This document shows, piece by piece, positions 1 through 64,000 of a DNA stretch of 64,000 bases; the first letter of the stretch is position 1, and the number at the start of each line of letters is the position of its first letter. The stretch covers positions 48,780,796 to 48,844,795 of the forward strand of contig OX485807.1 of assembly GCA_950295325.1 (NCBI GenBank), read 5' to 3'. The notes under the pieces were generated by a model. That model was not told the origin of the DNA. It saw nothing but the letters and a program-made list of their open reading frames with translations, and made no database searches. The translations under genes were made by a program, and so were the position numbers. Source of the DNA: Polytrichum commune. Lineage: Eukaryota; Streptophyta; Polytrichopsida; Polytrichales; Polytrichaceae.

Positions 1-111
1 GATTTCTATGAAATCATCGGCAAGTTTTCTGAAGTCTTGAACTTGAACCTCTTATTTTTCAAGCTCAACCGGTTTATTTGCAACTAGTAGCCAGTTCCCC
101 CCATTCATTGG
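1..111 (+). repeat. AACCGG-type MITE, 3' part cut by window edge
   Basis: This is the right half of the 230-bp family described at 43,886, ending in CCCCCCATTCATTGG. Its partner in copy B is the full element at 49,790-50,019. Confidence 0.7.
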
Positions 112-282
112 TTCAACTGGTTCTTAACATTACTTGGCTGATGAGTTGTGTTTAGGTTACTTGCCTTCGAAGCATTGGGATTCCGGCATCCAGAGGCTTT
201 ATTCCCAAATCTATTGTGGGGCCCATGAACACAACTTATTAACTGAGTAATGTTATGTTATATGTTGTGATCTTTCGGGTTT

Positions 283-421
283 TCTTTATTCATTAGAGGT
301 GTATTCCATAGATTATTCTAAAACGATGGGTGATTTTCCTAAAGTATTGAACTTTAACCAACTATTTCTCAAACTCAACCGGTTCAATTGTAACTAGCGA
401 ATACTTCTCCCGGTTCATTGG
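283..421 (+). repeat. AACCGG-type MITE, 3' half only
   Basis: It starts in the middle of the family consensus (around TATTCCATAGATT) and runs to the terminal TTCATTGG. The same half-element is at 50,191-50,329, so the truncation came before the segmental duplication. Confidence 0.7.
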
Positions 422-3414
422 TGGCCAAGATTTTCTCGACAAGAAAAGTCCAACTCACCTTGGGTGATAGAATTGAAACATATGGGCGTACCTCTCATTC
501 ATTGAAAGGCATCGTGGGATCTATCTCAATGATATGAAATGAAATTGATTTTAAAGTCCAGGAAGTCAAAGGAAAACCCATGACATCTCAAAGCCATCAA
601 AAATCTCATTTGATGTTCTCAAACAAAGTCTTTCATGCTAATCAAGAGTTGAATTCTTTTCCACCTCATGGGGAAGGCATCAAATCACCTTCATCTCAAG
701 GATTCTCTTTAAAATGAATGTGAATCGTACTTGAAGCAAGATAGATAGCTAGATAGAAACTCCATACCTTTTGTATGCTTGAAGCAACTACTAATACCAT
801 CCCAACACAACATCGTTATTGCTTACCGCATCTATAATCCTAGAGTCGCCATTGAAATTGACAAGTGATCGACAACCCCTATTCCTAGAGAAAACATGTC
901 ATGCCACTTTTGCTCTTATAATGTATATGAAAATTGGGCACATTTTGTGTTGGAGAGCCCTCCCTACAACCCCATGAGAGATGGGTTTTCTTTCTATTTC
1001 ATAATGTAATACTAGGCAGTCTTGAGTTTTTTCTTCCAATTGAACCATCAAGTTGCTATTAGTCTCTATCTCACAGAGGCCACTCCTTGATTGATTGTGG
1101 GGAAGTAGCCTTTTTGCACCATTTTGATGTATTGGTAGTCCCATTGGCCTTTTGGCTTCCCAGACTTTAACATCAACATCATTTCATATCATTTTATTCA
1201 TTCAACCAAAAATGCCTTAGAATAGTATGTAGGTCATTTTGAAGAAAAAAAAGATATTGGAATTAGCTTCAAAGATCATGATTTACTCCAGAGATACATA
1301 TTTGAAGTGAATGACATGAACATGGATGGATGAGAGATACACTAGGGTGCAATCTTCCCTCACACCACATGGCCCAAAAGCAATTGAAATCATGTGTAGC
1401 CTTGGCTACATCCCTTGCCACCCCACCAAACCCAAGAACCACCATACATTTCTTCACAATAAAGGTTGAGGTAGGAAGCCCTATTGTGGGCACTTCCAAA
1501 GTCCACAAATAATTGTCCTAGTTGGATCAGACCAAGACTTGTCTTGTCCATGTAGTAATTATGAACACAAAGATTGTCATGTCAAAATGAGTTGCAAAAA
1601 CTAATTTGAAATTTTTAAATCAAGATTCTATTTCTCTTTGAATGATCACACATGCCCTCTTGAGCTTCAATTATATTAGCATTTACCGAACGTAGAATAA
1701 ATGTCTATATTCTATACATGTAGGGCAATCTCATTGTTGCTTGCATATGCTTGGTACTCATTCTTAATAGCAAGCCTTGTCTTATCCGTGATGTTAAGTT
1801 TTTGAGCTAAAGCATAAAGGACACAATCACATTATTGTAGGATTTGGTGTGGGGGTGCGCATGGATAAAGTTTTGTGACACCTACTATGGGGAAGGGCAA
1901 GAATGCAAAGAACCATTGTATTATGTATAGCGTAGGAGTTTCAAGTTTAGGCCTCAATGACTACTTAATATAAGTGACTTCAATTTAGTTTAGTGTGACT
2001 CAATTGAAAAGAATTAACAACAAACAAGCAACACACTTGGGAGGGGCTATTTATTTTTATCCACACCCCATAGTAGGTGTCATGAAATGTGCATGTCTTG
2101 TTCAACAACTTCTAGACAATCAAGGTAACTTATTAGCGTTCTCTAGCCACTAGACAAAACATTGCAACCCATTTTGTAAACCAGAGGGGTCTCTATCATG
2201 CTTATGTATATTAATTGTATGTTCCAACATTTGCATGCATGTCATTTTTACATTGGTTGAGGTATACTTAAATACCATGTGGAAACTACATTATGATACT
2301 AGAAATGATGATATACAACGCTCTCTATAGTACACCAAGAGCAACTTTCTTGATCACTATCATGGAAGCCATCAATAAAAGGGCGCAAGCAGGGTCAAGT
2401 ACACAAAACTCCATTATCTTGCATAAGTTTAAGTGAAAGTGATTCAAAACAATATACTAACTATGAATTTTGTGAAGGAAAAAATCATAAACATTTGAAA
2501 AACACATTGATTCACAAAGCCAAGCAATTTTTGTTAACAAATTAAATTTCAAGAAAAGTCTACCTATTTTAGAAGATGGTGCAAGTAGTGTGCAAGTAGA
2601 TATATTGGACAAGTAATTGTGAAAAAATTGCATAAAACATGATAAAATTACATAAAATTGATGTTTTTCTACAAACTTTTGCATTGATGCCCTCAAGTTT
2701 AGAGTGAATTCAAGGAACATGAAAAAATATCCTACTTTAAAATATTTAAGGTCATGAAATCTACATTCAAAACTAGATTTAGCCATTACCTTTTGAGCGG
2801 TACTTTTAATGATAAGTTTTGAAGATCTCATCTTGATATTCTATATTTGAGCACCTAACATAACAATAGAGGGTGTCATGAAAAAAACCCCAATTTAAAC
2901 AACACTTTGCTATTATTTTTAGGTGTTTCACCATAAAATTATGATTTAGCATACCAGAGAACTTCTTCCGTATACTTCACCGTGCTTGCTCCCAAGAGCA
3001 GTTGATTCAATTTCTACTTGTTATTTGAATTATGCGGAGCTATAAATGTTACTATAAACTTATACAAGTTCTACAATTCAAGTAGAATTAAGTAGACGTT
3101 TATGAGCATTGCACAACATTATATAAATCTCATGTGGTAAAAAGTGAAAATTGAAAAGATTGAAGTCATTGCACTACACAACTCCATATTATTACCAAAT
3201 GCAGAAATTGCCAAGTGACACTAAACACACAAACAATTTAGATCATTTTTCAACATGTTTGGTGAATGCATGACTTGGTTTTTTGGCTCAACGTGGTCTT
3301 GCCATTCATTCCTTGGCACTAGATAAATTCTATGATCTAAAAGCATGATAGATTATAGAACCACATTCTTAGATTTTGAATCCAATTCGTAAGACCACAT
3401 CATTCCGATTGTAT
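422..3414. other. Intergenic, no gene recognised
   Basis: Only short unconvincing frames are seen. The part to about 1,930 is duplicated at 50,330-52,550. The open frames conserved between copies (899-1,144, 1,269-1,508) use non-ATG starts or overlap each other on opposite strands and match no family I know. The part from 1,935 on is found only in copy A and is AT-rich without readable structure. Confidence 0.6.
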
Positions 3415-3647
3415 CAATGAAACGGGGAGAACCGACCGCTAGTTACACTTTAAGCGGTTGAGTTTGAAAAATGACTTGTTTAAATCCAATACCCCAGGAA
3501 AATTACTGATCCATTTAGAGTAATTTACAGAATATTCCTGAGTCGACCTAATAAAGAAGAACCGGAAGATGTCAACATGTAACCAATTGATCTTGGAAAC
3601 ACTAAGATCTCGACCGATTTTGCCCAATCTCCTTTCCCGGACACTGG
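3415..3647 (-). repeat. AACCGG-type MITE, full length
   Basis: It runs from CAATGAAACGGGGAG to CCCGGACACTGG, which are the imperfect terminal inverted repeats of the family, in reverse orientation to the copy at 43,886. It is absent at the matching place in copy B and lies at the right end of a 1.7-kb A-only stretch. Confidence 0.75.
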
Positions 3648-4036
3648 TCCATAGTGACTTAAAAGCACGAATGATGTTTGGACCAACTTTTGGCTTCAAA
3701 CATTCACAAAATGTAGTTTCAATTTAAGGAATAAAATTATCAAATGTCTTGCAGTCCTTCTTATTTCTATTTTCTTACGCGAGGAAATTTTTCACCACCT
3801 TAAACTTCATATTTGGCACATAATCTCTTAGGTGATCGGTTATGGGTGCCTCTATTCTATATCATTACCAATGTCTAAGGTCTGTCATAAGCGCTCATTT
3901 CAACCACTCGTTGTTTCTCATTTTAGCACTTTAAGCCATGATATTTGTGATGGCATTATTGGTTCCAACTTGATCAAAATTTAGTCCTAGAATGATTGAA
4001 ATTCATTCCCAGCCTCATCAAAATTTTAGTACCCTA

Positions 4037-4261
4037 TAGATTGTTGATGGGGTTGTGATCGGGAATAGGCGCCTCTACGATAAATGCCCATCATGTAGAC
4101 ATCCTATAGATCATGAAGGCAATCCGAAGGTGACTACCGTAGAGGGCTCTATGTTCCAACAAAAAATAATTATTTTCCTCTCAAAAATTGCCATGTGTCA
4201 TGCTCACATTTGCCTTGATCCACTAGTATCCCATGTGGAAACTACATTCCGGCACGTGTAA
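4037..4261 (+). pseudogene. Unrecognised coding relic with a CPSC zinc-ribbon-like motif
   Basis: The frame through 4,055 (start codon GTG, not ATG) reads NRRLYDKCPSCRHPIDHEGN, then KVTTVEG, and becomes unconvincing after about residue 35. The CxxC pair in a basic context recalls half of a zinc ribbon such as those of RPA-like or Helitron-encoded proteins, but the second CxxC is not seen. A TAG stop lies about ten codons upstream in frame. The stretch is in DNA present only in copy A. I read it as a fragment of a mobile-element or host gene, function unknown. Confidence 0.3.
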
Positions 4262-4429
4262 AGATGAAATAGGGAGCCCTCTATGGTAATTCAATGTTGG
4301 ATTCCCTTCACTGTGGCATTTGTTTGCAAAATTGCACTAACTATGCTTCTCTTGACATGCATAGTGAACATATATGATCCATATATCAATGATTCATGTG
4401 CTTGATGTTGAAAATGTCAAGTATATTGT

Positions 4430-4635
4430 TTATCCCAATTAGTGCATGTTCCTATTCAGAGCTACATAATGCAATAATGCCTTACTTAGGAATTCGATTT
4501 TTAGTAACGGAAGTTCAATAAGTTGTTCGGACATTATAGAACATTGATGACTTTTCTTGGTAAAACATTACATTCTCATTAAATAATTATAGCACTACAT
4601 AACTCTAGATTGTAACCATGCACTAATTGGGATAA
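4430..4635. mobile_element. MITE with perfect 19-bp TIRs (TTATCCCAATTAGTGCATG)
   Basis: The left end TTATCCCAATTAGTGCATG is repeated exactly inverted at the right end (CATGCACTAATTGGGATAA). The 206-bp element has no coding capacity. Sub-terminal sequence (AGAGCTACATAATGC on the left, GCACTACATAACTCT on the right) extends the inverted repeat imperfectly. It is missing from copy B. Size and form suit a Tourist-like (PIF/Harbinger) or related MITE; a target duplication was not resolved. Confidence 0.8.
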
Positions 4636-4915
4636 TCAATGTTTTGAGATGGTATATATGGGCATCACATATGAGTGCACCTCTTATTCATCCAAGATGA
4701 ACACCTTAAAATAGCTTGGAGTCCAAATGTATATTTTGAAAAGATTTGACACTGGAAATAGTTTGGAAGACCTTGTATTAGTTTGGTCCAAATAATTTGA
4801 GATAAATAAACCACTTTCCTAATGAATTCATGTTGTGGAATACCACTGGAATGACTTTGCCTTCAACCCATAGAAATTTTTGTTTTGACTAGAGTCCCTT
4901 TACTGCCCAGGTCGC

Positions 4916-5130
4916 TACACCACTTATGGTACTTAGTGTCACTTACAATTCAGAGTTATACAATGCTATAAGTATTCATTTGTAATTTTTCACCAAGCAT
5001 AGTCACTTATGTTCTATAATGTCCAAACAACCTTTTCAACTTTCATTGAAAATTGAACTCACAAGTAAGAAGTAATTACATCGTGTGATTCCAAATAGTA
5101 AGTGACACTAAGTACCCTAAACGGTGTAGT
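4916..5130. mobile_element. MITE of the AAGTGACACTAA family, copy A
   Basis: It is an imperfect hairpin: the left end CACCACTTATGGTACTTAGT with GTCACTTACAATT is mirrored by AGTAAGTGACACTAAGTACC with CTAAACGGTGTAG on the right. It is duplicated at 52,957-53,170, and diverged relatives lie at 26,711 and 38,301. No coding capacity. Confidence 0.75.
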
Positions 5131-5601
5131 CCAGCCCCATATTCCTCCTAGAGCCCCATAAAAATATGAGTCAATGTACACGGGGGATAGATTCCACGAA
5201 CCCCAAAGCCCTAGAACAAGATGGGCTCTCACATCCCTGGAAGAGCATTAGGTTCAGCGAGAGGAATTGTTTCCCTAGAAGGTATGTGGTAATTTTTTAT
5301 TTAATTTTTAGTTTGTTTGACTAGAAAAATTTAGGTTCCCTTTAAAATTAATCAACTTTTAAGATAATTCTAAAACTATCTCAACAAGGCAACTTCCGGC
5401 TTTTCAAGGCAATTTTGTTGGATAAACAAGAGGTGCACTCAAATGCACTAATTGCGCCTTAATGGCCTCTCACCATCCGGCTCCAAGTGGACTTGGTCAT
5501 GCATCCGTACGTACGATTTGAAGGAATGGAGTGTGTAGTTTGCTTCGGTTTGAAGGTTAGACCTTCTTGGTGTCTAGTAGACTCAACCATTGTGGAAGTG
5601 A

Positions 5602-6148
5602 GGGGTTGTTTACACCATGGATCATGAAGTCGTCCCAAGGTCCTGTAAGATTCATAATTGACTGTTGAACTCGTTCTAGGACCACTTTGGTTTACACCAA
5701 GAAAAAAATGTTGGAGTGATCATGGAGTTTGAGGTTCCCAAAAGACATATTCGAAGGCCTATATTATCCACTGACATGGTCCAATGGGTTCGGCGGTGGG
5801 AGAGGCAAAAGAGTTGCTTTACTAGAAAAAGGCAGGGGGCCATGGCAGAGAATTGTTGTTATAATAAAATTTTAATGAGATTTTTTTTGGGGAAGAAAAG
5901 ATGTAGACAAGAGAAGTCAAGAGAATGATCAATCCTTTTGGGGGGGGGGGTCCAAAACTACCCTTTTTGGACAAGTTTTAAAAAAATCAACACATTCACT
6001 TTTTGGTGCATGGTCTTTCCTCTTGGTCCACATTCAGTTTACACCTAGTGAGGCATCCAAAGGCTTTGTAAATTTACTTTTTAAGAAATCAGATCATGAA
6101 AAAAGACCATCTTCCATGGTCCGACTTCATGTTCCATGGTGTAACCCG
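5602..6148. mobile_element. Non-autonomous DNA transposon (GTTTACACCATGGA ends), copy A
   Basis: The left end GGGGTTGTTTACACCATGGA, then TCATGAAGTCG, is mirrored at the right by CGACTTCATGTTCCATGGTG then TAACCC, giving about 30-bp terminal inverted repeats on a 547-bp element. A G-run sits at 5,941. No convincing transposase frame is present. It is conserved in copy B at 53,674-54,241. A related right-end sequence in inverse orientation lies at 9,237-9,420. Confidence 0.7.
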
Positions 6149-7156
6149 ACCTTGAACGCAATAATATCCTTCAAATGACCTTAAACATTGATGTTTTTAT
6201 ATTTACGACTTCATAAATTGATACCCAAAACATCGACTAGTCTAGTGAAGCCCAATAAAAACGAATCGGTCCTCTCAACCTATAGAGGGCCAGTATCCGG
6301 CTTCATTATTAGTAAAGCCTTTTCATCTCCCCTTGATGCACGAGATGGACGAATTATCCAAGACGCCACGAAGCCCACGCCCAAACTAAAAGGCCCGTGG
6401 CACCACCTTTTAAGTAGTTCAACTCCAAAAAGAAACACTCAATTGCGGTCATATCATGACAAAATTGATTAGTTTACATTCAATTAGTTTAATTACATTA
6501 GATTTGAGCCACTTCCCTTCTCGAACTATGCAATAACCACCTGAATGATTGAATGTGATTTTATATATATGATAGGTTTGTACGTTGTTACTGAGTATAT
6601 GCATTTTGTATTTGGAAACCTAGCCGATTTTGAGCCAACAATGGACTACGTGTCACTCGATGAAAGACAACAAATTTTGAGGAGAATAGACACTATGTTT
6701 CTTATTGGTCTTAGAAACTTCAACACTGCATCCATAAAATATAGAGTTATGCAACCCCAAAGATCATTGACCAACACATACATCTAATGTTGGATTCCAT
6801 AAATTTACATAATTTTTTTTTATTGGACACATACTACGATGCTAGGCACATACTTCAATGGTAGGCACATACTTAGATTTTAATACTTTGATTCTTCATA
6901 AAAAAAACAATAATTATATTTATTAAATATTAGCTTAAAGTGACAAAATACACTCTACTTGGAATGAAGTATACATGGTTCTTAAATCTTCGAAACAACA
7001 CACATGTAATTGGTGTGGTCACATGAGGTTGCCTTCTGCACAATGTTTCGTGACAACTTTATTGTCATGCCATTCAGCTCTTTATGGAAATGTTTTCAGG
7101 CGTTCCTCTGTTATAATTAAAATATTTTGAACAACAACAGATTACTCAATAATATT
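6149..7156. other. Intergenic, no gene recognised
   Basis: Open frames at 6,188-6,472 and 6,545-6,787 have a partner in copy B only in broken form: the 6,188 frame is shortened at 54,282 and the 6,545 frame is interrupted at 57,540-57,740. They are therefore unlikely to be genes. From 6,906 on the DNA is found only in copy A. Confidence 0.55.
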
Positions 7157-7430
7157 CAGTAACCTCCCGCTTAAGTACGCACCCGTTTGAGTACGCATCC
7201 CGGTTAAGTACGCATTTTTGGCAAGAAAATTAGGGTTCAAGATTTCTTAGTTGAACATGTCGTGAATCGTCATTTGGTGTAAGTTTTGAAGTTTTTTTGT
7301 GCTTGGCTTTGAGGTCAACCGCTCGCGATTTGGGAAACCCTAAATCCTAAAGTACGCACCTACCAGGCTACCAGCTAAGTACGCACAAACTGCGCATGTT
7401 CAAGTTGCGTACTTAAGCGGGAGGTTACTG
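7157..7430. mobile_element. MITE with perfect 25-bp TIRs, copy A only
   Basis: The 274-bp element begins CAGTAACCTCCCGCTTAAGT, then ACGCA, and ends with the exact inverted complement. Inside, the motif AAGTACGCA recurs at least four more times, as expected of sub-terminal transposase-binding repeats. Matching DNA in copy B (around 57,858) lacks it. The CAGT...ACTG ends resemble pogo-like or hAT-like MITEs; no clean target duplication was seen. Confidence 0.88.
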
Positions 7431-7531
7431 TTCCTCATTTCAAAGCGTATAGGTATTGGCAAGACAATTGACAAACGTATTAATTTATGAAAATTTTCAA
7501 GTTTACAATGTACCCAATTTTGTGTGCAGAT

Positions 7532-7622
7532 CAATGAAAGGGGAGAACCAACCACTAGTTACAGATGAACCGGTTGAGTTTGGGAAATAACCGGTTGAAG
7601 TTCAAGACTTCAGGAAGATTAC
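7532..7622 (-). repeat. AACCGG-type MITE, truncated
   Basis: It holds the CAATGAAAGGGGAGAACC end and the two AACCGGTTGA motifs of the family, then stops where copy A rejoins sequence shared with copy B. Confidence 0.65.
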
Positions 7623-9530
7623 CTAGAGAGTGGTTAGGTGGTAGCTTGACACACCCACCCCAAATCTAGCCATTACAATAAACATTGAATATTCTTAACC
7701 CTCAAACATTTTTAGGACGTTCAGACTACTTGTGCATTTGTATCTTTATAGTGAATGTTATGAAATCTTCACCAAACTCTTTCCAATTCACTTTGCATCC
7801 ACATGGCAAGAAGAACAACCTTTCAAGACAACACATGCCATCATTATCTACGGAAAAGTCAGTCATATCACAATCTTTATTCACATTGTGCACTTTCAAA
7901 ATTCCATATGTATCAGAGGCCCAAATTGGACTCTAAGAACATGTAAAGTATGTGAGTGTCAATAGGTTACCTTTTTTGAAAATAATTTCTATATCATACT
8001 AGTTAGGTGCGGATCAAAGATCAAACACCACAAAGACACATGTTTTAACCCACACTCAATATTGAACGCAATTGGGAGGACCTATGTGTTAAGTTAAGGA
8101 ATCAACACATTTCCAATACGCATAACACAATCCATAGACGTCCAATTTTCAATGTGATCTTTGCTGATGCTTCATCATAGATTTTCTAGTGCAACACAAG
8201 TCCGTTGTGTAAATCTGCACTCGATGATTCGACTGGCAGCAGCATTGATCCGGCCCCTAAACTTCTATGATGTGATTCAAGTTTCAGAACAGTGAACTTG
8301 CACATATGCCCAAAAACCCTTCTCAAGCTTCACTGAAGGCCTTGGATTTGATGATGACAATTTATGAGCTTCCGTAATTAGTTCTGCTATGAATGTGATT
8401 GAATGACCAGAGACCTTGGGGGATTTCAGACTGAAACTGCAATTCGGATTTGGTACAAAAACGGTGGAAAAGGAGAAGAAAAATTAATTTGGACTCTGCC
8501 TCAATTTGTGCAGAGTCGAGACAGTTTTGGTTCATTTGCGTACTCTTTTGGCCGGCATATAGAACTCCCTTCTAGTAAATTAGATTTTAAACTAAGGGCT
8601 GGCTCAGAGCTCAACTGGCAATTGTCATGGCGCTTGGAACACAAGCATTGTATGAGCCACTTGCACCTCGAGAATAAATTTGTGGAGGGTGTCATTCTGT
8701 GACTCACCTAACTGCCCATGATTATAAAGTGCAGTCCAAGTGTAATGTCAGTGCCCAAGCTAGTATCACTTTCTAAAATGAAAATGAAACGAAATAGATT
8801 TCAAAGTCCGGGGAGTCAAAAGGGGTATGGGACTAAGAAGTACATCGAGATGGTGTCAAACTGGTTAATTCTCCATAGTGGAGGAGTGCGGTAGTCTCCG
8901 TGAGATAGAGGCTAATATCGACTCAATGGCCCATTTGAAAGAAGGACTCGAGACATGCTCATTAATACTCCGTTCTCAAATAATTATTGAAACTTATCAT
9001 TAATGGAGTCGAACAATTTTCATTTGCCAGATCAGAGTCTTCCCCTTGTTTGCTTTCCTTGGTTGGGCAATCCAAAAACAATGCTATGTTGTCTATGTAC
9101 TTAGTGCAAGGTATCCTCTAGTAAAAGGTAAAAGGTAGTTGGCTCTACGTGTTTCCAATTCGAAAGCCCCTATCTACCTCATATATTGTTTTGTTGGATT
9201 CAAACTATGTTGTGATAGAATGGTAGATATGTGGTTTAGGGGTTGTTTACATCATTGACCATGAAGCTATCCCATGTCAGTGGACATTTTTCCGTGGTCA
9301 CACTTCCATGGTCCAATTTCTAAAAAATTGCATTTTCAAAGCCTTTGGGCCCCTAACTAGGTGTAAACTGAACGTGAACCAAAGGAAGTGCCCATGCACC
9401 AAAAAGTGGATGTGCTAATTGTCTTGTAATATATGTCCAAAAAGGGAAGTTTGGGGAATATCCTTCATGTTTGACCTTATGCCCTTCCTCTTCCCTTCTT
9501 TCCTCATAACTTTGTGCATCCCATTTCCCC
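7623..9530. other. Intergenic, duplicated in B, no gene recognised
   Basis: Frames at 8,403-8,702 (+) and 8,501-8,707 (-) are both preserved at 58,678-58,929 and 58,728-58,934. They overlap on opposite strands, differ between copies by a frame change near 8,460, and match no family I recognise, so preservation probably reflects recent duplication rather than selection. 8,753-9,350 is A-only and carries a GGGGTTGTTTACATCATTGA end related to the element at 5,602. Confidence 0.5.
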
Positions 9531-9602
9531 AAGTGTCAAAGTGTGTAGCGCCATTGCAATTCCAATTCGAGGTTGGTCGACCCAAAGAGTGTATGAGGAC
9601 TT
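9531..9602 (-). pseudogene. 71-bp TNL LRR-exon fragment joined to foldback element, copy A
   Basis: The stretch matches 13,445-13,515 of gene A's LRR exon with three substitutions. On the minus strand it encodes the LRR piece beginning SSDTLWVDQPRIGTAMAL in the functional exon. The match ends abruptly at GAGGACTT, where the left arm of the foldback element begins. The same chimera is at 59,172-59,242. Confidence 0.85.
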
Positions 9603-11270
9603 GGATTTTTTGGACTTGACCGAAAATTGTTGCCCACCCACCCGACTTCAAAAAAATCATTGCCCTTGCATTCTTGAAGGCCACTTATCCACAAATCCCA
9701 TACCCAGGGTGTGCACTATTCATTAAAACCAAGCATCACGTGCGTGCATGCCCCTTATTAAAATACCCCTGTATACATTTTATGTTTGCTAAAACCAAGA
9801 AATATACTTACAAATCTCATTGCTTCAAAATACATTTCCATACATACACAAGGGTCCAAAAACAAATACAGAAATTGTATATAACATGTGTACAAATGTT
9901 TGGAAATGCAAAAATATGGCCCTATTATATGTATAATATCAAATCATGGATTTTTCGTTATAAAGTCGTTAATTAGTGGATGAAAAAACACATGATTCTT
10001 GGTCCAGGTCTAACTTGAACGCGTAAACGCGTAAATGCGTACTTTACATATATTTTTCTATAGCCTCATGTATATCTACTTCTTGCTTAATAGCAATATG
10101 TCTCTTGTACGTACATTTTGTACATGCTTGTTTTAAATAATACCCCTTTTGTGCACCCACGTATATAAATACAGTACTTCAACAGTGCACTCCCTGGGAT
10201 CCCATATTGAGTGCACTTCACCTTCAACGTTCAAAATCCAATATATGTGTTCACTTTTAGTGAATAAATAAGCCATTGACTAGGATTTCATTTTCAAAGT
10301 GAAAGCACCAGTAAAGCATGTAATTAACTTGGGAATCAAAAATATTACAAAACCCTCATTAGCACTGAGGTTATAATTTTTGTGACTTACCATTGAAAGG
10401 GTCTTTGTTATTCTAAAGGGGCCTAAAATTAGTGATTTACTTTTAATATGGTAAATATCATAATATTTTAGTTGTTACCTTCTACTTTCACAAAGTTTTC
10501 ATACGCATTTAAACTAATTAAGTGTGATTGTATGTAATTAAGTATAATTAATCCTGAATCATTCAAATTACGCTCAATTAGATAAGAAAGCATACTTACC
10601 TAATTAATTAAGCCTAATTAATTATAAAATGTACTTACAGGAATTAATAATGATTTACTGGAATCAACTCCAGTAAAACTACCTTTAATTTACTAGGCTT
10701 TATTAATTTGGTAAGTTTACTTTCTGATTTAATTGGGCTTAATTATGATTAATCATAATTTATTAGATTTAGTTACATTCAGTCACACTCAATTAGTTTA
10801 AATGCATATGAATACTTTGTGAAAGTAGGAGGTATTAACTAGACTACAATATTTGACATTTTTAATGCTAACTTAATTATTATTTCATATTTTAAATACT
10901 AATTTTAGTTCCATATTAGAATGAAAAAGGCCCTTTCAATTGTAAGTCACAAAAATTATAACTTGAATGTTAATGAGGGTTTTGTCATATTTTTGAATTC
11001 CGAGTTGATTACATGCTTTGTTGGCGGTTTCATTTTGAAAATGAAATCCTAGTCAATTGCTTATTTAGTCAATGATAGTGAACATATATATTGGATTTTG
11101 GACCTTGAAGGTGTAGTGTACTCAATATAAGTGGCCCCCAAGAATGCAAGGCCAATAGTTTTTTTGAAGTCGGGTGGGCGGCCAACAATATTCAATCGGG
11201 TCCAAAAAGTCTAGATTCGATCGACGGGCGGCTACCCTTGCCCGAACCTACCTCCCCCAAAAAGTTCGTG
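9603..11270. mobile_element. Giant foldback (palindromic) element, copy A
   Basis: The left arm (9,603-10,660, interrupted by a 496-bp insertion) and the right arm (about 10,670-11,270) are inverted complements. Examples: CATATTGAGTGCACTTCACC at 10,203 against GGTGTAGTGTACTCAATATA at 11,110; ACCTTCTACTTTCACAAAGT at 10,480 against ACTTTGTGAAAGTAGGAGGT at 10,815. The centre is TTTACTGGA-ATCAAC-TCCAGTAAA near 10,665. Without the insertion it is about 1.17 kb of near-continuous palindrome. The right arm ends in ACCTCCCCCAAAAAGTTCGTG; the left arm lacks this tip and is joined to the LRR fragment. Copy B holds the same element at 59,243-60,404, and single arms occur at 34,818 and 36,160. Confidence 0.9.
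9703..10198. mobile_element. 496-bp DNA transposon nested in the foldback, 8-bp TSD
   Basis: The ends are CCCAGGGTGTGCACTATT and, inverted, CCCAGGGAGTGCACTGTT. Direct repeats ATCCCATA at 9,695-9,702 and 10,199-10,206 form an 8-bp target duplication. Copy B carries the intact empty site (one ATCCCATA followed by TTGAGTGCAC, near 59,335), so insertion came after the duplication. An 8-bp duplication fits hAT; the frame at 9,674-9,976 straddles its left border and is chance. Confidence 0.92.
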
Positions 11271-12900
11271 TGTGTGTGGGGGGGGGGGGGGAACTTAACG
11301 TCCTCCAAAAATCATTAGATATGAACATCTCTCACTCATGGAATGAAAACACCTAGAATAGTATGTAGGTTCCAAGCCACATGTTGAAATCAATTAGAGA
11401 CCTAACTCAACCTCGTATTTGCAAAAAAATGAATTATTTTAAGACAACACAAACTACTCGCTTGTGAGAAATTTTGTATACGCGCACTCCAATGCTCCGA
11501 ATCGGCTGCATGTTTGGAAGAGGTACCTAGGTATACTAAGTTATTGGATAAATAAATTATAAGCTAAGCAATGATCCCGCACCCTAGTATATATACCACC
11601 TGCCAGTTGCACAATAACCATTTGGTCAACATAAAGGCAACTTGCTCTTCACGTTAACATTATTATTCCAAATTTAGCTTTCGTGCGGAATGGTGAAGAT
11701 TCCTGCTTGAATTTTTCGGGTTTGTAGTCACTTGATAATTTATAAGTGAGAGACATCAAAAACACTGTTTCCGTTTCTTTTTGTTTTGTTTTTGTTTTGT
11801 TTTTGTTTTTATAAAAAAAATTGCTTGTTCTTTGGATGGAAATGACACATTTTAGGAACAAGTATGTAGAGTTGGAAGTGTCCATTATAGGCCCTCATAC
11901 CAATGTAATTTGTTCCGTTTGGCACAAGAACACACATGTTAACTTAAATGTGAAATGTCTCGTTTAGCATGTGTCATATCAATTGTGTATTCTCTCTTGG
12001 TTTGATATGAAATTTTCATCAAATTTTTTTAGAGGTAATCTGTGTGGATGTCAAAAGACATTAACTTTGCCAAACAACAAGCAACTATCACTATCTACCT
12101 ACAAACTCACCGTACAACCTATGTGAGCATTGCACATCTTCAAGTAGCGTATGTATTGCTAGGACAAATTGGGTTTCGAATCCTTGTAGGGCTTGTGCAC
12201 TAGTAACCAAACCTTACAATGTGGTCAATTTGTTGGATCCTTTGGTGTAAATGCACACTTTCTATGTTGATCACATGTCAAATATAACTATATTCATAAT
12301 TTCTCCTTCAGTCACATAATTCAAACCTATAAATATAAATAATATTTATTTTGAAGGAGATTGTACATTGAGCCCCTTACACCTATAAAGGTCAAAGACC
12401 AAACATCCATTGCGGACAGTAGCCGTATTTGAAGCATTAGTGTTTTGGAGGAGAAGCCAAGGATATCAAATATTAATCACATGTATACATACATGTGTTC
12501 GATGTATTAAAAAAGGTCAACAATTGTCATGTCCATATACAATTATGGGGCCATTAGGAAGGTGTTAGTGGAACAAAATATTTTATAAAAAGTAAAAGGC
12601 TCTTCAAAGATGTTTTTAGTTTAAGAACGACATGAGACACCCCCAATTAGACCGTAAGTAAGGTCATGTTGGATTTTATCGGCCCGCAACATGTAGGGGT
12701 CTTGTTTTAACTTGAACCCTTTCATCCACTGATGAGTGAGTTTACACACTCCACACCAATCCAAGACTATTGAAATTATGCAACAAATGATGTTTAAAGA
12801 CATAATTTAATGTTTGAATGATCTACTTCTCCACCTCATAACCATCTACAAAACATGAACTACATTATATCATGGCTCAGGACATTTTGGTTACCATATT
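11271..12900. other. Intergenic 3' of TNL A, no gene recognised
   Basis: A G-run (11,279-11,292) and a TTTTG/TTTTTG tract (11,765-11,815) are the only striking local features. The stretch 11,480-12,240 exists in three versions in the window: here, 60,590-61,365, and a more diverged one at 43,110-44,740. Confidence 0.6.
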
Positions 12901-13147
12901 TATATGCACTAGTTGGAAGCCCATCTACTACTTTGCACTTTGCAATTCACATTTTTGAACATTTGTGAGACCATACATGGATGAGTATGAGAGAAAGCCT
13001 CTGAAAGTAGGACGGTTTTAATCACATTTTTCATCCACTTGTACATAGCCATGCCCATTTTAGGCCTGCAACTACAAGTTTCGATCACCAGTATCAAACG
13101 GCCGATCAATTGGCCCAATCGTTTTCCTCCTCTTTTGATATGGCTTG
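12901..13147 (-). other. Probable 3' UTR of TNL gene A
   Basis: A second frame of 90 codons (12,909-13,181) overlaps the end of the LRR exon and is preserved in copy B (62,033-62,305) with few changes. It begins at an ATG out of frame with the receptor and has no recognisable family. I treat it as transcribed 3' sequence rather than a gene, though an alternative 3' exon cannot be excluded. Confidence 0.45.
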
Positions 13148-14689
13148 CTAGGGGCCGAAGTTTATTTTCAGCCCAGGACACATTGCTTCTGGCTTCACAA
13201 TCTCATCCGTAGTCAAAGACATTTCCTCACAATACCAAATCCTGCAGTGACTCAAAAGTCGACACTGACTCAAATCGGGCACTTCTTGCAATTCATAGCA
13301 ACCAATCATGTCGAGCCGTTCCAACGCAGTCATGGGCATAGTCATGATCAACCTCTCCAACCTCCAACATTCCCTAATAGTCAACTTTTTCAATTCCGGG
13401 AACAAACTCAGATCTGGTAGCTCTTTGCATCCCGAAAGTCCCGTAAGTGTCAAAGTGTGTAGCGCCATTGCAGTTCCAATTCGAGGTTGGTCGACCCAAA
13501 GAGTGTCCGAGGACTTTGATATGCTCACCCCTGCCCATACCACTTTGATATTTGGGCAGTCAACCACTTCCAATTCTTCAAGTCTTGTCAACTTGAGCAT
13601 ATCAGGTAATGTCTCCAAGCTATAGCACTCGGAGATTGATAAACTTCGTAACGAAACCAAGTTGCCCAAACATGACACATCCTTAAAGCTGCAGTAGCTT
13701 ATGACTACCCTTTGCAATCTTGCTAGATTCAAGAGGTTGGGCATCATTTCAATGCCCTCCCCCGACTGCCATATCTCTAGATGTTCCAAACTCACCACAT
13801 CGCTAAAAGCTGGTGGTCCCCTCCAATCCTGCACATTTAGGGTGACTAATTTGTTCAACTTGTGAGGATAAAAGCCACCTTGTAGTGCTTGATGGTCAAT
13901 TCCTAATGTTTGCAAAGCTATTAGTTCACTTAAGCCTGAAACTCCTTTAAGTGAATAGGAGTAACTCAAATCCAATGTTTGTAAGTTTGTGAGCTTGTGC
14001 ATGTCCGGCAACACAACAAGACCATTGCAAAATGAGGCTTTAAACTCCTCCAAGGCCACTAAGTTGCCTAACCCCGGCACCGCTACGATTGAATTACACC
14101 TTCCAATGTCCAACTTCCGTAAACGCGTGAGTTGTTGTAGGTTGGGCAACTCTTTAAGGTCCGAACAAGAGTAAAAAGAAAGCTCCTCCAAGGCCACTAA
14201 GTTGCCTAACCCGGGCACGGCTACGATTGAACCACACCAACCAATGTTCAACTTCCCTAAACGCGTGAGTTGTTGAAGGTTGGGCAACTCTTCAAGATTC
14301 GAACACTTGTCAAAAGAAAGTTCCTCCAAGGCAAATAAGTCACCCACACATGGGCAAGACCGTAATGAATCACACCCAACAAGGTCCAAGTATCGCAAGT
14401 TGTAATGCTTTGCAATAACGCCTGATATGGCCTTTTCATTAAAAAAACTTTCAAAGCCATTTTTACGTTTAACGCCCGACCGATTCAAAAATGCCAATTG
14501 ATTATTGTTTCCGGAATAACCTAAATCGTTTCCGGAATAACGGAGGCAACGCAAATTTTGTGGTATTGAAATCAAATTGACGGTGCCATCACATATCAAT
14601 ATTCGTAATTCTTTCATGTCGGAAAGGGCAAGGTTCATGTGTGGTTTTGAATGCGTGATAACCAAAGTTTGAAGAGAATGACGCAATGC
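13148..14689 (-). CDS. TNL gene A, exon 4 (leucine-rich repeats)
   Basis: 513 residues are added here. After the linker (NLALSDMKELRILICDG, then SIPQNLRCLRYSG) come plant LRRs of about 22-24 residues, many ending in C-x-x-L-x-x-L/V-P as in GNLVALEELSFYSCSDLKEL. Adjacent repeats PNLQQLTRLxKLxIGxC and VPGLGNLVALEE are almost identical tandem pairs, a sign of recent repeat expansion. Against gene B it lacks about 20 residues after RCLRYSG and differs mainly at solvent-exposed LRR positions. It ends CPGLKINFGP then TAG. The acceptor is placed at gtgtgcag|GCATTG; the six codons before it are open but would be intronic. Confidence 0.93.
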   Translation of the reverse strand, partial: ALRHSLQTLVITHSKPHMNLALSDMKELRILICDGTVNLISIPQNLRCLRYSGNDLGYSGNNNQLAFLNRSGVKRKNGFESFFNEKAISGVIAKHYNLRYLDLVGCDSLRSCPCVGDLFALEELSFDKCSNLEELPNLQQLTRLGKLNIGWCGSIVAVPGLGNLVALEELSFYSCSDLKELPNLQQLTRLRKLDIGRCNSIVAVPGLGNLVALEEFKASFCNGLVVLPDMHKLTNLQTLDLSYSYSLKGVSGLSELIALQTLGIDHQALQGGFYPHKLNKLVTLNVQDWRGPPAFSDVVSLEHLEIWQSGEGIEMMPNLLNLARLQRVVISYCSFKDVSCLGNLVSLRSLSISECYSLETLPDMLKLTRLEELEVVDCPNIKVVWAGVSISKSSDTLWVDQPRIGTAMALHTLTLTGLSGCKELPDLSLFPELKKLTIRECWRLERLIMTMPMTALERLDMIGCYELQEVPDLSQCRLLSHCRIWYCEEMSLTTDEIVKPEAMCPGLKINFGP

Positions 14690-17600
14690 CTGCACACAAC
14701 CATCCATGTCACATATATTTTAGTTTGACGTTAAATAATTATTCTATCTAGCATAAAGCTTAGATAAACATAAATCGCTATTGACATGTATTATTTAACT
14801 CTAATATACTATTACCATCAATTTCCTTGCATTGAAAGTTCAACTTCATTTCTAAGATCTAGGTAGCCCCCCCTTTCACAACACAAATGGATGCATGTTT
14901 AGGCCAAGGTTTCAATCTTCATATGGGCCTTTATTGCTTTTTGGCTTTCACCAAAAGGAACTACCTTTGACAAGATGCAATAACACTTGTCCAATACCCA
15001 TGTTGTATAAAGCCGTTTGTGGTTCAATATGAGCTTGTGGCTATGATCAAAGATCACAACATGTGGACTCTTAATTGAAACATAAATGACGTACGGGGGT
15101 CACTATGATATTAAACCCCTCATTTACAACAAGTTTATATAGAAAAATAAATGTATACGTACTATTGGCATGCTAGAAAATGGACTCGTGTATTCATACT
15201 AAGCTTTTGAATTTAATGTTATAAATGCCTCCACTACATATACAATATAGCAAATTATTAATGTAATAGGACTTTATTACATATAAAACCCACTTTCGAT
15301 TTCCAATGAGAAAGTCACTCAATATTTTTTTATGCATAGCATGTAACTCAACACAATAATTTACCCACAATCCACAAAGCAAAATTCAAGGGAGCCCATG
15401 AGCTCTCCAAGAGCCTTCAATTTGTAAAACCCAGAACCCAAATGCCAATCCTAACAAGAATGGACATGGTAATTATTGAGGACAATTACCATATGACAAC
15501 AATGGATGAGAATGTGAATTGGTGAAACTAACCAATCTATTGTCAATTTTGTTCTTTAAACCATAGGGCCCCCTCTTGTATATCCACCTTTACTTCACAT
15601 TTATTGATATTAGCTTTTTCAAATGTACACACCAAAGATAAATAATAACTCTCCCATATGTATACCATGTACGATAATGCCTCAAATAATAACTCTTCTT
15701 ACACTCACGTTAGTTTGTACATGGTACGAAGAGTCCACCCCCTAGGTCAAAGATGAAGCATCCATCAATTATGTTGGATTCACACCAACCTTTGCTTGGC
15801 GTCATCTTTGGTTTTTCTAGCTTACAAGAGGTGATCAAGATTTTGAAGTGTTTGTCAAGTTGAATAGATTTCAATGGCTTACAACCAATGATGTTAGATA
15901 GTTTCACAATCAAGCTCATACATTTAGTTGTTCAAACATTGATTTGTCAATAATCCATGGCTCACATGTGAATCAAAAGCCTTATGCATTGAAAATGTGT
16001 ACCTTTTTCTCCTTCAATAACGATAAGGACTTAGGCATCCATAAGCGGCGTGTACTATCCCCTGCTTCAACTCTTTCAATGTTGCGTCCCATGTCCCTTA
16101 AGTGGTCATGCATTGTAAAGCGACCAAATTCATCCACTGAAATGAGTGCCTTCTTTTTAAGATTCCGGACGCCCAAGTTAGGCTCCCATTCTTCGGATCT
16201 CCAAATGCACATACCCATATCTTCTGACTCTCCAAGTAAAGCACATGCAATATCCAAAAAAATATTTTTCTCTTGTTCTTCGAGAGAATCATAGCTGATT
16301 CGAAGACAATTCAAGATATTGTTATCATTCAGTATCCCACCGGAATTCAACTTGCTCTTCACATCCTTCCACACATCCAAATTCATCTCACCCTTCAAGA
16401 GACATCCGCAAACTTTCAACACCAATGGAACTCCACAACATAGCTTACTGATCTCTGTCGCCAATGCTTCATATTTCGGTCTCATTTCACAATCCCTTGC
16501 AAAGGCAAAAGATGTAAATACATGTTTCGAATCTTCCATGTTCAACATTTCGACGTCATGAACATAAACCTCTTTCTCGATGGGTTCAAATATGTTCGAA
16601 GCTTCAACCACACGCTTGTCGCGTGATGTCACAATGCATACGCTACCTTCTTTTAGCATCTTGCGTGTCATAATGGAATTCAGCATCTCAACATTAGAAA
16701 CATCATCCAAGACCACAACAATTTTTTTCTTGCTTAGCCTTTCTTCAAGAATAGGTTTCAACTCCGATTTGTTAGAATTGTTGCTCGTAAATGAACAAAG
16801 ATCTTCCAACATCCGCTTTTGAATCTCCACCACAACATGACCTTGCATTATCTTATCTGTTACATCCTCAACATAACAACTTGCTTCGAATCTTTTGCAC
16901 AATTGGTTATATAACTCTTTTGCCAAAGTCGACTTTCCAATTCCACCCATTCCCCACACACCCAACGCAGAAACTCCCTTCTCGAAGACTTGGCGTTGAA
17001 TTAGCTTGTCGGCAACTCCTTTAACACCAGCCACATGTTCGCCCACATCCAAAGGCAATGACTTGTTCGCCAATTCCAATACTCTTTTGACAACCTTCGC
17101 CACCAAATCCACTACGAAGCTTTCACAAACAAGAAAATATCATAAAATTTAGTTTGGGATAACAATAATGTAGAGTTAAAATCTAAATCACTTAATAACA
17201 CAATACACACACATCCAATAAAATTCTCACTCTAGTGTCAAGAATGATGTAGAGTTACCATCTAGACCATTTCACAACACGATATATTATGAAGATAAAG
17301 TACCTTGTCGATTTATCGGAGTGCTCCCAACCCATAAGTTTAGAAGCTACTTCCAAATATGCTTTCCATTGATCAATAAGGTTTGAGCTGAATTTCTTTT
17401 TCAACTTCTCGAATCCATCTTTGAATTGACCTCTTTCTGGATTACGCAAATCCCAAGGCGTCACATTGTAGAATATTGGAAGAATCTTGCATGAATGAGC
17501 CTCCAACATGACATGTAATTCCTTCAAACACCACTCGGACTCTGCATATCTCTCTGAAAAGACCACCACAGCTATCGGAGTATTCTTGATTCCATCCTCG

Positions 17601-17985
17601 ATAGAATTCCAACACTCTTCACCAATACGAATAGATTTGCGATCTAGGTATGGTTGCAACCCTTGTCTTTTGAGGTCCTCATACAAAAACCCGACAAACC
17701 CTGTCTTCGTGTCTGGGCCTCTATGGCTTAAAAAAACATCGTACTTTTCAAAGTTATCTGCACATCAACAAGGTGATTGATTGATACAAGTCACCGCAGT
17801 GTCTAACTTTCCAAATATTAATATGTGTTATCAAAACCTCTAGTATGGACAAGAGATAAACCTATATTCTACGCAAGAAACTTTCTAAACAAGTCAAAAT
17901 GTCTGGGTGCAAGCATGATCTTACTCTCCCCTGTGGCTTCCATCGTGATGGGTAAATGGTGGGAAGAACTAGCCTCACTCGCCAT
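13148..17985 (-). CDS. TIR-NB-LRR (TNL) intracellular immune receptor, gene A, four exons
   Basis: Predicted exons are 17,985-17,925, 17,757-17,304, 17,119-16,003 and 14,689-13,148, giving 1,057 residues. Junctions are GT-AG and phases agree: GAGA|gtaaga to gtgcag|ATAAC, ACAAG|gtactt to gaaag|CTTCG, AAAAAG|gtacac to gtgcag|GCATTG. Domain order is a short N-terminal leader, TIR (about 21-170), NB-ARC (about 175-540) and LRR (about 545-1,057). P-loop, kinase-2, RNBS-B, GLPL, RNBS-D, MHD and the TIR catalytic glutamate are all intact, so the gene looks functional. TNLs detect pathogen effectors; after oligomerisation the TIR acts as an NADase that triggers immune signalling. No TATA box is evident upstream. 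The gene ends at the LRR with no recognised C-terminal extension. The last intron (1.3 kb) could hide a small exon. Confidence is high for family and moderate for exact splice sites. Confidence 0.92.
14690..16002 (-). other. TNL gene A intron 3 (1.3 kb)
   Basis: It separates the NB-ARC and LRR exons, a usual place for a TNL intron. No transposon ends or further LRR coding sequence were seen. Its central part, 15,540-15,730, has a clear diverged relative at 48,985-49,170 (shared ACACTCACGTTAGT and GTCCACCCCC-like stretches), meaning another receptor relic once lay there. Confidence 0.7.
16003..17119 (-). CDS. TNL gene A, exon 3 (NB-ARC domain)
   Basis: The exon encodes 372 residues in one open frame. 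Visible motifs in order: P-loop VWGMGGIGKST (about residues 226-236), kinase-2 KKIVVVLDDVSN (302-314), RNBS-B VCIVTSRDKRV, GLPL as CCGVPLVLKVCG, RNBS-D of the TNL kind (NIFLDIACALLGE), and the MHD motif as FTMHDHLRDMGR (about 508). The final D of VVLDD, the usual TNL signature, is present where coiled-coil NLRs have W. This ATPase switch binds ADP at rest and ATP on activation. The donor AAAAAG|gtacac lies just after KEKK; reading through it hits a stop six codons on. Confidence 0.95.
17304..17757 (-). CDS. TNL gene A, exon 2 (TIR domain)
   Basis: The exon opens N-F-E-K-YDVFLSHRGPDT, the TIR box 1 with its beta-A strand and SHRGPD loop. GLQPYLDRKSIRIGEE follows (box 2), then VVVFSERYAESEWCLKEL, with the conserved SxxYAxSxWCLxEL helix whose glutamate (residue 100 of the protein) corresponds to the catalytic NADase glutamate of plant TIRs. 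LPIFYNVTPWDLR is box 3. The exon has no internal stop and ends in a phase-2 donor. The first 24 codons precede the only ATG-independent start one might otherwise choose, which shows that the domain is complete. Confidence 0.93.
17925..17985 (-). CDS. TNL gene A, exon 1 (20-residue leader)
   Basis: The ATG at 17,985 opens MASEASSSHHLPITMEATGE. A donor GAGA|gtaaga follows at 17,924, and its phase joins the TIR exon to give GENNFEKYDVF. The leader is serine/histidine-rich and lacks a signal peptide or membrane segment, as expected for a cytosolic or nuclear receptor. Translation past the donor runs into a stop after 18 further codons. Met15 is an alternative start. Confidence 0.72.
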
Positions 17986-18644
17986 AGCTCCGTGACACTG
18001 GCCAAAGTCTGCATTGAAATTGATTGCACAAAATGAAAATAGAGTGATGAAAATGTGCAATTTTTATTATTTTCCCGTCATCATTCAACCTATGGGCAAT
18101 GTTATACATACAACATAATCATGTAACCGATGCAACTCATGTGAAAGACATGCAAATGATGCTAATATTTATAAATGTTGTCAACAAGCTTGAATTCTTC
18201 ATACATTACAATCTTCAACAAAAGTTGACATACTAAATGCTAGCTTAACAACTTTGATATGGACTCCTCACTGCATGTACTATGACAAAGATTGCAAACT
18301 TTGGTCCATCCAATCCTAATACCGTACATGCTTGTTTACGCCTTCAAGAGCACTCCTGGTACTGTGGACATATTAATCCTATAATAAGAACTTGCAAGTT
18401 AGGGCTCAATGCCACCTAGACCTTACTTTGTGAGCAAGACATTACTCTTGATCTGGAAAGTGAGTGAGACATATTGATGCCCAAGTAATTGTGTATATCA
18501 TTGTACAGACCTCGTTTGCTTGACTCACCTTCCAGACCTTATTCATCTTAATGGACCCTACGAAACCTTGCAAGAGCCTTCAAATACAAGCTTGCATCCT
18601 TTTGACAACACAGGGAGAAGGATATCTCTTTACAACATTCCAAA
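17986..18644. promoter_or_regulatory. Upstream region of TNL gene A
   Basis: This is the 5' flank of the receptor. It is AT-rich, with no clear TATA box at a suitable distance and no recognisable repeat. The promoter is assumed from position only. Confidence 0.4.
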
Positions 18645-19177
18645 CCTTGGACAACTAACCAACTAATTCAACTTTTAGTTAACTAGTTGCCTTTCGTAAC
18701 TATAGTTGTTTGCGACTCAACTTGCCAGAAATTGTAATTAACTATAGTTGTTTTAAATTCGGTGCGCCAACAAATCTAGTTAACTATAGATATATATATA
18801 TATAGTTAACTAAATATGTAATTAACTAAAATTAAGCGCAACTTATTCACGGAATTATGTTGTAGTGTTGTAGTATCACTAGTGTGTTATTTGTGTTGAT
18901 GAGTGTACATGGAGGTTAGTCTGGAGCCTAATATTGTAAGTGATCATATAAAGGCATTTCTTGATGATCCTCAATGGCCCGAGCATATTAAAGACCCTCA
19001 ACTGAAGCAAATCAAGAGACGAACTTCTTTAAATATATAATAATACTTGAAAGTTTTCTAGTTAACTATAGTTGTTCTTCAAATATGTTTGAAAATTTTC
19101 TAGTTAATTATAGTTGTTCCCTAAAATGTATTGAAAAAAATCTAGTTAATAGTAGTTGGTTTGGCAATTGTCCAAGG
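18645..19177. mobile_element. 533-bp TIR element with AGTTAACTATAG sub-terminal repeats
   Basis: CCTTGGACAACTAACCAACTA on the left is mirrored by TAGTTGGTTTGGCAATTGTCC then AAGG on the right. AGTTAACTATAGTTGTT-like motifs recur on both sides of the centre. CAACATTC lies just outside both ends (18,633 and 19,182) and may be an old target duplication, though not exactly abutting. It carries the small ORF at 18,909. Superfamily not resolved. Confidence 0.68.
18909..19040 (+). CDS. 43-residue ORF inside the 18,645 element
   Basis: ATG to TAA with a composition unlike the surrounding AT-rich repeats: it starts MEVSLEPNIVSDHIKAFLDD and continues with PQWPEH and a basic tail KQIKRR. It is not a family I recognise. 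It could be the last piece of a deleted transposase or a captured host exon. The centre position within an inverted-repeat element favours a relic of the autonomous parent. Confidence 0.35.
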   Translation: MEVSLEPNIVSDHIKAFLDDPQWPEHIKDPQLKQIKRRTSLNI

Positions 19178-21454
19178 TCTGCAACATTCTACCCTACGAT
19201 TGCAATGTACTTGCAACACAATTTTTGAAGGAACACAAAGAGCAACATAAAATGTCTAATGCACAAATGATTTCAAAATAGACAAGAAATTCTCAACCAG
19301 GACGAAAGCAACACACAAATACTACTTATAAAGTATCTAGGTAATGAATAATACACCAGCAACACATGCCATGGTGGTCTCGCGATGGAGTTGGGTCAAC
19401 TATTCTCAACTACAACAAAACAGTGCACAGATAGGAAGGAAAGCGAATAGTACATAATATAAATCTTAACAAAAGCCATAACAACACAACTTGGTGGTCA
19501 CATGGAGGACCCAGATCGAACAATACATCGATCAATTGCAGTGAAACACAAGTGAAACACCACATGGAGAAACTCAGAACCAACTCCTCCCTGTGATACT
19601 AAGTTGAGCCCAGGACTAGAAACACCCTCCTAACTCTTGACACGTGCCCAAAAACTCCCCATTCACAACTAATACACCACTAACGTCGGTCGACCGAGAT
19701 CACGGTCGTTGAATGTTTTCAATCGTTCCACAGCTCTCAAAACACAATGAGACGAATGACCAAGTTATTTTCCACCTCACAAATCCCGGCTTGCGATTGG
19801 TGACAAATTTTCTGGTTGCTCATGTCCTCGTGTGTGAGTCGTGACTTTCTACTGGAACACTTTATCCGAACATTGGACGTTTGGGAACATTCAATGTCTC
19901 AAAAAAATTTGCACTCGTACACACAAGGCTACTTTTTTGACACATCGACCATTCAGGGTGTGCGAGCGGTGTATAAGATGAAACAAAACATGTAAGCACA
20001 AAGAGAAGTTCATGTGTTAAGTGAACACACCCGTGGTAATGAAAGAGCGAAGCCAATGCAGAAGCCTGGTGCGAAGATGGCTGCCTGGGTAGTGTGGTGC
20101 TCGGAGAAGAAGTTCAAGAAGAAGAAGAAGAAGAAGAAGTAGCGTTGGGTGGATGTGTAGCAGCGGAAGACTACGTCCGCATAACTCCATCGAATCTCGA
20201 CCCTTGGATGATTGGCCAGTGGTCCAGATTCACGTGCTTAGTTTCTAAGCTATGATGAACTTCACCCATGTGCCCTTTCATCATTGGATCTAGAAACGAA
20301 CATGGTCAAACATGGCAGACTACCTAGTCATGGTTGTCAAGGCCTTACGTAGGGTGGGTTTACATTAGGGTCTGGGACCAGGTCCAAGAAGCTTGTGGTC
20401 CATACATAACACCTCTTCAACTTATGGACCTTATTTCACACTCAACATCGATCATTGGACCCAAGCTTGAAGGTTGGTTTCTCAATCTAGGACCAATACA
20501 CACTAGTCTGATGACTGGTTCATGAGAGGGAGAACAATGTTACAATCCATCATAAAACCAGAAATTTATGAATAATATGCACAACCACAACCAAACTAGA
20601 TACATCATGAGCTAAGCAAATTGATTAGAAAAAAATCAAGGTCCAAGGCTACATCCCTCAACCAAGCTTCTGTGCCAACCTCACTTACATGGTCCCCCAC
20701 CTCTCCAGAACTTTGGAAAGCAGTGGGGCGACGGCCACTACCACCACCACCACCAATCCTTTGTTGTATATTAGATAGTTATCCTGTCAAGATTGTGGAA
20801 GAGAATTTAATGTTGTGATAAAGTATTCAAAGAACCACAAATGATGTGTTTGTGTCCTGTAACCACTTCTCTAAAATTCATCAACACAACAAATTGCATA
20901 TAATCATTGATTTTACAGTTGATCTTTGGTGCCAGGAACAACATCTGGTAACATGCCAATAATAAGTAGCCTCCTACAGAATGTTGCCTCGGTTTTCACT
21001 GCTTGTGCTTCTCCCAATACTGAACTCTCCCAAGAATTGACCAGGCTAGATTTACAAACTACACATATTTTTTACAATCAGGAAGTCCATGAAATTTGAT
21101 ATGTAAGTACCTGGTATTCAACCCTTAGTTCAAAGATGAACTGGGTCATTTGGACATGTATTACCAGATATTTCGACATGCTTGCCTACTATTGGGCAAA
21201 CCAAGGTTGATGAGGGAGCCAGTAGAATTCCAACATTGACAATATAAGAAAACCCTTGAATCTCAATACATAGTCAATTTATCATCCATATTCGCAGTCC
21301 AGACACTCTTTCAATATGCTGAAGGAAAATTTGTGACTGCAATTATCTCCGACATTGGAAGATGTCCACAAGAACAAGCACATATATTGTACAAAAAATT
21401 CATTGGTCATCACTACAAGATTTTGCTGCACACTAACTGATACCCTGTATACTT
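19178..21454. other. Intergenic, no gene recognised
   Basis: It holds a short (AAG)n microsatellite at 20,105-20,141 and a GGTCCA-rich stretch at 20,360-20,520. Short frames at 19,862, 20,334 and 20,621 have no recognisable product. The DNA just downstream of the helicase relic (20,820-21,454) looks like an old 3' flank of that gene. Confidence 0.5.
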
Positions 21455-23294
21455 TCATCGCCCACCTTCCACCCCTGCCAGAGTGTTACCAAAGTGATAA
21501 AAATGGGAAGCCACTTCTGTAAGCCACACTGGGTCCATGGCAGTCACATTCCACATGTGATACCGCTCCAAGAAGATGGTCGATGGAACACCACCCACTT
21601 TGGTGAAGCCTCTGAACAACACAGATGCTGGGTCAATATACAATTCATGGTTACCTCTTATAGAAAGATTCGTATTTCCGCCATCTGACTCCAGTTGGGC
21701 AGCATGGGAAAAGAAACATGCCGTTACTGCCTTTGCAACCAGCTTAGCATCCCTATTCTCCAACTGTTGTTTGCCCTCCCCTACTTGCTGCAACAACTTG
21801 CCAAGCTGTGACCTCACCCGCAAAACCTTCTCCTGTTCCACCATTCACAGAATGTAGACAATAATGAGCTTCTTCTGATGGAACAAGCTATGGGCTGACA
21901 CCAATTATTCACGACACTTGCAAGGTGGAAGTCCATCACATGCACCGAGGGCTTAACAACACTAAACAGAATCATGTAAGGTACTGATACGTTAATGGAA
22001 CGTATCGTCTCCCTACCTTTTCTCTCCCTACCTTTTCTCTCCCTACCTGATGCCCAAATACTCTGATCAGAAGTTACAGCTGCGATTGCGAGACCCTCTT
22101 GCCCGCACCCACTTTTTGTGGCTGTGAGCAGCACTTTGGCTGACATGGGTTCGAGTGGAACCTCTGCAACTTGATAGCCTAAAGCTGAGGTGAGCTTGGC
22201 GTGCGTATCCATAACACCAAGGGCATACAGGACTTCCAAAGCCCTCACCATAAATTCTGCCGGTGCTGGCGCTATCCAATCAAATTGCATGACATTATCT
22301 ATTCCTAGAGCTTTCAGCCGAAGAATTGTAGACAAGAGATTTGATTTTTGTATGTCGGGTACACCCACCGGCCTCATTGTTGCATATGCATCCTCCGTAT
22401 ACAGTCGATAGCATTTCCCTGGGTGTTCACGGCCTGCTCGGCCAGCCCTTTGTTCCGCTGAGGCTTGTGATATGGGAGCTACCACCAATGCCTCCACATC
22501 TGTCACACGATTGCAGAACTTTTGTTGGGAAACCCACTGTCAATTGCATACACAATCCCTGGTAAAGTCACTGAGGTCTCAGCAATGTTGATGGCAATAA
22601 TCACCTTTCTTCTTCCTGACGAGGGTCGCAAGACAAGCTCCTGTACACGCAAGGATCACCCATCAGAATGTACTCTGAATTGCAACCACCAAGAGATGAG
22701 AGTTTACTTGGCTCTTTTAAGCGGAAAACCGCCCTTCAGCAATAAGAACACCTAAGAACCGATTACTTAATTTTCCGACCGTGCCTAGGAGGGAACATCA
22801 CCTTGACTTTGTGGCGATTCAATGGCAACAGCCTTGTAAATCAAACCTCTGCGCAACCTCAACTAGGGGCTGCTCTGAAATAACTGCACACATTTGAGAA
22901 TTTCAAAAGTGCGGGGCAGTGGGGGGCAGCCCAGCGTAAAGAGGAAGTGCTACCGAAGCTCCTGACAGCTTCTCTGATACGAATAAAGACATTTTCATTT
23001 ATACATTTGCCCCCAACCTAATCTTCGACCAACAACACTACAAAGAAAATGAAGCACTATTTTGCATCTTAAGACTTGGAACCAGAGGCTTTGGGTCTTG
23101 AATATGGAGTGTTTAGAAGGTTATGAAAATTACCTCAACTAACAGTAAAGCAGGCGTTCAATCGGGCACCGACTCATTCCGCTTTGATGACTGTGCTTTC
23201 TCTCGACTTGCATCCAAGAAGCCACAAATCTTTTTGGTGTCTATTGTTTGCTTGGGCCACAATTAGACGTAAATCAGGTCGCCGCTTCTGGATC
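21455..23294 (-). pseudogene. DHX35/DEAH9-type RNA helicase pseudogene (C-terminal half)
   Basis: Exon-like pieces on the minus strand match the DEAH-box splicing-helicase family. 23,294-23,134 begins IQKRRPDLRLIVA (after motif II) and includes TIDTKK (motif III region); about 22,973-22,900 holds SVALPLYAGLP; 22,640-22,047 holds KVIIAINIAETSVTLPGIVY (motif V) and QRAGRAGR (motif VI), then the winged-helix/ratchet region; 21,844-21,455 holds the OB-fold C-terminus (IRGNHELYIDPASVLF, NVTAMDPVWLTEVASHFY). Lesions: an extra base near 23,253 within SAT; TGA before TPALLLLVE near 23,157; one base missing near 22,537, after DSGF; TGA at 21,847. The motif IV exon and everything upstream (motifs I-II) are missing. 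Introns survive, so it is a decayed DNA-level duplicate or a broken gene, not a retrocopy. Confidence 0.9.
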
Positions 23295-23810
23295 TGCATC
23301 CACCAGGGACACATCAAAGTGAATAAAAAGGACCTAGTAACAGAGCAAATACATACAGATATACATTGGAATGTAGGTCATGCCTCCACAAATTCTTTAT
23401 CGCGTTCAGCACAACTCGATATCATCAGGAGCCCTGACTTTGGGGGAAGTAGGATCTAGGATGACAATTCAATAAATGGGTGTAGTTGTCTTCAACCCAA
23501 CCATGTTCAAAAATCAAGACATAACAATCCACACAAATTCTAACGTCAACTTGCTCCGACAACCTCTGTCAGCCTTATCAGCACTTCTCTAATTTTGAAG
23601 GAAAGAAGCATGTCCATCTCCACGTTCATCCTACCCCCAACTTCTTGCTCCTGCATGGTTTGGATATCTTGATACAATGAATTCTATGCGGAAAGGAAAT
23701 GGGGCCGTCAAGTGGTCCTCCTTCCACCACCTGATGCAACACACACTTTCTCCCCTCTCATCTGAACAAAATATTCCGGGATGTGTATCTTCCATTTCAT
23801 TCACATCTCC

Positions 23811-24019
23811 ATCCCACTGTACAAGCTACTATCAATGGCGATGGAAGATGACTACTAAATCCTAAAATGAAATAATCTGCAATGTGGACGCACGCCTCTT
23901 TAAGAAGGCCCAGATGTATATGTTCGATTCCACCCACAACTCCATCACACTGTACAAGCTACTATCAATGGCGATGGAAGATGACCACTAAACCCTAAAA
24001 GGGAATCATCTGCAATGGT
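23811..24019 (+). repeat. Imperfect direct repeat, 72 bp twice
   Basis: 23,811-23,883 and 23,943-24,019 share TGTACAAGCTACTATCAATG and GCGATGGAAGATGAC, followed by similar CTAAA...TCTGCAATG tails, 132 bp apart. The meaning is unknown; it lies upstream of the helicase relic and could be a tandem-duplicated 5' flank. Confidence 0.75.
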
Positions 24020-26710
24020 TAGGGCTAATTACACAAGCACCAAGTTGCAGTTTATGTTGGGGAATTGATCTGAAAGCTTCTTGATTTGTGCGTGTTCGTA
24101 GTAGTTGTCGGCTCACACGTAAGGTTGGCCATGTTCAGCATCTTTAACAGTGAGTTAGCGAACAAAGCACCTGAAAGTAAGTGGGGGGATGTTTAACTTC
24201 CGCCAAATGGATATTGCCACTAGCTTTGTCATTTTCTCTATTTCTAGGCTTTTTTTACATGTGATGGAAAGCATGGTGCATACTTTGTCACTTCATCCAT
24301 ATCTAGTATTTGTTAACCATAAGGTTTAGGCATTTATAACCTTAAAATAAGAGAGTTTGCATATGTTTAGGAGGAGTAATAACATGTAATTATTCTTCTT
24401 GCAAAGAGAAACAAATTCTATTGAATATGCAAAAATAAATTCAAATATCAAGATAAGGAAATTGCTACAAATTTTATCGCAATAATGTTTAGGAAAACAC
24501 AAAGTCGCTCTACAGGTTAACCCATTACCATTCATCTAAATGATTATGCTTGGCTAGAAGAGTTATCAAAACTCCTATGAGGGTAATCAATCACAAGCCG
24601 CCAGCACATAAACCTAAACTCCGTTTGCCTAAAAATATAGTTCTAATCCATGTCCGCATTACATGAGTATAGGGAGTGGTTACCACTATTCAATGAATCC
24701 TAGAGTGTTTTCCTCCACTTTATAGAGGCTTGCTCCTTTATTTGGTTGCTACTAACTCCAACTCACCTTGATGTATGCTTGTTGCGTCATTCTTGTCTTC
24801 AAGACCCTTTGTAATATCCTAGAATTCTCCCTAGCTATCGAATACCATTTCTTAAATGAACAATTGTTTGATTCTACTCCAAGAGCTAACAAAACAATTG
24901 AATGTTAGTCTTTGCACCACAACCAATCAATTAGGGTTGATTGACATTATCATTCCACACTTCCTATGACACACAAGTTCCTTGGACAACTTCCATACAC
25001 ACATATTTCAAGGGAGGAAACCTAACAAGATTTATCATACAAAATTGGTCACACCCAAAAAATGTTCCTCTTTGTCTTAAATGTCCTTTAAATGTTCCTC
25101 TCACAACCATTATTGTGGGTTGAAAATTAGAGTAAGTAGAAAATATTGTGGCCCATTGTATTTTATGTGCAGGTTGAAAATAAGGGTGGCTTAATAATAA
25201 ATAAACTATTCATGTTAAAGAATAAAATGATAAAAGCTAAAAAAAATATCGGTATAATATTTTCAATTCAAAATAAATCATATTTTTGTAAACAAGCATT
25301 GATTTTGTGTTCTTAATGTTGAGCATATAATATTTTGGGCCAAAAACTGACATGGATCAGGGAAATTTACATAAACCAAAATTATTGTGGTATGACAAAA
25401 TCATAGTGAGCCGTGACAAAATTGTGAGAGCCCAAAAGAAAGTGTTCAAAGGCCGTCTCAAGACACCTCCAAAATCACGTTTTGTGGTCACGGACCCTCA
25501 AGTGTGGTGTGAAGTCATATGTGATTGGACCCTTAATCAAATGCTATTTCAATGAATTTCTATTCATGCAGGTCCTCACGCATGATAAAATTGAATATAT
25601 CAACGGTTGTGAGCATTTGGAATGCCCTGGTCTCTTGGTTTTGTGTTAGGTCTACCTCCAAGAGGTGGTTTTTGAAAAGAGTCCAAGTGACCATGAAACA
25701 TGATCCATTTAATGCCATGTACGAATCCATGTAGACTTTACATCCATCTTGCATTCACATATTCCGTTGGTCCGTCAAGCGTAGTGTGAAGCAAACTTGG
25801 ACCAGTGCCATCTTTTCCACCAATGAGAGCGCTCGAACTGTAATGGTCACGGGCTCTCAATCAGTGTGTGTGAAGTGGCCCTAAGGTTCTTGGGACAACT
25901 ATATTTGAGCGGGGACAAATATAGAAGAAACTAGAAGCTTGGACTAGTCAAGAATGTTTTTTTTAACAAAGACACGTGTCATGATGAGATTGGTACATAT
26001 ATTTCAAAATCTAAACATTGTTTAAGTTTAATAGGTGATGTATTTGGGAGGGCATATGTGATTGTTTAAAGGGAAAAAAGAAAACCTTCACTTTGACCTC
26101 TTGTATTATTACATCTCAACCTTGATTTTGATATCGAAAATAAGAATTTTTGTGATTTGCAATTGCTAACCCAATGAGACAATTCCTAAACCGATCTAAC
26201 GGTTAAATAAAATAAAAAAAATTGTGAAGTTGGAAGTGCCACCATAGTAGGAGCCACATACGTTTATAACCATGTGGCAATGTCACTTTGCTTTAAGTAA
26301 CCATTGGCTCTAAGTAACCATTGGTGGGTCATGGCCTTGTGAAAACCAATAGGGTAATCGACTTCTAGTTTGTAATCTATTATTAATTTTGGAACACATG
26401 AGACACTTCACCACCTGGCTACTTTTCCATCAAATAGAGAGACAATTTCACGACCAGGAATTGAGCCGCCAACCACTCTATTTGGTTTGGGTACCTCTCC
26501 ACTATCATCTAGTAGTCTAGGGTCTTCTCTGACCATTGACTCATGGTTTGATATCCTCCATAATATCAATTAAAAGCATAGTGTTTTTAGATAACCTTAA
26601 CAATGCTAAACCGGACTTGAAAAATGAATGCCGGGTGGGGGGAGGGGGGGAGGTCAGCTGAATAGACATCATAGTCCTCATTCGTTTGACACTTGATTCA
26701 GTAGCACATC
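24020..26710. other. Intergenic, no gene recognised
   Basis: Frames at 25,352-25,555 (first methionine is an ATG, about 67 codons) and 25,552-25,734 read together as a broken, unrecognised coding-like stretch. A purine-rich G tract lies at 26,634-26,652. No inverted-repeat element was found by eye. Confidence 0.45.
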
Positions 26711-26932
26711 TACATTGAATATTGTATGTAGTGTTGCTTACTATTTGAAATTATGCAAGCTACAACTATATACCATATATCCCAATTTTTGCCAACGAAT
26801 GTTAAATTGGTTGTTTGGATATATAGAACACTAACAACTTTACTTGGTAAAAAAATTACATCAATAGTAAAATGATATAGCATTGTATAACTCCAAATAG
26901 TAAGTGACATTGAATATCATATTTAGTGTAGT
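26711..26932. mobile_element. MITE of the AAGTGACACTAA family
   Basis: The left end (CATTGAATATTG, then TAGTGTTGCTTACTATTTG) is mirrored by the right end (CAAATAGTAAGTGACATTGA, then ATATCATATTTAGTG). The centre TTGGTTGTTTGGATATATAG is shared with 38,301. A fragment of a similar end is at 27,055-27,150. Confidence 0.72.
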
Positions 26933-29900
26933 ACCCCTCTCTCATTCCAAAAGGAATTTGAGAAAGGCTAAAACCAAGGGATAAATTTCATGACAAAAGT
27001 GAAGGATTCCCAACCATAGATGGCTCAAGTATAAGCTTATGATTGAATTGCAGTGTTCATGGTATTTAGTGTCAGTTGTCATTAGGTGATAAGTATGATA
27101 TTCAATGTCACTTACTAATATGGCCCCACGCTAAATTTGAACCACATGTTTGGTGTAGGTAGTGCAATTTTTGGATGAGACTCAATCTGGTAAGTTGATA
27201 ATATAATAGTTTATTTGTATTACACTCGAAGTTGGCGAGAGGCAAGAACGTACCTCTCATTCATCCAACAAAAACTTGAAATATTATGTAGATTGGAGGT
27301 TGTTCTTTAATAGAAATTTGACAATGGAATCACAAACTCCCATAACCCCAAATTAACATAGTTGAAATTAACAAATTTCAGTTGTATTGACCACAAACTT
27401 ATATGGAACAAGTTTTTAACATGGAAGGATGAGATCATGCACACTTCTGAGGTAAATGAGGCTAATGTGGACACCTCTAGCTTTGTGGAATTATCTAACC
27501 GACGGATTCAAGCATTAGAAACTTGAGTAGGTTAGCAATTGCGAATCAAGACCAAAGTATTTGAAATCGTTAAAATCGGAGTCGACGAAGGTGTTGATGA
27601 TGTACGCTCCGGAATCAAAGATTCTCTACTTCCCAATGTGGTGTTATAGGGGGGAACTATTTTATCATTCCATGTTGTGTAAGTGGATGACATCATTTGC
27701 AGATTCTACATGGGGCATTTGCCAATGAAAACCAAGTTAAATGCCAATATCAGTTGTGTCATGTCTCTAAAGTGGTCGCGTGTAAGATAAAATGTTGCCA
27801 AATTGTCTTTTTCAATATACTAGAATACCCACAATACAAGTTGGTCGGCACCTCACAACCACATGCCACCTCCTAATTTGCTCACCTTAGCTTGGTATAT
27901 AGCGCTCCTCATTATGAATGATGATGGGTGTAGTGTGACTTTTGTGAATATGACTAAGGGTGACTTCCCATGTAGGATGCTCGCCCACCATATTCTAGTG
28001 TAAATAGCAACAAACTTGCCCACATGTAGAGGGACTCTGATGGGGGTAGGGTTCGTATGTGCCAACTAGCTACTCCCAACTTCTCAAACTTGGGCCCAAC
28101 TATTAACCTCTTCCTCTAGGTTAAACCACCTCCTCCTTCTAAAACCAGGTCTTCCAATCACGGGGAGGTGACTATTGAAATTTTAGAACCCACGTGAGAT
28201 AAAAAATAAGGTCAATTTAATTCATCGAGGGTAAATTTTACAAATTCGTTAGATCTACCATAGCATTGGAAATATGTCCTCTACATGATTATTTGTAAAA
28301 TAGGGTGGTGAATAATTCCTCCATTTTAGTAATTAGTAGAAAAAAATAGGGTATTAGATATTGGATCCCCCCAAATGTGTGGAGTAGGATCAATAGAATA
28401 ATTATGGGTTTGACTACTTGGATGAAGAATTGTGTAAATTTTGTCCAAATTTGAATGAAACGCGTTAGTATGGAGGGAAATGTTGTGGATTTTTTTTGGA
28501 GAAGGAATGTTGTGACTTCTCAATGGCCCTTGGCTTGCTTAGGGTTGGGCAAGTACAGTGGCGTGAAGGCGGTGAAGCGTTTGGGTAGGAGGTCTTGCGT
28601 TGGTGAAGTGTGGCGCATAGACAATAGGTAAGACACATTTTTTGGATTTCTCTTATTTGCTTCATAACGTTCACACAAGGTGTTTCATGAGCGCCAAAAA
28701 TTCAGCTTGCTCCGCTTGCATGCGATAAGAATTGATTTCAAACTCCAACTCCTTGATTTTTCCCTTTCACTGTCCGTTTTTTGATGACATGCTATTGATT
28801 TCCGACGCCCTCCTAAATGTGAGATGTAGAAGAATGAAGAGTTACAAAACCTGAATGTGACTGTAGAAAGATGAGATGCTTTCCAGGTTATTATATACTT
28901 GTATCTTGTTCTTTGAGACATCTACCTCAAGTGGGATGTTCTGATGTCGCTACCAATAGTTGTAAAAATGTGTACGTTTTGATGAGATGTGTCATTCGGA
29001 TTTTGTGTAATAGGTGGTTTCGGAGTCAGAGGACGAGGTCCTACTGGAGATTGCAGTGTCATTCCATGAGAGGCCAATGTTGTCATAGAACTGGAACTAA
29101 TGTCGTGGAAACTAGGAGATTACTCAGATGAAAAAGAAATTAAGAAAGTTCGTGAGGTTGGAATTGGGTTCTAGAAAGACCGATATTGGGATTAGCTCGG
29201 AAATGTGAGCCATTTTTTCTCATATGACCCTTTTCAACCCTAGAATTATAGGTTTCTTTCGAAGATTTCAAACATAAAATTACAAACTTCATTATGTAAT
29301 CCTAGTAATGCTAGTAGTGTCCAATATGCCAACATTCTATTGATTGTATTTTTGCCACAACAATCTTTTGTAGATGATCGATGATGCGCTACAACATTTG
29401 GCAACGTCACCGTGGTAGACGTAGAAGATTGCGCTTTGCCTTGCACTCTGCCTTGGAGGAAGACTTGGTGGAGTGGTTGGAAACTTCAAAGGTTACCCGC
29501 CTCATGCCATCAATTAGTTTTAGTTATTCGTCATCATTGGTGTTAAGCAAATCTCTCCAAATTTTTTAGTCTTATCATGACATTGTAAAGGATATTGACA
29601 TGTATTGGAGGGTGCATAGTTATATCCTAACCCTTCACATTGTAAATATTTGGTACAAGATTGAATGTATTTGTGAACACAATTGAAGTAAATATTTTCA
29701 ATTTGTGTATTTAGCTTTCTTTCATTTAAATACAATCTTTTGTTTTTGGACTACATAGTTGTGCAAAAAATCATGTTTTGTGATAATCGATTATCTTTCT
29801 TGTTTTGTTCTATCCGTGTTTACAACTTGTCTATGTTAGCTTGTACATTTTGCTATCTCCATGTTTATTGGTAACCTTTTAAATAATATCCAAATGTTAT

Positions 29901-30384
29901 TGATTGTGTTTTGAACGGCATTTTGAACGGTTTAGCATTGGTAAAACTAATTGAACCCAATTGAATGACAAGATGGATGCTATGGAACATTTGTTGCTCA
30001 CATAGTCAATTTTGCAATGCTATAGTATTCCGTCTACTATTTGGTACTTGTACGATTTATAAAAAAAATATGATGCCAAAAATCAGCCTTTCTAAACAAT
30101 TACAAATAAATATAGGGTGTTAAAAAATACGTCAAAGTAGCTTTATATCTACATATAGGGAGGGAAAAAATATTGAGAGATGCATAAAAATCCCCCCATT
30201 AAATACCCCATTATCGCACGTGGTTACAAAATGTAAGGGGATGTGATCCCCCTGTGCTTCCAATCCTTCGGTGACTGGAACTTGTAGGTTAATGATTCTT
30301 TAATGGACACATGGAAGTCTAGCGGCGTGTGGCCACAACCCTCCATATTCTAGTAGACTGTCATAATGTGGTTGGACAACATCT
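26933..30384. other. Intergenic, repeat fragments only
   Basis: 27,955-28,060 is an inverted copy of a roughly 110-bp repeat also at 32,090-32,190. 28,198-28,260 resembles 32,338-32,400 (AAAAATAGGGT...AAATTTTGTAAA-like). 30,190-30,240 resembles 32,495-32,560 (CGCACGTG within C-rich and G-rich runs). The frame at 28,871-29,131 is short and unrecognised. No gene is supported. Confidence 0.45.
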
Positions 30385-30451
30385 CATGCTTAACTACATG
30401 CAAACACCTCCGACTCACTATTCTTTATAATCTAGTAGGCAAGCGACCTAC

Positions 30452-30949
30452 ATGAAAACTCGTGCTAACCCAAATATCATCAAGGCACAAGCCAAACTAA
30501 GACCAAACATCCTATGGGTAATAGGAGCCCCAAAACAAACACAACCACCTATATCACCATCACCCAAACACACGATCCAATTCATTGAATTCACATACTG
30601 CCACGACAAATTTTTGGAACAAGCAATCACACACAAGCACGCCAAATATGACCCACTAAATAACACCATCCGAAATAACGGCTGGAAAATCACCCCCCTC
30701 ATAACCATCATGGCAGGAGTAAGAGGAGCCATACACGAGCATTCCATTGAAAACCTCACAAGACTAGACATCCCAAAATCAAGCATCAAAAACCTTATGA
30801 AAAACATACACCAAAATGCCATCAAATACCTCACCTATTTAGTACTAAATAAAAGAAAACTAGACAACAAACAAAAACCCGTACCCCCCCTAAATAAGAT
30901 TAAAAGTTTGCTTGTGTCCCTAGAGCCCACCTCCCCACAGGAGGCATAA
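30452..30949 (+). CDS. Orphan restriction-like (PD-(D/E)XK-type) endonuclease ORF, retroelement relic
   Basis: 165 codons from an ATG. The central part IQFIEFTYCHDKFLEQAITH, followed by KHAKYDPL, then GWKITPLITIMAGVRGAIHE and a helical tail (KYLTYLVLNKRKLDNK), has the layout of the endonuclease domain at the C-terminus of site-specific LINEs: hydrophobic strand with E, a D, K..KY, then a strand ending in a glycine-rich turn. No reverse-transcriptase motifs are found upstream; the start codon lies inside the inverted repeat at 30,448. The coding strand is strikingly A/C-rich and G-poor compared with its surroundings. Two hairpins and a T-rich run follow directly. Most likely a 5'-truncated retroelement, though a stand-alone nuclease gene is possible. 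The family call is by pattern, without a search. Confidence 0.55.
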   Translation: MKTRANPNIIKAQAKLRPNILWVIGAPKQTQPPISPSPKHTIQFIEFTYCHDKFLEQAITHKHAKYDPLNNTIRNNGWKITPLITIMAGVRGAIHEHSIENLTRLDIPKSSIKNLMKNIHQNAIKYLTYLVLNKRKLDNKQKPVPPLNKIKSLLVSLEPTSPQEA

Positions 30950-30951
30950 AA

Positions 30952-30990
30952 CCATACACTGCATCACAGAATACCGTGATCAGTGTATGG
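30952..30990 (+). other. Hairpin 1 after the endonuclease ORF
   Basis: CCATACACTG (30,952-30,961) pairs perfectly with CAGTGTATGG (30,981-30,990). ATCAC/GTGAT inside extends the stem past a bulge. It starts three bases after the stop codon. Confidence 0.8.
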
Positions 30991-31008
30991 CCAACGGGCT
31001 CACATTCA

Positions 31009-31055
31009 CGCCGGTATTAAATACTGGCGTTATTTTTTCTTTTTCTTTTTTCTTT
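31009..31055 (+). terminator. Hairpin 2 plus T-rich run after the endonuclease ORF
   Basis: CGCCGGTAT and ATACTGGCG flank a TAA loop (31,009-31,029; one G-T pair), followed by TTATTTTTTC and more T/C-rich sequence to about 31,055. It looks like a hairpin-plus-U terminator or a structured 3' end of a retroelement; in a nuclear genome the latter is more likely. Confidence 0.55.
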
Positions 31056-31664
31056 TCATCAAGGGGCGGCCAAATCATAGTGTATTACTCACCCACCAAA
31101 TTAAAGCAACTATAGCGTTGATTAGAAACCATATATATATAGGTATCCGATTCAAGAAGCTAACCGAATTAGCCTCATCTACCTTATGCCACAATCACTA
31201 CAAGAAATGCGTGACAGAACCCATTGCATGACTTTAATTACTGTTTAGGCTCTCGACACACTCGGGGCTCTGCATCATCTCCTTTTCCTCAAACACATTG
31301 CTCATTAACTGTTTTAGTACACTCTAAGAGAAGTAACTTCTTGCATGCAAAGCATTGATTGTATGCACATTCTGTTGTATAATGTACTATATATGTTCAC
31401 GTAACATAATTACTAACCTCCTTCTCACCTCCTACTAAGTCAGTGAATGGTGATAACTGACCTGCAGAGAAAGTTTGAATTCGCAGGTGCCAGACGTAAT
31501 TGACTCAGCAGCTTTGTCGCCACATTATAGCCATGGTTTAATTCGTTTGCATGGGGAGGAATCAAGTCTTGGTGGGGTAATGGCGAATCTCCATGTAGGC
31601 CGCTTACCCACTAGATTCTAGATAATAGTAGGCTGGAGGTGTTGGCATGTAGACAAGCACTAGG

Positions 31665-31885
31665 GCAAGGGGAGAGCCGGTGGTTAGTTATAGATGAACC
31701 AGTTGAGTTTGAGAAACAACTAGTTGAAGTTGGAGACTTCAGGAGAATTATCGATCGTTTAAGAGGAATCTATAGAATATATCTCAAATGAATAAAGCAA
31801 AACCGGAAGATGTCAACATGTAACCGGTTGGATTTAGAATCACTAGGATTTTAACCAACTATGTCCAAAAATTTCGCAAGCACTG
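31665..31885 (-). repeat. AACCGG-type MITE
   Basis: Nearly full length, with the AACCGGAAGATGTCAACATG and TAACCGG motifs of the family; both tips are degraded. It sits between the inverted repeats at 31,583 and 32,150. Confidence 0.72.
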
Positions 31886-32089
31886 ATAAGCACGTGTCAC
31901 CAATCAACTACATTCTGGTGGCCTACTAGAATGTGGAGGGTTGTGGACACGGAACTGCTAGACTTTCATCCGTTCACTGAAACACTTTTCAACCTACAAG
32001 TGCAAGTCACGAAAGATTGATGACTCGTTTTAGGAAGAGGTTAGTAAGTGGGCCCGGATTTGAAAAAACGAGAGTAATTAGTTGGCGCG

Positions 32090-32190
32090 TACAAACCCTA
32101 CCCCACCAAATTTCATCTACATTTGGGCGGAATTGTACTTATCCCAACTAGAATATGGTGGGCAAACAACCTACATGGAATCTCACCGAA
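32090..32190 (+). repeat. Copy of the CCTACATGG-ended repeat
   Basis: It is about 100 bp alike to 27,955-28,060 in inverse: ACAAACCCTACCCC, ACTAGAATATGGTGGGC and CCTACATGGAA are shared. Its right part is also related to 30,430-30,460. Confidence 0.6.
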
Positions 32191-32569
32191 ATAACTTCTA
32201 CTTCTTCACAATATATGCAGTTGACCTTATCAGCCGGCCCTAGCAGAAATAGAAACCTCACCAACTAGAATAGTGGCACATTTCCCTCCATTTGGGTCTC
32301 GGGGGGTTCACTGGCGAAAAATCGTAGAACAACGTGCAATAAAAAATAGGGTCTAATATATTCATTGTAGATAAATTTTGTAAAAAACTTACATATAATA
32401 TAGGGGGTTTTTAAATAATGAAAAAGGATTACATGTAAAATACCATCACACCTTTATTTTGAAAAATACCATACCTTATAATCTTTTCTGCAAGGTAAAT
32501 AGCCCCCCAATAAATAGGTCCCAAACGCACGTGTATGCAAAATATAAGAGGGAGTGAGGCCCCCGAGAT

Positions 32570-33010
32570 TTGGGTACCACTAACTGTGTACTTGAGGATA
32601 CTTTACCTGAATGCCCATCAACATTGCTGGTTGCACACCAAGTTGAAGCTAGGGCCAATCCATCAACCCTAGATAGTCATTATGCCACATACACGGATTA
32701 TTTAGAATTTAAGGGGACTTTAGAAAATGGTATAAGACACTTTGCCCCATGGCCGCAATTCCATGCAGCCGAAATTATTGGGCTACATTACTTTGTTATA
32801 GGCCCCTGCCCCCACGACGATGGTAATCATTTAATCGAGGTGGACGACGATGACATACAAGATGGCCTTTGGGAATTTGTAAAATTTCCTGAAGACTTTA
32901 GCATAGTAAAAAGATGTCATCGTGATGAAGAAGCCAAATTGATAGCCAAGGCATGTAGAAAGAAGTGGGACAATGGATTCGATGTACCTTATAATGAATT
33001 TGGTTTATGA
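32570..33010 (+). CDS. Unrecognised 146-codon open frame without an ATG
   Basis: The frame is open from about 32,570 to the stop at 33,010 but has no methionine codon at all, so it can only be an internal or terminal exon or a relic. It contains an acidic stretch (LIEVDDDDIQDGLWEF), a WPQFHAAEIIGLHYF segment and a basic-aromatic end (CRKKWDNGFDVPYNEFGL). The charge pattern and complexity are protein-like. It begins right after a C-rich repeat (32,495-32,560) shared with 30,190-30,240, which suggests it belongs to a transposable-element family. Function unknown. Confidence 0.4.
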   Translation: MGTTNCVLEDTLPECPSTLLVAHQVEARANPSTLDSHYATYTDYLEFKGTLENGIRHFAPWPQFHAAEIIGLHYFVIGPCPHDDGNHLIEVDDDDIQDGLWEFVKFPEDFSIVKRCHRDEEAKLIAKACRKKWDNGFDVPYNEFGL

Positions 33011-34817
33011 ATCACTCTTCACCAATGATGTGAATGATTTTTTAATAAATTAATCAATTTTACTTCACCCATATGTTTCAAAATGCACGGTTATGCGCAA
33101 TCGCATTCTTGGTTTGTTCTTAATTTTTTCAAGTGGCGTTGAATGCTTCCATATTGGTCCCAATTTTGTTAATGGTTGTTTGGGCCCTCATATTATGTGC
33201 TGATTTTGTACATTGTTAATTTAAAAACCAAATTTACTATGGAAATTGTTAGCAATTCCATCGTGAGTCCAACATCTCAAATTTTGCCTAGCTCAGTCCA
33301 CGTGTGTAAAAGTTACTTTGGTTCAAAGTATCCAGGCATGCCGTTGGCTAGTAACTAGAACTGCATGCAATTGTGTTGGAATACTGAAGACCGTGATTTT
33401 ATGCACTATATTGGCCTTTCTTTTGGGTTTTAAATAAACTAAATTTCTCAAGACCGTCGGAATTTTTAAATGTTGTATTGTTTTCGGGTGCTCGTATTTG
33501 TAACAATGACACTGATATTGGATTAGCATGGATTCTCTATTTGAAATGTTTTTTATATTGGAGTTCCCTGGAAATCTATATAAGGACCATCTTGCAATTT
33601 TTAATGGTTATAAGTCATATGTTTGATTAATTAATGGATTCAACATTGGGACGGATTGCTAACATGTGAGCAGTGAGCAACGAGCGATAACTTGTGAGCA
33701 TTGAAGTTGGCAAAACATTTGGAGATACACCCACTAATATCTTATAACCGTAATATTTTCGAATAAATAATAGCACATTTGTTTATAACAGTACGAGTGG
33801 TACATTACTATGCAATAGTAATGTATGTCCTTTGAGTTTAGGATACATTTTCATTGGCGTCTTTATACTAGTGTTTATGGGGTCGTTTATCCACCGTAGT
33901 AGCCATGGGATAGTAAGCAACCTGGATTTGAAAATGTCAACCAATTTAGCACCACGACTAGCTTGAAATGTCCAACTGAATGTCGTCTTTGTCATTTGCA
34001 TTGGGTTGGACCCCTTGAACTTAAGGGGGGTCTAGCATTTGTGTTGGATGGATGATTGTTATGTTGGAATGGGTGGCTTCCCTCTTGCCTTTTCTCACTA
34101 CATGGCTAGTGGATGAATGATGAAAATTGATCTCCCTCTACGGTGATTGAGTTAGTCATCCATGTTTTAATCTCCCACCTTTCATTGGTTTTTTTTCTCA
34201 TTCCATATAGTTATTGTTCATGAATCTAAATTATGATTGATTAAATTGTGTTTTTTTGTGTTTTCATTTCTTTTCTTCAGATGGATCATGTGGATTTCCT
34301 GGGGCAAGTCGTGGCCCTCATGTAAACTAATTTGGGCGAACCGACCCATACACTCATTCCTTGTTGGATGCCTAAACCCTTGCATCCAAGGAACTAGTGT
34401 ACTGGTTGTTTTGGCCCAACCATGCAATCCACCATTGCCAGCTCAGTTCAAGGGGGAGAGGGGGTTGGTGGTTCTATTTGTCGAATTCTCTTCAAAATTG
34501 TTGTCACGAACTTTGATCTTTTGTTGAATTCGAACAAGATACTCATAAGGGAGCTCCATAGGCTCACCTTGGATGATAATTTTAGATTATCGTCCATTTA
34601 CATCCAAGTTCCTATTCCATCCGGTGTGGTTACACATATGTTATTTTGCGATTTTACGAACACTTTCATGTTGGTGTCTCCAATAATGCAAGATTTGCAA
34701 GTGTTGCCTATGCCCCCTCCACAGACATTCCTCGGCTTGGATTCTGTTGAGGCTTATGTGGGTGGCCCTCAAGATACCCCCCCCCCCCCCCCAAATTAAC
34801 ACAGGGGGCGCTAAAGT
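33011..34817. other. Intergenic with a possible coding relic at 34,281-34,790
   Basis: The frame 34,422-34,799 contains a stretch ILIRELHRLTLDDNFRLSS and a proline-rich end at a C-run (34,780-34,793), preceded by an out-of-frame MDHVDFLGQVVALM at 34,281. These could be pieces of one broken gene, product unrecognised. 33,011-34,230 shows nothing. Confidence 0.35.
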
Positions 34818-35314
34818 ACCCCCATCGAACTTATAGAGGAGGCAGATTCGGGCAGGGGCAGCCGTCCGTCCAAAAATTTTAAATATTTTGGATCTGACCA
34901 GAAACTGTTGCCCGCCCGCCCGACTTCAAAAAAATCATTGCCCTTGTATTCTTGAAGACCACTTATCCACAAATCCCATATTGAGTGCATTTCACCTTCA
35001 AGGTCTAAAATCCAATATATATGTTCACTTCCATTGAGTAAATAAGCGTTTGATTGGGATTTCATTTTCAAAATGAAACCGCCAATAAAGCATGTAAATA
35101 ACTAGGAAGTCAAAAACATTATAAAACCCTCATTAGCACTGAGGTTATGATGTTTGTGACTTGCCATTGCAAGGGTCTTTGTCATTCTAAAATGGAACTA
35201 AAATGAGTGGTTTTATTTTTAGTATGTTCAGTATTATAATCTTTTAGTTAATACCTTCTACTTTCACAAAGTTTCCATACACATTTAAACTAATTAAGTG
35301 TGATTCAATGTAAC
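34818..35314 (+). repeat. Single arm of the foldback element family
   Basis: It aligns with the left arm at 9,620-10,530: GCCCGCCCGACTTCAAAAAAA, CATATTGAGTGCATTTCACC, CCTTCTACTTTCACAAAGTT and TTTAAACTAATTAAGTGTGA. The opposite arm is absent, and the match breaks at 35,314. Confidence 0.85.
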
Positions 35315-35800
35315 CTTGGACGGAGTTAGCTCCAACGACGTTAGTCATCCTTCGAGCCATTGACCCTCTTCCGAGCATTGGGAACGTTCCCTATCTCCTT
35401 CCCATCGGTTTTCAACCACATTTGCTAATGTGTTATGCAAACGATATTTGCGTATGTGTTATGCATCAAAATCTTTGGAATGTGTTATACGCCGGTCCCA
35501 AATCTACAAATGTGTTATGCACTAAATCCAAATGTACAAATGTGTCATCCGTCATATTCATATTTACGAATCCACGCGGATTGGCCTCTCTTGGCCATGC
35601 GGCGGAATGCTTGTTGGATTTTCTCTACATCTAATGCACGTTGTGTGATCTCCCTAGTGTGCTTCAATGTGCCCCGACCCTAAATCACCCAACATGTGCA
35701 ATAATATTAGAAACCAAAAATAAATAAACAAACAAACAAGTTTTAAAGAGTTGGTATAAGGCCGAGAGTTCACTGACCTAAATAAGTCATCATAGCTGCG
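35315..35800 (+). repeat. Degenerate tandem array with AATGTGTTATGCA units
   Basis: At 35,425-35,545 the motif AATGTGTTATGC, or close variants, recurs about every 30-45 bp (five times). The remainder to 35,800 holds no gene; the two overlapping frames at 35,422-35,683 are products of the repeat. Confidence 0.55.
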
Positions 35801-35804
35801 TAGT

Positions 35805-35829
35805 AGTAGTAGCTCAGTATTAGTAGCTC

Positions 35830-35860
<31 letters not shown>
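35805..35860 (+). repeat. (TAG)n microsatellite
   Basis: About 14 TAG/GTA units with two CTCAGTA interruptions. Confidence 0.9.
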
Positions 35861-35861
<1 letters not shown>

Positions 35862-36159
35862 GGCCGGGGATTCGTGGCATTCATGTATTCTCATCAATAA
35901 GAGTTCATTCATCTTTATGGATGAGATGAACCACTTTAGACATTACCTTACGTGGTCGGCTACTTGTCTCAAAGGTTTTAAAAATATAAAGCTTTAGTAG
36001 TTCTAAATTATCCTAGTCTAATCCAATACTTAAGGCAATAATACAAAGGGGGGTTAGTCATAAAAAAAACAACACCTCATTTGGAAGCAAGTGGGTGCAT
36101 CATGGATTGCCAACCCATCACTACTAGTCCGGTTATCTTTAAAAGATTAGCATGGGTGG

Positions 36160-36515
36160 ACGTTAAACACCCCTCACGAACTTTTGGGGGTGTTATATCC
36201 GGGCCAGGGCGACCCTCTAAACAAAATTTCTGAACCCAACCAAAAACTAATGCCCGCCCTACCCAACTTCAAAAAAAATATTGCCTTTGCATTCTTGAAG
36301 GCCTCTTGACTACAAATCCCATATTGAGTGCACTTCACCTTCAAGGTCTAAAATTCAATATATATATGTGCACTTCCAATTAGTAAATAAGCAATTGATT
36401 GCAATTTCATTCCGAACGTGAAATCATCAATGAAGCATATAATTAATTTGGAGGGCAAAAACATTACAAAATCTTCATTGACATTGAAGTTATGATTTTT
36501 GTGACTTACCATTTG
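36160..36515 (+). repeat. Single arm of the foldback element family, truncated
   Basis: It opens with CCCCTCACGAACTTTTGGGG, the same tip as the right arm of 9,603-11,270 in inverse, and follows the arm (TTGCATTCTTGAAGGCC, CATATTGAGTGCACTTCACC, TTCAAGGTCTAAAAT) until GTGACTTACCATT. This copy keeps the tip that both full elements have lost on their left side. Confidence 0.85.
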
Positions 36516-37114
36516 ATTTTTTTTCATTTTCATGATGAATTAGTACAAGTGTTCATAAGATGGTCAAAGTGAAACAATAAAGATAAAATATAAAACCTAT
36601 ACTAAAATTTATTAATTTTTTATGTTTTAGACAATGTTATATGAAGCATAAATAAATGATATATTATTTAGAATTAGACTTGTGGGATAACGTTATGGAT
36701 GGGGTATACTCAAGAAATCATAAGTTTCTAATTATATCCTATATGAGTTATTATAATATCTTATCATCATCGCATATTATATTATGTTTAAAATCATATA
36801 ATGCATATTAGTCATTTTCAAATAATTTTCATTATATTTGTATATATATATATTATATATATATATATTTTGAATTTAACAATTTATCATAAGGTGACAT
36901 AAATTATTTTGATATATTACAAATGATTGAGAAATCATATCCGTGCAAAATAAATGAGTTGTGACTAAATAAATGTCTATAAAAACATGTCATAACCACA
37001 TGTTAGACATGTTCATAATTTGTAATATTTATCAAAATAACCATGTGGAATCTACATCCACATCATGGCCTTGAAAACAACTCATTGGAAGTTAGAAAAT
37101 AGGCTTAGGGCATC
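36516..37114. other. AT-rich spacer, no gene
   Basis: Very AT-rich DNA with a (TA)n tract at 36,840-36,870. No coding or repeat structure beyond that is seen. Confidence 0.6.
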
Positions 37115-37918
37115 TGTTACGAACCTCTCACCAGTTGGCAATTTGTTTCTTGACAACAAAATCTCAAAGTAAAGAATTGAAACCAACACCAATTTTATTC
37201 CTTCCTCTAAGTACAAACCGTAACCAAATAAAGTTGGGTCAACGAAGCTCTACCACCCAACCATAGGAGAGAGACAAAAAAAATCCTCTCTCCTCCCCCG
37301 AGCTTCCTCTTATGCCGAAGCACTACTTTTACTTTCTATATTTACATATAGTAAAAGTATTCTATTCATAGCTCTATCTCATAGTTCTACTATGAATCTT
37401 CTATTTTTGGTTCTTCTAGAACCTTCTTTCATCTCTTATCTCAATTCCATTCTTCCAATTGGAACTATCTAATTCCAATTGTATTCATCCATTCTTCTTT
37501 CTAGTTGGAACTGTCTAATTCCAACTAAATACATCCATCCTTCATTCCAGTTGGAACTGTCTAATTCCAACTTGGTTCATCCAACCTTTCTCTTGGTTGG
37601 AATTGTCTAATTCCAACTAATTCAATCTTCTAGTTGGAACTGTCTAATTCCAACTAGCTTTATCCATGGAGTGGTCTAACTCCTGTGCACCTCATCGAGA
37701 GTTGTCTAACTCACGTGCACATGTTCTCACTTGGAATGGTCTAGTTCCAATGCACTAAATGCGGAGCTGTCTAACTCCAGTGCACATGTTGTCAATCTGG
37801 AGTTGTCTTACTCCTTTCCATTCATCCTCAACTGAGAGTTGTCTAGCTCTCATCTTTTTCTGCTTACACACTGGCACATGTAGTTAGAATATTCCTTAAT
37901 AATTCTAGTTACATTACA
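37115..37918. mobile_element. Solo LTR (804 bp) with perfect 5-bp target duplication
   Basis: It starts TGTTACGAACCTCTCACC and ends TTACATTACA, with TG...CA termini, and is flanked by GCATC at 37,110-37,114 and 37,919-37,923. No primer-binding site, polypurine tract or gag-pol is adjacent on either side, so it is the product of LTR-LTR recombination. Orientation is not certain. The family (copia or gypsy) cannot be told from the LTR alone. It contains the hairpin array at 37,456-37,851 and further short palindromes at 37,320-37,360 and 37,411-37,425. Confidence 0.9.
37456..37851. repeat. Array of eleven covarying short hairpins with GTCT core
   Basis: Units lie at 37,456, 37,504, 37,550, 37,596, 37,633, 37,668, 37,698, 37,731, 37,763, 37,799 and 37,834. 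Each is two inverted arms around a short core, mostly TGTCTAA. Arms differ between units yet stay complementary: GTTGGAA/TTCCAAC (units 2-5), GGAG/CTCC (6, 9, 10), GAGAG/CTCTC (11), TTGGAA/TTCCAA (8). Unit 4 is a nearly perfect palindrome, GTTGGAATTGTCTAATTCC then AAC. Spacers of about 15-30 bp are not conserved, apart from GTGCACATGTT-like pieces. Confidence 0.9.
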
Positions 37919-38300
37919 GCATCCAAAGCCACATCATAGCCCATTGCCAACTAATTGATATTTATATAATAGCTAGTAGTTCATAATAGCTATAAGGGAG
38001 AAAAAGGGTCTTACATGCCAACTCAGAGGTGTTTCACTAAAGTTAGCTCCATCCGAGCTTCTTGATGAACTCATCTGATTTTTGTTACCGGATGATTTTA
38101 CTTGAGTGCCACGAATCCCGGCCTACTAGTAGTAGTGAATAGGAGCTGTGTGAAACAGTAGGAAGCTTACTTTGGAGTCATTCTAAATCCGACCAGTCTC
38201 GTCTAATTAAGATAATTAAGGATGTGGATACTAATTAAGAGGAGCATCTCCACACGTTCCCATGAATATTATACTTATTGAGTTGCTGAAAAACAACATA

Positions 38301-38530
38301 CAACACTAAATATTCTTGTATTTAGTGTCACCTACTACTTGGAATCACGCAATGCTCTAATTGTTTATTGTATATCTCATTTTTTGGCTAATAAACGGTC
38401 AAATTGGTTGTTTGGATGTTATAGGACATTAACATTTTTACCTGGTAAAAATCTACATTAATAGGGAGAAAAGAATAGCATTGTGTAACTCCAAATAGTA
38501 AGTCACACTAAATATCATATCTAGTGTAGT
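38301..38530. mobile_element. MITE of the AAGTGACACTAA family
   Basis: ACACTAAATATTCTTGTATT, then TAGTGTCACCTACTA, is mirrored by TAGTAAGTCACACTAAATAT then CATATCTAGTGT. The centre TTGGTTGTTTGGATG matches 26,711-26,932. Confidence 0.78.
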
Positions 38531-39228
38531 AAGGAGGATATTTTCTTATAAATGAGTGGTGAAATTTGGCAACCATGGCTAGACACCCACTTCTTTGAGT
38601 TGTGGTCACATAAATACAAGAGATTGTGTACTTCTATCCAAAGTGCACTTCTAGAGATCAACACATACAATTCTTGGTTGTTTTATAAGTCGTAAAAAGA
38701 CTAGCCTAATATGAGAATAAATAAACAAATTTCCTTCTTTGACAACCAGTTTCACATGTTGATCAAGTCTCTCTCCAAGTAAACCCAATTTGATTTTAAC
38801 ATTGCCAACACTAATGAATATGTTGTCAAGACTACTGCTACTGTCACTCAAATGAGAATGAGAATGAGAAAAACAATAATTGAGATCAAGTAGTTAGATT
38901 AGAATTTTATGGTGGACATCCCACTCTTGCTTGGATTTGTGACCCAGTGGAATGTTATCCAATCCCCAAAACTAGCTAGTACAAAACTTGTGAATCATAC
39001 TCAAGCTTGTGGAGAAACTTTGCTACAGTTTGTTTAAAGAAGGTTGAATGTTGAAACATGCTCTAATTCAAAACAAAAATAAATTTTATAAAATAACCTA
39101 AGTCTTAGATCGTTTTATGTTACATATTTAGAAATTAGCTTCAAAGACCCCAAATGAATTGAATGGGACTCCTTTAAAATGAATCATTGTAGAGTGAGGT
39201 CTGGTCCAACACTTTCACACCTTTTATA
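38531..39228. other. Intergenic, no gene recognised
   Basis: Low-complexity AT-rich DNA. The frame at 38,651-38,851 is short and unsupported. Confidence 0.5.
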
Positions 39229-39510
39229 GCCCATTAGCTAGCTGGGCTAGCCCATATTTTTTGAAGCCTCAATCTAGCCATAGCTAGGCTAGCCCATATT
39301 TTCTAAGGCCTCGATCTAGCCATAGCTAGGCTAGCCCATATTTTTTGAGGCCTCGATCTAGCCATAGCTGGGCTAGCCCATTTTTTTCGGGTACCGTTTT
39401 AAGCCATATAGCTGGACTATTTGACCTAATAAATTAATTCATGTAGCTCATATAATGAATTCAAGGAGACATTGTCTCATCAATACAATCATATTTCATA
39501 TCAGTCAAAA

Positions 39511-39702
39511 TCACTCATCGTCATCAATATCTAAAACATGTTGCTCATCATTTTCTACCAACAAATTGTCATCATCCTCTATCTGCAACTCCTCATCGAA
39601 AATAGGGCGTTTGGGAATGTGATTCTTCCAATCAGAATTATCCAACAAGATCAACTTTTCAGGATCGTATGGCATTAGATGTTTGTTCAACTTCAACATC
39701 AT
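39511..39702 (-). pseudogene. Possible transposase C-terminal relic between the arrays
   Basis: 63 codons: MMLKLNKHLMPYDPEKLILL, DNSDWKNHIPKRP, then a very acidic tail ending DIDDDE. It overlaps neither array. It resembles the tail of plant hAT transposases in style only. The assignment is a guess based on context. Confidence 0.3.
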
Positions 39703-39722
39703 TGATGCCTCTGCAAATCCTC

Positions 39723-39855
39723 AAGAGAACGACCCATCTTTTTAGAGGAATGTAGAGAATATAGCCCACTTTGAGTAAAGACATATCAAAAGATGTAAAC
39801 ATGTAACCGGTTGCACTTGGATGCACTTGGATATGGACAGATGATCTCAACCCTA
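39723..39855 (-). repeat. AACCGG-type MITE, internal fragment
   Basis: TTTTTAGAGGAATGTAGAGA and GATGTAAACATGTAACCGGT match the family; both ends are missing. Confidence 0.6.
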
Positions 39856-40110
39856 AAAAATTTATGGTAGTGGTAGGGATGACATGGCTGGGCCTTAGCT
39901 TGAGCCAATTTAGTTACATGACTTATCTTTAGCTAGCTAATAACTAGCTGGGCTAGCCCATATAATATGAGGCCTCGATCTAGCCATAGCTGGACTAGCC
40001 CATATTTTTTGAGGCATCGATCTAGCCATAGCTAGGCTAGCCCATAATTTTTCAAGCCGCGATCTAGCCATAGCTGGGCTAGCCCATTTTTTTCGAGAAT
40101 CGTTTTCAGC

Positions 40111-42386
40111 CATAACTGTTAGCTATTAGGTTAGCCGCTAGCCCAAAAAGTCTGTGGGCTAGCGGTTGTACAAGGTCTGAACACTTTGAGTGCCGTAAAC
40201 TAATGTCCACAAATTTACATTGAGCATGATCTTGACCAATGAAGTGTGTGCTAATTTTCCCCATACATAAAAGATGGTTGACACAATTGTAGGGGATAGT
40301 TGAAGTTTGAGGATGGAGACTTGACCACCTCTCTTTTCCATATCCCTTAATTCGATTCTCAATCGAGCAAAAAAAACACATGATTTTCATAATCATGTTG
40401 GTGTGGGCACGAAATTGTTGTAGTGTAAACACCAAAAATACAAGTTACAATGAGATCGGATGAGGTCCATGCTCAAAACAAGGACACCATTCTACGTGCA
40501 CCATCAATTGGGAGGGCCTATGCAATTGCTTGAAGAAAGAGAAAAAATACAAATCACTTTGACATGTTACAACTTTTACATCTCAACTCCAATTTTGACA
40601 CTTGAAAGAACAATTTTCATGATTCATAATTGCTAACAAGATGAGATGATTCACGATCCAATCCAACAACTTGAAGTGTATGTGGAGTTGGAAGTGGCCT
40701 ACATACCTTAGCTTAGACCAACTACACATGGTCCTCAAACAAATGCTTGAGATTAGTTGTTACATTGAATAAAAGCATCTTAAGTGGGAATCGGCCCCTA
40801 ATGGGTGTAGGCAATAAACCTATAAGTGTCCCATGGGTCACCCCTAGGACCACGTACAAGAAAACAAGCTCAATTCACATCGCATCAAAATGACATTTCT
40901 TTTCCATTTCTTTTTCAAATGGGATAAATTGAAATCAAAATACATCTCAAATAATTTTTCTATATATATTTGGGTGGGTTCAAGACCATGGTTTTTACCC
41001 CTCAAATGTTCTTTTGAGATTTATGACCAATATCTTACATGAATAAAAGAGTCATCTTACATCAAAAGTAGGATAAAATAAAACTATCATCCACGTCAAT
41101 TTCTTGAAAAAAACAATTGTTGTGGCTCACATTGAACTAAAAATTTGGTATGGGTTAGAAATTAACATGGCCCACACTAACAAGGCTATTTAGTATACTC
41201 TTGTAGATAACAAACCCCTCTACAAATCTTAGGGGCAAGTTTATTTGTCATGTGCATTAATAAAACCTAGTGTACAAAGTTTGTGGTCTACAACATAATG
41301 TCAACAAGATTGCTCACTCATCAATAATAATAGTAATAATGTTTTCACCTTCAATGTTTTCAATGTATAACCTTTGATCTTAACAATGCAAGAAATCCTT
41401 GTAGACATTAGGAGTAGAAGACCCATGGAACATAAACCATCATGAGCTCAACTCATCCTAAAAATTGCATTGTTACATTTATTCACTCATAGAATCGAAT
41501 GAATAAATATGTGTATCGTCGTTAGGAGCTTTGTACTTCAACTTATTCTAGATTACAACCATTCAAACTTCCAAAATGACATACAATGTGGCTATTAGAG
41601 TGAAAAATATACTACTAATTTGTGAGCCTCTTGACTTTTGCACATATGTTCAAATGCACTCAAATCTCACAATAACATCATAAGGTACATGGTCCGGTGT
41701 TATACTCTACCTTTTATTGACCATGTGTTATGTCTTCACATTTGTGTTGCATTAGCAAATATGTGATGAACCCTCAACAAAACTAGTCTGGAAATTGAAC
41801 CTCTCCTTATTTAGTTACGGTTATCAAAAGTGCATGTTTGTTGATTTCTTAATTGGATGCATAGTTCCTCCAAATTGTTTTAATTATTAGGTGTGCAATA
41901 GTCAATAAAATTAGATGACGTAGAAATAAAATTATTGAGTGAGAAGTACTTAACTAAATATATACGTCTCGATGGTATTTGTTATTTAACCATTCACCAA
42001 TCAAGTATATGTGTATGATTAAGAAAACTAACTAAATAACACCCGCATACCATAGCTTAGCAAGAACAAGGTAGCTAAGGTGTGGGTGTCATTTGGTTAC
42101 TTTTTGTAATTGGGGGGGGGGGAGGGGGGAGGTGTACGACCATTTAATGAGCACGAGAATATTCACTTTAATAATTAATAAGATACTCATATGAGCTCCA
42201 AAAATTATGAAGAAAGTGATAATTTCCTCGATTTGGATTTGCTAACCATGGCGTACTAATTGTGTGTTTTGTATTCCAAGAGAAGTGGGCTAGTTGGAAA
42301 GAGTAACCAATTAAGGTACATCTACCTTATGTGATCAAGAACGCACATCATGGTGACAAGTTACGGTTTTCATGGGACCCTAAGTA
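40111..42386. other. Intergenic, no gene recognised
   Basis: AT-rich DNA without readable genes or paired repeats; a G-run with A interruptions lies at 42,112-42,131. The overlapping frames at 40,106-40,435 are not supported. Confidence 0.5.
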
Positions 42387-43050
42387 TAGTCTAACCTCGT
42401 TAATACAACACTCATTTATACAACACCCTTGATATTATGACACATTTTTGCGAGACTAAACTTATTAGTTCTAAACTCCCTCTTTTATACTACTATGACA
42501 CTCGATAATGCGACATTTGGAATCACCGTTTTTGTCATATTAGAGAGGTAGTTAATGCTAAAATCCCTTACATCTATGTTATGTACATCTAGAATACATT
42601 CATTTTCACTTGGGAACTACTTGGGAACTTTACTTATCATTAAGAATTTAATGATAATGAGGGTTACTAGTGTAGAATGGACATGGTTAGGGTTAGAGTG
42701 GCCTCCTACCTAGTATGTTGCCGTAAATTGATTACTGATGAGTTGGTGGATGTTGATTTGGGAACCAATTATGCACTAGACTTTGATCTTAATATTGATT
42801 TATTTACAATAGATGTGGATGATGTTGCTCCACCTATAGTAAAGCATAGTGATGCTAAATGTCATGCATCATTGTTGTCTAGTTCCTTATTGGAGAACTC
42901 TTTATACTTTTGTGTTAATGAAATTGTTAGTTTTCAAAAGTTAGTGGGGAATTTTAAAAACATGATAGATGCTAACCTGGGTAGGCAACACCAGAGATAT
43001 TTGAACTCTTATTTCAAGAGTTCTTGAGAATTTTTTGCATTTTTTTGGAG
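42387..43050 (+). mobile_element. Decayed pogo/Tigger-type (Tc1/mariner) element, deletion derivative
   Basis: 42,387 starts with TAGTCTAACCTCGTTAATAC, followed by repeats such as ACAACACCCTTGATATTATG and CACTCGATAATGCGAC, the typical repeated ends of this group. It is directly followed by the C-terminal transposase frame at 42,677-43,027, so the middle of the element is deleted. The right terminal repeat was not found; the sequence runs into a (TA)n tract at 43,096-43,113. Confidence 0.75.
42677..43027 (+). pseudogene. pogo/Tigger transposase C-terminal tail
   Basis: 116 codons ending QRYLNSYFKSS, the usual basic-aromatic tail (R/KQ...I..FF/YF) of Tigger-type transposases. Before it come an acidic part with VDDVAPPIVKHSDAKCHASL and a helix FQKLVGNFKNMIDANL. 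The HTH/CENPB and DDE parts are absent. ATG-started and open, but without the catalytic domain it cannot be an active transposase. Compare 55,549-56,031 and 47,845-48,805, two further relics of the group. Confidence 0.7.
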
Positions 43051-43261
43051 TTATAATTTATTATTTCATACCATTTATACTGCTTAAATTGGTTATATAT
43101 ATATATATATATTCAAGCTCATACATGCACTCCGATGCTCCAAATCAGCTGCATGGTTGTAAGAGGTAGTAGCTAGGTACACTAACTTATTAGTCAAATG
43201 AATTCTAAGCTAAGCAACGATCCCGTACCCTAGTATATATACCACCTCCCTAGCAAAGCCC

Positions 43262-43475
43262 TACATTGGGTGCCCATACCCATGCCCACCCATGCCCATG
43301 GGTTTTGGGTGGGCATGGGTGTGATATTATTGTTCATGGGTGGGCATGGGTGGGCATGGCTGCGATATTGTTGTTCATGAGTGGCATGGGTGGGCATGGT
43401 TGCGATGTTATTGTTCATGGGTGGGCATGGGTTCGATATTATTGTTCATGGGTGAGCATGGGCTAAAGCAAAGCA
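43262..43475 (+). repeat. GGGTGGGCATGGGTGGGCAT minisatellite
   Basis: Units built on GGGTGGGCATG, joined to CGATATTATTGTTCATG, are repeated five times; the related array at 43,760-43,850 is shorter. Open frames on both strands here (Met-Gly-His or Pro-Thr-His rich) are repeat artefacts. Confidence 0.88.
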
Positions 43476-43479
43476 TATT

Positions 43480-43725
43480 GGATACCACTGCTAAATTCAG
43501 TATTATCTTGTGGTGGAAGCTGAAAGGAACCCCCACATTCCCCATCATGTCGCGCGTGGCGCATTCAGATTTGTACATCCCTGCATCCAACTCCAAATCG
43601 GAGTCAAACTTCTCGGATGCATGAAATACGCTAACCAAGAAGCGCTCCGGGCTGAAGCCAGCGATTGTGAATGACCTTTTATTTGTCCAATCCAACCAAG
43701 ACTTGGTGTAGGCGGGTAATGCACA
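43480..43725 (-). pseudogene. Coding fragment of an unrecognised plant protein between the minisatellites
   Basis: On the minus strand an open stretch reads SWLDWTNKRSFTIAGFSPER, then a stretch with SEKFDSDLELDAG, MYKSECATRDMMGNVGVPFS and FHHKIILNLAVVSN. It is GC-richer and of higher complexity than anything nearby, with protein-like amino-acid usage, and is cut off on both sides by the GGGTGGGCATG arrays. It may be a captured host exon or a fragment of an element ORF. I do not recognise the family. Confidence 0.5.
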
Positions 43726-43885
43726 TTACACAATTTTTGAATACATGGGCGCAATTTAAATAGCATGGGTGGGCATGAGTGGGCACATGTCATGTTATGG
43801 GTGGGCATGGGTGGGCATAGGTCGCTGCTAATGGGCATGGTCTCGGTATGGGTGCAATTTATCGGAAAAATGTTGGGCTCTGCTC

Positions 43886-44116
43886 CCCAATGATCGGGGA
43901 GGTTTTTGGACATAATCGGTTGAGATCCTAGTGTTTGCAAGTCCAACCGGTTACATGTTGTTGACATCCTCCAGTTTTCCTTTATTAAATTGGGGTATAT
44001 TCCATAGATTCCTCTAAAATGATCGATACTTTTCATGCAGTCTTCAACTTTAATCGGTTATTTCTCAAACTCAACCGGTTCATTTGCAACTAATTGCCGG
44101 TTCTCCCCAATCATTG
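43886..44116 (+). mobile_element. AACCGG-type MITE, best full-length copy
   Basis: 231 bp from CCAATGATCGGGGAGG to TTCTCCCCAATCATTG, with terminal inverted repeats of about 15 bp. Internal motifs, each repeated in the family: CATAATCGGTTGAGATCCTA, CCAACCGGTTACATGTTG, CTCAAACTCAACCGGTTCAT. It has no coding capacity. It is one of at least ten copies in the window (1, 283, 3,415, 7,532, 31,665, 39,723, 45,739, 47,003, 49,790, 50,191). Superfamily and target duplication not established. Confidence 0.82.
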
Positions 44117-45215
44117 CACCTCCCAGTTGTGAGTTGCAGATCAACATTTGGTCAACATGCTGAAGCTTCTTAGTAAAATTAGTTCGCACTTCTAGTTAAA
44201 TTATTATTCCAAATTTAGCTATCATTCAGAATGATGAAGAGTCATGCATCGAGTTTTTGGGTTTGCAGTCACCTGATAACTTATGAGTGAGAGACATAAA
44301 ATATGCATCTTTTTTTTCTTCTTTTTTTCTTCTTTTTTTCTTCCTTTGAATGGAAATGACACATTTTAGAAAACAATATGTAGAGTTGGAAGTGTCCGAT
44401 GTAGTATGTTCTGTTTGTCACAAAAAACACCCATGTTAACTAATCTTTTAGATAAAAATCTTTAGCATGTGTCATAACAATTGTGTATTTTTTCTTGGTA
44501 TTGAATGATATGAAATTTTCATCAAAATCTTTTCAAGGTCCTGTGTGTGGATGTCCCAAAAATTGAATATGCCAAACAACAAGCAACTATCACTATCTAA
44601 TAACGACTCACATTACAATCTATGTGAGCATTGCTCAACTTCAAATAGCGTATGTATTGGATGCATGAATTGGGTTCCAAAACCTTGTAGGGCTTGTGCA
44701 CTAGTAACTGAGCATTACATGTGATCGATTTGTTGGATCCAATGAAACGAAACGAAATTGGAATTGATTTAAAAGTCATGGAAGCAAAACAAACTTATGG
44801 GACTAAAAGTACATCAAGATGGTGTCAGAACGACTAATTTCTTAGAGTAATAGTGTGTGCTGACCTCAATAAGATAGAGGGGTCCAACCATGATAAGCTG
44901 TACGAAAATTGTGTCACACACCATCATTTTTTCAATGTCCTTGACACTTCTTTAAAAAAATAGCATATTTATAAAAAAAATTGAACTTCATATAGAGTTA
45001 TAGTTTCTATATTATTATAGATATTGTCATCACATTAGATTAATGGTTAGTAAATTTAATTGAGAGGATGATTGTCTTAACTTAAGTCCTTATAAAATGT
45101 TAGGACTCCTTTTCATTTAGTCTTAAGCGATACACCTTATCCTAGTTGGTCCCAGAAGCTAATATCAACTTGGTGGTCCAATTAGAATAAAGACTCGAGA
45201 CTACCCAATACCACA

Positions 45216-45738
45216 TAACTAGTACTACCAACCAATGAAATTCAGCAATATGAACATTAAAGCCACAATTCCAACAACTTTTTGGCTTCTGAAATGATTG
45301 CCAAGTGATACAAGTGCTATGTAGCGCTTTTGACTAAGCTCATGATCCGGTGCTTTTATGAGGGGCGGGCCCTTTCCCCGGAAAGAAAAAAACAACTAAG
45401 GTGGGTCCTTTTTGACATTTTAGAGGATAGGCCAACACTTGAACTTCGAGAGGCTTATGTACGTTGTTAAGTCGTTATTGATTGGGATTTGGGCAAATTA
45501 TTGCAGCGCACAAAAAGGGATTTGGGCAGATGAGGTGTTTTTGGTTATGCTTTTTGAAGAATTTGGGATCATCCCAGTTGCTAGAGGTAAGAGATTGTGT
45601 TACCTTTTTCTTAACACGTTTGGTTTTAGTTGGAATGTCCATGAGAGAGAAAGAGAGTGAGAGAGAGGTTTGCTTCCCTATTTTCAAAATGTATTAGCAA
45701 TAGTCTGAGTCTCAGGTCCATTTAATTATCATGTTGAT
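45216..45738. other. Intergenic, no gene recognised
   Basis: Short frames at 45,439-45,697 overlap on both strands and contain a GAGAGA-rich tract; none is supported. Confidence 0.5.
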
Positions 45739-45941
45739 ACAATGTTTGGGAGATTTTTGGGCATAAACACTTGAGATCCTGGTGTTGTTAATATAAATTG
45801 GTTGCATGTTGACATCTTTTGGTTTTTTTCCTTATTAAATTGAAGAATATTACATAAATTCTTTTGGATCGATCAGTAATTTTTGAAAAGTCTTGAATTT
45901 GTACCAGTTGTTTTTGAAACTCAACCGGTTTGTCTGTAACT
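45739..45941 (+). repeat. AACCGG-type MITE, degraded
   Basis: TTGGGAGATTTTTGGGCATA, TGTTGACATCTTTTGG and CTCAACCGGTTTGTCTGTAA follow the consensus; both tips are missing. It is followed by a (GAA)n tract at 45,962-45,980. Confidence 0.7.
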
Positions 45942-47002
45942 ACACTAACTATGATATTTGGAAGAAGAAGAAGAAGAAGAAAAGAACAAAGTGTGAAGAT
46001 AGTATTTTCAGTGGACTTTACATTAGATTGAGAGGGCATTTCAGTATTTCCATGATCATCAATTAGAACATCCAAGGCATGTCAAAGTTCACTTTGCAAC
46101 TCCACATTCTTATGTAAATCGTTTCCAACCTGTGACTACATCAATTCTGTCTGTATGATAATATCCTTGCACAAAATTTGAGTTGTCTTCTCCAACACTA
46201 CAATTTTCCTTGTCACCACCTTGAGTACTAGAATCATTTATGAATGTGTGATCATAATCACACTCCTCATCCGCCTCCGTACTTCTTAATAAATGAGCCT
46301 CAATAAGTGACCCTATCATACAAGTACAAATGTCGTATATTTTATAAAGGTCCTCCATACATGTACATTGAACTATGAGTTAAATTTGTATAATATATTT
46401 ATACGTATTACAAAAAAGTTCAAATTAATGCCCCTTTTGTGTACATGCATATACTCATATGTGTTATGAAAGGTGCACATGCCAGGACTTAGGTACTCAT
46501 CGGGATTTCGTGAAAACTTTCCAAACAGGTTCCTCATCATCATCAACAAGGGATATCAAATTTAACCTCTTCATCAGTAACTAGCAGTCGGTTCTCCTTA
46601 GTCATTGCATACGAATGTACCTCTTGTCCATCCAACATAAAATCTTGACCCCCTATAGATTTGTGGCCAGTTCATCTCAAACGATGTGCACTAGACTAAT
46701 TTAGGGTCTTTCAAACCGATTTTGACGTCATATTCACTTAAAATAACAACCTTCGGACTGAATGTTGTTTCATGGGTTTTATGACAAACGAATGAGAGAT
46801 ACGCCCATATGCTATAATTTTTACTTCTCTCCCAATATGCAATGCCATATGAATGTCATTTATTTATTCATTATTTTTGTTAGATGCAAACAGAGAGTGC
46901 ATCTATTTGGTTATTGGTTCTTTACAGTTTATAGGTTATATAGAGGTTTGTCTCCCTTTCGGATTATATTATAGGCATATGCCTTTTCCACTTCTTCTCT
47001 AT
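45942..47002. other. Intergenic, no gene recognised
   Basis: The minus-strand frame 46,358-46,110 (82 codons, acidic: ADEECDYDHTFINDSSTQGG) is protein-like but unrecognised and isolated. 46,430-46,485 (GCCCCTTTTGTGTACATGCA, GAAAGGTGCACATGCC) resembles the ends of the B-only element at 50,435-51,151. Confidence 0.4.
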
Positions 47003-47228
47003 CCAATGAACGGGGAGAAAACCGACCGCTACTTACAGATGAACCGGCTAAGTATGAGAAATAACCGGTTGAAGTTCAAAGCTTGTGGAAGATTATCTAT
47101 CATTTTAGAGGAATCTATGGAATATACCTCAATTTAATAAAGAAAAACCGAAAGACCACAACATGTAACGGGTTGAACACGAGGATTTTGACCCATTACT
47201 TATGCCCAGAAACCTCCTCGGACACTGG
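47003..47228 (-). mobile_element. AACCGG-type MITE, full length
   Basis: CCAATGAACGGGGAGAAAAC to CCTCGGACACTGG; both tips present. Reverse orientation to the copy at 43,886. Confidence 0.8.
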
Positions 47229-47844
47229 CTCCATCCAAGCTAGCTTGGGGTTTTTGGGTGGTTGTGTGTTCTGAATATTATTCAGAAACTTTGGCTACTT
47301 TAATTACCTGCTTCAAATTTAATCCGAAACCAATAGTGTTATCATTAATTGAAGGAGAAGGACAAAGTATTATTAGCCTGTGTAAGTACGCGCCCATGGT
47401 ACCAAAGCCATCAAAGCCACTCCCAACTTGTATTTTGAAGTACGGTTCTCCCCCTTTAATATGACACGTTCGGTCATATATACAAGAAAGTCTCATATTA
47501 TCCGAGTCTTGTATTCTGCACAATATGTCATTTTGGCCTGAAATGTCGTACTATCGAGGCTCTTCAAGAAAATGGTCTAGTTTATTGTAATATGTCATTT
47601 TGTACACACAATGAAGATACATAAGTATAAATGAGTACTTTATTTGAAGGAATATGTATTCAATGTCAGACAATATGGAGTCTCAAAAGAAGAAAAAGTA
47701 GTCGAATGATGGTGTCTCCACCATATCACACCCTATGATGTTTGTTAATTTTGGAAATTGATATCATATTCAGTTTTATCCATAAAAGATTCATGTTTGT
47801 CACATCTACAACCGAAAACTTTGAAGGATGCTTCATTGCAAAAT
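47229..47844. other. Intergenic, no gene recognised
   Basis: Nothing recognisable. It may contain the decayed 3' end of the transposon relic that follows. Confidence 0.4.
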
Positions 47845-48805
47845 ATGATAGTAATTGGGCGTACTCACGGGCTTGAGGAAGTTTGATTTTGGTGTTGGTT
47901 GGTCATCCACATCAATTCTCTTCATGGGCTCTTCATTCAAATCTAGACCCAAATGGATTTCTCTGTCCCATGCCAAATCCACAATTCAGCCGTGGTGTAC
48001 TCTACATCAACAATTTCCTCTCCTGCCAATTGCACATATTCCTCAATAGGCATGTCTTCACTTCCAAAATTCAAAGAGGAAATGAGACTTGCCAAATTAT
48101 TTGTTGCTTTTTTTTTCCCTGATTTCTCACATTCATCATCCATGGCAAAATCGGCACCCCAATTTGCAAGTAAAATCTTGGACATCCTCCGACTCTTTCG
48201 TATGCTTTGGGGATTCATCTCTCTCCACACTTGAAATCACCACATAATAGTCCGTCTTACATTAGGCATTATTTTTCTCAAGTTATGGTGAGTAGTGAAA
48301 AAATGAAACTATGAGAGAACCCATTTCAAGAGCTTCTTCTTATATTGAACTTTAAATTAAACAATAATTTCTCGATCCAAGGGTTGAACCACACTTGTAC
48401 CATTAGATGGTCAGAAAACAATAATAATATTGCTCAACTACAAGGTTGAAAAACCAAATGAATCACCCCTACCAACATGCTTAAGGGAATGAGCAACATA
48501 ATTGTCCATAATTAAAAATACCTTCCATTTTATAGAGTTGAAATGTACATTGAGGCTCATCATCCAACTCTCAAATAAGTTTAATGTCATCCAAGCCGTT
48601 TGGTTTGCAAACCACCACACATAATTTGTTGACAACCACCTTCCAAAGCATCATGGGCATAGAGATTTGTAAATAACCACAAGTTTTATATCATGAGCAA
48701 GAGTGAGACGGTCCTCCTAAATTTTGTGCCCACGAGTTTTTCCTTGCACTTTGTTTGGTTGGGCAAAATAAAGTAAACTAGTCTTAGCCATATTGTAAAC
48801 ATCTT
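47845..48805 (-). pseudogene. Decayed pogo/Tigger-type DDE transposase
   Basis: Minus-strand pieces follow the DDE_1 transposase order. Near 48,802 DVYNMAKTSLLYF (usual YNMDETGLFY; first catalytic D replaced by A). 48,635-48,440 WMTLNLFESWMMSLN and KVFLIMDNYVAHSL (second D kept). 48,425-48,360 LSNIIIVF, stop TGA, PSNGTSVVQPLDREIIV (third acidic residue kept). Then FKVQYKKKLLKWVLS, a TAG stop, NVRRTIMW and VWREMNPQSIRKSRRM, and the acidic tail ASLISSLNFGSEDMPIEEYV. At least three stops and a frame change near 47,940 make it dead. No N-terminal HTH was found upstream of 48,805. These elements move by cut-and-paste into TA. Confidence 0.88.
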
Positions 48806-49789
48806 TTGGTGCCATAACCAATGTGGAGGAGGTCAATGCTTACCAAATTGAATGCAAACTATTTCATGTGCAAACATGGACATCAATACCAAAATTATTG
48901 AAATTATAACTGAAATGAAAAACATCCGCCACTCAAGACTGACATCACTTCTAGATCAACATGGATGAAACTAACACATATATTGTCAAATTTTTCTCTA
49001 AAACCTAGGGCCCTCTTTTGTACATCTACCTATATTCCATATATTTTAATAGCCTTTTAGATGTACACACAATACCTCTCCCTTACGTATATTATGTATG
49101 CAAATGCCTCGAATAATACCCCTTCTTACACTCACGTTAGTACACACCTCGTATGAAGAATCCACCCCCATGCCTCTGGAGCCAAGAAATTGAAGAGTGG
49201 CATGAGAAAATCTAGGAGTGTAAGTCGAAGAGGACTAAAACTTCCAATCTAAAAAGATTTAGTATTTAGGTGTGAGGACAAATTTCAAATCAAGAAGAGA
49301 AATCAACAACTTCAAAACTCTAGTCACTAGATCCAACACTTTCTAAACCTTTCAACCTCCACCCAAACCCAAAGACTAAAAAATGTAACATCTATTCTGA
49401 AACCAAAGTGTACAATAGTTAAATTAAGCTAGCCCATTGATAAATTCACCATGTACTCCCCGATCCCAAAACGTATCATTAATGTGGGTCCCACCACACT
49501 ATGAGCATTAATGACCTCTATTATATGACAAGTCAGTATTACAAACATCATAGTTGTAGTATTGGGATAAATTAACATTAAAAAGTTTGGTCGACGGGAA
49601 ATGCATCATATAAACAAACTGTCATATTATTGGGTGTTGTATTATGGGAAGTAGACTGTAACTTTTAGCATGGCCCACTGATTCCATTGTGTGACCTTTT
49701 AAAAATGAAATTCTTGACATGCAAAAGGCCACAGTCAAAATAATCATTCGGAGCATCCAATACAGAGACGCATCATCTTGCAGGCATGG
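48806..49789. other. Intergenic with an NLR-intron relic at 48,985-49,170
   Basis: 48,985-49,170 aligns with intron 3 of TNL gene A (15,540-15,730): TCTAAAACCTAGGGCCCTCT against TTTAAACCATAGGGCCCCCT, TTACACTCACGTTAGT exactly, and GAATCCACCCCC. Exons are not recognisable around it. The rest has no readable gene. Confidence 0.65.
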
Positions 49790-50019
49790 CCAATAGTGTC
49801 CGAGGAGATTTTTGGGCATAATCGGTCAAAATCCTAGTATTTCCAAGTTCAACGGGTTACATGTTCGCATCTTTCGGTTTCTTTTATTAATATGAGGAAT
49901 ATTCCATATATTTCTCTGAAATGATCGGCAAGTTTTCTAAAGTCTTGAACTTGAACCTCTTATTTTTCAAGCTCAACCGGTCTATCCGCAACTAGTAGCC
50001 AGTTCCCCCCATTCATTGG
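49790..50019 (+). mobile_element. AACCGG-type MITE, full length
   Basis: CCAATAGTGTCCGAGGAGAT to CCCCCCATTCATTGG. Its right half is the copy at 1-111. Confidence 0.78.
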
Positions 50020-50190
50020 TTCAATTGGTTCATAACATTACTTGGCTGATGAGTTGTGTTTAGGTTACTTGACTTCGAAGCATTGGGATTCCAACATCCA
50101 GAGGCTTTATTCCCAAATCTATTGTGGGGCCCATGAACACAACTTATTAACTGAGTAATGTTATGTTATATGTTGTGATCTTTCGGGTTT

Positions 50191-50329
50191 TCTTTATTCA
50201 TGAGAGGTGAATTCCATAGATTCGTCTAAAACAATGGGTGATTTTCCTGAAGTATTGAACTTTAACCAACTATTTCTCAGACTCAACGGGTTCAATTGTA
50301 ACTAGCGGATAGTTCTCCCGATTCATTGG
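50191..50329 (+). repeat. AACCGG-type MITE, 3' half (copy B)
   Basis: Partner of 283-421; the same truncation point. Confidence 0.68.
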
Positions 50330-50434
50330 TGGCCAAGATTTTCTCGACAAGAAAAGTCCAACTCACCTTGGGTGATAGAGAATTGGAGCATATGAGCGTA
50401 CCTCTCATTCATTGAAACGCATCGTGGAATCTAT

Positions 50435-51151
50435 CCTCGGGGGGTACATTGTACTAAACATGTACGAGTATACGTGAGTGCACAGGAGGGGTATTGATTT
50501 GGACCTTGCCATATTACGTATACATATGGTATACATGTTATAATTTATAGTTACGTACATATATGGAAGGCCTTTAAAAAGTATACAATAATTGTACTTG
50601 TATGGTATTGTTACTATACTACATATCATAAGTTTTCATATTGGATGCGGAGGAAGTTTTGTAATCGTTGGGTGGAGTATAGGGATCCAATGACTTGATG
50701 GACCGTCCATCAAACGTGGAGATTGGTTTATGTTGGTATCAAAAAGGGGCTAACAACAAGTGGACATATGATCTTACTGATCATTTGATGGTAGACTTAG
50801 AGACAATAATTGCATTGGCTACAATGACATATATTGGTGAATCAAATGTTTATGAGTTACATCCGGGAGATGGAAAAATTTTCAACGACTTTGCTGATGA
50901 AAGCTAGGATATTTTGCTATACATATTATAGGGGTTGATTATTGTTCAAAGGTATATTTGTATACTTATGTTAATGACTATATATGAATGAATGTTTTTT
51001 TGTGTATACATATTGTCACTTGTATATTTATTGTTGCAATTGTATGTGTATTACTTCATTTCACAAAAAATAACTTGTATATAGGGGGTTTTTAGAGTAT
51101 GCAGTGAATGCACGTGATTCTAGGTTTTAATGAAAGGTGCACCCCCCGAGG
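50435..51151. mobile_element. 717-bp DNA transposon, copy B only
   Basis: Ends CCTCGGGGGGTACA and, inverted, CCTCGGGGGGTGCACC. It is flanked by ATCTAT and ATTTAT where copy A has a single ATCTAT (position 511), so a duplication of about 6 bp with one mismatch, and a clear empty site. Inside are TATACGTA/GTACATGTA-rich AT sequence and a 69-codon ORF. Superfamily not assigned. Confidence 0.9.
50698..50907 (+). CDS. 69-codon ORF inside the B-only transposon
   Basis: ATG to TAG. Begins MDRPSNVEIGLCWYQKGANN, then KWTYDLTDHLMVDLETIIAL, and ends FNDFADES. It looks protein-like and stands alone in AT-rich element DNA. Perhaps the last exon of a deleted element protein. Not recognised. Confidence 0.38.
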   Translation: MDRPSNVEIGLCWYQKGANNKWTYDLTDHLMVDLETIIALATMTYIGESNVYELHPGDGKIFNDFADES

Positions 51152-52790
51152 ATTTATCTCAATGATATGAAATGAAATTGATTTTAAAGTCCGGGAAGTC
51201 AATGGAAAACCCATGACATCTCAAAGCCATCAAAAATCACATTTGATGTTCTCAAACAAAGTCTTTCACGCTAATCAAGAGTTGAATTCTTTTCCACCTC
51301 ATGGGGAAGGCATCAAATCACCTTCATCTCAAGGATTCTCTTTAAAATGAATGTGAATCGTACTTGAAGCAAGATAGATAGCTAGATAGAAACTCCATAC
51401 CTTTTGTATGCTTGAAGCAACTACTAATACCATCCCAACACAACATCATTATTGCTTACCGCATCTCTAATCATAGAGTCGCCATTGAAATTGACAAGTG
51501 ATCGACAACCCCTATTCCTAGAGAAAACATGTCATGCCACTTTTGATCTTATAATGTATATGAAAATTGGGCACATTTTGTGTTGGAGAGCCCTCCCTAC
51601 AACCCCATGAGAGATAGGTTTTTTTTCTATTTCATAATGTAATACTAGGCAGTCTTGAGTATTTTCTTCCAATTGAACCATCAAGTTGCTATTAGGCTCT
51701 ATCTCACAGAGGCCACTCCTTGATTGATTGTGGGGAAGTAGTCTTTTTGCACCATTTTGGTGTATTGGTAGTCCCATTGGCTTTTTGGCTTCCCAGACTT
51801 TCACATCAACATCATTTCATACCATTTTATTCATTAAACAAAAAAATGCCTTAGAATGGTATGTAGGTTATTTTGAAGAAGAAATCATGATTTACTCTAG
51901 AGATACATATTTGAAATGAATGACATGAACATGGATGGATGAGTGATACACTAGGGTGCAATCTTCCCTCACACCGCATGGCCCAAAAGCAATTGAAATC
52001 ATGTGTAGCCTTGGCTACATCCCTTGCCACCCCACCAAACCCAAGAACCACCATACATTTCTTCACAATAAAGGTTGAGGTACGAAGCCCTATTGTGGGC
52101 ACTTCCAAAGTCCACAAATAATTGTGCTAGTTGGATCAGACCAAGACTTGTTTTGTCCTTGTAGTAATTATGAATCACAAAGATTGTCATGTCAAAATGA
52201 GCTGCAAAAACTAATTTTAAAATTTTAAATCAAGATTCTCTTTCTCTTTGAAAGATCACACATGCCCTCTTCAGCTTCAATTATATTAGCATTTATTGAA
52301 CATAGAATAAATGTCTATATATTATACATGTAGGGCAATCCCATTGTTGCTTACATATGCTTGGTACCCATTCTTCATAGCAAGCCTTGCCTTATCCATG
52401 ATGTTAAGTTTTTGAGCTAAAGCATCTTCAATTTGGACCCAAAGGACACAATCACATTATTGTCGGATTTGGTGTTGGGGTGCGCATGGATAAAGTTTTG
52501 TGACACCTACTACGGGGAAGGGCGAGAATGCAAGAAAACCATTGTATTATGTGACTTTATAGCATGGATGTTGTTTGGGTCAATTTTTGGCTTCAGAAAT
52601 TCATAATAATTTTAATTTAAGGAATAAAATTGTCAAAAATTTTGCCGTCCTCCTGATTTTTATTTTCATCACATGAGGAAATTTTGCATTAACTATGCTT
52701 CTCTTGACATGAATTCCACTGGAATGAATTTGCCTTCAACCCATAGAAATTTTGTTTTGACTAGAGTCCCTTTACTGCCCACGCTGCTAC
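51152..52790. other. Copy B intergenic, no gene recognised
   Basis: Matches 511-1,930 and then short pieces of 3,652-3,790, 4,332-4,360 and 4,825-4,915. The A-only stretches between those pieces are missing here. Confidence 0.6.
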
Positions 52791-52956
52791 AAACACCATA
52801 TTCGAAATTTTGGGAAAATTCCATGATTTTGGGAAAATACAGTTTAGGTTGAGTCGACCTAAAATGTACCCACTGGGTACATTTTAGGTCGACTCCACCT
52901 AAACTGTCATCAAATTGGGAGACTGGAAATCTCCCAAAATTTTGAATATGGTGTTT
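52791..52956. mobile_element. 165-bp near-perfect hairpin MITE, copy B only
   Basis: AAACACCATATTCGAAATTT, then TGGG, is mirrored by CCCAAAATTTTGAATATGGT then GTTT. The inside is also palindromic (CAGTTTAGGT, GAGTCGACCTAAAATGTACC against GGTACATTTTAGGTCGACTC), so almost the whole element folds back. Copy A has the empty site GCTACACCAC at 4,914; the duplication is 2-4 bp (TACA at most). It inserted directly beside the MITE at 52,957. Confidence 0.93.
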
Positions 52957-53170
52957 ACACCACTTATGGTGCTTAGTGTCACTTACAATTGAGAGTTACG
53001 CAATGCTATAAGTATTCATTTGTAATTTTCCACCAAGCAAAGTCACCTATGTTCTATAATGTCCAAACAACCTTTTCAACTTTCATAAAAAATTGAACTC
53101 ATGAGTAAGAAGTAATTGCATCGCGTGATTCCAAATAGTAAGTGACACTTAATACCCTAAACGGTGTAGT
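52957..53170. mobile_element. MITE of the AAGTGACACTAA family, copy B
   Basis: Partner of 4,916-5,130. Confidence 0.75.
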
Positions 53171-53673
53171 CCAGCCCCATATTCTTCCTAGAGCCCCACA
53201 AAAATATGAGTCAATGTACATGGGGCATAGATTCCACGAACCCCAAAGCCCTAGAAGAAGATGGGCTCTCACATCCCCGGAAGAGCATTAGGTTCAGCGA
53301 GAGGGCATTGTTTGCATAGGAATCCAACCACATTGAAAACTTCCTCCCTAGAAGGTACGTGGTAATTTTTTATTTAATTTTTTGTTTGTTTGACTAGAAA
53401 AATTTGGGTTCTCTTCAAAATTAATCAACTTTTAAGATAATTCTAAAACTATCTCAACAAGGTAACTTCTGGCTTTTCAAGGCAATTTTGTTGGATAAAC
53501 AAGAGAAGCATTCCAAGGCACTAATTGTGCCCTAATGGCCTCTCACCGTCCGGATCCAAGTGGACTTGGTCATGCATCCGTACGTACAATTTCAAGGAAT
53601 GGAGTGTGTAGTTTGCTTCGGTTTGAAGGTTAGAGTTTCTTAGTGTCTAGTAGACTCATCCTTTGTGGAGGTG

Positions 53674-54241
53674 AGGGGTTGTTTACACCATCGACCATGA
53701 AGTCGTCCTAAGGCCGTCCTAAGGCGCTATAAGATTTGTGGTTGGTTGTTGAACTCATTCTAGGACCACTTCGGTTTATACTAAGAAGAAAATGTTAGAG
53801 TGACCATGGAGTGGGAGGTCCCTAAAAGATATACTTGAAGGCCTACATTATGCTCTGACATGGTCCAACGGGTTTGGCAGTGGGAGAGGCAAAAGAGTTG
53901 CTCTATTAGAAAAAGGAAGGGGGCCATGGCAGAGAAATGTTGTTAAAATATAATTTTAATGAATTTTTTTTGGGGGAAGACAAGAGAATGATAAATTTTG
54001 TTTTGTTTTGTTTTGTTTTAAAGTTTTTTTAGTTTTTTTTGGGGTCCAAAACTGCCCTTTTTGGACAATTTTTTTAAAAATCAGCACATTCACTTTTTGG
54101 TGCATGGTCTTTCCTCTTGGTCCACATTCGGTTTACACCTAGTGAGGGACCCAAAGACTTTGTAAATTTACTCTTTAAGAAATCAAATCATGAAAAAAGA
54201 CCATCTTCCATGGTCCGACTTCACGATCCATGGTGTAACCC
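53674..54241. mobile_element. Non-autonomous DNA transposon (GTTTACACCAT ends), copy B
   Basis: Partner of 5,602-6,148, with a TTTTG repeat tract at 54,000-54,018 where copy A has a G-run. Confidence 0.68.
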
Positions 54242-54620
54242 GACCTTGAATGCAATAATGTCCTTCAAATGACCTTAAACATTGATGTTTTTAAATTTAC
54301 GACTTCATAAATTGATACCCAAAACATCAACTAGTCTAGTGAAGCCCAATAAAAATGAATCGGTCCCCTCAACCTATGGAGGGCTAGTATCCGGCTTCAT
54401 TATTAGTAGAGCCTCTTCATCTCCCCTTGATGCACGATGGACGAATTATCCAAGATGCCACGAAGCCCGCGCCCAAACTAAAAGGCCTGTACCACCTCCT
54501 TTGAAGTAGTTCAACTCCAAAAAGAAACACTCAATTGCGGTCATATCATGACAAAATTGATTAGTTTACATTCGATTAGTTTAATTACATTAGATTTGAG
54601 CCACTTCCTTTCTCGAAGTA
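54242..54620. other. Copy B intergenic, no gene recognised
   Basis: Matches 6,149-6,528. The frame at 54,282-54,509 is the shifted counterpart of 6,188-6,472. Confidence 0.5.
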
Positions 54621-56256
54621 CCCTAACCTTGATAATATCACACTTGTTAATATAACACCTTGATATTGTCACCTAAAAGTTTGAAACCGATTTCCATAGT
54701 GTAAAACTCCCTCGTTATTATCACTATCACCCTTGATAATGTCACATTTTTTTTTCAAAATTTGTAGTGTAAGTGTGATAATAACAAGTAACATGGATGA
54801 AAAAAGGCTGGATGGACAACAAATTCTATGGATGACGTCGGCATCTTCACCTGCTTCCGCTTGAATCTTGGGTTCTTGAATCTTGAATCTCATGTGCCGA
54901 AGAAGCAACGGTTTCTCTCGCATATCAACTTCTCGCAGCTCCGCCTGCATCGTATGCTCTCTCCTCTCGCCGTTCCACACACCGCTCTGCCCCTCATCTT
55001 CTTGCCGCTCTCCTCAACAAACTGCTGCATCCACAAGGTTTCTTCCTAAATGGTACTTTTGAAGCTTTGAGGCTTGTTGAATCAGTTCGGTGTTGAAGAC
55101 CTTGTAATTGATTTCTTTGTTTCAAACTTAGACTGCTGGCATTCATTCTGTGGCATTTTCAGAGAATCGCATTGTGAGGTGGAAGTTGATCAATCGGTGG
55201 TTCCTGAGGATTTTGTAGCTGCCGTTGAAGATGGCGCACACATGATAAGCACCTTAGTTGCATTCCTTCAGTAGCCATTTCCAATGTCGATAAATGCCTC
55301 TTAACCTTGAAGATTTAGAGCTGGTAAAACATTTCCGAGAAGCAATTTGCTGGAGCTGCATGCTTTCGCATTAGACACACCTTCAAGATTGTAAATTCTA
55401 AGAAGTTTCATGATACTCTTAAAAGTGAAGAATACCTACGGGTCTGGAAGATGGTGAACCCTGCTGTAGAAAATTTGATTTATCTTGGTTTTGTAGACAC
55501 TGACATTTGTAAGTTTGAAATGCAAATATAAACAATATTGATGAACGTATGAAGTCCAAAATGGAGGAAGCAACTTTGGAATTGGGTAGACTCATCGCCG
55601 CATTAAATTTGGGTTTGGATGTTGAAGGCAAGCCTGTAGAAAAGCTTTGTCCTTTGGAGTACATAAACATGGAAGGTGAAGATGATTTTGAGGTGGAATT
55701 TTCTACTGAGGAGCTTGTGCAATTAGTGCAAGATGGCGAACATGTTCTTGATTCCATGGAAGTGGACCCATTGATTGTTGATAGCAGTGATGATGAGTCT
55801 AAAGTAGTGAAGCTAAGCGATGCACAAAAATATGCTAAAGATGTTTTGAATTTTATGGCTAGCCAAGGTTCTCAGATTTTCAGCACTCATGAGTTGTTAG
55901 AAATGGAAAAAATCCACGACAAACTCATTAGAATTGGTGTTGCACATTCAACATCAACAAAACAATGTGACATTAGAAGCTTCTTTGTCTCTAGTGAGAG
56001 GCCTTTACCTGATCTCAATGACACATTATGATGTGCTCTTGTTGTTATTCACAATTTTGAATTAGATTTTACATTCAAAAACATTGAAGTCTCGTATTTG
56101 TTAAAAAAATTTAAATTTAAATATATTTTGATTTTCTACATATTTTTTGATAATATCACATTATGCACAAAATGTGACATTATCAAGTATGTCACACCTT
56201 GTTTATATCACACTTTTTGGTGAAACGGAGGGTGTGACATTATCAAGGTTAGGGTG
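54621..56256 (+). mobile_element. Non-autonomous pogo/Tigger-type element in TA, copy B only
   Basis: Left end CCCTAACCTTGATAATATCA, right end inverted CACCCTAACCTTGATAATGT, about 23-bp terminal repeats (the left has lost a leading CA). TA flanks both sides where copy A has a single TA at 6,527, the target duplication of Tc1/mariner. Further GATAATGTCACA-like repeats follow both ends. The transposase is internally deleted: only the C-terminal part is open. Inserted after the segmental duplication. Confidence 0.93.
55549..56031 (+). pseudogene. pogo/Tigger transposase C-terminal region (160 codons)
   Basis: From ATG: LELGRLIAALNLGLDVEG, VEFSTEELVQLVQDGEH, acidic VDSSDDES, then EMEKIHDKLIRIG and the tail KQCDIRSFFVSS. 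The order matches 47,845-48,140 on the minus strand and 42,677-43,027. Just upstream (55,430-55,535) another frame has EEYLRVWKMVNPAVENL, like the W-x-x-V-x-P segment after the DDE domain. No DDE residues or HTH remain, so it is the end of a deleted transposase. Confidence 0.75.
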
Positions 56257-57511
56257 TATGCAATAACCACCTGATTGATTGAAGTCCACTAACTTATCTA
56301 ACTTATCTGAGATCGTCTTGGTTACGGTGTGATCAGCCTCACAACAACATTTAAAGTCCTTCTGTCAACCCTGTCAGTGCATTGTCAACTTCTCTTCTTG
56401 CTCAATATATATCAAAACGAAACGTCCCCTCGTGTGCGAGTTTACTAATATTTTAACGACTGTACAGCATTCCAAAGTTGGAGCTGCTTGGACATACTAT
56501 ATATAGTAAGATCCAGTTACAAATTATGCTGGCCATTAAACTTCATGGTGGCTATGGCTACATCATCATCATCGTATTCGTGACTCGTTTCGTGGTCGAC
56601 TTAAAATGCTAAATGTGGCCAAGCAGTTTGGCTTTGACTCAGACTCAAAAAATGCTCATGCAATGTCAGTGCTGAATACAAAATGACTCCTTGCAAATTT
56701 CATGTTAGGAATCACTACTACCACCAGCCAAGTCCCACACAACACATCCACTGTTACTGAAATTCTTGCAAATCTACCGAGTCATAATATACTAAGACTC
56801 GTATGCTAGTAGTGAAGTTTTCTAACCCAATTTTCAGACAAGAATCCGTGGCACTCGCGTAAGTTGAATTGTTGAAGATGGAGGAGATGGAGACTCCTTT
56901 TTGGTTCAGATTTGTACTCTATATGTTCGATACATTAGCATACAAATCTTGAGATTTATTTCCTCTCTTTTGTTCTGGGTTGAGTGCAGTTCCTAAGGGC
57001 TGTGCAGGAAATTTTTGTCAATTGAAGTAGAAGTTGAGGAAACATCGCATAATGAGAGGCAATGTGTGCTATTCTGGAAACATTGTTGTGGAATTTTCAC
57101 ACGAAATGTTTTTTCAGGGAAATGCACTAGTGAAATGCGGATTCGGACCAACTCTATTGAGCATTTCGGCAACAATCAAAATTTTGACTTGCAATGCTCA
57201 TTTCTTTGAGTTATCTTAGTTGTGCTTATGTGTTGAATTTATTTCCTTTCACATTCGGTGTTTACATGATTTGTCAACATGATCTTGAGGATGAAATCAT
57301 TGACTCCAATTACTACAAGAGAGGAGTTGTTCAACAGTATGAATAGGGTCTTGTTTTCCTCGTCTTAAAACATGTACATATGAAGCTATTATTCAAGACC
57401 TTGCACTACTGTTTTGCAAATTCACTCCAATCACATACTTATCACCAACCCAGACATCATGTTTTTGCACTCTAACATATATTCAAATGTACATTAAGAA
57501 TGTGACGTCTA
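56257..57511. other. About 1.23 kb found only in copy B, nature unknown
   Basis: Copy A passes directly from the sequence at 56,259-56,280 (6,529-6,550) to that at 57,512. The block has no long ORF, no clear inverted ends and a mixed AT composition; CAAGAATCCGTGGCACTCG at 56,840 resembles the ends at 35,866 and 38,104. Either an insertion in B or a deletion in A. Confidence 0.55.
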
Positions 57512-59171
57512 CAAGTGTATGTGATTTTATGTATATGACAGATTTGTACGTTGTTACTTAATACATGCATTCTGTATTTGAAAACCTAGTAGCCGATTTT
57601 GAACCAACAAGGGACTAAGCGTCACTTGATGAAAGAATACAAATTTTGAGGGACAATAGAGGCTATGTCACACATCAGTCTTAGAAACCTCAACACTGCA
57701 TCTTTAAAATACAAAGTTATGCAACCCCAAAGATCATTGACTAGCAGAGGCATCTAATGTTGGATTCCATAAAATTACATCTATATTTTTGTCGTTGGAC
57801 ACATACTTCAATGCTAGGCATATACTTAGATTCCGATTCTCTGATTCTTCATACAAAACAAGGTGTTAGGTGGTAGCTTGACACATCCACCCCAAATCCG
57901 ACCATTACAATAAAAACTGAATATTGTTAACCCTCAAACATTTTTAGCACAATCATACTACTTGTGCATTTTTATCTTTATAGTCAATGTTATGAAATCT
58001 TTATCAAACTCTTTCCACTTCACTTTGCATCCACATGTCAAGAAGAACAATCTTGCAAGACAACACACGCCATCATTATCTAGGGAAAAGTCATATCACA
58101 ATCTTTATTCACATTGTGCACTTTCAAAATTCCATATGTATCAGAGGCCCAAATTGGACTCTAAGAACATGTAAAGTATGTGAGTGTCAATAGGTTACCT
58201 TTTTTGAAAATAATTTCTATATCAGACTAGTTAGGTGCGGATCAAAGATCAAACACCACAAAGACACATGTTTTAATCCACACTCAATATTGAACGCAAT
58301 TGGGAGGACCTATGTGTTAAGTTAAGGAATCAACACATTTCCAATACGCATAACACAATCCATAGACGTCCAATTTTCAATGTGATCTTTGCTGATGCTT
58401 CATCATAGATTTTCTAGTGCAACACAAGTCCGTTGTGTAAATCTGCACTCGATGATTCGACTGGCAGCAGCATTGATCCGGCCCCTAAACTTCTATGATG
58501 TGATTCAAGTTTCAGAACAGTGAACTTGCACATATGCCCAAAAACCCTTCTCAAGCTTCACTGAAGGCCTTGGATTTGATGATGACAATTTATGAGCTTC
58601 CGTAATTAGTTCTGCTATGAATGTGATTGAATGACCAGAGACCTTGGGGGATTTCAGACTGAAACTGCAATTCGGATTTGGTACAAAACGGTCGAAAAGG
58701 AGAAGAAAACTTAATTTGGACTCTGTCTCAATTTGTGCAGAGTCGAGACAGTTTTGGTTCATTTGCGTACTCTTTTGGCCGGCATAGAGAACTCCCTTCT
58801 AGTAAATTAGATTGTAAACTAAGGGCTGGCTCAGTGCTCAACTGGCAATTGTCATGGCGCTTGGAACACAAGCATTGTATGAGCCACTTGCACCTCGAGA
58901 ATAAATTTGTGGAGGGTGTCATTCTGTGACTCACCTAACTGCCGATGATTATAAAGTGCAGTCCAAGTGTAATGTCAGTGAAAACTAAACTAGGTGTAAA
59001 CTGAACGTGAACCAAAGGAAGTGCCCATGCACCAAAAAGTGGATGTGCTAATTGTCTTGTAATATATGTCCAAAAAGGGAAGTTTTGGGAATATCCTTCA
59101 TGTTTGACCTTATGCCCTTCCTCTTCCCTTCTTTCCTCATAACTCTGTGCATCCCACTTCCCCATTTCCCC
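57512..59171. other. Copy B intergenic, no gene recognised
   Basis: Matches 6,555-6,905, 7,631-8,752 and 9,351-9,530. Confidence 0.6.
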
Positions 59172-59242
59172 AAGTGTCAAAGTGTGTAGCGCCATTGCAG
59201 TTCCAATTCGAGGTTGGTCGACCCAAAGAGTGTCCGAGGACT
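59172..59242 (-). pseudogene. 71-bp TNL LRR-exon fragment joined to foldback element, copy B
   Basis: By eye it is identical over 71 bases to 13,445-13,515 of gene A's LRR exon, and closer to gene A than to gene B's exon (62,570-62,640). It is followed at once by the foldback arm. Confidence 0.88.
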
Positions 59243-60404
59243 TGGATATTTTGGACTTGACCGAAAATTGTTGCCCACCCACCTTACTTCAAAACAATCA
59301 TTGCCCTTGCATTCTTGAAGGCCACTTATCCACAAATCCCATATTGAGTGCACTTCACCTTCAAGATTCAAAATCCAATATATGTGTTCACTTTTCGTGA
59401 ATAAATAAGCCATTGACTAGGATTTCATTTTCAAAGTGAAAGCACCAGTAAAGCATGTAATTAACTTGGGAATCAAAAATATTACAAAACCCTCATTAGC
59501 ACTGAGATTATAATTTTGGTGACTTACCATTGAAAGGGTCTTTGTTATTCTAAAGGGGCCTAAAATTAGTGATTTACTTTTAAAATGGTAAATATCATAA
59601 TATTTTAGTTGTTACCTTCTACTTTCACAAAGTTTTCATACGCATTTAAACTAATTAAGTGTGATTATCTGTAATTAAGTATAATTATTCCTGAATCATT
59701 CAAATTAAGCTCAATTAGATAAGAAAGCATACTTACCAAATTAATTAAGCCTAATTAATTATAAAATGTACTTACAGGAATTCATAATGATTTACTGGAA
59801 TCAACTCCAGTAAAACTACCTTTAATTTACTAGGCTTTATTAATTTGGTAAGCTTACTTTCTGATTTAATTGGGCTTAATTATGATTAATCATAATTTAT
59901 TAGACTTAGTTACATTCAGTCACACTCAATTAGTTTAAATGCATATGAATACTTTGTGAAAGTAGGAGATATTAACTAGACTACAATATTTGACATTTTT
60001 AATGCTAACTTAATTATTATTTCATATTTTAAATACTAATTTTAGTTCCATATTAGAATGAAAAAGGCCCTTTCTGTAAGTCACAAAAATTATAACTTGA
60101 ATGTTAATGAGGGTTTTGTCATATTTTTGAATTCCGAGTTAATTACATACTTTGTTGGCGGTTTCATTTTGAAAATGAAATCCTAGTCAATTGCTTATTT
60201 AGTCAATGATAGTGAACATATATATTGGATTTTGGACCTTGAAGGTGTAGTGCACTCAATATAAGTGGCCCCCAAGAATGCAAGGCGAATAGTTTTTTTG
60301 AAGTCGGGTGGGCGGCCAACAATATTCAATCGGGTCTAGAAAGTCTAGATTCTTTCGACGGGCGGCTACCCTTGCCTGAACCTACCTCCCCCAAAAAGTT
60401 TGTG
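59243..60404. mobile_element. Giant foldback (palindromic) element, copy B
   Basis: Uninterrupted version of 9,603-11,270, about 1.16 kb. Arms meet at TTTACTGGA-ATCAAC-TCCAGTAAA near 59,800. The arms are imperfectly paired (several indels) and the left tip is replaced by the LRR fragment. Confidence 0.9.
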
Positions 60405-62271
60405 TGTGGGGGGGAAACTTAACGTCCTCCAAAAATCATTAGATATGAACATCTCTCACTCATGGAATGAAAACACCTAGAATAGTATGTAGGTTCCAAG
60501 CCACATGTTGAAATCAATTAGAGACCTAACTCAACCTCGTATTTGCAGAAAAATGAATTATTTTATGACAACACAAACTACTCGCTTGTGTGAAATTTTG
60601 TATACGCGCACTCCAATGCTCCGAATCGGCTCCATGTTTGGAAGAGGTACCTAGGTATACTAAGTTATTGGATAAATAAATTATAAGCTAAGCAATGATC
60701 CCGCACCCTAGTATGTATACCACCTGCCAGTTGCACAATAACCATTTGGTCAACATAAAGGCAACTCGCTCTTCACGTTAACATTTTTATTCCAAATTTA
60801 GCTTCGTGCAGAATGGTGAAGACTCCTGCTTGAAGTTTTCAGGTTTGTAGTCACTTGATAATTTATAACTGAGAGACATCAAAAACACTGTTTTTGTTTT
60901 CTTGTTTTTGTTTTTGTTTTTGTTTTTGTTTTTAATATAAAAAATTGCTTGTTCTTTGGATTGAAATGACACATTTTAGGAACAAGTATGTAGAGTTGGA
61001 AGTGTCCATTATAGGCCCTCATACCAATGTACTTTGTTCCGTTTGGCACAAAAACACACATGTTAACTTAAATGTGAAATGTTTGTTTTAGCATGTGTCA
61101 TATCAATTGTGTATTCTCTCTTGGTTTGATATGAAATTTTCATCAAATTTTATTAGAGGTAATCGGTGTGGATGTCAAAAGACATTAACTTTGCCAAACA
61201 ACAAGCAACTATCACTATCTACCAACAAACTCACTGTACAACCTATGTGAGCATTGCACATCTTCAAGTAGCGTATGTATTGCTAGGACAAATTGGGTTT
61301 CGAAACCTTGTAGGGCTTGTGCACTAGTAACCGAGCCTTACAATGTGGTCAATTTGTTGGATCCTTTGGTGTAAATGCACACTTTCTATGTTGATCACAT
61401 ATCAAATATAACTATATTCATAATTTCTCCTTCAGTCACATAATTCAAACCTATAAATAACAATAGTATTTATTTTGGAGTAGATTGTACATTGAGCCCC
61501 TTACACCCGTAAAGGTCAAAGACCAAACATTCATTGCGGACAGTAGCTGTATTTGAAGCATTAGTGTTTTGGAGGAGAAGCCAACGATATCAAATATTAA
61601 ACACATGTATACATACATGTGTTCAATGTATTAAAAAAGGTCAACAACTCTTATGTCCATATACAATTATGGGGCCATTAGGAAGGTGTTAGTGGAACAA
61701 AATATTTTATAAAAAGTAAAAGGCTTTTCAAAGATGTTTTTAGTTTAGAAATGACATGAGACACCCCCAATTAGACCGTAAGTAAGGTCATGTTGGATTT
61801 AATCGGCCCGCAACATGTAGGGGTCTTGTTTTAACTTGAACCCTTTCATCCAATGATGAGTGAGTTTACACACTCCACACCAATCCAAGACTATTCAAAT
61901 TATGCAACAAATGATGTTTAAAGACATAATTTAATGTTTGAATGATCTACTTCTCCACCTCATAACCATCTACAAAACATGAACTACATTATATCATGGC
62001 TCAGGACATTTTGGTTACCATATTTATATGTACTAGTTGAATGCCCATCTACTACTTTGCACTTTGCAATTCACATTTTTGAACATTTGTAAGACCATAC
62101 ATGGATGAGTATGAGAGAAAGCCTCTGAAAGTAGGACGGTTTTAATCACATTTTTCATCCACTTGTACATAGCCATGCCCATTTTAGGCCTGCAACTACA
62201 AGTTTCGATCACCAGTATCAAACGGCCGATCAATTGGCCCAATCGTTTTCCTCCTCTTTTGATATGGCTTG
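60405..62271. other. Copy B intergenic and probable 3' UTR of TNL gene B
   Basis: Matches 11,271-13,147 with a (TTTTTG)n tract at 60,905-60,930. The out-of-frame ORF at 62,033-62,305 is the partner of 12,909-13,181. No gene. Confidence 0.6.
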
Positions 62272-63864
62272 CTAGGGGCCGAAGTTTATTTTCAGCCCAG
62301 GACACGTTGCTTCTAATTTCGTAATCTCATCCACAGTCAAAGATATTTTCCCACAACACTGAATGTCGCAGTGACTCAAAAGTCTACTCTGACTCAAATC
62401 GGGCACTTCTTGCAATTCGTGGCAACGCTCTATTTCAAGCCGTTCCAACGCAGTCATGGGCATAGTGCTGATCAACCTCTCCAACCTCCGACAACCAATA
62501 ATAGTCAACTTTTTCAATTCCGGGAACAAACTCAGATCTGGTAGCTCTCTGCATCCCAAAAGTCCCTCAAGTCTCAAAGTGTGTAGCGCCATTCCAGTTC
62601 CAATTCGAGGTTGGTCGACCCAAAGAGTGTCCGAGGACTTTGATATGCTCACTGATGGCCAGACCATAATATTTGGGCATGATTCCACTTCCAATTCTTC
62701 CAGTCTTGTCAACTTGTGCATATCAGGTAATGTCTCCAAGCTATTGCAGTCGTAAATTGATAAACTTCGTAAGGAAATCAAGTTGCCCAAACATGACACA
62801 TCCTTAAAGTTGCAGTCCCTTATGTCTACCCTTTGTAATCTTGCTAGATTCAAGAGGTTGGGCATCATTTCAATGCCGGCCCCCGAATACCATATCTCTA
62901 GATCTTCCAAACTCACCACATCGCTAAAAGTTGGTGGTCCACTCCAATTCTGCACACTTAGGGTGACTAATTTGTTCAACTTGTGAGGATTAAAGCCACC
63001 TTGTAGTGCTTCATGCTCAATTCCTAATCTTTGCAAAGCTATTAGTTCACTTAAGCCTGAAACTCCTTTAAGTGAATAGGAGTACCTCAAATCCAATGTT
63101 TGTAAGTTTGTGAGCTTGTGCATGTCCGGCAACGCAACAAGGCTCTTGCAATATGAGGCTATAAACTCCTCCAAGGCCACTAAGTTGCCTAACCCCGGCA
63201 CCGCTACGATTGAAGCACACCAACCAATGTTCAACTTCCGTAAACGTGTGAGTTGTTGTAGGTTGGGGAACTCTTTAAGGTTCGAACAAAAGTGGAAAGA
63301 AAGTTCCTCCAAGGCCACTAAGTTTCCTAACCCCGGCACCCGTATAAAATTACAGATGTAAATGTTCAACTTCCGTAAACGTGTGAGTTGTTGTAGGTTG
63401 GGCAACTCTTTAAGGTTGAAACATCGGCCAAAAGAAAGGTCCTCCAAGGCCACTAAGTCACCCACACCAGGGCAAGACCGTAATGAATCACAATTAACAA
63501 GGTTCAAGTATCGCAAGTTGCAATACTTTGCAGTAAAGCCTGATATGGCCTTTTCATTGAAAAAACTTAGAGTTTTCATTCTCTCAAAGCTTTTCCAAAA
63601 GCCATATGTACGTTCAACGCCCGACCGGTTCAAAAATGCAAATTGATTCTTTTTGAATACTTCTTGAATATTCTGTCTCAAAGGACCGTATATCATAAAA
63701 TCTCTTCCAGAATAACGGAGGCAACGCAAATTTTGTGGTATTGAAATCAATTTGACGGTGCCATCACATATCAATATTCGTAATTCCTTCATGTCGGAAA
63801 GGGCAAGGTTCATGTGTGGTTCTGAATGCATGATAATCATAGTTTGAAGAGAATGAGGCAATGC
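62272..63864 (-). CDS. TNL gene B, LRR exon (5' exons outside window)
   Basis: 530 residues in one open frame from the acceptor gtgcgcag|GCATTG to TAG, the same limits as in gene A. The order of repeats is that of gene A. It keeps a segment after RCLRYSG (RDFMIYGPLRQNIQEVFKKN and WKSFERMKTLS) that gene A has lost in part. LRRs such as PNLQQLTRLRKLNI and VPGLGNLVALEE occur in near-identical tandem. The frame is undamaged, so gene B is probably a working receptor or a recent pseudogene broken elsewhere. Substitutions against A cluster in the x positions of the LxxLxLxxC repeats. TIR and NB-ARC exons should lie at about 65-67 kb. Confidence 0.9.
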   Translation of the reverse strand, partial: ALPHSLQTMIIMHSEPHMNLALSDMKELRILICDGTVKLISIPQNLRCLRYSGRDFMIYGPLRQNIQEVFKKNQFAFLNRSGVERTYGFWKSFERMKTLSFFNEKAISGFTAKYCNLRYLNLVNCDSLRSCPGVGDLVALEDLSFGRCFNLKELPNLQQLTRLRKLNIYICNFIRVPGLGNLVALEELSFHFCSNLKEFPNLQQLTRLRKLNIGWCASIVAVPGLGNLVALEEFIASYCKSLVALPDMHKLTNLQTLDLRYSYSLKGVSGLSELIALQRLGIEHEALQGGFNPHKLNKLVTLSVQNWSGPPTFSDVVSLEDLEIWYSGAGIEMMPNLLNLARLQRVDIRDCNFKDVSCLGNLISLRSLSIYDCNSLETLPDMHKLTRLEELEVESCPNIMVWPSVSISKSSDTLWVDQPRIGTGMALHTLRLEGLLGCRELPDLSLFPELKKLTIIGCRRLERLISTMPMTALERLEIERCHELQEVPDLSQSRLLSHCDIQCCGKISLTVDEITKLEATCPGLKINFGP

Positions 63865-64000
63865 CTGCGCACAACCATCCATGTCACATGTATTTTAGTT
63901 TGACGTTAAATAGTTATTCTATCTTGCACCAAGCTTAGAAAACACAAATCACTATTGACATGTATAATTTAACTCTAATATACTATTACCATCAATTTCC
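63865..64000 (-). other. Start of TNL gene B intron 3 (3' end of the intron)
   Basis: Matches 14,690-14,830 and is cut by the window edge. Confidence 0.75.

Follow-up and report, generated by a model that had tools for sequence, protein, structure and literature searches.

The closest described systems to the array reported here are the long terminal repeats (LTRs) of Sireviruses, in which palindromic repeated motifs, most with a CGG-CCG signature, lie upstream of the TATA box (Bousios and colleagues, PMC2829016). According to the available part of that paper, these RM boxes occur in 3 to 14 copies per 3' LTR (Table 3), are absent from the other Ty1/copia elements compared and are reported as Sirevirus-specific, and the authors suggest a role in regulation; variable LTR motifs are also mentioned for the Tnt1 superfamily. 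In maize Sireviruses, small RNAs map in excess to the clusters of palindromes (Bousios 2016, according to the available part of PMC10760457). For chromoviruses, no report of a palindrome array was found in the open-access literature searched (titles and abstract openings). The word 'palindrom' is absent from the main text of the LORE1 paper (PMC2832683) and from that of an LTR survey (PMC3601003), and in the available text of the Retand paper (PMC11963269) it occurs twice, in a reference title.

The window analysed here is a stretch of 64,000 nucleotides from Polytrichum commune (contig OX485807.1), and all coordinates below refer to it. A preliminary description had recognised a solo LTR, and its borders agree: a single LTR runs from TG to CA at 37115-37918, a direct GCATC duplication lies on both sides and the internal region is absent. 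No second family copy lies near it among the matches listed (at least 41), and the other copies align to about 37117-37918, ending within a few bases of the LTR borders or short of them. The LTR and its parts, apart from the array, are:

37110-37114, no strand: target-site duplication GCATC, left, identical to the right copy
37115-37918, minus strand (element sense): solo LTR of a Ty3/Gypsy chromovirus, 804 bp, recognised by TG...CA, the flanking GCATC and other copies
37194-37199, minus strand: AATAAA, possible polyadenylation signal, LTR position 720
37324-37359, minus strand: palindrome enclosing a TATA-like stretch at 37337-37350, LTR position 569
37414-37426, minus strand: motif of the type GAANNTTCNNGAA, LTR position 493
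37919-37923, no strand: target-site duplication GCATC, right, identical to the left copy

Read in element sense, the order is the array (LTR 66-461), the GAANNTTCNNGAA motif (493), the TATA-like stretch (569) and AATAAA (720). Since element sense is the minus strand, the array sits in U3, between the polypurine-tract (PPT) end of the LTR and the TATA-like stretch. The TATA-like stretch and AATAAA presumably serve the promoter and polyadenylation. The GAANNTTCNNGAA motif, which we take to be a form of the three-part heat-shock element (HSE), precedes the TATA-like stretch by about 65 bp and is present on either strand in 38 of 47 aligned LTRs, with one further match in the remainder of the window. 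ONSEN-like heat-responsive LTRs carry a heat-shock element in U3, as the window LTR appears to do at LTR position 493, and its chromovirus family could be heat-induced. Two further palindromes had been described in the LTR and both were found, at 37324-37359 and at 37409-37423, the latter overlapping the GAANNTTCNNGAA motif; covariation was not seen by eye in 22 LTRs for these palindromes near the HSE-like and TATA-like motifs. Outside the LTR, the window holds a direct repeat with 42-bp spacing at 39239-39386, with three in-register copies around TAGCTRGGCTAGCCCATATTTT, and a 38-nt inverted repeat (38319-38356 and 38477-38514; 84% complementary, 120 nt apart) that is perhaps a small inverted-repeat element.

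Eleven palindromic units had been claimed for this LTR, and eleven were found at 37458-37853, at most two bases off the span first given. In element sense they read:

37458-37479, minus strand: unit ATTGGAATT AGAT AGTTCCAAT, nearest the TATA-like stretch
37504-37525, minus strand: unit GTTGGAATT AGAC AGTTCCAAC
37550-37571, minus strand: unit GTTGGAATT AGAC AGTTCCAAC
37596-37617, minus strand: unit GTTGGAATT AGAC AATTCCAAC, with perfect 9-bp arms
37633-37654, minus strand: unit GTTGGAATT AGAC AGTTCCAAC
37665-37686, minus strand: unit ACAGGAGTT AGAC CACTCCATG
37695-37716, minus strand: unit ACGTGAGTT AGAC AACTCTCGA
37730-37751, minus strand: unit ATTGGAACT AGAC CATTCCAAG
37760-37781, minus strand: unit ACTGGAGTT AGAC AGCTCCGCA
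37796-37817, minus strand: unit AAAGGAGTA AGAC AACTCCAGA
37832-37853, minus strand: unit ATGAGAGCT AGAC AACTCTCAG, the first after the LTR start in element sense

The four arm types named in the preliminary description (GTTGGAA/TTCCAAC, GGAG/CTCC, GAGAG/CTCTC and TTGGAA/TTCCAA) are all present, and the core that it described as persistent is so in 10 of 11 units, which have GTCT on the plus strand, the unit at 37458-37479 having ATCT instead. The spacing is irregular, as had been noted, with a 46-bp period detected by TRF over 37459-37653 only, and the G-T pair reported in the last unit is there as T-G on the plus strand, which is C-A in element sense. When Watson-Crick cells at pairs 3-8 are counted over the window's units, arms match their own partners in 59 of 66 cells, against 45.6 ± 3.7 with swapped partners, a level reached in 13 of 20,000 shuffles. 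The 396-nt array folds with z = -8.06 on the minus strand and z = -7.73 on the plus strand, none of 100 shuffles being as stable on either. The window array is CpG-poor (3 CpG in 398 bp, observed/expected 0.20).

The genome was searched with the window LTR (408 Mb, 64 contigs; the best 40 of 1330 candidates were scored). The window LTR family occupies at least 41 genomic places, the window's own included, and the array of a sister subfamily at least 40; older relatives exist. Among the matches listed, 11 pairs of LTRs are separated by about 5.30 kb and a further pair by 7.1 kb, which is the spacing that full elements would give. The search for a full-length element, suggested earlier as a way to name the family, was carried out, and coding content was read in one full copy on C7, as three separate pieces (L069, L002 and L068). 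On its minus strand this copy carries gag and protease (L069), then reverse transcriptase (RT) and RNase H in an uninterrupted frame (L002), then an integrase (L068) with zinc-binding, rve and SH3 domains, of which rve scores 25.1 bits, under its cut-off of 32.6. A chromodomain (PF00385; 31.2 bits, cut-off 25.1) stands at the integrase end, at residues 440-487 of the L068 frame. This is the domain order of a Ty3/Gypsy chromovirus (gag, protease/RT/RNase H, integrase), the group to which the window LTR belongs, as judged from the one full copy examined. Beside the LTRs of the C7 copy, on the minus strand, are TGGTATCAGAGC, which we take to be the primer site (PBS) for initiator tRNA-Met, and the purine-rich tract GGAAGGGGGAGA; PPT, PBS and RT frame thus all lie on the minus strand. 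The two LTRs of this copy are identical over 803 bases and some family copies keep a long open frame, from which we infer recent activity. The window copy, identical to L001 at 782 of 804 aligned positions, is probably older.

How far the units extend among relatives was read from loci beside related RT matches (the best 150 of 1746 candidates were scored). Of 18 such loci only L079 and L080, beside matches at 90% and 94%, contain units, and the remaining 16, beside matches at 83%, 68-75% and 54-59%, contain none. In five of these 16 (L070-L073 and L075) the LTR region was located by a pol-end motif shared by the family; the LTR is unplaced in the other 11, so absence there carries no weight. 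The nine units of L080 (C2:42562050-42564150) and the 94% RT match beside them are not in the expected relative orientation, the units being on the other strand, and an inverted or nested copy is possible. Two unit clusters about 5.3 kb apart occur at 15.88 Mb of C1 (the L056 region), where no RT match was found among the best 150 of 1746 candidates; the region is possibly a non-autonomous or decayed element. Beside related RT matches of 54-57% identity, long palindromes of other kinds occur in L084, L086 and L087 (one example is around GGACTTCCAT..ATGGAAGTCC), and several are common to L084 and L087.

For the main analysis every TAGAC[AC] in 129 loci was taken on the strand with more hits, the arms not being consulted; that strand has 903 core hits and the opposite one 28, and the set reduces to 430 units distinct on 9+4+9 letters. 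L002, L068, L069 and the 16 loci lacking units are not among the 129, and units with another core, such as the window's AGAT and AAGAC units, fall outside the set. A first set, likewise detected by the core only, held 172 distinct units from 67 loci. In this set 748 of 1204 cells at pairs 3-9 are Watson-Crick with their own partners, against 599.7 ± 12.5 with swapped partners. Detection by arms only, over 68 whole loci, yielded 272 distinct stems where block shuffles contain 152.8 on average; the words most often enclosed are AGAC (14) and TTAGACAG (10), and stems enclosing AGAC or AGAT make up only 67 of the 272 in a search that covered whole loci rather than arrays alone. The strict pattern GGARYTGTCTARYTCC, with purine-pyrimidine matched arms, has 1403 matches in the genome and its reverse has 3.

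In the null model each column is simulated independently on a tree, with its own composition and number of changes. Two trees were used, one of the units and one of the 60 flanking bases only (428 units, two without full flanks being dropped); the unit trees are built on short sequences and are poorly resolved. The covariation test that the preliminary description had proposed, run as a generic G-test with APC on the 172 units, placed the stem pairs no higher than the tree null (pair 3 best, E of about 1 per null alignment). Scores that count complementarity were adopted after this test, a choice not fixed in advance. With them, covariation over pairs 3-9 of the 430 units scores 0.728 on the unit tree against a null of 0.248 ± 0.071, reached in none of 400 simulations, and 0.730 on the flank-only tree against 0.286 ± 0.050, reached in none of 300; the observed total pairing is likewise never matched by the independent-column simulations on the two trees. 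In a control over pairs 3-8 with the arms slid against each other, the score of the true register was reached in none of 300 simulations and those of eight slid registers in 39 to 210 of 300. Among single pairs on the unit tree, 3, 4 and 7 covary most strongly (reached in 0, 2 and 4 of 400 simulations), 8 covaries less (19 of 400) and 5, 6 and 9 weakly, and the flank tree gives a similar picture. The first unit illustrates such a change between subfamilies, with GAGAG/CTCTC in the window, GGGAG/CTCCC in L049, L051 and L060, and GGGAG/CTCCT in L035, L054 and L067.

These simulations bear directly on whether the array is the plain decay of a tandem row of one perfect palindrome, its structure unconstrained, a reading which had been set against the structural one from the outset. 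Tandem duplication is evident at the 46-bp spacing, and recent change mostly breaks pairs: terminal branches show 269 pair breaks against 72 repairs and internal branches 128 against 60 (430 units, means of 20 reconstructions), part of the excess being expected on both since most cells start paired. In family A (32 LTR copies, pairs 2-9, cells differing from the commonest state, related copies counted separately) 50 cells lose a matched pair, 5 exchange one matched pair for a different one, 41 gain a match and 14 remain unmatched. Yet independent-column evolution never reaches the observed pairing or covariation on either tree, and own partners exceed swapped partners in the window alone; because complementarity exceeds what column composition and relatedness provide, pure decay is disfavoured and we regard it as very unlikely.

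The preliminary description had gone further and attributed the compensatory change to selection on structure. Complementarity beyond column composition and relatedness bears this out, as do the many loci in which the repeated unit has stems that differ but still match, whereas an excess of compensating events is not seen: pair switches along lineages number 115 on the flank tree against 98.1 ± 15.5 (reached in 10 of 60 simulations) and 64 on the unit tree against 57.1 (20 of 60), and changes to both sides of a pair on the same branch number 6 against 4.6 ± 2.1 in the 430 units. In the 172-unit set such double changes numbered 9 against 2.1. The double-change counts come from a first null that moves substitutions between columns; it loses column composition and overstates the pairing deficit, so that its Watson-Crick counts are not relied on and the covariation rests on the independent-column simulations instead. 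Since neither switches nor double changes are in excess, the covariation goes back to old classes of units that were kept matched, and many recent compensations are not its source. Selection on structure is the likeliest reading of the covariation, and others remain beside it.

One of these is a mutational origin, in which template switching at hairpins during reverse transcription or replication perfects palindromes without selection. Template-switch correction of quasi-palindromes is a known process, every cycle of reverse transcription offers an opportunity for it, and the double changes in the 172 units (9 against 2.1) are of the kind that it would leave. However, changes to both sides on one branch are expected under this process, yet the larger set shows no surplus of them (6 against 4.6 ± 2.1), breaks outnumber repairs on terminal branches (269 to 72), and pair 2, adjoining the AGAC centre, should be corrected too but is unpaired in about half of the units. 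We therefore consider a mutational origin distinctly improbable.

Pair 2 also bears on whether the units act as RNA hairpins, an option that the preliminary description had left standing beside dyad binding sites. In the genomic RNA, U3, which is present at the 3' end, would then fold into a row of stem-loops; their AGAC loop would be read by the silencing machinery, by Gag or by an RNA-binding protein of the host, and the stem would need only to pair. Arms that covary around a constant centre are what such a structure predicts, with covariation beyond relatedness (none of 400 and none of 300 simulations) as would be expected of a structured RNA, and the sense strand folds stably (z = -8.06). 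If the sense RNA is selected, G-U should be tolerated more than A-C, and the 172 units hinted at this: at pairs 3-9, G-T occurs in 105 cells and A-C in 75, where swapped arms predict 140.4 and 140.0, and changes from a matched pair on internal branches number 22.9 to G-T and 10.6 to A-C (terminal branches, 30.4 and 36.0). With 430 units the preference is gone, G-U no longer being tolerated above A-C on the RNA strand: internal branches give 37.0 to G-T against 42.4 to A-C, and pairs 3-6, which at no time showed a G-T excess over swapped arms, contain 143 cells with left G/right T against 139 with left A/right C. Since the early hint vanished in the larger set, RNA structure is left without special support. 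At the loop-adjacent pair 2, moreover, only 207 of 430 units are Watson-Crick, there is no covariation among the 430, and C-A mismatches (85) outnumber T-G (58). The antisense strand folds nearly as well (z = -7.73), and an Rfam search at E up to 1 gave two matches far below gathering score, which we take as chance. RNA hairpins are accordingly an unlikely explanation, if the foremost of the alternatives. Rather less likely again is that the units are stem-loops selected for their structure, whose invariant AGAC loop is read single-stranded, either in genomic RNA or in cDNA, by Gag or integrase of the element itself; the units in U3 could then be, for instance, a signal for packaging or recognition present in many copies. 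No signal of this AGAC stem-loop kind in plant chromoviruses was found in the part of the open-access literature searched. The hairpins could also be mainly a source or target of host small RNAs, their structure persisting for another reason, as the small-RNA excess on the palindromic clusters of maize Sireviruses might indicate (Bousios 2016, via the available part of PMC10760457); silencing alone would select against the structure, and we give this idea little credence.

The equal numbers of G-T and A-C and the similar folds of the two strands mildly favour a role at the DNA level, although neutral decay gives equal numbers too. The reading that we prefer, with belief and doubt about evenly balanced, is that the array is a DNA-level cis-regulatory block of dyads in the promoter region (U3) of a chromovirus. 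The units would be DNA sites of dyad symmetry, approximately GGAR-N8-YTCC around a constant TAGACA centre, to which a host protein would bind, contacting both halves and the centre, and the array would act on transcription. Tandem duplication would have multiplied the units, and classes with changed yet matched halves would have been retained since an unmatched site would work less well, the matching being selected at the level of DNA. A promoter role fits, because the array lies upstream of the HSE-like and TATA-like motifs. An ordinary dimer site has constant half-sites and a freer spacer; against a plain dimer site, the asymmetric centre of the unit is constant as well. The dyad reading must also assume that the halves are coupled, because independent half-sites need not covary. 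The 1403 strict matches in one genome, with their matched classes, form a natural mutational data set, to which one can put the question of what the palindrome is for: a DNA dyad, an RNA hairpin or a silencing target.

Among known systems, Tnt1-type elements (Ty1/copia) resemble the window LTR in having repeated regulatory motifs in U3, in an unrelated element; their repeats are fewer than in the window array, and we know of no covarying arms among them. LORE1, a plant chromovirus, shares the Ty3/Gypsy affiliation, the chromodomain and an LTR with U3, and a palindrome array is not described for its U3 in the available text (PMC2832683). Sirevirus RM boxes are the nearest likeness: as in the window array, many short dyad-symmetric palindromes are clustered in the LTR upstream of TATA (PMC2829016, in the part available), here as eleven units at LTR 66-461 before the TATA-like stretch at 569. 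The preliminary description knew of no named LTR family with this design, which is right for the precise form, since a constant centre with covarying arms was not found in the literature searched, but similar arrays are known in another retrotransposon group, analogous Sirevirus motifs being in print (PMC2829016). The differences are several. Sireviruses are Ty1/copia, whereas the array bearer is a Ty3/Gypsy chromovirus by its domains and their order; the units are GGAR...YTCC around TAGAC in place of a CGG-CCG core. According to the available part of PMC2829016, Sirevirus half-sites are shared and the intervening bases differ, whereas here it is the TAGACA centre that stays constant, with arms that group into matched classes; Sirevirus motifs border CpG islands, whereas the window array is CpG-poor (observed/expected 0.20); and Sirevirus arrays start at 200-400 bp, against 66 bases into the LTR here. 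By this analogy the array most likely works like the Sirevirus arrays without being one of them, and its presence in a chromovirus, with a different motif, suggests convergence of unrelated LTR retrotransposons on one promoter design.
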